DNA of 28,474 nt from a virus. A model generated the notes under the pieces. The model had not been told where the DNA came from and did not search any database. It worked only from the letters and a program-made list of their open reading frames with translations. Each line of letters starts with the position of its first letter. Within the stretch, counting starts at the first letter, position 1. Position numbers and translations under genes: made by a program. Positions 1 to 28,474 of the stretch are shown here, piece after piece. The stretch lies in the IMG/VR virus record IMGVR_UViG_3300036790_000798, positions 1 through 28,474 of that record; one strand, written 5' to 3'.

Positions 1-327
1 ATGATTCAAGATACGAGCCTCTGGGCATACGCCCGCGCCACACAAGACCTCGGCAAGAAGCAAAAGGAAGTGCTCGACGCGCTCCGGTTCTTTCCGGATG
101 CGACAAACGCTGAACTCGCCGCTCGTCTGAATTGGCCGGTGAACCGGATCACGCCGCGATGCCTTGAGCTACGAAGGATGGGACTGATCCTCGACGCCGG
201 CAAGCGGACGTGTAAGGTGACGGGATCAACGGCGCATTGTTGGAAGGCGAAACACCCAGTGTTGCCGGCGGCGTTCGCAAAGGAAAGAGAGGTACGGCCG
301 GAACCGGCTTCCCCGAGACTCTTCTAA
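1..327 (+). CDS. Winged-helix DNA-binding protein
   Basis: A 108-residue protein whose residues about 18-65 look like a winged helix-turn-helix: a helix containing KKQKEVLDAL, then ATNAELAARLNWPVNRITPR (helix-turn-recognition helix), then LRRMGLI and a short beta wing. This is the MarR/IclR-like layout used by small transcription or replication regulators. The C-terminal 40 residues are basic and proline-rich and match nothing I know. The gene begins at the first base of the window with ATG, so an upstream start or promoter cannot be assessed. It ends one base before the stop of the convergent minus-strand gene. The role as a phage regulator is inferred from fold and position. Confidence 0.72.
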   Translation: MIQDTSLWAYARATQDLGKKQKEVLDALRFFPDATNAELAARLNWPVNRITPRCLELRRMGLILDAGKRTCKVTGSTAHCWKAKHPVLPAAFAKEREVRPEPASPRLF

Positions 328-328
328 A

Positions 329-568
329 TTACTTCGGCAGATACTTTACTCGTGAATTGCGGTTCATGCCCCTCGCAACGTCGTTCAAAAACACGCGAAC
401 AATGGGAGTCGTTCCGTCCGTAGAAACCGGCGCTATGACATGAATCACTCTGAATTGCTTTTCGCGCCGACTGATGATGCTTCCGACGCTGGGCGTCTCG
501 ATTGTCCCGCTCGGATCGTCCTCGATGTCCTGTTCTCTCTGGTTGTACAGATAGATGAACCGCCGCAT
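329..568 (-). CDS. Small hypothetical protein (79 aa)
   Basis: Not recognised. The reading frame is a well-balanced polypeptide with an acidic N-terminal half and a beta-like stretch (FRVIHVIAPVSTDG, then PIVRVFLNDVARG) that looks like real coding rather than an antisense artefact. It fits exactly between its neighbours: its stop is one base beyond the stop of the convergent winged-helix gene, and its start faces the promoter of the gene at 635. No Shine-Dalgarno sequence is visible before the ATG. The plus strand offers no better frame here. Function unknown. Confidence 0.5.
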   Translation of the reverse strand: MRRFIYLYNQREQDIEDDPSGTIETPSVGSIISRREKQFRVIHVIAPVSTDGTTPIVRVFLNDVARGMNRNSRVKYLPK

Positions 569-590
569 AGGTAAAGCTTACGCTCTCTCG

Positions 591-618
591 TTGACTCCGC
601 GCCGACCGACGGTACAGT
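591..618 (+). promoter_or_regulatory. Sigma70-type promoter for the 635 gene
   Basis: TTGACT at 591-596 and TACAGT at 613-618 are separated by 16 bases, a good match to -35 and -10 hexamers. The expected transcription start, around 625, leaves only about 10 bases before the ATG at 635. The message would therefore be almost leaderless, which agrees with the lack of a Shine-Dalgarno sequence there. Confidence 0.55.
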
Positions 619-634
619 TAAATCAAATCCCTTT

Positions 635-898
635 ATGCGCGGCCCGCACTACAAAAGCCAGGAATGCAAGACCAACGATCACAACCACTGTGATGGATTT
701 GTCCCGCGCGATCTCTATAACGACGACAAACTCTCGCGCCGATTGGTTCATGCCGCGCAGGAAGATCATGACCGCATAATTCGCGGCTGGCAAGAGAACA
801 ACGGCCACGATCACCCGTGCGAGTGTCACTGCCACCTCACCATGGCACAGCGATTACGGCTCCGGGCAGTGGACAAAATAAACAACGCGAGGGAATGA
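635..898 (+). CDS. Small Cys/His-rich protein, probable zinc binder
   Basis: An 87-residue protein with two metal-ligand clusters. Near the N-terminus are C11, H16, H18 and C19. Near residues 58-67 is a dense HDHPCECHCH run containing C62, C64, H65, C66 and H67. Small phage proteins with a CxC-type C-terminal cluster are common and usually of unknown role. Binding of zinc is inferred from the ligand spacing only. The stop codon overlaps the start of the VRR-NUC gene (ATGA at 895-898), so the two are probably translationally coupled. A promoter lies immediately upstream. Confidence 0.72.
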   Translation: MRGPHYKSQECKTNDHNHCDGFVPRDLYNDDKLSRRLVHAAQEDHDRIIRGWQENNGHDHPCECHCHLTMAQRLRLRAVDKINNARE

Positions 899-1236
899 AG
901 GAAAGCGCGACACAGAAAGCAATTCTCGAATGGCTGGCTTGGAAGCATGTGTTCCACTATCGAAATAACAGTGGCGCCTTCGTCATGCCGGAAACCGCTA
1001 CTCATGCGCGCCGATTCTTTCGCGCCGGCGCGGTCGGAGCACCGGACATCGTGTGCGTAGTGAACGGGCAATACGTCGGGATTGAGGTCAAAGCGCCGAA
1101 GGGGAAGCAGAGTGAGAACCAAAAAGAGCTTCAGCGGCAGCTTGAGGAAGCGGGAGGAAAGTACATCCTCGCGTATTCGATCGATGACGTGGAGCGGGGG
1201 CTGTCCGACATTAGCCTTTCCGGGCAATTGCGATGA
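895..1236 (+). CDS. VRR-NUC domain endonuclease
   Basis: A 113-residue stand-alone VRR-NUC nuclease of the PD-(D/E)XK superfamily. The family cleaves DNA, often branched or recombination intermediates, and is frequent in phages and in FAN1-type repair enzymes. Visible motifs are an N-terminal helix (ESATQKAILEWL), GAPDIV with D51, GIEVKAPKGKQS with E64 and K66, and Q76 a helix further on. Together these are the expected active site. The ATG at 895 is preferred over upstream in-frame codons because it overlaps the preceding stop as ATGA and the conserved domain begins there. GAGGG lies just upstream but very close to the ATG. The 3' end overlaps the convergent gene by 26 bases. Confidence 0.88.
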   Translation: MKESATQKAILEWLAWKHVFHYRNNSGAFVMPETATHARRFFRAGAVGAPDIVCVVNGQYVGIEVKAPKGKQSENQKELQRQLEEAGGKYILAYSIDDVERGLSDISLSGQLR

Positions 1237-1642
1237 TTTCCTCCAGCAGTGTCCCGGCTTTGTCTGCCGGATCATCGAACTCAGTGCCAGAACTTCGAAA
1301 ATGTTCCATGATCTCAACGAACCGCTTCGGTATCGCTAACTTACCAAGATCGCCGTGGATGTAGACGCAACCACAGAGTACGATGTGCGCGGCTTTCATT
1401 GCCTCTAAATACGCTTGTCTCGATTGGGGCAGATCGGAGCCTTGTGATGCCGTATAGCTCATGTGTTCGACGATGTAACGACTCATTGCAGACACGACCT
1501 CTTTGAACTCCTCCTTCCGATTATCTCGACTCCACTGCCTATGCTGGCTCGATCGAGTGAGGAAATGCCCTATTACGATCCCGCTAAGCGTGCCACCTAT
1601 TCCTGCGGCCGCCACAATCAGCGTGAAAGTATGATCTTGCAT
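1211..1642 (-). CDS. Membrane-anchored hypothetical protein
   Basis: A 143-residue protein with one N-terminal membrane segment at about residues 5-28 (LIVAAAGIGGTLSGIVIGHF), then a basic stretch (RQWSRDNRKEEFKEVV) and a helical cytoplasmic domain. I associate this anchor-plus-DNRKEEF layout with hypothetical proteins of Acidobacteriota, from memory only. A Shine-Dalgarno sequence AGGGAG lies about 6 bases before the ATG, unlike the virion genes. It points against the surrounding phage genes and overlaps the nuclease gene tail to tail, which is the usual placement of lysogenic cargo. Function unknown. Confidence 0.78.
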   Translation of the reverse strand: MQDHTFTLIVAAAGIGGTLSGIVIGHFLTRSSQHRQWSRDNRKEEFKEVVSAMSRYIVEHMSYTASQGSDLPQSRQAYLEAMKAAHIVLCGCVYIHGDLGKLAIPKRFVEIMEHFRSSGTEFDDPADKAGTLLEEIIAIARKG

Positions 1643-1658
1643 TGATGTCTCCCTGCTC

Positions 1659-1686
1659 TTGACGATTTCGGTAACTATTCTACGAT
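1659..1686 (+). promoter_or_regulatory. Sigma70-type promoter upstream of the tiny-gene/terminase operon
   Basis: TTGACG at 1659-1664 and TACGAT at 1681-1686 are 16 bases apart, with the same geometry as the promoter at 591-618. The predicted start near 1693 is only about 6 bases from the ATG at 1699, so the first gene would be translated from a nearly leaderless message. It lies in the divergent gap opposite the minus-strand membrane protein and is the best candidate for driving the terminase operon. Confidence 0.55.
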
Positions 1687-1698
1687 TAACTCATCCCC

Positions 1699-1803
1699 AT
1701 GACATCCAAACGCTTCAAGTCAGCGCTCCGGGCGCTCTGTGTCATCTTCCTCACCGTCCTGGAGGCCGCGGCGATTTATCAAATAATCAGACATTTCTCA
1801 TGA
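1699..1803 (+). CDS. Tiny single-span membrane protein (34 aa)
   Basis: A 34-codon frame starting MTSKRFKSALRALCVIFLTV. It has a basic N-terminus followed by one hydrophobic segment at about residues 10-30 and ends RHFS. It sits directly behind the promoter at 1659-1686, and its TGA overlaps the next ATG (ATGA at 1800-1803), which is strong positional support for a frame this short. The likely topology is N-terminus inside. No function is known. Small phage single-span proteins of this size may regulate host membrane processes or lysis, but nothing in the sequence decides this. Confidence 0.55.
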   Translation: MTSKRFKSALRALCVIFLTVLEAAAIYQIIRHFS

Positions 1804-1997
1804 GCCGCAAATTCGACCGGACCCTACGAATAAATCAGAAAGTCGTCGAGATCCTCGAAGATCCCGCCACGATGCACTATCTCGCAAAGAAGCTCATCCG
1901 GAGAAAGCCGAAGCTGATGCCGCGGCTCCTTTGGAAAGGGCTGATGCTCATCGTCCTCGCGCCGGAAGGAAAGAAGAAACACGAAATGAATGCCTAA
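1800..1997 (+). CDS. Small basic hypothetical protein (65 aa)
   Basis: A highly basic 65-residue protein starting MSRKFDRTLRINQKVVEILE, with a KKLIRRKPKLMPRLL segment and a short hydrophobic stretch (LWKGLMLIVLAP) near the C-terminus that may associate with membrane. I chose the ATG at 1800, which overlaps the preceding TGA. The frame is open further upstream, but that stretch is occupied by the 34-residue gene and the promoter. Its stop overlaps the next gene by 8 bases. Not recognised. Confidence 0.6.
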   Translation: MSRKFDRTLRINQKVVEILEDPATMHYLAKKLIRRKPKLMPRLLWKGLMLIVLAPEGKKKHEMNA

Positions 1998-2238
1998 AGC
2001 TCCATCCGAAAACCTCGTCCTCGAACTCGGGGAGACGAACATCCCAGCCGATCCCTGCAAACTTCCCTGCACAGACAGGCATTACATTGTGATCCGGCCG
2101 GAAGACTACAACAAGCGCAAGAAGGTCCTGAAGCATGGCGCCAAATTCCTTGCGTTCACGATCACCGCAAAGGCTCGGAAAGACTTGGCAGCCGTGGTCC
2201 TCGAAGACGCGAAACGATACCAATTCAAGAATGGCTAA
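1990..2238 (+). CDS. Hypothetical protein (82 aa) before the terminase
   Basis: An 82-residue protein of mixed alpha/beta character (HYIVIRPEDYNKRKKVLKHG, then FLAFTITAKARKDLAAVVLE). Not recognised. It overlaps both neighbours by 8 bases, starting inside the preceding gene and ending inside the terminase small-subunit gene. Both overlaps have the same form, an ATG followed closely by a TAA. A purine-rich GGAAGGAAAGAAG stretch upstream could serve as ribosome binding site. Co-expression with the terminase is inferred from the overlaps. Confidence 0.72.
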   Translation: MPKAPSENLVLELGETNIPADPCKLPCTDRHYIVIRPEDYNKRKKVLKHGAKFLAFTITAKARKDLAAVVLEDAKRYQFKNG

Positions 2239-2710
2239 GCCCGCACCGCTCAAACCCCAGCATGAACAGTTCTGTCAGCTCTACGTGAAGAACGAGGAGC
2301 TGTTTGGTAATGCCACGCTCTGCTACGCCGAGGCCTATCACTACAAGCTTGAATCGCTCTCGCATAAAGAAACACGCGACGATGACGGCAATTTGATCGA
2401 AGCGAGCGAGTACGACCGCGCCTACAACGTCTGCAGCGTTCAGGGCCACGCGCTCTTAAGAACGCCTAAGCTTCAGGATCGCATTTACCGGCTCTTAAAC
2501 GAGATGCTGAAGGACGACATCGTGGACGCCCAGCTCGCCAAGGTCATTCTTCAAGACGACAAGCTTGAACCTAAAATCGCGGCGATCCGCGAATACAACA
2601 AAATCCGTCAGCGCATCACGGAAAAGGTTGACCTCACGTCAGGCGGCGAACGAGTAACCGGCTTTCAAATGATTCCGCCACATGATCGTCCAGATCAAGC
2701 CGACAAGTAA
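2231..2710 (+). CDS. terS: Terminase small subunit
   Basis: A 159-residue protein placed directly before the large terminase. The N-terminal part (LKPQHEQFCQLYVKN, then NATLCYAEAYH) matches the helix-turn-helix used by small terminases to recognise the packaging site. A helical oligomerisation region follows (LQDRIYRLLNEMLKDDIVDAQ). Small terminases bind concatemeric DNA and deliver it to the large-subunit motor at the portal. The ATG at 2231 is chosen because the HTH begins there and it overlaps the preceding gene by 8 bases. An alternative upstream in-frame start would lie deep inside that gene. The 3' end overlaps the large-subunit start by 29 bases. Confidence 0.82.
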   Translation: MAKPAPLKPQHEQFCQLYVKNEELFGNATLCYAEAYHYKLESLSHKETRDDDGNLIEASEYDRAYNVCSVQGHALLRTPKLQDRIYRLLNEMLKDDIVDAQLAKVILQDDKLEPKIAAIREYNKIRQRITEKVDLTSGGERVTGFQMIPPHDRPDQADK

Positions 2711-4055
2711 GCAGTACGACGCGTGGCAGTACTGGCTTGATTCGGTCACCCGGTTCGTATTCTTCGGCGGCGGCGCCGGGGGAGGGAAGTCGTGGCACAT
2801 CTGCGAAAAGCGTCTCTACGAGGCGTATGCCTATCCCGGCAGCCGTTCGTTCATCGGCCGCAAGGAGCTCAAGCGCCTTATGCAGAGCACGTTCATCACG
2901 TGGACGAAAGTGTGCCTGTTCCACAAGATCCCGAAGGACGACTGGTGGCTCGACGGAAAGTACAACGTCATCCATTTCAAAAACGGCTCGACGATCGATC
3001 TCCTCGACCTCGACTTCCAGCCGTCGGACCCGGAGTATCAGCGGTTTGGCTCGCTCGAATACACGAACGGCGACATCGAGGAAGCCGGAGAGATCCAGTT
3101 CAAGGCGTTCGATGTTCTGAAATCGCGTGTCGGCCGGCACAAGAACGAGGAGTTCGGGCTTCTGCCGAAGATCGGCCTCACCGCGAACCCGGACAAGAAC
3201 TGGCTCTATTCGCTTTTCTATAAGCCGTGGAAGGCCGGAACGCTGCCGCCGCAGTACGCGTTCGTGCAGGCGCTTTATAACGATAATCCGTTCACCCGTG
3301 ACGTGTACGGCAAGCAGCTCGCCGAGCTCACGGACAAGATCACGCGCCAGCGGCTCATGCAGGGCATCTGGGAGTACGAATCGGAGAACGCCATGATCGA
3401 CTACGACGCGATCACGGACCTATTCACGAACACGATCGTCGAATCGACCGTGAAATATCTCATCGTGGATGCCGCGCGATTCGGCGGCGACCGGATCGTG
3501 TTTACCTTCTGGCGCGGGCTGCATTGCTACAGGACGGTCATTAAAACGATGCAGGGCACGGACAAGACCGAGGAGGACATCCGGCAGTTCTCGATTCAGG
3601 AACAGCTCCCGTATTCACACATTTTGGTCGATGAGGATGGCATCGGCGGCGGGATAGTGGATCACCTGAAGGGCATCAAGGGATTCGTCGCAAACCATCG
3701 GCCGTTCGAGAACCCAGTGACGAAAGAGATCGAGAATTTCGACAATCTGAAAGCCCAATGCGCCTACAAGCTCGCTGATCTCGTGAACACCCATGCGATG
3801 AAGGTCACGAACCCGAACGAATCGGAGCGGCAATCGCTCATCGAGGAGCTGGAGCAGATCAAGAGCAAAGACGTGGACAAGGATGGCAAGCGAAAGATCC
3901 AGTCAAAGGACGAGGTTAAGAAAACGCTCGGCAGATCACCCGACTATGGTGATTGCTTCATCATGCGGATGTTCTTCGAGGTGCAGAAGCCGGTGGGCGT
4001 GATACCGGCGCCGACGACCGGATTGATACGACCGTTTCCGGGAATGCCGGGGTAG
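2682..4055 (+). CDS. terL: Terminase large subunit
   Basis: A 457-residue packaging motor and nuclease. The ATPase half has a Walker A motif GGAGGGKS at residues 30-37 after an FVFFGG strand, and an acidic DIEEAGEI segment consistent with Walker B and the catalytic glutamate. The C-terminal RNase H-like nuclease half has three acidic positions in order: VDAA (D263), LVDEDGIGGG (D317) and PDYGDCF (D424). Length and layout are normal for the family. It powers DNA translocation through the portal and cuts concatemers. It begins inside the small-subunit gene and is followed 4 bases later by a membrane protein of different composition. Confidence 0.96.
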   Translation: MIVQIKPTSKQYDAWQYWLDSVTRFVFFGGGAGGGKSWHICEKRLYEAYAYPGSRSFIGRKELKRLMQSTFITWTKVCLFHKIPKDDWWLDGKYNVIHFKNGSTIDLLDLDFQPSDPEYQRFGSLEYTNGDIEEAGEIQFKAFDVLKSRVGRHKNEEFGLLPKIGLTANPDKNWLYSLFYKPWKAGTLPPQYAFVQALYNDNPFTRDVYGKQLAELTDKITRQRLMQGIWEYESENAMIDYDAITDLFTNTIVESTVKYLIVDAARFGGDRIVFTFWRGLHCYRTVIKTMQGTDKTEEDIRQFSIQEQLPYSHILVDEDGIGGGIVDHLKGIKGFVANHRPFENPVTKEIENFDNLKAQCAYKLADLVNTHAMKVTNPNESERQSLIEELEQIKSKDVDKDGKRKIQSKDEVKKTLGRSPDYGDCFIMRMFFEVQKPVGVIPAPTTGLIRPFPGMPG

Positions 4056-4059
4056 GTGT

Positions 4060-4443
4060 ATGCTGTCCGGCACCATGTCCTTTCGAGACCCCGATGCCAT
4101 AGCAGAGCGCTTTAACAAATATGCCGATGCAATCACTGCGCTGGCACTATTGGAAACCGTTGCATTCGTCCTCGGCCTATCCAACGACGACCTATATCAC
4201 GCCGTTTTGCATAACCAACTCATTGTGTCCGGTGTCTTTGCATTGGGCTTTTGCGTATCAGAATGTCTGGTGTTGTTCTGTTACCGAGGCGAGGATGAAT
4301 TGTTGGGGAATGCAAGAGACCTCCCATCTCCAGCAGGAAGGTGGATTATGTTATCCCGCGTGGCACACCTTGTGGTCATCCTTCTTGCCAGTCTCCTACA
4401 AGTGATGGCAACGTGGTATGTATACTTCCACCCATATGCCTAA
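4060..4443 (+). CDS. Three-span membrane protein inserted between terminase and portal
   Basis: A 127-residue protein with three hydrophobic segments at about residues 24-41, 53-75 and 101-123. Not recognised. An ATG at 4075 would give a slightly shorter product, and I keep 4060 because it is the first start after the terminase stop. The gene lies between terminase and portal, which are usually adjacent, and its codon choice is more T-rich than its neighbours. A later insertion (moron) in the sense orientation is therefore likely. A superinfection-exclusion role would fit such proteins but is speculation. Confidence 0.72.
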   Translation: MLSGTMSFRDPDAIAERFNKYADAITALALLETVAFVLGLSNDDLYHAVLHNQLIVSGVFALGFCVSECLVLFCYRGEDELLGNARDLPSPAGRWIMLSRVAHLVVILLASLLQVMATWYVYFHPYA

Positions 4444-4477
4444 TTACGGTCTCCCAAGTGGAGCGAGCATCGCGTAC

Positions 4478-4486
4478 TTATCCCCA
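4478..4486 (+). repeat. DnaA-box-like word TTATCCCCA, copy 1
   Basis: One of three exact copies of TTATCCCCA (others at 21425-21433 and 26055-26063). All are in gaps between genes. It differs by one base from the classical DnaA box TTATCCACA. This copy is between the membrane protein and the portal gene. Confidence 0.35.
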
Positions 4487-4547
4487 CCCTTTACAGATTT
4501 CCGTTGGACGCCATAATGAATTCAAACGAGGTCGAACGTTCCCCTTT

Positions 4548-6302
4548 ATGGTTCAACCTCTCACGATCGAATCCATTCAAAAGAATTATCAGGCGGATCT
4601 CAATTGGAGGATGCGAAGACATCCGATGTGGACCCAAAATTATGATTTGTACCGCGACACGGTCATCATCAACCGCCTCACACAGCGCCAGAGCGTGAAT
4701 GTGCCGTACATGAAGAAGACGCTCAAGACGTATCTCACCCAGACGAACTGGCCGGTCGATAACGAGTACGAGGACAAAGGCAACGACGGACAGAAGGAAC
4801 TGTTCCTCAACGCCTATTGGCAGGCGTGCTCAGACCGCTTGCGCCTCGACATCCTTGAGGAAGTGGACCGCAAGCAGGAATGGCTCTACGGTCGTTCGTT
4901 CATGAAGCTGAACATCGTGGACGGCTGGATCAGCATGGAGGTCATTGATCCGCAGGACATTCTCCTCGATCGGTATGCCAACCCGTGGGACATCCACTCC
5001 GGCCGCCGGATCACCCACATCGGGATCTACCGGACGCTCTCAGACATCAAGCGCAATCCGCTGTATGACGCAGAGGCGATCAGTCGGCTTGAGGTGTTCT
5101 TTGCGACGAAACAGGGATTGATTCAGGCGGGGCAGAACAGTCTTGCCGTCGCCGAGCGCTCACAGCGGATGCTCGACATGGGCGTGCCCGATGTGCTTTT
5201 GCCGATGCTTGGGGAGACGTACGTCGAGCTGAACGAAATGCAGTACAAGTCGTGGGACGACGCGAAGCAAGAGGACGTGACGATGGTCTGTGTCACCGCG
5301 AACGGCACCGAGATCCTCATGGACCGTCCGATCACCGATCTTCTCGGCGAGAATCTCACCGACATCCTGAAGTCGTACGGAATGGCCTTCACGATCGCAT
5401 CATGGGCGGGCGACACCGAACGGACGGACGTGTGGAGCGACGGCGGCGCTGATTCGGTCCGAGGATTGAATCTCGTCGCGAACGCACGCTGGAGCCAGAA
5501 GGTTGAGAACGGCACGCTCGTGAACTACGGGATGAACTTCTACGACTCGACGCTCAAAGAAGGCTGGACGCCCGTCGGGTATGATCCGGCGCCATTCGGG
5601 TTCTATCCTTTGCCCGGTCCGCCGAAAGACGTTTTGACGAACGTCCAGATACCCGAGATGGAAGATGTGTTCAACGAGCTCAATTTCATCGGCGGCGAGA
5701 TTCAGGGAGTATCGGGCGCGACCGCTATAGAGAACGGCGACACTGATCCGAACCCGCAAGGCGCGCAGCAGACCGCACAGGAAATTCAGATACTTGCCGC
5801 GAAGGCAAAGCAGCGCGCGCAGAACATTTCGAAATATCACAAGCGTTATTGGGAGGACATCGGCAACATCTTCGTCGCGCTCGTCATGGCGAACGGTTCC
5901 ACGATGACGAAGCCGACGCTCCACAAAAAAGGCCCGAGCGGCAAGTTTTATCCCAAGACACTCGATCTTGAGAAGGTCTATTCGAAACAGGGCTATAAGG
6001 TGGCGGTCGGCTCAAAAGCCGACAAGGAATCGGACGCGCTGCAGAATGTCCAGAAGCTCCAGATCGCCACAGCGCAGTTCCCGAACAATATCCCGCTCCA
6101 GAAGATCCAGAAGCAGAAGACGCTCGACTGGCTCGATCTCACGCCGGAGGAAAAGGCCGAGGTCATGAACTTCGAAGATCAGCAGCCGCCCGGAATAACT
6201 CCGGCGATGCCTCCTAACGGCCCGAAACTGCCCTTAGCGCCGCCTCCTCAGCAGCAAGGTCGAATGCCCCAGCCGAGTCTCCCGCAGCCAGTCGCAGCCT
6301 AA
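4548..6302 (+). CDS. Portal protein
   Basis: A 584-residue protein in the portal position after the large terminase. Features typical of portals are an N-terminal region with TDYxxYRDT-like character (MWTQNYDLYRDT), a beta-rich wing (VNVPYMKK; YGRSFMKLNIVDGWISMEVI; DPQDILLDR), a C-terminal helical stem (ATAIENGDTDPNPQGAQQTA, then long helices), and a proline-rich tail. The portal forms the dodecameric DNA channel at one capsid vertex and docks terminase and adaptor. The start at 4548 (MVQPLTIESIQ) is chosen because the open frame further upstream only shadows the membrane-protein gene. GAGGTCG lies about 13-20 bases before the ATG. Confidence 0.86.
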   Translation: MVQPLTIESIQKNYQADLNWRMRRHPMWTQNYDLYRDTVIINRLTQRQSVNVPYMKKTLKTYLTQTNWPVDNEYEDKGNDGQKELFLNAYWQACSDRLRLDILEEVDRKQEWLYGRSFMKLNIVDGWISMEVIDPQDILLDRYANPWDIHSGRRITHIGIYRTLSDIKRNPLYDAEAISRLEVFFATKQGLIQAGQNSLAVAERSQRMLDMGVPDVLLPMLGETYVELNEMQYKSWDDAKQEDVTMVCVTANGTEILMDRPITDLLGENLTDILKSYGMAFTIASWAGDTERTDVWSDGGADSVRGLNLVANARWSQKVENGTLVNYGMNFYDSTLKEGWTPVGYDPAPFGFYPLPGPPKDVLTNVQIPEMEDVFNELNFIGGEIQGVSGATAIENGDTDPNPQGAQQTAQEIQILAAKAKQRAQNISKYHKRYWEDIGNIFVALVMANGSTMTKPTLHKKGPSGKFYPKTLDLEKVYSKQGYKVAVGSKADKESDALQNVQKLQIATAQFPNNIPLQKIQKQKTLDWLDLTPEEKAEVMNFEDQQPPGITPAMPPNGPKLPLAPPPQQQGRMPQPSLPQPVAA

Positions 6303-6319
6303 ATTAACCCCAACATCAA

Positions 6320-6616
6320 ATGCCAACACCCTATACAAAACTTCAAAGCAGCAACGGCACCGTCACGACAGCAGGGACGGCCGTGCAAGTGAATCCCGTT
6401 TCCACGCCCTGCGCATCACTCACCCTCACCGCGAACGAGGGCAACACCGGTGAGCTTTGCTACGGCGGATCGAACGTGAAAGCGGCCGTGAGCGGACGTA
6501 TCGGAACCCCGCTCGTCCAAGGCCAGTCGGTCACCCTCGCGATCGACGACCTTTCAAAGGTTTACATCGACGCCGTGAATTCCGGCGACGGCTTCTCGTA
6601 TAGCTGGCTCAGCTAA
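6320..6616 (+). CDS. Small beta-rich virion protein
   Basis: A 98-residue protein rich in Thr, Ser, Gly and Val. It ends in a pattern (LVQGQSVTLAIDDLSKVYID, then SGDGFSYSWLS) seen in many small phage head or tail-associated proteins of jelly-roll or Ig-like type. I recognise the pattern but not a named family. It lies 17 bases after the portal gene with no Shine-Dalgarno sequence in the AT/CA-rich leader. Role in the particle, such as decoration or a vertex protein, is inferred from position. Confidence 0.72.
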   Translation: MPTPYTKLQSSNGTVTTAGTAVQVNPVSTPCASLTLTANEGNTGELCYGGSNVKAAVSGRIGTPLVQGQSVTLAIDDLSKVYIDAVNSGDGFSYSWLS

Positions 6617-6627
6617 TCACCACCAAC

Positions 6628-8289
6628 ATGAAACAACGATTTAAACAGTTCATCCCGGCGATCATCTTCGCCTTACTCTTTGCAGCTACCGCTTATGCGC
6701 AGGTAAGCGCTCCAAACTATTGGAAAGCCAACACCGCGAGCAGCACAATCAGTCCGATCAACCCCAGCCTTCAGGTGCCGTGCGCGAACATCGTAGGCGG
6801 CTGCGGCTCGGGCGGTGGTGTATCGACCTCCTCGCCGAACACATGGACCGCGACCCAGCAGTTCAGCGGAGGCGTCACCGATACCTCATCTACGCATATT
6901 GTTCCCACGTACACCTACAGTGTCTGCCAGCAGGTTGGTGAGTGCGACTACACCACCCTCCAAGCCGCGCTCGCGCAAGCGTCCAGCACACAAGTGCCGA
7001 CGCTCATCTACGTTCATGCCGGTACGTACTCAATCCCCGCAGGTGGATTCCAAATCTGCAGCTCAGACCTCACAATCAACGGCGATGGATACGGAACGTT
7101 GTTCACGACGACTGCGACCAGTGGTCCGGAGTTCTTAATGTGCGACGCAACCCAGAGAAGCTGGATCACGTTGCAGAATTTCAAACTCCAGAACGCTTCC
7201 GGAGCAAACAGCTCGACGGCCATCGACTTCGATCACTTCGCACTCTCCACCTTCCAAAACCTGTACGTGACCGGGTCGAACTACAACTTTTATGCGTCTT
7301 CAACAGGTTCGCTCTACGACAAGTTCATCGATAACCGGGACACTGTTTCGACCGCAGGGGCCTACAACTACTTCGTCGGGAAATCGGTAAACAATATCTA
7401 CATCGAGGGTGCTCGTTCTGGGCCGTCCAATTCTGGCGATTGCTTCGGCATCTATGGTCAAGGAACAATCGACGTCACGCTTCTCAACGACGATTGCGAA
7501 ACAGGGGCCCAGCTCGCCATAGACATCGGAAATGGCGTTCATAATGTCGGCATCTACAACTTCTACAGCGAAGCCAATGCAATCGGTTTTCAGATCGCGA
7601 GTAATACGTATGGCGTCGGGGTTTATGGTGGCAACTTCGATCTTGCAACTACGACCGGCGGCCAGTCAGGACCGGAAGAGATCAATAATCTCGGCGGCAT
7701 CTTCTGCTTCTATAATGTCACGGTCAACTTCAAAAACTTTAACCACTGCGAGACGCAACCGAACATCCCGCAGTATTCGTGGATTCAACCGTTCATGGAT
7801 GCGGTCCCGACGAGCAACGCAACGGCAACCGCAGGTGTCATGATAGGCCTCGAACTCAACAATCCAACCGACGGCTTTACGAGCGGCCTGACTTGGGTCG
7901 CAGGTTCTGCCACAAGCACAAACGCAAGCTATACGGTGGCCCTCTACGGCCCACTTACAACACGCGACACCTTCGCGAGCTCATCGCTTCTTGTTGAGAA
8001 CACCTCAAACACCGCGAGCGTTGCCTCGGCGAACTTCCCGCAGACGTTCAACTGGGCCACGTCTACCTTTATGCCGGCTGGGCTCTACTATGCAGTGATC
8101 GAGTTCGCTTCGACCTCGCAAGACTACTTCCGGCAATCAAACCAGTTCATGACAAACAATTGGTGCGGCAGCAACACACTCGGCGCGTATACCACGACGC
8201 TTCCGGTCAGCGGCCCGGCATTCACGGGCACCGGATCGAACTGTCCCTCCCTACAGCTCATCATGACCTCCGTCAGCAATACCCTCTAA
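6628..8289 (+). CDS. Beta-helix protein with N-terminal signal peptide (tailspike-like)
   Basis: A 553-residue protein. Residues 1-24 form a classical signal peptide: basic start MKQRFKQF, hydrophobic core, and AYA before Q25 as cleavage site. A short linker (STSSPNTWTATQQFSGG, around residues 66-82) is followed at about residues 95-370 by a right-handed parallel beta-helix of pectate-lyase type. That domain opens with DYTTLQAALAQASS and VPTLIYVHAGTYSI and continues in short turns such as LQNFKLQNASG, NNIYIEGARSG and VHNVGIYNFYSEAN. A C-terminal beta-sandwich-like region follows. Such folds occur in receptor-binding spikes that degrade surface sugars. The signal peptide and many cysteines are odd for a virion protein. 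The gene is embedded in the head operon and abuts the next gene (TAA then ATG). Confidence 0.72.
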   Translation: MKQRFKQFIPAIIFALLFAATAYAQVSAPNYWKANTASSTISPINPSLQVPCANIVGGCGSGGGVSTSSPNTWTATQQFSGGVTDTSSTHIVPTYTYSVCQQVGECDYTTLQAALAQASSTQVPTLIYVHAGTYSIPAGGFQICSSDLTINGDGYGTLFTTTATSGPEFLMCDATQRSWITLQNFKLQNASGANSSTAIDFDHFALSTFQNLYVTGSNYNFYASSTGSLYDKFIDNRDTVSTAGAYNYFVGKSVNNIYIEGARSGPSNSGDCFGIYGQGTIDVTLLNDDCETGAQLAIDIGNGVHNVGIYNFYSEANAIGFQIASNTYGVGVYGGNFDLATTTGGQSGPEEINNLGGIFCFYNVTVNFKNFNHCETQPNIPQYSWIQPFMDAVPTSNATATAGVMIGLELNNPTDGFTSGLTWVAGSATSTNASYTVALYGPLTTRDTFASSSLLVENTSNTASVASANFPQTFNWATSTFMPAGLYYAVIEFASTSQDYFRQSNQFMTNNWCGSNTLGAYTTTLPVSGPAFTGTGSNCPSLQLIMTSVSNTL

Positions 8290-8607
8290 ATGCTCGAACT
8301 CATCCTCCAAAAGCTCGGCCTCAAATCCATCGACGACCTCAAGCCTGCGGAAAGGGCGACGTGGATGCAATGGGCGACGATCCTCGGCAAGAAGGATGTC
8401 ACGATCGAGGACCTGAAGAAGTTCCTTCCGGCCGAGCTTGAACGCGCGACCGTGGAGCTACGCAAGCACGACAACTCGCCGCAGAAAGACGCCTATTACA
8501 AAGCATACGGCGACATCCTTGCCACGATCCAGAAGTTCATCGTCACGCCGCAGAAGGAGCGGGAGACATTACGCGCCATGTTGAAGCAAAAATATCAACT
8601 GGAATAA
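8290..8607 (+). CDS. Small helical head-region protein
   Basis: A 105-residue, mostly helical, charged protein (MLELILQKLGLKSIDDLKPA; KKFLPAELERATVELRKHD; KERETLRAMLKQKYQLE). Not assigned to a family with certainty. Its start immediately follows the stop of the beta-helix gene with no intervening base, so translation is probably coupled. It lies between portal and scaffold, where head-assembly or completion proteins are typical. Confidence 0.78.
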   Translation: MLELILQKLGLKSIDDLKPAERATWMQWATILGKKDVTIEDLKKFLPAELERATVELRKHDNSPQKDAYYKAYGDILATIQKFIVTPQKERETLRAMLKQKYQLE

Positions 8608-8613
8608 AGGTCG
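8606..8613 (+). promoter_or_regulatory. Leader motif AAAGGTCG, copy 1
   Basis: AAAGGTCG lies 19 bases before the ATG of the 37-residue acidic gene. Two other exact copies lie 21 and 18 bases before other start codons (10895-10902 and 22348-22355). The spacing is too long for a normal Shine-Dalgarno sequence. Confidence 0.4.
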
Positions 8614-8632
8614 CTAATCATCATTCACCCAC

Positions 8633-8746
8633 ATGGACGAAAAAGAATTAGATGTGGCAGCAGCGGGAACGGATTTGCCGCCGGTTGAACCCGTCGAACC
8701 GGAAGCAGAGGCGACTCCGGCAACTCCGGAAGAGGCAGCCCAGTAA
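8633..8746 (+). CDS. Tiny acidic Pro/Ala-rich protein (37 aa)
   Basis: A 37-residue frame starting MDEKELDVAAAGTDLPPVEP and continuing with EPxExAEATPATPEE-like acidic, proline-rich sequence, resembling the disordered N-terminus of the scaffold gene further on. Its TAA shares one base with the next ATG (TAATG at 8744-8748), which strongly supports translation despite its size. Probably disordered. Function unknown. Confidence 0.6.
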   Translation: MDEKELDVAAAGTDLPPVEPVEPEAEATPATPEEAAQ

Positions 8747-8946
8747 TGGACAAGGACTCACAGACGCTCTTTGACGAGCTCATGCGGAAGGCTCCGCACG
8801 AACTCCGGGAATCGGACATCCAGTTCCTCAAGGCGCGCGAATCGTACCTCACGGCAGATCAGCGCGCGGTATTCGGCGAAGTGTTGGGCCTCACCGAGGG
8901 ATCTGCCAAAGAAGAAGAGAAGTCAGACAAGCCGAAGAAGAAATAG
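8746..8946 (+). CDS. Small charged helical protein (66 aa)
   Basis: A 66-residue protein (MDKDSQTLFDELMRKAPHEL, then LTADQRAVFGEVLGL) with a very basic lysine-rich end (EEEKSDKPKKK). Its start overlaps the preceding stop by one base. Not recognised. Its position before the scaffold and its charge suggest a head-assembly or DNA-contact role, but nothing more specific can be said. An 88-base gap with a weak hairpin (8964-8983) separates it from the scaffold gene. Confidence 0.72.
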   Translation: MDKDSQTLFDELMRKAPHELRESDIQFLKARESYLTADQRAVFGEVLGLTEGSAKEEEKSDKPKKK

Positions 8947-9034
8947 TTTTCCCCAACGCAACTTGCTCTTTATCGAGAGAGCATCACAATTAAATTATTG
9001 CCAAACCTGCGAAGAGCAGACGGCACAACATCAA

Positions 9035-9715
9035 ATGCTAGAAGATCCAAACCTCCCAACCGAGACGGACCCAGTAGAGCCGGCCGCTACAGAGCCAGCA
9101 CAGCCGCCCGTTGAGCCGGTTGTCGTGAAACCCGAAGACACCGTTGAATTTTGGAAAGACAAGTTCTCGGCGTCATCGAGCGAAGCGAATCTTCTCCGCG
9201 AAGCGGAAGCAGCGCGCGTAAAGGCCCAACAGGAACAGACAAAAGAACCAACCGAATCGGATCTGAGAACAGCATTCCCGCTATGGGATTCCATGAGCGA
9301 TACCGAGAAGGAGTTGGCACGACGCACACTCGGCGCGGAGCGATTGGCAGGAACCGCGTCGCAACTCGCGCGCGAACAGCAAGCTGAACGTTCTTGGAAC
9401 ACGAGCATCGAACTCGTCCTCACCTCGAACAATGCCTTACAAGGCAAAGAGCAAGCGTTCCGACAATATGCATCCCGTCCGCAATACCGTGGCGTACCAA
9501 TGGACGTTCTCGTGAACTCCTTTCTCCAGACTCAGGGCACCGCTCCCGCTCCCACAGTGACGCCGAAGCCCGGACTTGAATCCGGCAACGGCGGTCCTCG
9601 GACACCCGAAAAGCCCAAGAATCTATCAGGCGATGAGCTTGCGGCACTCCGTAAGACCGATCAAAAGGCTTACGAGCAGTACCTCAAGACCCACGACATC
9701 ACGATAGACGAATAG
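9035..9715 (+). CDS. Scaffold protein
   Basis: A 226-residue protein directly before the major capsid gene. It has a disordered acidic, proline-rich N-terminus (MLEDPNLPTETDPVEPAATE), a helical/coiled-coil middle (about residues 36-75 and 95-125, with EANLLREAEAARVKAQQEQ), a proline/glycine-rich linker, and a C-terminal helix pair (SGDELAALRKTDQKAYEQYL) of the kind scaffolds use to bind coat protein. Scaffolds direct procapsid assembly and leave before or during packaging. Assignment rests on composition, architecture and position. The start is the ATG after ACATCAA at 9035. The frame is open upstream but overlaps the previous gene. Confidence 0.78.
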   Translation: MLEDPNLPTETDPVEPAATEPAQPPVEPVVVKPEDTVEFWKDKFSASSSEANLLREAEAARVKAQQEQTKEPTESDLRTAFPLWDSMSDTEKELARRTLGAERLAGTASQLAREQQAERSWNTSIELVLTSNNALQGKEQAFRQYASRPQYRGVPMDVLVNSFLQTQGTAPAPTVTPKPGLESGNGGPRTPEKPKNLSGDELAALRKTDQKAYEQYLKTHDITIDE

Positions 9716-9755
9716 GGCGTCAGCGACGGTTGGGGTTAATCAATAACTCCATTCA

Positions 9756-10844
9756 ATGCCATCTCCATTTTCCACCAAACTCGCCGAGGCGTTCTCGGCG
9801 AAAGTGATGAAGTTCGTGTATGCGATGAGCATCTACGACCTCGTCACGAACCGTGACTACGAAGGCGATGTAAACGCCGTCGGCAGCATCGTGAACATCC
9901 TCACGATCCAGAAGATCACGGAGCAGGTGTACACCGGCGCGAACCTCTCGCCCGCGAGCCTCTTTGAGGTGAACGGACAGCTCAAACTTTCCATCCAGAA
10001 ATCGTTCTATTGGAAAGAGAACACGATCGACAAGTGGAAGTCCTACATCAAGGAACCGAAACCCGTCGTCGTCGAGCAGCTCGGCAGCGAGCGCAAGAAG
10101 AACGTCGATGCATACATCCTCGGGTTCTACACGAACATCGCGGCGGGACAGCGCGCAGGAACTGATTACACGACCAGCACCGTCTCCATAGACGTGAACG
10201 GCAATGTAACCGGCTCCGGCACGACGTTCACCTCCGCAATGGTCGGCAAGGGCTTCAAGGCAACCGGCAACTCCAAGTGGTACCGCGTCGCTTCATACGC
10301 TTCAGCTACGTCCATCGTGATCCAGCTCGACGTGTATGACGATGCGACGACCACATATGACGGCGGTGTGATCTCCGGCGCGACCTATGTCGTTCAGGCG
10401 AACGCCCCGGTCGCCATCACGGGCACGAACATCATGTCGAAGATCATCCAGTTGGGTGTCTACCTCGACAATGCCGAAGTCCCGCAGGACGACCGCTTCT
10501 TGATCCTCCACCCGACGATCGCGCAGTACATCCCGCAGGGCACCGGCATCGCTTTGAACGTTCCGGCAGCTTACGAGGATCTCGTGGTCAAAGGGTTCAT
10601 GACCGAACTCTTGGGCTTCAAGATCATCAAGTCTCCCCGCGTTCTCGGCGATAACGTCAACGGTTATCACTGCATCGCAGCGAACCGCAACTGGCTCACG
10701 TTCGCAGACAAGGTGTTGGAAGTCGGAATCGAAGAAGACCAGATCGGTAACTTCGGGTCCGCTTTCAAGGACCTCTACGTCTACGGCGCGAAGGTAACGG
10801 ACAACCGTCTCCCGTTCGCAGCCGAACTCTTTTGTACCGGATAA
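9756..10844 (+). CDS. Major capsid protein
   Basis: A 362-residue coat protein of probable HK97 fold, placed after the scaffold. The N-terminal arm and E-loop region (SIVNILTIQKITEQVYTGAN, then FYWKENTIDKW) and the C-terminal P/A-domain parts (DRFLILHPTIAQYI; YHCIAANRNWLTFADKV) resemble P22-type and Bacteroidetes-phage-type coats. Residues about 135-225 form an inserted beta domain containing GNVTGSGTTFTSAMVGKGF and WYRVASYASATSIVIQLD. This module also occurs in other phage surface proteins and may protrude from the capsid. The gene ends 10 bases before a strong terminator, consistent with high expression as a discrete message end. Confidence 0.86.
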   Translation: MPSPFSTKLAEAFSAKVMKFVYAMSIYDLVTNRDYEGDVNAVGSIVNILTIQKITEQVYTGANLSPASLFEVNGQLKLSIQKSFYWKENTIDKWKSYIKEPKPVVVEQLGSERKKNVDAYILGFYTNIAAGQRAGTDYTTSTVSIDVNGNVTGSGTTFTSAMVGKGFKATGNSKWYRVASYASATSIVIQLDVYDDATTTYDGGVISGATYVVQANAPVAITGTNIMSKIIQLGVYLDNAEVPQDDRFLILHPTIAQYIPQGTGIALNVPAAYEDLVVKGFMTELLGFKIIKSPRVLGDNVNGYHCIAANRNWLTFADKVLEVGIEEDQIGNFGSAFKDLYVYGAKVTDNRLPFAAELFCTG

Positions 10845-10854
10845 CGCCACCACT

Positions 10855-10884
10855 AAAGGGGATGTCTTGTGAACATCCCCTTTT
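10855..10884 (+). terminator. Rho-independent terminator after the capsid gene
   Basis: AAAGGGGATGT at 10855-10865 pairs perfectly with ACATCCCCTTT at 10873-10883 around a 7-base loop, followed by T. The 11-bp stem with an A-run on one side and T-run on the other could act on both strands. It probably insulates or stabilises the capsid message. Confidence 0.82.
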
Positions 10885-10894
10885 AGAACAACAC

Positions 10895-10902
10895 AAAGGT
10901 CG
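10895..10902 (+). promoter_or_regulatory. Leader motif AAAGGTCG, copy 2
   Basis: Exact copy of the motif at 8606 and 22348. Here it lies between the capsid terminator and the decoration-protein gene, 21 bases before its ATG. Confidence 0.4.
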
Positions 10903-10923
10903 CATCAATCAATTCTCAATTTC

Positions 10924-11421
10924 ATGTCACGCGCAAAATCAATCAACTTCCCGAACACCGAGGGGGAACTCTCGACCCTGTTCGACAAGCTCCAGCGGAA
11001 CCTCCTGAACAAGATCCTCGCAAAAGGAACTCTTGCGATCCACGGCTCCGCATCGACGCTTGTGAAGACCACGAACGCCGCCTACCTCCTCGTTGACGGC
11101 GTCATCGTGAAGCTCGCCGCCGCGGACCTCACCGCGCTCGTGGGCACCGTCGTGAACGCCACGTTTAACGTGTTTGTGTTCACGGTCAATGCCGCAGGCA
11201 CTGTGAAGGTCTACATGGGCACCGCCGGCTCGACGCTCGCGGGCGTCGTCTTCCCAACGACCCTCGACGGCGAATCGGTCCTCGGTTTCATCATCGTGAA
11301 CCCGACCGGCACCGGCAACTTCGTTGGCGGCACGACCGCCCTCGACGACGGCACCGTTGCCCCGAACGTCGTGTACTTCGACTCGGACCTCGCGCTCGCC
11401 GCGCAGTTCCAGACCCTCTAA
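10924..11421 (+). CDS. Probable capsid decoration / virion structural protein
   Basis: A 165-residue protein with a helical start (MSRAKSINFPNTEGELSTLF) and a body rich in Ala, Val, Thr and Gly arranged in beta strands (AAYLLVDGVIVKLAAADLTA; FNVFVFTVNAAGTVKVYMGT). Small beta-rich proteins immediately after the coat gene commonly decorate the capsid. That role is inferred here from position and composition, with no signature motif. The leader has no Shine-Dalgarno sequence. A hairpin that may terminate transcription follows the stop. Confidence 0.78.
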   Translation: MSRAKSINFPNTEGELSTLFDKLQRNLLNKILAKGTLAIHGSASTLVKTTNAAYLLVDGVIVKLAAADLTALVGTVVNATFNVFVFTVNAAGTVKVYMGTAGSTLAGVVFPTTLDGESVLGFIIVNPTGTGNFVGGTTALDDGTVAPNVVYFDSDLALAAQFQTL

Positions 11422-11424
11422 TCG

Positions 11425-11465
11425 TTTGGCTTCCGGGTTGTTACTCACGCAGCCCGGATGCCAAA
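11425..11465 (+). terminator. Imperfect hairpin, possible terminator
   Basis: TTTGGCTTCCGGGTTG (11425-11440) pairs with CAGCCCGGATGCCAAA (11450-11465), with one mismatch and one G-U pair, around a short loop. The following bases are TTCCCCCC rather than a T-run, so it may be a weak terminator or a processing or stability element after the decoration-protein gene. Confidence 0.5.
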
Positions 11466-11474
11466 TTCCCCCCG

Positions 11475-11624
11475 ATGAAAAAGGACTCCAAGAATAAAAC
11501 GAAGAAGCACCGTCACGTCTGGGAAAGGTGTCCCAATTTCCCTCCAGCTCAACACTGTCAGGATTTGTACTGCTTTGCTTTGCGCTTCTACAAGAAATAC
11601 GTCATAGAGAAAGCTCACGACTAA
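11475..11624 (+). CDS. Tiny basic Cys/His protein (49 aa)
   Basis: A 49-residue frame with a lysine-rich start (MKKDSKNKTKKHRHVWERCP) and a Cys/His set (C19, H27, C28, C33) that could bind metal. It occupies the whole gap between the hairpin and the next gene, ends 14 bases before it, and no competing frame is better. The short length keeps this tentative. Function unknown. Confidence 0.5.
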   Translation: MKKDSKNKTKKHRHVWERCPNFPPAQHCQDLYCFALRFYKKYVIEKAHD

Positions 11625-11638
11625 ACCTCACCTACTTC

Positions 11639-11929
11639 ATGGACGAAGAAGTAAAACTCCCCACGCAGCCCGGCAGTCCGACCTCCGAACACGGCCAGAT
11701 CATGTTTGCGATGGGCAAGATGTTCGGTCGGCTCGATGCCATTGACGCGAAACAAGCCTATGCGAACGGCCGCACCGGGAAGCTTGAAGACCGGATGGCC
11801 GTCGTCGAAGACTGGCAGAGCAAGACCGAAGGCAAGGAAATCGGGATCTCCAAACTCACGCTCGTCATTATGAACGTCGTCACAGGAGTCGTCGCAATCG
11901 TCGCCCTCATTCTTAAATTCGTTAAGTAA
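11639..11929 (+). CDS. XhlA-like membrane-anchored protein (holin-associated candidate)
   Basis: A 96-residue protein with an acidic N-terminus, a helical coiled-coil-like region (about residues 22-65, FGRLDAIDAKQAYANGRTGK, then LEDRMAVVEDWQS), and a single membrane segment at about residues 72-94 ending KFVK. This layout is that of the haemolysin XhlA family, small phage proteins encoded near holins or tail genes. The start at 11639 is chosen because the frame further upstream lies inside the 49-residue gene. Being among structural genes rather than beside the lysis genes, it could alternatively anchor a tail component or act in ejection. Confidence 0.68.
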   Translation: MDEEVKLPTQPGSPTSEHGQIMFAMGKMFGRLDAIDAKQAYANGRTGKLEDRMAVVEDWQSKTEGKEIGISKLTLVIMNVVTGVVAIVALILKFVK

Positions 11930-11943
11930 CAATCTTCTTATAA

Positions 11944-13638
11944 ATGGCCCTTCGCGTAGTCCCATTCGGCGGGTTTGATGGATTCTCCGACCTTCCCATC
12001 GTCGGGACTCATTTTTATTCTCAAGGATTCGTCCCGTCCCTCTACGGAATGGGAACGCAGTATTCAATGGTGGACAAGTTCAACAGCGCGACCCACGGAG
12101 GAATGGGACAGATCCACTATCAGGATGTCTTTGAGGGGTATTTGCATTTTCAGGACGACGCAGGGCAGATTTGGAAGGAACAAACACCCGGCGCGTATGA
12201 CTTCACGAACGTCCGCAGCCCCGACGGGAATGGCGCCGGCATGATGGCCGACCAGTACGGCAATCTGCTTTACATCAATGGCTCTTCAAACAACCAGCTT
12301 GGCACATTCGACGGCAGCTCATGGACTGACAATTATCAGAGCTTGGATTCCGGCCAGCACCCGATGACGTGGTATGAGGACCTGAGGCTGATTGCAAACA
12401 ACAACAAGGTTGCGTGTCTCTTCAGCGATGGGACGTACAGCGACAGCGCGTTCACTCTCCCGACGAACATGACGATCACCGCGATCAAGGCCGGACCGAC
12501 CGGAATCCTGATCGGCGCGAACCTCGACAATCAGGGAGCGATTATCCTGTGGGACGGCAATTCGCCTCGCTCGAAAGTTCCGTGGAAGTGGACGCCGGGT
12601 GGAATCCTCGCCATCGACACGTACGGTGAGAATTGGATAGTAAAAACCCAGCGGCAGGCGATCGTTACGAACGGCATGACCGTGAGCGAGCTTTTCGGCG
12701 TCTTCGATGATCCGCTCTCGTTCAACAACTACGACAACACGCACGTCCTTCCCCAGCAAATGCTTCTCGTGAATGGCATTCTTATCTTCACGATCACGAC
12801 GACGACCTCGAACACTCTCCAATACGGCAAGATGAAGCCCGGAGTATATCTCTACCTCATCGCGCGCAAGGCATGGGCGTATATTCCTGTACCCACGGGT
12901 GAAACCTTCAATCTGTTTGTTACTTCGCTCGCTATCGACATCTCCGGGAACCGGATCACGGTCGGATACCACGCAAGCGGCGTGAACCATATCGCCGCTC
13001 TTGTTCCACAACCGCCGTCGCAGGCAACCTTCATCTCCGAACAGCTCGGACTCGGAAGAATCAAGTATCAGCGTCTTTATTTCGGCCCGACCGACAAGAC
13101 CCTCGAAGCAGTTGTCTTGAACCTCGGCATTCTGAATTCTTCGACCGCGTCGGAGGCCATATCCTTCAATGTCTCCCTCAAGATCTATAACTTCAAGCGC
13201 CAGCTCTGGGGCCACATCCAGACGAGCGGCCCCTCGTCGGCGTACAACCAGCTCATCGTGGATGCCACTGTTGCGGGGGTCTACGACGCTCAGGTGGGGG
13301 ATGAGGTGACGATCTTGGAAGGAGTAAACGCCGGATTTGTCGCGCACATCACCGCGATCGCAAACGATGGAGCAAACAACGAAACATGGACGCTCGACAC
13401 GTCTGCCGCGAACTACACGGAGGTCGGTAACGGCATCCAAGTCCAGCCGTTCATTTTTGTGAAACGCCAGACGTTCACGAGCCTCGAACAGCTCAAGAAC
13501 ATATTCTTCAGCGTGAACAGCATCAAAGGGAAACAGTTTCTTGTGAAGCTCGTCTTCGACGGCATCCAGTCGGGGCTTGGGATCGAGCTCCTCACGTCGT
13601 ACTGGGTATTTAACGACATCGGATACACCCAGACATGA
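11944..13638 (+). CDS. Beta-propeller-like tail protein (nozzle candidate)
   Basis: A 564-residue, almost entirely beta protein. Repeating blade-like turns (GNLLYINGSSNNQLGTFDG; DLRLIANNNKVACLFSDGTY; ITAIKAGPTGILIGANLDNQ; NRITVGYHASGVNHIAALV) suggest a propeller over about residues 60-390. A jelly-roll-like C-terminal part follows (ISFNVSLKIYNFKRQLWGHI; KQFLVKLVFDGIQSGLGIEL). In short-tailed phages the nozzle (T7 gp12-type) has a comparable propeller, which with the adaptor gene at 15194 supports a podovirus-like tail. Sequence identity to a known nozzle is not evident to me. The next gene starts within its last codons (ATGA). Confidence 0.66.
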   Translation: MALRVVPFGGFDGFSDLPIVGTHFYSQGFVPSLYGMGTQYSMVDKFNSATHGGMGQIHYQDVFEGYLHFQDDAGQIWKEQTPGAYDFTNVRSPDGNGAGMMADQYGNLLYINGSSNNQLGTFDGSSWTDNYQSLDSGQHPMTWYEDLRLIANNNKVACLFSDGTYSDSAFTLPTNMTITAIKAGPTGILIGANLDNQGAIILWDGNSPRSKVPWKWTPGGILAIDTYGENWIVKTQRQAIVTNGMTVSELFGVFDDPLSFNNYDNTHVLPQQMLLVNGILIFTITTTTSNTLQYGKMKPGVYLYLIARKAWAYIPVPTGETFNLFVTSLAIDISGNRITVGYHASGVNHIAALVPQPPSQATFISEQLGLGRIKYQRLYFGPTDKTLEAVVLNLGILNSSTASEAISFNVSLKIYNFKRQLWGHIQTSGPSSAYNQLIVDATVAGVYDAQVGDEVTILEGVNAGFVAHITAIANDGANNETWTLDTSAANYTEVGNGIQVQPFIFVKRQTFTSLEQLKNIFFSVNSIKGKQFLVKLVFDGIQSGLGIELLTSYWVFNDIGYTQT

Positions 13639-15146
13639 CGGAGCCTGAATTCACCGCAGGAATATCGAGCGGCGCGATCAGCATGGCGACGGAGGACGCG
13701 ACCGCCGACCCGACGGGCGGAGCGGCTCTCCCTGTCGTACAGACCGTATCCCTCGACCAGTTCCTTCCGATCCTCTTGCAGCTCCAAAGCACGCAGACAT
13801 TCCTGTCGTCTGCGCCGACATTCGTCCCGCAGACATTTCAAGATCAGATACAGTTTGTCTTTGACGGTGCGGACTATTACCTCTACCTCTATTTCAACAA
13901 TCAGTGGAACGCCCTCGCGACGACCGGTTCTACTCCTGTCACCCAGCTCGTCGCCGGAACAAACATATCGCTCTCTCCCTCAGGCGGAACCGGGATCGTC
14001 ACGATCTCCGCAACTTCCACTTCTGATGTCACATCCGTTTCGGGCTCGGGTTCGGGAATTTTAGTCACGCCGACGACCGGTGACGTCGTGGTTGAGAATA
14101 CCGGAGTAACGTCAATTGTCGCGGGAGCGAACATCTCCATATCCGGTGCGACTGGAGATGTGACAATCAGCGCGTCTTCAGGAGGCGCGGTCGGGTTCGG
14201 TGATGGCTCGGACGGAAGCGTCACTGTCTCCACTGACACGACGCTCACGCGGGACATGTTCTATGCCGACCTCACGATCAATACCGGCATAACCCTAAAC
14301 ACCGGCTCCTTCAGGATCTTCGTTTCAAACACCCTCACGAACAATGGAACGATTGCGAACAACGGCAGCAACGCTTCAGGAGTAACGGGTGGTTCGGCCG
14401 TCGCTTCTGGTTCTCTCATGGGAACTGTCGCCGGACAGAACGGCGCAGGCGGCACGACGATAGTAAATTCTGGTTCAGCCAATGGAACGGTAGGAGTCGC
14501 AGGATCAAGCGTCGCTAAGTCTATAGGTGCGGCAGGAACGGCCTCTGGAGCTTCAGGCGCGGGTAATATCGCTGGCAGCTCAGATACCGGACAATCCGGA
14601 GCTGCCGGAGGAAGTCAAACGGGAACCGTGTTCAATGTTCCGAGAGTTTTCACGGCGGCATATAACCTGTTCGACATTGAGCCTTCGGGGTTCGCCGTAT
14701 TCACTCTTTCGTCCGGCTCTGCTTCTGGTCCGAGCGGTGGGGTAGCAGCGGCTAATTTTGGCTCAGGGACGGCATCCGCTACCGCCGGATCAGGAGGTGG
14801 TTCAGGCTCTCCGGGGGGCATAGTGTGGATTGCCGCGGCAATTGTCGTGAACAACGGAATTATTGAATCTCTCGGTGGAAACGGAGGCAACGGAGGGAAT
14901 GCATCGGTAAGCGCTTCAGGGAGCCAACAAGCCGCCGGAGGTGGCGGCGGAGGTGGCGGAGCGGGGGCGGGTGGGGTTGTGATTCTCGTCTACACCAACC
15001 TCTCAGGGTCAGGTTCCGTAAGCGCGGCCGCAGGCACTCCGGGTAACGGTGGCCCCGGCGCGAACTTCGGATTCTCTACTGTCGGAGCAAATGGTTCCGC
15101 AGGCGCGACGGGAAACGCGGGAGTAACAATTTCTCTCTTGGTATAA
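13635..15146 (+). CDS. Glycine-rich tail fibre / adhesin
   Basis: A 503-residue protein overlapping the preceding stop (ATGA). After an N-terminal attachment-like segment (about residues 1-100, including FDGADYYLYLYFNNQWNALA) there are repeats of fibre type, VTQLVAGTNISLSPSGGTG and VTSIVAGANISISGATGDVT. A long Gly/Ser/Ala region then culminates near residue 440 in glycine runs (QQAAGGGGGGGGAGAGGVV). Such regions recall polyglycine-II sandwiches of T-even gp38-type receptor-binding tips and the glycine-rich adhesins of many environmental phages. It is probably the host-binding fibre or its tip. The low-complexity region makes family assignment uncertain. Confidence 0.78.
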   Translation: MTEPEFTAGISSGAISMATEDATADPTGGAALPVVQTVSLDQFLPILLQLQSTQTFLSSAPTFVPQTFQDQIQFVFDGADYYLYLYFNNQWNALATTGSTPVTQLVAGTNISLSPSGGTGIVTISATSTSDVTSVSGSGSGILVTPTTGDVVVENTGVTSIVAGANISISGATGDVTISASSGGAVGFGDGSDGSVTVSTDTTLTRDMFYADLTINTGITLNTGSFRIFVSNTLTNNGTIANNGSNASGVTGGSAVASGSLMGTVAGQNGAGGTTIVNSGSANGTVGVAGSSVAKSIGAAGTASGASGAGNIAGSSDTGQSGAAGGSQTGTVFNVPRVFTAAYNLFDIEPSGFAVFTLSSGSASGPSGGVAAANFGSGTASATAGSGGGSGSPGGIVWIAAAIVVNNGIIESLGGNGGNGGNASVSASGSQQAAGGGGGGGGAGAGGVVILVYTNLSGSGSVSAAAGTPGNGGPGANFGFSTVGANGSAGATGNAGVTISLLV

Positions 15147-15193
15147 CTTTCCACATCTAGACATTACAAATGAATCACCTACACTTCAATTAA

Positions 15194-15946
15194 ATGGAAC
15201 TGCAAGACGCCGAGCAGGCATTGTGCAAAGAACTCAACCTTGATTTCGCCGATGTCATAACGAACGGAACGAACACACTTTTTTCGCAAGCTGACATCGA
15301 CGGCTACATCAACAGCGCCGCCAAGCGCGCGTGGGACTACAAGCCGTGGACGTTCACTGAGGGAGTCGTCACTCTCACAGCCCCCGGATCACCAACCGCG
15401 TCCTATGATTATCCGGAGACATTCGAGGACGAAAGCATCTTCGTTGTCATCGTGAACGGCGTCGCATGGATAGGCCTCGGCAACGGCAAGCGCAATTTCG
15501 CCGAGTATATGAAATGGCTCTCGGACTATCCCACCGATACGTCGCTCATCTACACAGAATTTGCGCGGCAATATTACTTGAACCGGAACGCTTATTCCGG
15601 GGGACAGAGCTACAGCCTTTACGGTAAGCTCCGCTGTCCGACGCTCGAAGATGTAGATGACCTTCTCCCGTTCTCACCCGACACTGATGACGATGAGAAC
15701 TCCGGCAACCACGCGATCATCCTTCTCGCCTACGCGGATGCCCTCGCAAGCGACAAGAAAGGTAACACCGCCGGCGCGAAGGATCAGGAAGCGCGCGGCA
15801 TGATGTTGCTCGATACCGTGTGGGAGCCGATGGGCGAGCGCAAGGCTCAGAAGGCAGCCCAGCACCAGCCGTTCTTCAATGGACAAGACCTTTTCCCCAG
15901 CCGCCGCTCGACGCGGTTCGATACAACTCCCGGTAATTTTCCTTAG
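15194..15946 (+). CDS. Head-tail adaptor protein
   Basis: A 250-residue protein with the helical, acidic opening of podovirus adaptors (T7 gp11 / P22 gp4-like): QDAEQALCKELNLDFADVIT, then IDGYINSAAKRAWDYKPWTF. A small beta insertion follows (YDYPETFEDESIFVVIVNGV), then C-terminal helices (HAIILLAYADALASDKKGN). Adaptors attach below the portal and connect the nozzle. Assignment is from secondary-structure pattern, size and gene context, not from a unique motif. A seven-residue mini-frame ends exactly before the ATG. The leader TTCAATTAA has no Shine-Dalgarno sequence. Confidence 0.7.
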   Translation: MELQDAEQALCKELNLDFADVITNGTNTLFSQADIDGYINSAAKRAWDYKPWTFTEGVVTLTAPGSPTASYDYPETFEDESIFVVIVNGVAWIGLGNGKRNFAEYMKWLSDYPTDTSLIYTEFARQYYLNRNAYSGGQSYSLYGKLRCPTLEDVDDLLPFSPDTDDDENSGNHAIILLAYADALASDKKGNTAGAKDQEARGMMLLDTVWEPMGERKAQKAAQHQPFFNGQDLFPSRRSTRFDTTPGNFP

Positions 15947-15948
15947 AT

Positions 15949-16275
15949 ATGAGGCCTTCAAAATTCAAAAAATATTACAATAGGGATAGAGAACAACGGA
16001 GAATTAGAGGCCGATCATATAACGCACGGGTTCGAGCAATCATTATCGAATTACTTGGCGGTGAATGCGTAAGGTGTCATTTCACCGACCCGCGCGCTCT
16101 TCAAGTGGATCATGTCAATGGAGGAGGCTCTAAAGAAAGAAAAGCAACAACTAGAGGTTTTTACCATGTCATTCTAGAAAACCATCTGTCAAAGAAGACC
16201 CAATACCAATTGCTATGCGCAAACTGTAATTGGATAAAAAGGTTCGAAAATAATGAAACAGCATTGACTTCATAA
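15949..16275 (+). CDS. HNH endonuclease (inserted, AT-rich)
   Basis: A 108-residue free-standing HNH nuclease. Zinc ligands C40-x2-C43 and C90-x2-C93 flank the catalytic D54-H55 in LQVDHVNGGGSKER, and the second half is YQLLCANCNWIKRFE. HNH enzymes nick or cut DNA. Free-standing copies between phage structural genes are usually homing-type elements. The codons are far richer in A and T than those of adaptor and downstream genes, and the basic N-terminus (MRPSKFKKYYNRDREQRRIR) likely binds DNA. It starts 2 bases after the adaptor stop, interrupting an otherwise contiguous virion operon, which supports independent acquisition. Confidence 0.9.
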   Translation: MRPSKFKKYYNRDREQRRIRGRSYNARVRAIIIELLGGECVRCHFTDPRALQVDHVNGGGSKERKATTRGFYHVILENHLSKKTQYQLLCANCNWIKRFENNETALTS

Positions 16276-16280
16276 CATCC

Positions 16281-17294
16281 ATGCCCCCGCTCGCACCAGC
16301 ACCAATAGCTCCGCCCAACGTCGCGCCCGGTTCAAGCATTTCAACGATCACCGACGCGGTGACGGGGAATTCATATTCGCGGGACACTTCGGTTCCAAAC
16401 AGCACCTATCAGCTCGTACCGAAGACTCCAGCAGCACCCGTCGCAACTCCGGCGACTCCGTCCACGCCTGCCGTTCCAGCCGGAGGTGCTCCTGATTCCA
16501 GTACGAGCGCTGAAGATCAAGTAGCTCAGAGTCTTGGATATACGTCGTACGCGGATGCAGTCTCTAAACTCACGGGTGCACCAACGACTTCAGAGACCCA
16601 GCTTTATAACGACGCCTATTCGGCTGCCGGACTCGACGACCTCAACAATCAAATATTGTCCCGGCAAAATGATCTCGCCACTGCCCAGAATCAAATAGAC
16701 GACAACCCGTGGCTTGACGAATCTGACCGAGTAGGACGGGCCAAGACAGTCACTGATCTCGCGAACGCCGACATCAAGAATCTTCAGGACAACTACAGCA
16801 CCAAACTGAAATCGGTTGAAGACCTTGTCACGCGCGAGTCAGACGACAACAACGCGACAACCGCTTCAAATAAGGCGAAGCTCGCCACGCTGGAAGCACA
16901 GGCAAAGCAGGCAACGGCGGACCAAACCGCGGCCGCGAAGACCGCCGCGACTCCACCGAAGACTATCAAGGGTGCAAGTGGTGCCACGTACAAGTGGAAT
17001 CCCACGACTCAGACCTTCGATCAGATCCTTCCGGGCAAAGCTGCTGCCCCAAGCACCGCCTCATCGAAGGCACAGGAATCGGCCGCAGTTTCGAAAATCA
17101 CCAACGTCATCGAGGGAGTAATTTCTCAAGGGCAAGCAAAGGGCCAGAAGGACAGCTTCATCAGCCCGAACGATTGGGCGAATGCGCTCGCGGAATGGAC
17201 GGCAGCGGGTTACTCAACGGCGGATTTCGTAAAGAACTTTAAAGGCTATGCGAACACGAAAGATCCGACAAATCATTACGAAGGCTTGAACTGA
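16281..17294 (+). CDS. Probable internal / ejection protein 1
   Basis: A 337-residue protein with a Pro/Ala-rich disordered N-terminus (MPPLAPAPIAPPNVAPGSS), a helical coiled-coil core (about residues 110-215, LNNQILSRQNDLATAQNQID and KAKLATLEAQAKQATADQTA), and a C-terminal domain (SFISPNDWANALAEWTAAGY). Not recognised as a named family. Location after the adaptor and before two very large Ala-rich proteins matches the internal virion proteins that short-tailed phages inject with DNA. Its TGA shares one base with the next ATG (TGATG). Confidence 0.66.
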   Translation: MPPLAPAPIAPPNVAPGSSISTITDAVTGNSYSRDTSVPNSTYQLVPKTPAAPVATPATPSTPAVPAGGAPDSSTSAEDQVAQSLGYTSYADAVSKLTGAPTTSETQLYNDAYSAAGLDDLNNQILSRQNDLATAQNQIDDNPWLDESDRVGRAKTVTDLANADIKNLQDNYSTKLKSVEDLVTRESDDNNATTASNKAKLATLEAQAKQATADQTAAAKTAATPPKTIKGASGATYKWNPTTQTFDQILPGKAAAPSTASSKAQESAAVSKITNVIEGVISQGQAKGQKDSFISPNDWANALAEWTAAGYSTADFVKNFKGYANTKDPTNHYEGLN

Positions 17295-19390
17295 TGTCCA
17301 ATCCATTTGCCGGGGTTCTAACAGGAGGAAGCAAAGGGGCGCCGACTGCGGCTCCTTCTGTTGCTCCTTCCGGAAATGCCTTTGCGGGGATTTTGACTGG
17401 CAAAGCCCCCGTAGTTTCCAAGCCGGTCGCTAAACCCACCTCTGCTGCCCCTATAACGCCCGTAGCGCCGCTTTCCCCCGTAGCGCCGACTTCCGGAGCA
17501 GCTCCCGTTATTTCGCCTGCCACGACGCCAAACGCGTTCAAAGGGAGTTTAGGCGGAGGATATGGCGCGTCGAACGTCAAGGATCAATATTCCGGCAAAC
17601 CTCTCCTCACCTACGAGGACACGAGCACCCAGTCGAGCGATCTTCTTTCAAACCGCGTCGCGCCAAACTTTGATCCCACTATTCCGCAGAAAATCGATGC
17701 GAGTGTTTTGGAAAACGGCCGTATGCCGGAAGCCGCGAGCGAAGCGGTCAGGAAAGCGACCGGCGCGGAGCCGGACGAGCAACTTGACCACCTCATCTCG
17801 CTTGAACTCGGCGGATCGAATGACACCTCGAATCTGAATCCCGAAAAGCTGAAATCAGATGGCACGCAACCGTCGCTCGATCTTGAGAACTCGACCGCCA
17901 AGCAGGTTGCGAGCGGACAGATCAGCTACATCGACGGCCAGAAGATCATCGCGCGCTCGAAAGGTATCCAGCTTCCCGACGACAACGCCTTTTCGTCATC
18001 TCCGCATCCTCTTGCCAGTGCATACCCGAATCCCGCACCCAATCAGACGGGAACTCAATCCCAAACTGAGAAGCCGAATATGTTCGAGGGGCTTCTTACC
18101 GGAAAAACGACTTCAGGACAGCCCACGATACTCGCGAAGATGGGGAACTACGTAAAGGACGCATTCACAAATCCCGGTGCGACCTCGAAACCACTATTCA
18201 ACGAACTCGGCGGGAATGCCGTCGTGCATCCGATCCAGACCCTGAACACGATCGTTAGTAACGCGAAGCAAGGCATAGACGCGTCACTTGAGAATCTCGG
18301 ACAGAGCGGTATGGATCTGATCGCGCCCGGCCAGTCTGCATCGCAAAAGACCGCAAGCGTCCTCAACTTCCTCACGTCCGCCGCATCAACGCTCTTCTTA
18401 CCCGTCAGCGAGACATTCAATATTGCCTCGCAACTTCCGGTCATCAAACCTGCGGCCGACGCGACGGGTCTTATCTTCAACGCGACAGGCAAAGTCGGAG
18501 GCTTTGCCGCCGACAAACTTCTCTCAGCGCTTCCCATCTCCGCGACGGCCAAATCAAACCTTGCGTCCGCCGTTCACAGCGTCGGCACGCTCGCTGGCCA
18601 GATCATCCTCGGAGGACACATTTACGGCGCAGTGACAGGTCTCGCGGATGCGAAAGGTGGCATCACGCCGGAACAGGAACAGACGATCGTCACGGATGCC
18701 GAGGATAAGGCACAGCAGCTCAACAAGGCATCCATGCCCGATACACCGAAAGCGACGGCGGCTCCTGAGAAGACCGCCGCGCCCACTGAGGCAGAGGCTC
18801 CCGCCGCAACGGAGAAAACGCCGGAGGTCACACCCATCGAAGGCACCGGGCAGACGAAGACGAGCGGACTTGCGCAGGGTGTCGAATCAAAAGCGGTAGA
18901 GGAAAAACTTACGCGCGGGTTCGGTGATCTTCCAGAATACAAGACAGTGAACATGAAGGATCAGGCCGCGAAAGCTGTTGATCTCGTCTCGTCCGATTAC
19001 GACACCGCCAAGAATATCGCCATGGGTAAGCAGGCACCGCCGGAGGGCGTTCTTCCTGAAAGCGTCTTCGTGGCTGTGGAGAACAAGGCTCTTGAAGATG
19101 GGGACGTGAGCACGCTCCGCGATCTCGCTACCCAATCATCCCTCACGTCGGAGGCCACGACGATGGGCCAGCGAATCAGGACCCTCGCCGAGCGCGATGA
19201 TGCATCACCGGTTGAAGCGATCAAAGGCGTGCAGGATGCGCGCGAGCAGGCTGCCCTCAAGAAACTCGGCAAAGCTGGCGATCTTGAGAAAGCCAAAGGT
19301 GACATCGCTGATCAGATCAAAGGCGAGATAAAAAAGGCCGCGCCAAAGCTTCAGGACTGGAAATCCTTCGTCGATTCCATCAAATGCTAG
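17294..19390 (+). CDS. Large internal/ejection protein 2 with HNH-like motif
   Basis: A 698-residue protein. Residues 1-91 are low-complexity Pro/Ala with a recurring motif NxFxGxL (NPFAGVLTG at 3-11, NAFAGILTG at 28-36, NAFKGSLGG at 80-88), and a fourth copy, NMFEGLLTGK, near residue 262. Residues about 160-185 carry an HNH-type signature: D165-H166, LELGG, N180-L181. A hydrophobic helical region follows (about residues 355-450), then a charged Pro/Glu linker and a long helical tail ending DSIKC. Phage internal proteins forming a trans-envelope conduit have similar size and composition. It ends in TAG, and the next gene lies in the same frame 12 bases later with no other stop between. Confidence 0.7.
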   Translation: MSNPFAGVLTGGSKGAPTAAPSVAPSGNAFAGILTGKAPVVSKPVAKPTSAAPITPVAPLSPVAPTSGAAPVISPATTPNAFKGSLGGGYGASNVKDQYSGKPLLTYEDTSTQSSDLLSNRVAPNFDPTIPQKIDASVLENGRMPEAASEAVRKATGAEPDEQLDHLISLELGGSNDTSNLNPEKLKSDGTQPSLDLENSTAKQVASGQISYIDGQKIIARSKGIQLPDDNAFSSSPHPLASAYPNPAPNQTGTQSQTEKPNMFEGLLTGKTTSGQPTILAKMGNYVKDAFTNPGATSKPLFNELGGNAVVHPIQTLNTIVSNAKQGIDASLENLGQSGMDLIAPGQSASQKTASVLNFLTSAASTLFLPVSETFNIASQLPVIKPAADATGLIFNATGKVGGFAADKLLSALPISATAKSNLASAVHSVGTLAGQIILGGHIYGAVTGLADAKGGITPEQEQTIVTDAEDKAQQLNKASMPDTPKATAAPEKTAAPTEAEAPAATEKTPEVTPIEGTGQTKTSGLAQGVESKAVEEKLTRGFGDLPEYKTVNMKDQAAKAVDLVSSDYDTAKNIAMGKQAPPEGVLPESVFVAVENKALEDGDVSTLRDLATQSSLTSEATTMGQRIRTLAERDDASPVEAIKGVQDAREQAALKKLGKAGDLEKAKGDIADQIKGEIKKAAPKLQDWKSFVDSIKC

Positions 19391-19402
19391 TCAATTAAAC
19401 CG

Positions 19403-21127
19403 ATGTTCTGTCTTCCTCCGAACGAAACTCAAGAATTCCTCGACCGCATAAAATCCGGCGACTTGAACCCGGACAAACTGTCCGAAATGTCGAGCGACGA
19501 ACGGCGCGCGTATTTCGAGGGGTTCATGAGCAAGCCAAGCGCGGAGCAGACGAACGCTCAGTTCGAATCAAAACTCCTCCTCAAGAATCAGCAGCAGGGA
19601 ATTATCAATTGGGCGAGAAAAGTGTCCGGACTGTCGCCCGAAGCGCAGCGTGACATCATCGCGCGCGTGAACAAAATGGACGAGGTGCTGAACCCGAAGA
19701 CGCAGGACATGTTCCTCAAGGACCTCGCCGCGCATAAGCTGAACGCCACGGTCACGATGGAGGAAGCCGCAAAGATCTCCGATCTCGCCAAGCAATCGGC
19801 AAATGCCAAAGCCGCCCGCGATGAGAACCCAAGCAACGACAACATCCTGCAGTACGGCAAATCCAAGCAGTCCTTCGGCGACTATCTCGACTCCCTGAAG
19901 CCGAACCCGAATGGTGGAATAAAGAAAACGCTCATCGACATCGCGAACATCCCGAAATCCGCGCTCACGTCCATCCTTCACTTCTCCGCGATGGGTGCGC
20001 AGGGCTGGGGCATGGCGAGTACGCCGGAGTTCTGGAAAGGCACAGCCGAACAGTTCAAATATTTCGCGAGCGAAGATAGCTACAAGAACGCCGAAGCGAT
20101 GATCTCTGGCCACCCGGATTACGACATCGCAAAATCAGCAGGACTCTCCCTCACAAAGATCGACGGCACGTTGAACGACCGCGAAGAAGCCATCCAGTCG
20201 AGCTTGTTGCAGAGAGGAAGCGCGTGGCTGTCAAGCAAGCTAAAAACACCCGATCTCGTGCGCGCGTCGTCTCGCGCCTTTACCGGTTTCATGAACTACG
20301 TACGCTTCAATCGCTTTGAAGATCTGTTGAACGCCGCACGGACAAAGGGTGAGGACGTATCCAAAGGATCCGACGCCACGAAGGACATCGCGCGCGTCGT
20401 GAACACCTTCACGGGGAGGGGAAGCAAGATCTTCGGCCTTGATGTCGAACATAACCAGTCGCTCCTCAACACACTCTTTTTCTCGCCGCGCAAAATGGCC
20501 GGTTCATTCGACATGTTCAATCCCATAACCTATCTCGACCGCGATATGAGCCCCACAGCCCGCTCCGCGGCGATCCGGCAGCTCACCGGCAGTCTTTTCG
20601 TCACGGGTACGTTGCTCGGACTCGGCAAGCTCATTGGCGGACAGGTTGAGACGAACCCAACCGGCACGAATTTTGGAAAGATCAAAGTCGGCAACAGCAC
20701 AATCGACCTTACCGGCGGCAACGCATCCTACGTGCGATTGATCGCGCAGGTCATCTCTAATAAGGAGAAAAGTTCGACCGGCAAGACAACACAACTCGGC
20801 TCAGCGATCATGACGACAACGAAGACCGGAAAGACCGAGAAAACGCCATTCACCGCGCCAACGCGCCTCGACCAGTTCATCGAATATGGCCGGGACCATC
20901 TCGCGCCGGTCGTCTCGACACTCGTCGATTGGGCCGCAGGAAGCAACGTCGTCGGACAGCCGTTCAGTTGGAAGCAGGAGGCGTATCAGGAGTTCACACC
21001 GCTCGTCGGACAGGCATTCTACGACATGTACACCAATGACCGGCAGACCTTTGATAAAGTATGGCCGCTGATTCCTTCCATCTTCGGATACTCCACGAGC
21101 TCCGAAGCACCTGCGAAAAAGAAGTAG
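19403..21127 (+). CDS. Large internal/ejection protein 3 (LPD38-like)
   Basis: A 574-residue protein whose middle (KSALTSILHFSAMGAQGWGM; RFNRFEDLLNAARTKGEDVS; ARVVNTFTGRG, then NTLFFSPRKMAGSFDMFNP) resembles the C-terminal 'large polyvalent protein' LPD38-type region of giant phage internal proteins. The N-terminal part is charged and helical (FESKLLLKNQQQGIINWARK). A hydrophobic segment occurs at about residues 385-407 (LTGSLFVTGTLLGLGKLIGG). It is in the same frame as the upstream gene, so a 1277-residue readthrough product is possible. It may otherwise be translated from its own Shine-Dalgarno-less start (AATTAAACCG before ATG). It probably travels in the capsid and enters the host with DNA. 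Confidence 0.74.
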   Translation: MFCLPPNETQEFLDRIKSGDLNPDKLSEMSSDERRAYFEGFMSKPSAEQTNAQFESKLLLKNQQQGIINWARKVSGLSPEAQRDIIARVNKMDEVLNPKTQDMFLKDLAAHKLNATVTMEEAAKISDLAKQSANAKAARDENPSNDNILQYGKSKQSFGDYLDSLKPNPNGGIKKTLIDIANIPKSALTSILHFSAMGAQGWGMASTPEFWKGTAEQFKYFASEDSYKNAEAMISGHPDYDIAKSAGLSLTKIDGTLNDREEAIQSSLLQRGSAWLSSKLKTPDLVRASSRAFTGFMNYVRFNRFEDLLNAARTKGEDVSKGSDATKDIARVVNTFTGRGSKIFGLDVEHNQSLLNTLFFSPRKMAGSFDMFNPITYLDRDMSPTARSAAIRQLTGSLFVTGTLLGLGKLIGGQVETNPTGTNFGKIKVGNSTIDLTGGNASYVRLIAQVISNKEKSSTGKTTQLGSAIMTTTKTGKTEKTPFTAPTRLDQFIEYGRDHLAPVVSTLVDWAAGSNVVGQPFSWKQEAYQEFTPLVGQAFYDMYTNDRQTFDKVWPLIPSIFGYSTSSEAPAKKK

Positions 21128-21161
21128 ACAAGATACTCCACCGCCAGTGACACTGGTGAGT

Positions 21162-21365
21162 ATGAACGACCTTGTAGAAGCCATTGATGAGGAACTTGCA
21201 GTTCTTAAACAGGTAAGAGGACTCCTGACCGGCAATTCCGCCGGGCCAAAACCCGCCCGTCCAGCAGGGAAGAAGCGTCACATGAGCGCAGCAGCGCGTG
21301 CAAGCATCGCTGCGGCACAAAAGAGGCGCTGGGCCATATGGAAGAAAAACAAGGCAGCGAAGTAA
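21162..21365 (+). CDS. Small basic protein with H1-like C-terminus
   Basis: A 67-residue protein with an N-terminal acidic helix (MNDLVEAIDEELAVLKQVRG) and a lysine/alanine-rich C-terminus (RHMSAAARASIAAAQKRRWA). The C-terminal pattern is common in small nucleoid-associated proteins with histone H1-like tails. DNA binding is inferred from this. ATG at 21162 is preferred over the GTG at 21147, because GTGAGT directly before it is the only plausible ribosome-binding stretch. A strong terminator follows, making this the last gene of the virion operon. Confidence 0.7.
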   Translation: MNDLVEAIDEELAVLKQVRGLLTGNSAGPKPARPAGKKRHMSAAARASIAAAQKRRWAIWKKNKAAK

Positions 21366-21383
21366 AGCTCTTTTCTCGATGAC

Positions 21384-21413
21384 AAAAACACCGCCGTGCG
21401 GGCGGTGTTTTTT
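21384..21413 (+). terminator. Strong rho-independent terminator ending the virion operon
   Basis: AAAAACACCGCC (21384-21395) pairs perfectly with GGCGGTGTTTTT (21401-21412) around the 5-base loop GTGCG, followed by further T. The A-run on the left makes it potentially bidirectional. It separates the virion block from the peptidase and lysis genes. Confidence 0.92.
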
Positions 21414-21424
21414 ATGCAGTGAAG

Positions 21425-21433
21425 TTATCCCCA
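21425..21433 (+). repeat. DnaA-box-like word TTATCCCCA, copy 2
   Basis: Second exact copy, embedded in AAGTTATCCCCA, which is nearly shared with the copy at 26055 (AGTTATCCCCA in both). It lies in the gap between the terminator and the peptidase gene. Confidence 0.35.
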
Positions 21434-21470
21434 TCTGGACAATTCGCAGCAATCGCTCAGACTGAGGGAA

Positions 21471-22349
21471 ATGCCCCCGAAAGTTCTCGGCGCACTTGAA
21501 CGAAGACCCGATTCCCGTGACATCCTGCTCGGTTCTGTTCAAGCGCCTGTAGAAATTCCCGCCTCATTTATTCCAGACGTTTCATGGATGGTGAGGAACT
21601 ATCAAGGATCGACGCCTTACTGTGGCGCGCACGCTTCGTCACACTTTCAGGCGATTCTCGAACACGACGTTACGCCTGCCGTAAACGAGCGATACACACC
21701 GCGCTTCTCATGGATAAAGATCAAGGCCATTGACGGCTACCCGCTCGAATCAGGCACGGACATGCGCTCCATCTTCAAATCCCTCACGACTGACGGAGCG
21801 GATGACTTCGAACCGCTTGAGAACGACGTGACGCTCCCGATCGCCACCTATTCCGAGCCGTCTGCCGTCACGCCGGATATGGTGACGAACGCCGGCGGGA
21901 AGAAGATCGGCAGCTATGGTTTCGGAAATACCGATTTTGAATCAATCTGTCAGGCGATCTATCAGAACAAGGCCGTTCTTCTCCTCATCAAGTGCGACGA
22001 CGGATTCTGGGGGACATCGACCCCGACCTTCACCACTCCGGAATACGGTCACTTCATCGTGGCGTACGGTTACTCCGCAGATTTCATTTACATCGTGGAT
22101 TCCGCCGACCCGAACGATGCCTTCGCCTTCAAGAAGATCGCGAAGCAGTACGTCAATTCCCCAACCACTTTTATCTTCGAAGCTGGCACAGCCGTGGACG
22201 TTCCGCCGGCAGTAAAGCAGGCTCTTACGACAAATGTCCCCGTGCCCGCGAGCGTCACGCAAGCGCTTTCGACCGGCCAGCTCACGCTTGCCGAGCAGAT
22301 TCTCAACGATATTGAGGCAGCCCTCACCCTGATCCAAAAAGAGGTCTAA
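21471..22349 (+). CDS. Papain-like (C1-family) cysteine peptidase
   Basis: A 292-residue protein. The opening has the PDSRD element found before many bacterial C1 domains. Q45 in NYQGSTPYCGAHASSHFQ is the oxyanion residue and C51 the nucleophile, replacing the usual CGSCWAF by YCGAHAS. GHFIVAYGY contains the catalytic histidine (H194), and IVDSADPND has Asp (D210) where papain has the Asn of NSW. The C-terminal 50 residues are helical and separate. No signal peptide is seen. Located after the virion operon and before the holin, it could cleave peptidoglycan peptides, act in the virion, or process proteins. GAGGGA lies 4 bases before the ATG. Confidence 0.82.
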   Translation: MPPKVLGALERRPDSRDILLGSVQAPVEIPASFIPDVSWMVRNYQGSTPYCGAHASSHFQAILEHDVTPAVNERYTPRFSWIKIKAIDGYPLESGTDMRSIFKSLTTDGADDFEPLENDVTLPIATYSEPSAVTPDMVTNAGGKKIGSYGFGNTDFESICQAIYQNKAVLLLIKCDDGFWGTSTPTFTTPEYGHFIVAYGYSADFIYIVDSADPNDAFAFKKIAKQYVNSPTTFIFEAGTAVDVPPAVKQALTTNVPVPASVTQALSTGQLTLAEQILNDIEAALTLIQKEV

Positions 22350-22355
22350 AGGTCG
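22348..22355 (+). promoter_or_regulatory. Leader motif AAAGGTCG, copy 3
   Basis: Exact third copy. It overlaps the last bases of the peptidase stop codon and lies 18 bases before the holin-candidate ATG. The intervening leader is A-rich without any Shine-Dalgarno sequence. Confidence 0.4.
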
Positions 22356-22373
22356 AAACCAAGATCAAAAGCA

Positions 22374-22592
22374 ATGCAAATTTCAGCATTCGAACAAGCC
22401 GCGCTCCATGTGTGCAAGGTTGCCGCATGGGTAATCGCCTCCGCCGCGATTCCTGCTCTCCTGACTCTCTATACCGGCAACGCCTATTGGCTTGCGCTCA
22501 CCCCGTTCATTAACGGCATCGGCGCAGGCCTCGTGAAGTGGTCCGGCATTCAAGCTGCGGCAGCCGCGGCGAAGCAGCCCTCCGCACAGTAG
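22374..22592 (+). CDS. Holin candidate (two-span membrane protein)
   Basis: A 72-residue protein with two hydrophobic segments, about residues 13-33 (VCKVAAWVIASAAIPALLTL) and 38-58 (YWLALTPFINGIGAGLVKWS), separated by a short polar turn, and an Ala/Lys-rich tail. Size and layout are those of small class II holins, which open the inner membrane for lysis. It follows the peptidase gene within 25 bases. No sequence signature proves the assignment. Other small phage membrane proteins share this layout. Confidence 0.66.
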   Translation: MQISAFEQAALHVCKVAAWVIASAAIPALLTLYTGNAYWLALTPFINGIGAGLVKWSGIQAAAAAAKQPSAQ

Positions 22593-22593
22593 A

Positions 22594-22681
22594 ACCTCCA
22601 CACCAGTAGCTCTCACGGACGGGGAATCCCAGCTAAGCCGCGCGGCTTGCTCCTACAGGATTGCTACTGGCGTGGGGAGGT
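22594..22681 (+). other. Structured RNA-like element between holin and HNH gene
   Basis: Outer arms ACCTCCACACCAGTAGC (22594-22610) and GCTACTGGCGTGGGGAGGT (22663-22681) pair over about 16 bp with one mismatch and a 2-base bulge. Inside, AATCC (22625-22629) pairs with GGATT (22658-22662), enclosing AGC/GCT and the perfect palindrome AAGCCGCGCGGCTT (22635-22648). The result is a long nested stem of about 88 bases with no T-run, so it is not a simple terminator. It begins 1 base after the holin stop and ends 27 bases before the HNH start. No known riboswitch or ribozyme core was recognised. Confidence 0.6.
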
Positions 22682-22708
22682 CTACCCACAAACATCTGAC
22701 TAACCACA

Positions 22709-23164
22709 ATGTCAGCAACAATAAGTCTCAATCCACAAGGTAAAGAGCATCAACAGGCCAAAAGTCATGTCTACTATGAGCGTAACAAAGAAAGGATATT
22801 AGCTAGGATTAAAAAATATAAGAAGAAACATCCTGAAGTCGCGCGTCGGCATAGTAAACGATGGTATAGGCAAAACGTCATTCAGGCGCGCTTTTATGAC
22901 AGCCGGGTTAAGGCAAAGAAGCACGGCGCTACCGGCACTCATACATTTCAGCAATGGCTAGATCTTAAAGCTAAATATCTATTCTGCTGCTTGGCCTGCG
23001 ACATGAAAGAGCCCTTCACCGATCAAAAAGTCAAACACCTCACCGAAGACCATATTGTTCCCCTGTCACGGGGTGGCTCGCACAACATAGATAACATTCA
23101 ACCGCTATGTTTTCGCTGCAACAACGAAAAGCGCACGAAGAGTATCGATTATAGAAATCCATAA
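22709..23164 (+). CDS. HNH endonuclease 2
   Basis: A 151-residue free-standing HNH nuclease. The long basic N-terminus (residues 1-75, HVYYERNKERILARIKKYKK) probably binds DNA. The catalytic finger has C94-x2-C97, then D114-H115 in EDHIVPLSRGGSHN, then C134-x2-C137 in PLCFRCNNEKRTKS. It is more complete and more canonical than the copy at 15949 and is also AT-richer than its surroundings. It is bracketed by two strongly structured elements (22594-22681 and 23176-23226), an arrangement that suggests a mobile or RNA-associated unit. No Shine-Dalgarno sequence is present (CTAACCACA before ATG). Confidence 0.92.
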   Translation: MSATISLNPQGKEHQQAKSHVYYERNKERILARIKKYKKKHPEVARRHSKRWYRQNVIQARFYDSRVKAKKHGATGTHTFQQWLDLKAKYLFCCLACDMKEPFTDQKVKHLTEDHIVPLSRGGSHNIDNIQPLCFRCNNEKRTKSIDYRNP

Positions 23165-23175
23165 AAGACCGAACT

Positions 23176-23284
23176 CCCCGCGATGGAGAGGTGTTGCTTT
23201 CGACCCAATACCAATCCATCGCGGGGCGCTTGGAAAGGATCCTCCTCGACAGGACTCCCCGTGCTAACCAGCACCAGACGCCCC
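23176..23284 (+). other. Structured 5' leader of the DUF932 cassette (switch-like fold)
   Basis: CCCCGCGATGGA (23176-23187) pairs perfectly with TCCATCGCGGGG (23215-23226). Inside, GGTGTTG (23190-23196) pairs with CAATACC (23206-23212) across a GA/AA internal loop. Downstream, GTGCT/AGCAC (23261-23274) forms a small hairpin. GGGGCG (23223-23228) can alternatively pair with CGCCCC (23279-23284), which would break the first stem. Two exclusive folds just before a gene with a strong ribosome binding site look like a regulatory leader, although no known class was recognised. Confidence 0.55.
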
Positions 23285-23315
23285 TATCCCAGCTCATTTA
23301 CAACAAGGAGAATTC

Positions 23316-24032
23316 ATGGAACAGCTCATTGCACATGTGGGAGCCAGTAAGCTCTCGCGCGATCAACTCGTCACCATCCTTCCGCCGGAAGCGACGGACA
23401 CCTTCAAACCCATCGCCCATTCGGATCTCATCGGGAACGTTCTTGAGGCGCTCTCATACCGGCACATCAACGTGGTCAAGGATGAGTACGCGGTCTCCGA
23501 AGACGGCATGAAGCTCTTCGGGGTCCTCGATCTCGAATCGTCCTTCGAAGGCTGCAGGTTCTCGCTCGGGCTACGCAACGCGAACGACAAGTCCATGCGG
23601 CTTGCGCTCACGATCGGCTACCGGGTATTCGTGTGCGACAACATGGCGTTCCACGGGGACTTCACTCCGGTACTCGCCAAGCACTCAAAACACTTCAACC
23701 TGCAAGACGCGCTTGCGATCGGCATCGACCGGATGCAGCGCAATTTCGAGCCGATGCGGAAGCAGGTGGAGAGCTGGCGAAACTTCCAACTCACCGATGC
23801 CGCTGCAAAGCTCGTCATCTACCGCGCTTTCATCGAGGACGATCTTGAAGCGCCGAAATACCTCTCCCGTGAGGTCCATCGGCTCTACTTCGATCCGCAG
23901 TACCCGGAGTTTCAGCCCCGCACGCTCTGGAGCCTCTCGAACGCGTTCACGTCGGCGTTCAAGGAGCTCGACCCCGTTCCCCAATTCAAGGCGACCGCCA
24001 AGCTCGGCGGTTTCCTCGCTTCGATGAACTGA
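23316..24032 (+). CDS. DUF932 family phage/plasmid protein
   Basis: A 238-residue protein of the DUF932 family, common in phages, plasmids and islands and without an established biochemical role. Family-like parts are FKPIAHSDLIGNVLEALSY, YAVSEDGMKLFGVLDLES, FSLGLRNANDKSMRLALTIG and VFVCDNMAFHGDF, followed by a helical C-terminal half. It is shorter than many relatives of 300 residues or more. A strong Shine-Dalgarno sequence AAGGAG lies 6-7 bases before the ATG, unlike the virion genes. It leads a tight four-gene cassette that starts with a structured leader and ends with a terminator. Confidence 0.85.
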   Translation: MEQLIAHVGASKLSRDQLVTILPPEATDTFKPIAHSDLIGNVLEALSYRHINVVKDEYAVSEDGMKLFGVLDLESSFEGCRFSLGLRNANDKSMRLALTIGYRVFVCDNMAFHGDFTPVLAKHSKHFNLQDALAIGIDRMQRNFEPMRKQVESWRNFQLTDAAAKLVIYRAFIEDDLEAPKYLSREVHRLYFDPQYPEFQPRTLWSLSNAFTSAFKELDPVPQFKATAKLGGFLASMN

Positions 24033-24040
24033 GGCGCGCC

Positions 24041-24409
24041 ATGATCCCAGACGCCGACTTTCACACGCTGAAATCGCTCTCCCGCGCAGTACGGGGAGGG
24101 ACACTGGACGCGCTCCGGCTCGCCGAACGCGCCTATGCGATGGGATCGACCGCGTGTCATCTCGCCATGAGATGTGCCATGCCCGATCCCGAAACCCTAA
24201 ATCTGTCTGCGCTTGAACGGATCGCCTTCACAAAGGCGTTGGAGCGCACCGGCAACGTCGTCGCTGCAGCCCGTCTCTTGGGTATCAGCAGGACGAATGC
24301 CTACCGCAAAGCGAAGCAGTACGGCGTCGTGACTCACAAAGTCACCTGCCCGAATTGCCAGACTCCGATCCCAGCGAGCGCGCCATGCCCCGATCAACTG
24401 TTGGCCTGA
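24041..24409 (+). CDS. Fis-type HTH regulator with zinc-ribbon tail
   Basis: A 122-residue protein. Residues about 57-96 (LERIAFTKALERTGNVVAAA, then RLLGISRTNAYRKAKQYGV) form the Fis/NtrC-type helix-turn-helix, in which ARLLGISR is the turn and recognition-helix start. The C-terminus has CPNC (C103-x2-C106) and C116, a partial zinc ribbon. It likely binds DNA and regulates the cassette or late genes. GAGG lies 6-8 bases before the ATG, and the gap to DUF932 is 8 bases. Its 3' end overlaps the next gene by 25 bases. Confidence 0.82.
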   Translation: MIPDADFHTLKSLSRAVRGGTLDALRLAERAYAMGSTACHLAMRCAMPDPETLNLSALERIAFTKALERTGNVVAAARLLGISRTNAYRKAKQYGVVTHKVTCPNCQTPIPASAPCPDQLLA

Positions 24410-24678
24410 CGCGCCATCACCGGAAACCCCGCTCGCTCGGGGGTACGGCCGAGAAGAACAACATCTCGCGCCTGCCTCCGAAAAAGCATTCTGCTTGGCA
24501 CACGCTCTTCCCCGGCAACTGGCCGCCGGAGCGTATTGCCGACGAGATCAACCGCATCTACCTCGATCCCGATTATGAGCTCGTCGTGGTCCGAAAGGAG
24601 GAAGCATGGTCATCGAAGGAATCACCTTCTGCGATTTTTGCGGAGACGCGGCGTTCCCCGATGACACAACGACCGTGA
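24385..24678 (+). CDS. Cysteine-free HNH-like protein
   Basis: A 97-residue protein with a His/Asn pattern like a metal-finger nuclease: H11-H12 in TRHHRKPRSLGGT, N25-N26, H35, and W38-H39 in SAWHTLF. An IADEINRIYLDPDYELVVV segment follows. I recognise this as a recurrent small phage protein with an HNH-like core, but catalysis is not shown. It starts inside the regulator gene, and its last 24 residues overlap the following zinc-finger gene in another frame by 73 bases. These residues look unconserved in character, so the functional part probably ends near VVVRKEEA. Confidence 0.66.
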   Translation: MPRSTVGLTRHHRKPRSLGGTAEKNNISRLPPKKHSAWHTLFPGNWPPERIADEINRIYLDPDYELVVVRKEEAWSSKESPSAIFAETRRSPMTQRP

Positions 24679-24794
24679 AGATCGAAGTCAGGGGAACTCT
24701 CCATCAGTTCCATTTCCACAACAGGAATGCACGGGATTGCCTCGCGCAGAACCTCGTGGCTCTCAAGCAGCAATTTGCCGCCTCAACGCAATGA
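24606..24794 (+). CDS. Small zinc-finger protein (62 aa)
   Basis: A 62-residue protein with C9-x2-C12 (ITFCDFCGDAAF) and a distal HQFHFHNRNARDC group (H33, H36, H38, C45), a plausible single zinc site. A near-perfect Shine-Dalgarno sequence AAAGGAGGA lies 3-5 bases before the ATG and decides the start, even though it falls inside the preceding gene. The stop codon is part of the terminator stem, so it is the last gene of the cassette. Function unknown. Confidence 0.8.
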   Translation: MVIEGITFCDFCGDAAFPDDTTTVKIEVRGTLHQFHFHNRNARDCLAQNLVALKQQFAASTQ

Positions 24795-24807
24795 GGCGGT
24801 TTTTTTT
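24778..24807 (+). terminator. Rho-independent terminator of the DUF932 cassette
   Basis: CCGCCTCA (24778-24785) pairs with TGAGGCGG (24792-24799) around a 6-base loop, followed by eight T residues (24800-24807). The stem encodes the end of the zinc-finger protein and contains its stop codon. Confidence 0.93.
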
Positions 24808-24864
24808 GGCAACCATCTCAAAGACAGGTTGCATCAATATTTTCGGCAGTTGGAGGGATCGCCG

Positions 24865-25080
24865 ATGTTCTCTGCCGTGGAAAACCAGAGCATCCCATTC
24901 GCCCATTCCGTCATCCGCACCGACGGACGAATATTGATCTTGTCAACATGTCCCCGATGCGAAAAGGGTCGCCTCGTCTCGCTCTGTGACGGTTCTCTCA
25001 AGGAGTGGGAAACCACTCATCATTGCCTTGAGAGATCGCCGACCCCCGCAACTTCGCTTCAACAGGCATGCACACCGTAG
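24865..25080 (+). CDS. Small Cys/His protein, probable zinc binder
   Basis: A 71-residue protein with STCPRCEKG (C29-x2-C32), C41 and THHC (H52, H53, C54), a likely zinc site. GGAGGG about 8 bases before the ATG supports the start at 24865. The frame is open further upstream but crosses the terminator. It is separated from the DUF932 cassette by that terminator, so it needs its own promoter, which I could not identify with confidence. Not recognised. Confidence 0.6.
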   Translation: MFSAVENQSIPFAHSVIRTDGRILILSTCPRCEKGRLVSLCDGSLKEWETTHHCLERSPTPATSLQQACTP

Positions 25081-25199
25081 GCTTGCAATCCATTGCGCGC
25101 GTGCCATGCTTAGTCTTGTCCCCAAACCAAATCCGCGCCCTTGAATGAGGCGTGAGCGCAAATCAGCGCGGGCCGTGAGTGAAAGTACCGGCCAGTCCC

Positions 25200-25688
25200 A
25201 TGAAAACCCCATGCATTTCAGTCCTCTTTGCCCTATTTTTACCCTTTTTAGCTCCAGCCGCTCGATATAGCATCGTTCCCGCCGCACACGCCCAAAACCC
25301 AATACAGGTCAGTTTCGCGTCAGAAACAGCCATCCTTGAGGCAGGGCGGGCACTTTCCCTCGAATATGGCTCCCGACCTCCCTACAGCGGCCCCGCATTC
25401 GCCAAAAATGAGCCTCTCAGCCCCGATGAAGCACAAGCGGTTATTCCATACCTGGGAGCCTGCGAAAGCCGCTGGACTGTCATAAAAGAGGTCGATTCGA
25501 ACGGCTTCTACAGCTACGGACCGCTTCAGATCCAGTCCTCGACCGCGGCGCTCTTCAATTCGCTCGACCACACGTCCTACAATCCCATGATTCCATTTCA
25601 GGCGATCGATCTCACCGAGATCGCGCTCGAACACGGGTATCTCTCCCGTTGGACGTGCGCGAAAATCATCGGGGCGATCGCACAGTAA
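25200..25688 (+). CDS. Secreted lysozyme-like / lytic transglycosylase-like enzyme
   Basis: A 162-residue protein with a signal peptide (residues 1-31, MKTPCISVLFALFLPFLAPA, ending AHA before Q32). The lysozyme-like core has the catalytic glutamate in ACESRW (E89), then DSNGFYSYGPLQIQ (99-112), the second SLT-type motif. Such enzymes cut the glycan strands of peptidoglycan. Cys88 and a C-terminal Cys near residue 155 could pair after export. Lying after the holin region it is the best endolysin candidate, exported by the host secretion system. GTG at 25179 would lengthen the N-terminus by 7 residues. ATG at 25200 gives the better signal peptide. Confidence 0.8.
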   Translation: MKTPCISVLFALFLPFLAPAARYSIVPAAHAQNPIQVSFASETAILEAGRALSLEYGSRPPYSGPAFAKNEPLSPDEAQAVIPYLGACESRWTVIKEVDSNGFYSYGPLQIQSSTAALFNSLDHTSYNPMIPFQAIDLTEIALEHGYLSRWTCAKIIGAIAQ

Positions 25689-25805
25689 TATTCCGCCCCA
25701 CAAGTCCGTAATACCTAAAGCGACGAATATGGGGCGTCGCGAGGTCGAATATGTCGAACCTTATTATGACCTTGATTCAAAACAAAGCCGCCGAAAGTGC
25801 TTTGT

Positions 25806-25831
25806 GCCGCCTTAGGAAACGGGCGGCTTTT
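25806..25831 (+). terminator. Terminator-like hairpin after the lysozyme gene
   Basis: GCCGCC (25806-25811) pairs with GGCGGC (25822-25827) followed by TTTT. Just upstream, ACAAAGC (25782-25788) pairs with GCTTTGT (25799-25805). A longer alternative stem, ACAAAGCCGCC with GGCGGCTTTTGT, can form instead. It sits between the plus-strand lysozyme gene and the convergent membrane gene. Confidence 0.6.
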
Positions 25832-26036
25832 GTGCGCTTAGCTGGTCCTCACCCGGGACCTTTTTGGCACCCAATAGAACTCCGCTTCCCATTCCGAAGC
25901 AAAAACCTGCGGCGACAAGCTGGACTATGTCCGCCCCATGCACCGCGCTGAGGCGCGGCCTGCTCAGGACATTCAGAATCGCAAAAATCCCGAACAGGAT
26001 TAGGAACACGAATAAAAATATCCTTCGTTTTCGCAT
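25812..26036 (-). CDS. Small two-span membrane protein (cargo)
   Basis: A 74-residue protein: basic start MRKRRIFLFVFLILFGIFAI with a first membrane segment at about 6-24, a second at about 37-56 (IVQLVAAGFCFGMGSGVLLG), then a short polar tail. A G-rich ribosome-binding stretch (AGGGGGGG) lies about 5 bases before the ATG on this strand. It runs against the late genes, as expected for lysogen-expressed cargo. Similar proteins occur, as far as I recall, in Acidobacteriota genomes. Function unknown. Confidence 0.7.
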   Translation of the reverse strand: MRKRRIFLFVFLILFGIFAILNVLSRPRLSAVHGADIVQLVAAGFCFGMGSGVLLGAKKVPGEDQLSAQKPPVS

Positions 26037-26633
26037 CTGTCCCCCCCTGAAAAGTTATCCCCAGCATACGCCTTGCGTGATCCTGCAGGTTTGCTTCAAT
26101 GATGATGTTCCCGAAAGGGAGCGACCGGCCCGACACCCAAAAACCTTTTGACGGTGTCGTTGACAAAGAGCAATCCTGTCTGCGGCCCGGTCAAAGGGTT
26201 TTTTCTTTCCGCATCCTATGCGGCATCGCTGGAAGGGAAACTGAAACGGGCGATGTAAAAGAGTGGCGCGGCTTCTACGACTTCCCCGCGCGCCGGAGTA
26301 GTTCTTTGATTGATGGAATAGCGCCAGTACAGCGACCTTTTCCGGTTTAATCCGAAAGGTGATTGACCGTTGGCCGGGTGACCAAAAACGGCGACAACGA
26401 GCTGGTAGGATGCAAGCCCTACGTCAACAAAAATCGCCGATGGATAGGCCTGAATCGATCGCTCAAGCACCCCATCAATTCCATCACTCAACGAATTACT
26501 TTTACGCCGTTTCATCGCAAACGCCTATACCGAACAAATAGGAACGAGCGACTTCGCCGACCGATCAAAAAAAGACCGGCGGGGAAGTCGCTTATCTACC
26601 CGAACAAAAAGGGTTTAAGAGGGGAAGGGAAAT
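26037..26633. other. About 600 bases without a convincing gene; several hairpins
   Basis: No frame here has convincing protein character. The best candidates are a 99-codon frame on the minus strand (26216-26515) and an 83-codon frame on the plus strand (26099-26350), both doubtful. Structure is visible: CCGCAT/ATGCGG near 26208-26222; a bulged hairpin ACCTTTTCCGG/CCGAAAGGT near 26335-26363; and GCGACTTC/GGAAGTCGC arms with further GC pairing around an A-run (26548-26591). The DnaA-box-like word lies at 26055-26063. It could hold regulatory RNA, an origin or attachment sequence, but none is demonstrated. Confidence 0.5.
26055..26063 (+). repeat. DnaA-box-like word TTATCCCCA, copy 3
   Basis: Third exact copy, between the minus-strand membrane gene and the gene-free region. 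Together with TTTTCCACA at 27219-27227, also one base from a DnaA box, it marks this end of the window as a place to look for an origin. Confidence 0.35.
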
Positions 26634-27143
26634 TCAATTCGACAAATAAGAATTAGACATCGAATTGAATTGATCCAGTGATGTGCATTTGTTGCCGCCC
26701 GATTCACAAGCAGTCACTTCATTTCTTGGCGCCGTTGTAAATGTCGGATCTGTGATGTGATCCTCCGAGAAATCCGCAAGTTTCAGATTCTCGTAAATAT
26801 TCCATACCGACATATCGTTCACCCACCAGTGCTGTTGTGGGGAATCCGGCATATTGAAGTGAAATTCGACCTCGATCATGCAGGTATTAAACCGTTTGTC
26901 GTAGTGGTTTGTGAATTCCAAGTAGATGGTGTTTTTATCGCGCTGCCAATTCTCGTTAAACCACAATCTCGCGTCTTTTGAACATTTCGCTTGAAGATCG
27001 TAGTCGCGGACAGTCTGGTCCTTCTGAATCTGGCTCTTTAAATCCTGATTGTCTTTCTCTAAGCGATCGAGGCGCTGATTTATGTCGCAGCCCAAAGTAG
27101 AGAAGATCAGGGCAGACGCGAGAATCAGTCCGAACGTTTTCAT
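26634..27143 (-). CDS. Lipoprotein with coiled coil (cargo)
   Basis: A 169-residue protein with a lipoprotein-type signal (MKTFGLILASALIFSTLGCD, Cys19 as the likely lipidated residue, although Thr at -3 is not ideal). A heptad coiled coil follows at about residues 22-48 (INQRLDRLEKDNQDLKSQIQ), then a globular domain with Cys, Trp and aromatic residues (ARLWFNENW, EFTNHYDKRFNTCMIEVEFH). A similar coiled-coil-plus-'AKCSKDARLWF' layout is known to me from bacterial hypothetical lipoproteins, including Acidobacteriota. It probably sits in the host envelope during lysogeny, so a surface or exclusion role is possible. Not demonstrated. Confidence 0.8.
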   Translation of the reverse strand: MKTFGLILASALIFSTLGCDINQRLDRLEKDNQDLKSQIQKDQTVRDYDLQAKCSKDARLWFNENWQRDKNTIYLEFTNHYDKRFNTCMIEVEFHFNMPDSPQQHWWVNDMSVWNIYENLKLADFSEDHITDPTFTTAPRNEVTACESGGNKCTSLDQFNSMSNSYLSN

Positions 27144-27155
27144 GCGGTATCCAAT

Positions 27156-27174
27156 TTAGCGGAATATCCGCTAA
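27156..27174 (-). promoter_or_regulatory. Palindromic operator-like site upstream of the lipoprotein gene
   Basis: TTAGCGGA and TCCGCTAA are 8-base arms around a 3-base centre, forming a 19-base near-perfect palindrome 12 bases upstream of the lipoprotein ATG. Size and symmetry fit a dimeric repressor site. As RNA it would also be a short hairpin in the 5' leader. Confidence 0.45.
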
Positions 27175-27306
27175 TTCTCCCGGAAGGGTCCATCAAACCT
27201 TGTTCGAAAACCCCGCGTTTTCCACAGGCAGATCATGCTTGCGAAGTGCCTCGCGATGTGATAATCTCGCGCCAAGGGCGCGGCTTGTCGCCTATCGGGA
27301 GGCTTT

Positions 27307-27636
27307 GTGGATACGCTGAATCATTTCTTCGATCTCGCCGAATTCTTCATCGAGCGATCTTGTGGTCTCGTTATTCTCATTATCGGTGCGTACGCTTTGA
27401 TCATGATTCACTTTCGCGCGCTTGCCACGTCGCCCTTACCGCCTCCTCCAGCGCATCCTGACGCGCCTTCACCCACGGGGCATAATGCTTCTCCGTCGTC
27501 TTTACCGACGTATGCCCTAGCAGTTTGGAAACGGCGTCGAGCGGCACGCCCTTCGAAAGAAGACCCACCGAGAACGTGTCCCTCAGCCGATGGGAATGAC
27601 CGTCCGTCACGCCGGCCATGCCGTAAACGAGTTTGA
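27307..27636 (+). CDS. Possible small membrane protein antisense to the integrase end
   Basis: A 109-codon frame beginning at GTG (MDTLNHFFDLAEFFIERSCG) with one clear membrane segment at about residues 17-37 (CGLVILIIGAYALIMIHFRA). GGGAGG lies 4 bases before the GTG, and TTGCGA/GATAAT (27239-27265, 15-base spacing) is a weak promoter. Everything after about residue 32 is antisense to the integrase gene and is Pro/Arg-rich, as antisense frames usually are, so only the N-terminal third looks coding. It may be a real short membrane protein with a neutral tail, or chance. Confidence 0.35.
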   Translation: MDTLNHFFDLAEFFIERSCGLVILIIGAYALIMIHFRALATSPLPPPPAHPDAPSPTGHNASPSSLPTYALAVWKRRRAARPSKEDPPRTCPSADGNDRPSRRPCRKRV

Positions 27637-28474
27637 GGCGCTGCTGCCACTCCGTGATACAGGACTTTGGCTTTCCGATCATGCCGTAGAAGTAGTACTC
27701 GTTCCCTTCGTCGCACGCCTTCAATGCCTTTACGACCATCGGCGGGACCGGCACCCAGACGTTCTCTTTCGTCTTTTGCTGGCGCAAGAAGACCCTATTT
27801 CCGGTGAGCTGCGACCGCTGGAACATGCAGGCGTCCGAAATGCGAAGCCCCGAATAGCGCATGAGGAGGATAAGCGCGAAGAGTTTTTTCGGCGTTCCCT
27901 GCGGGATCTTCGGGTGCGCTTCCCGGATCGATTCCGCGGCCCACAGGATCTTTTCCATTTCCTCATCGGTGAAGGGAAGCGTTGGATCGTATTTCGCGGG
28001 CGCCGTCTTCACCGCCTTCCCCGGATTCCGATCGAGCCACTCCGAGTCCACGCAAAACTGAAAGAACTTCCGGACCATCTCAAGGCGCTTCTGATTCGTG
28101 ATCGGAGCTAATTTCCACCCTTCCCGCAGGCGCCGGACATCGTCCACTTTGACCGATCGGACCGGCCGGTTTCCGAATCCCGCTGTCAATTCGTCGGCGA
28201 CGTTCCGGTATTTCCGCATCATCGCGTCGCTCAATTTCATCGATCGCCGGTCGTCAAGGAACCGATCCACACAATCCGAGACGAGCATCACCTGCCCGTG
28301 GAGCTCCAATTCCCGGACCCGTTTGATCGCCGCCTCCCAATTCGTGAGGTCAAGCGAGCGCCGAACGGTCTTGCCATTCAGGACGCCTTGGATCCAAATA
28401 GGACACGAACAGCCCTTGTACCGCCGAGAGCGGTGCTTGCAGCCTGAACGATGTCTGCGATATGGGGTGAGCAT
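27401..28474 (-). CDS. Tyrosine integrase (site-specific recombinase)
   Basis: A 357-residue tyrosine recombinase. The N-terminal C12-x-H14-x7-C22-x-C24 group (GCKHRSRRYKGCSCPIW) looks like a metal-binding arm domain, followed by a core-binding SAM-like domain (about residues 65-160). The catalytic domain has R211 (SGLRISDA), a lysine in the QQKTKE hairpin (about 234-236), H295-x2-R298 (HSHRLRDTF), H321 (LLGHTSVKTT) and the nucleophile Y331 (EKHYAPW). All six catalytic positions are present. It would integrate and excise the phage. The gene starts at the window edge, so its promoter is not visible. An attachment site would be expected nearby, but no repeat could be matched within the window. 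Confidence 0.95.
   Translation of the reverse strand: MLTPYRRHRSGCKHRSRRYKGCSCPIWIQGVLNGKTVRRSLDLTNWEAAIKRVRELELHGQVMLVSDCVDRFLDDRRSMKLSDAMMRKYRNVADELTAGFGNRPVRSVKVDDVRRLREGWKLAPITNQKRLEMVRKFFQFCVDSEWLDRNPGKAVKTAPAKYDPTLPFTDEEMEKILWAAESIREAHPKIPQGTPKKLFALILLMRYSGLRISDACMFQRSQLTGNRVFLRQQKTKENVWVPVPPMVVKALKACDEGNEYYFYGMIGKPKSCITEWQQRLKLVYGMAGVTDGHSHRLRDTFSVGLLSKGVPLDAVSKLLGHTSVKTTEKHYAPWVKARQDALEEAVRATWQARESES

Follow-up and report, generated by a model that had tools for sequence, protein, structure and literature searches.

An HNH endonuclease gene probably inserted between two conserved hairpin elements in phages of Acidobacteriota

Two hairpin elements, which we call U and D, are conserved structures that occur, among the sequences searched, only in one group of phages, and they are independent of the HNH endonuclease gene that separates them in the window (the whole 28.5-kb virus record analysed here). 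The nuclease itself looks ordinary, and the hairpins, which match nothing in Rfam, do not depend on it. Taking the locus as a whole, we think it probable that a free-standing homing endonuclease gene has inserted where two pre-existing elements with a predicted leader role meet. In a temperate phage of Acidobacteriota, this junction would separate the lysis genes from the DUF932 operon and fall within what we predict to be an untranslated operon leader; homing is likewise predicted, from sequence comparison.

The locus and the phages that carry it

The window encodes a terminase, a major head protein, lysis-type genes and a tyrosine integrase, so the phage is probably temperate; no tRNAs were found in it. 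Uncultivated phages were found by scanning with the DUF932 protein, the endolysin, the HNH protein and element U; in one group of them, temperate phages, U and D are located after the lysis genes and before the DUF932 gene. One copy (L226) is a prophage within a 232-kb contig of an Acidobacterium MAG, and the host phylum is therefore most likely Acidobacteriota. The group consists of little-known viruses of soil Acidobacteria, the end of whose lysis genes is marked by the two hairpins.

Counts rest on IMG/VR, GTDB representatives and the conserved-peptide seeds of the scans. Overlapping cuts of one contig, such as L002, L083, L107 and L315, were counted once, while the near-identical L003 and prophage L226 were entered as two records; hits of a loose D pattern over IMG/VR, mostly chance matches among the matches listed, were left out. 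As the sequences share ancestry, the p-values given below overstate independence. Under strict filters, U and D each occur in one of 200 host-family genomes, there only in the prophage, and neither was matched in about 50,000 isolated phages at the sensitivity used. The initial annotation had recognised no known core in either hairpin, and Rfam, searched at the gathering threshold and at E up to 10, gave no relevant match for U or D. We found no report of these elements in the open-access papers searched, which does not prove their absence elsewhere. They add structured elements absent from Rfam, from phages of a phylum whose viruses have received little attention. The features of the locus are as follows.

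22348..22360, plus strand: motif AAAGGTCGAAACC, just 3' of the endolysin stop and 5' of the holin-like ATG, complementary to the D apical loop
22374..22592, plus strand: small holin-like ORF, its stop codon abutting element U
22588..22676, plus strand: element U, a conserved 89-nt multibranched hairpin (R1 model, conservation in relatives)
22592-22599, plus strand: U box A, GAACCTCC
22677..23168, plus strand: GC-poor inserted segment carrying the HNH gene, missing in relatives
22709..23164, plus strand: HNH endonuclease ORF, 151 aa (Pfam PF01844, E 9e-12; phrog_8660, E 1.5e-20; PDB 4h9d, E 1.5e-5)
23169..23233, plus strand: element D, comprising box A GAACTCCC, a variable stem, an apical loop and box B (R2 model, covariation)
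23198-23205, plus strand: D apical loop, TTTCGACC
23224-23233, plus strand: D box B, GGGCGCTTGG
23261..23274, plus strand: second small hairpin, GTGC-TAACCA-GCAC (inspection of relatives' leaders)
23279..23283, plus strand: box C, CGCCC, with which box B might pair instead of box A (persuasive in a number of relatives, weak for the window, p 0.4)
23305..23310, plus strand: Shine-Dalgarno AAGGAG of the DUF932 gene (from the sequence), 5 nt 5' of the ATG at 23316
23316..24032, plus strand: DUF932 gene, downstream of D (Pfam PF06067, E 2e-6)

The small ORF follows a C39-like peptidase ORF; domain and family searches found no family match for it, so the label "holin-like" rests on its position and size. 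The YAACCR loop of the second small hairpin recurs in several of the relatives' leader sequences that were inspected.

Conservation of the two hairpins

The nested stem first described upstream of the HNH gene is more stable than expected by chance (MFE −45.4 versus −34.5 ± 3.4 for shuffled sequences, z −3.2) and is kept in relatives. Its conserved part stops at 22676, within the 88-nt stem as originally drawn, the last bases of which (from 22677, GAGGTCTAC) are part of the HNH insert. Across related records U is 79–99% identical, and in those lacking HNH the match breaks off at 22675-22676. The R1 model scores U at about 98–117 bits in 13 records and at background elsewhere, with nothing in between. 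With a mean column identity of 95%, U offers few informative changes: 99.3% of pair cells in the alignment are paired, and two-sided change is seen at two pairs. U is conserved mostly in sequence, with weak covariation. It is much more conserved than the genes beside it, and it is missing from the closer relatives L008 and L009 (DUF932 79% identical) while present in the distant L027 (DUF932 56%) and L310, from which we conclude that U has moved between phages.

D behaves differently. The 12+7 bp stem reported downstream also exceeds chance (MFE −51.3 versus −32.1 ± 3.6, z −5.3, no shuffled sequence being as stable) and is retained in relatives, and outer pairing widens it to 23169-23233. The R2 model gives 67 bits (E 2e-13) for the single copy in the window. 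In some 22 records D is found on the coding strand, ahead of whichever gene opens the DUF932 operon: DUF932 itself, a methylase-like gene in L004 or, in L005-L007, an HTH gene resembling the window's 24041 ORF. Its own arms pair at 9.4 of 10 positions versus 6.45 when arms are swapped (0 of 20,000 permutations as good), two-sided changes occur in 12 of 19 pairs (reached by 0 of 500 shuffles), and the covariation score is 0.356 versus 0.153 for shuffled and at most 0.085 for slid alignments. The compensatory changes looked for in homologues are thus present, and D keeps its pairing while the stem sequence is rewritten, a pattern of strong covariation. The ends (GAACGUCC and GGGCGYU) are fixed, as is the loop UUCGACC in most records. 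L006 and L007 are 93–96% identical on either side of D, yet most of the D interior differs between them; such rewriting with end boxes kept is unusual and testable.

Conserved structure with covariation is expected of a cis-regulatory leader RNA, and it is found in D and weakly in U, leader transcription being assumed. On the reading we favour, U and D would function as RNA, within the DUF932 operon leader. It is possible, if rather unlikely, that the hairpins instead close the lysis operon as transcription terminators or sites of RNase processing, without any switching. Their placement at the end of the lysis genes suits this, as do very stable GC-rich stems whose sequence is free to change, and short U-rich tails follow in a few relatives, e.g. 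L006. However, a terminator needs neither a fixed loop nor fixed end boxes, the sequence of U is nearly invariant, and there is no terminator-like site within 22300-23400. In that interval neither a sigma-70-type promoter nor a U-tract terminator was found, and an intrinsic terminator, defined as a GC hairpin followed by a U tract, was set aside.

Shared end boxes and a possible switch

Both elements open on GAAC-N-UCC and, in relatives, close on GGGCG-Y-U. The ends of U in records lacking HNH, GAAC-N-UCC and GUGGGCGUU, are the boxes of D, and in L006 box B of U directly abuts box A of D (GGGCGUUGAACGUCC). Because of this common start and end, U and D seem to be tandem representatives of a single class of hairpin. 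A search for the box A/box B arrangement gave 39 matches, most at this locus, versus one in reversed sequence; some of the 39 fall inside genes at other loci and are likely due to chance. Box-bearing hairpins other than U form tandems with D in L008/L095 and in L015/L016/L017/L028. Those at 5757-5838 of L008 and 5836-5920 of L015 are multibranched, with the same end boxes and with D in tandem, and are unrelated to U in sequence.

Box B may also pair with box C. The B:C pairing spans 7–10 bp in L004-L008 and is poor in L010 and L015; in L006 it reads GGGGGUU/AACCCCC, with letters changed on both sides. The combined p of 2e-7 ignores the kinship of the sequences, and for the window itself the pairing is weak. 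This layout is that of a two-state leader, in which box B of D would switch partners between box A (forming hairpin D) and the downstream box C, while the fixed UUCGACC loop would be a recognition site for a protein or an RNA. We only infer the function of the hairpins, because no terminator or promoter was recognised and because the complementarity between the upstream motif and the loop comes without covariation. That motif, AAAGGTCGWA, is found in about 12 relatives 230–365 nt 5' of D, just before the start of the small ORF, and AAAGGTCGAAACC (22348-22360) is kept in about 12 relatives although the adjoining small ORF itself is replaced. When covariation between the motif GGUCGAA and the D loop was sought, L006, L007 and L011 had GGUCGUA without a clearly matching loop, which leaves this pairing unproven.

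A bolder proposal, which we put forward tentatively and regard as doubtful, is that the box A/box B hairpins constitute a new modular class of phage RNA. Its members would be interchangeable cassettes arranged in tandem where the lysis genes meet DUF932, their ends and UUCGACC loop fixed and their stems changing fast, alternating between A:B and B:C pairing and possibly pairing with the upstream GGUCGAA, and the junction between them would be the homing target of the HNH gene.

The HNH gene and its insertion site

The HNH gene noted at 22709 was confirmed as an intact ORF that carries the HNH signature and a paired-cysteine signature and is typical of its kind; the PDB entry it matches, 4h9d, is an HNH endonuclease. 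The insert that carries it has a GC content of 0.437 versus 0.553 for the genome, and GC as low as that of the HNH gene is seen in only 0.2% of same-size windows of the genome. The insert lies between the stop at 22592 and the start at 23316, and in empty alleles U joins D. The insert is missing from ten records (L018, L006, L007, L003, L226, L005, L004, L027, L101 and L099). Clean empty sites, in which U runs straight into D, are seen in L018 (U match to 5860, D at 5863-5927) and L006; L007, L003/L226 and L101 likewise carry U and D without HNH between them. It had been suggested that the block 22593-23230 might be a clean insertion; relatives do not gain or lose this block as a whole, and the insert is confined to the HNH segment.

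Three close HNH orthologues were found (window, L083 and L310), and each lies directly 3' of U; as two of these records are closely related, they represent two backgrounds. D follows the HNH gene in both records whose far side is visible, the L083 contig ending inside HNH. In L310, where U scores 97.9 bits, the HNH protein is about 75% (whole alignment) to 78% (best segment) identical to that of the window and DUF932 46%, and the insert is GC-poor as well (0.417 versus 0.523). The stretch of L083 that runs from U into HNH is 98% identical to the window, versus 88% for the endolysin, and an unrelated small ORF has been swapped in exactly between 22361 and 22587. The L083 block from U onward has thus been exchanged recently, and the start of U is the exchange boundary.

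As all three close orthologues stand directly behind U, with D beyond, the data fit U or the U/D junction being a predicted homing target rather than an RNA partner of the nuclease. The gene is probably selfish. The 3' box of U (GGGCGTT in relatives) is missing from the window copy and has been lost in both HNH-bearing lineages (window/L083 and L310), whereas HNH-less copies of U mostly retain box B running into D; entry of the HNH gene therefore looks like the derived state. The gene would have entered a pre-existing U/D junction, with loss of the U 3' box: the nuclease would cut the empty junction, most likely in the part of U nearest its 3' end, which is almost invariant, and recombination would then copy the gene into the cut.

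The initial annotation had raised the possibility of a new RNA-associated homing unit, to be abandoned if the elements occurred without a link to HNH genes. The comparison with relatives does not support such a unit: HNH is missing from the U/D junction in 10 of the 13 U-bearing records and directly precedes D in only two of the D-bearing ones, and the HNH relatives in L317 and L318 (54–55% identical) have neither element. HNH relatives more remote than the close orthologues (27–55% identical) are located elsewhere, with no U or D adjacent. The second suggestion, of two regulators flanking a passenger nuclease, agrees with this anatomy, regulation by the hairpins being putative. A related reading, that U and HNH form one mobile unit in which U travels with the nuclease or is moved by it in trans, HNH-less copies being remnants or non-autonomous derivatives, could account for orthologues at least 75% identical always standing directly behind U and for both the patchy distribution of U and its strong conservation relative to neighbouring genes. 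We nevertheless consider it improbable: the HNH-less copies mostly run through box B into D, both HNH lineages lack that box, so that the insertion looks derived, and the end boxes of U also occur on hairpins not seen with HNH (L008, L015/L016).

Lower still is the probability that the elements act as DNA, as attC-like single-strand hairpin recombination sites or as homology anchors for module exchange: fixed ends around variable interiors, tandem copies, and modules that change exactly at element edges (the small-ORF swap in L083, the differing first genes after D) are in its favour, but most phages have a single copy, no integron integrase was seen, the strand-asymmetric D model score and the fixed place before a ribosome-binding site both suit RNA, and the boxes here (GAACNTCC ... 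GGGCGYT), compared by inspection, differ from the attC core sites (RYYYAAC ... GTTRRRY).

The preferred reading, a free-standing homing gene inserted at a pre-existing junction, has to be set beside other systems in which an HNH gene adjoins structured RNA, as is predicted here. Nucleases of the HEARO/IscB type combine RuvC and HNH domains in several hundred residues. The window protein has 151 aa with an HNH domain only and, unlike in those systems (PMC9755519), the elements match no Rfam family and are also found where the nuclease is missing; HEARO/IscB was ruled out on this and the Rfam result. Group I introns with HNH homing endonucleases likewise place a phage HNH gene near structured RNA, and were ruled out as no relevant Rfam match was obtained and no gene is interrupted. 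The resemblance is closer to free-standing HNH-type homing endonuclease genes of phages, as in T4 (PMC2988022, PMC10448857), some of which are already known at exchange boundaries (PMC10448857). The window gene shares with them a small HNH protein with the catalytic domain, an intergenic, AT-rich setting at a mosaic boundary, empty sites and, here, the same site in two backgrounds (window/L083 and L310); it differs in being inserted between two structured elements, and homing is predicted. The locus is a clear example of hairpins that stand beside an HNH gene and yet are not its partner; screens that match nucleases to structured RNA in their vicinity should be read with this in mind.

Another small HNH gene, from a different family, lies at 15949-16275 of the window (GC 0.398). 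A relative of it (45% identical) is found directly after D in L003/L226, before a further box-like hairpin, and the junction has therefore received two kinds of HNH gene. In L317 (3500-4600), an HNH relative (55%) is followed by a strongly folded, intron-like-looking stretch without an Rfam match; an intron there was considered, and Rfam gives no support for it.

Two other segments of the window, at 26207-26315 and 26489-26621 and mostly outside convincing genes, are 91–95% identical to L101 (11610-12397), versus only 70% for the integrase nearby. A further segment of about 154 nt (11638-11791) is 90–92% identical to sequence just 5' of the endolysin in L083 and L003, another location, and has thus changed place between genomes.
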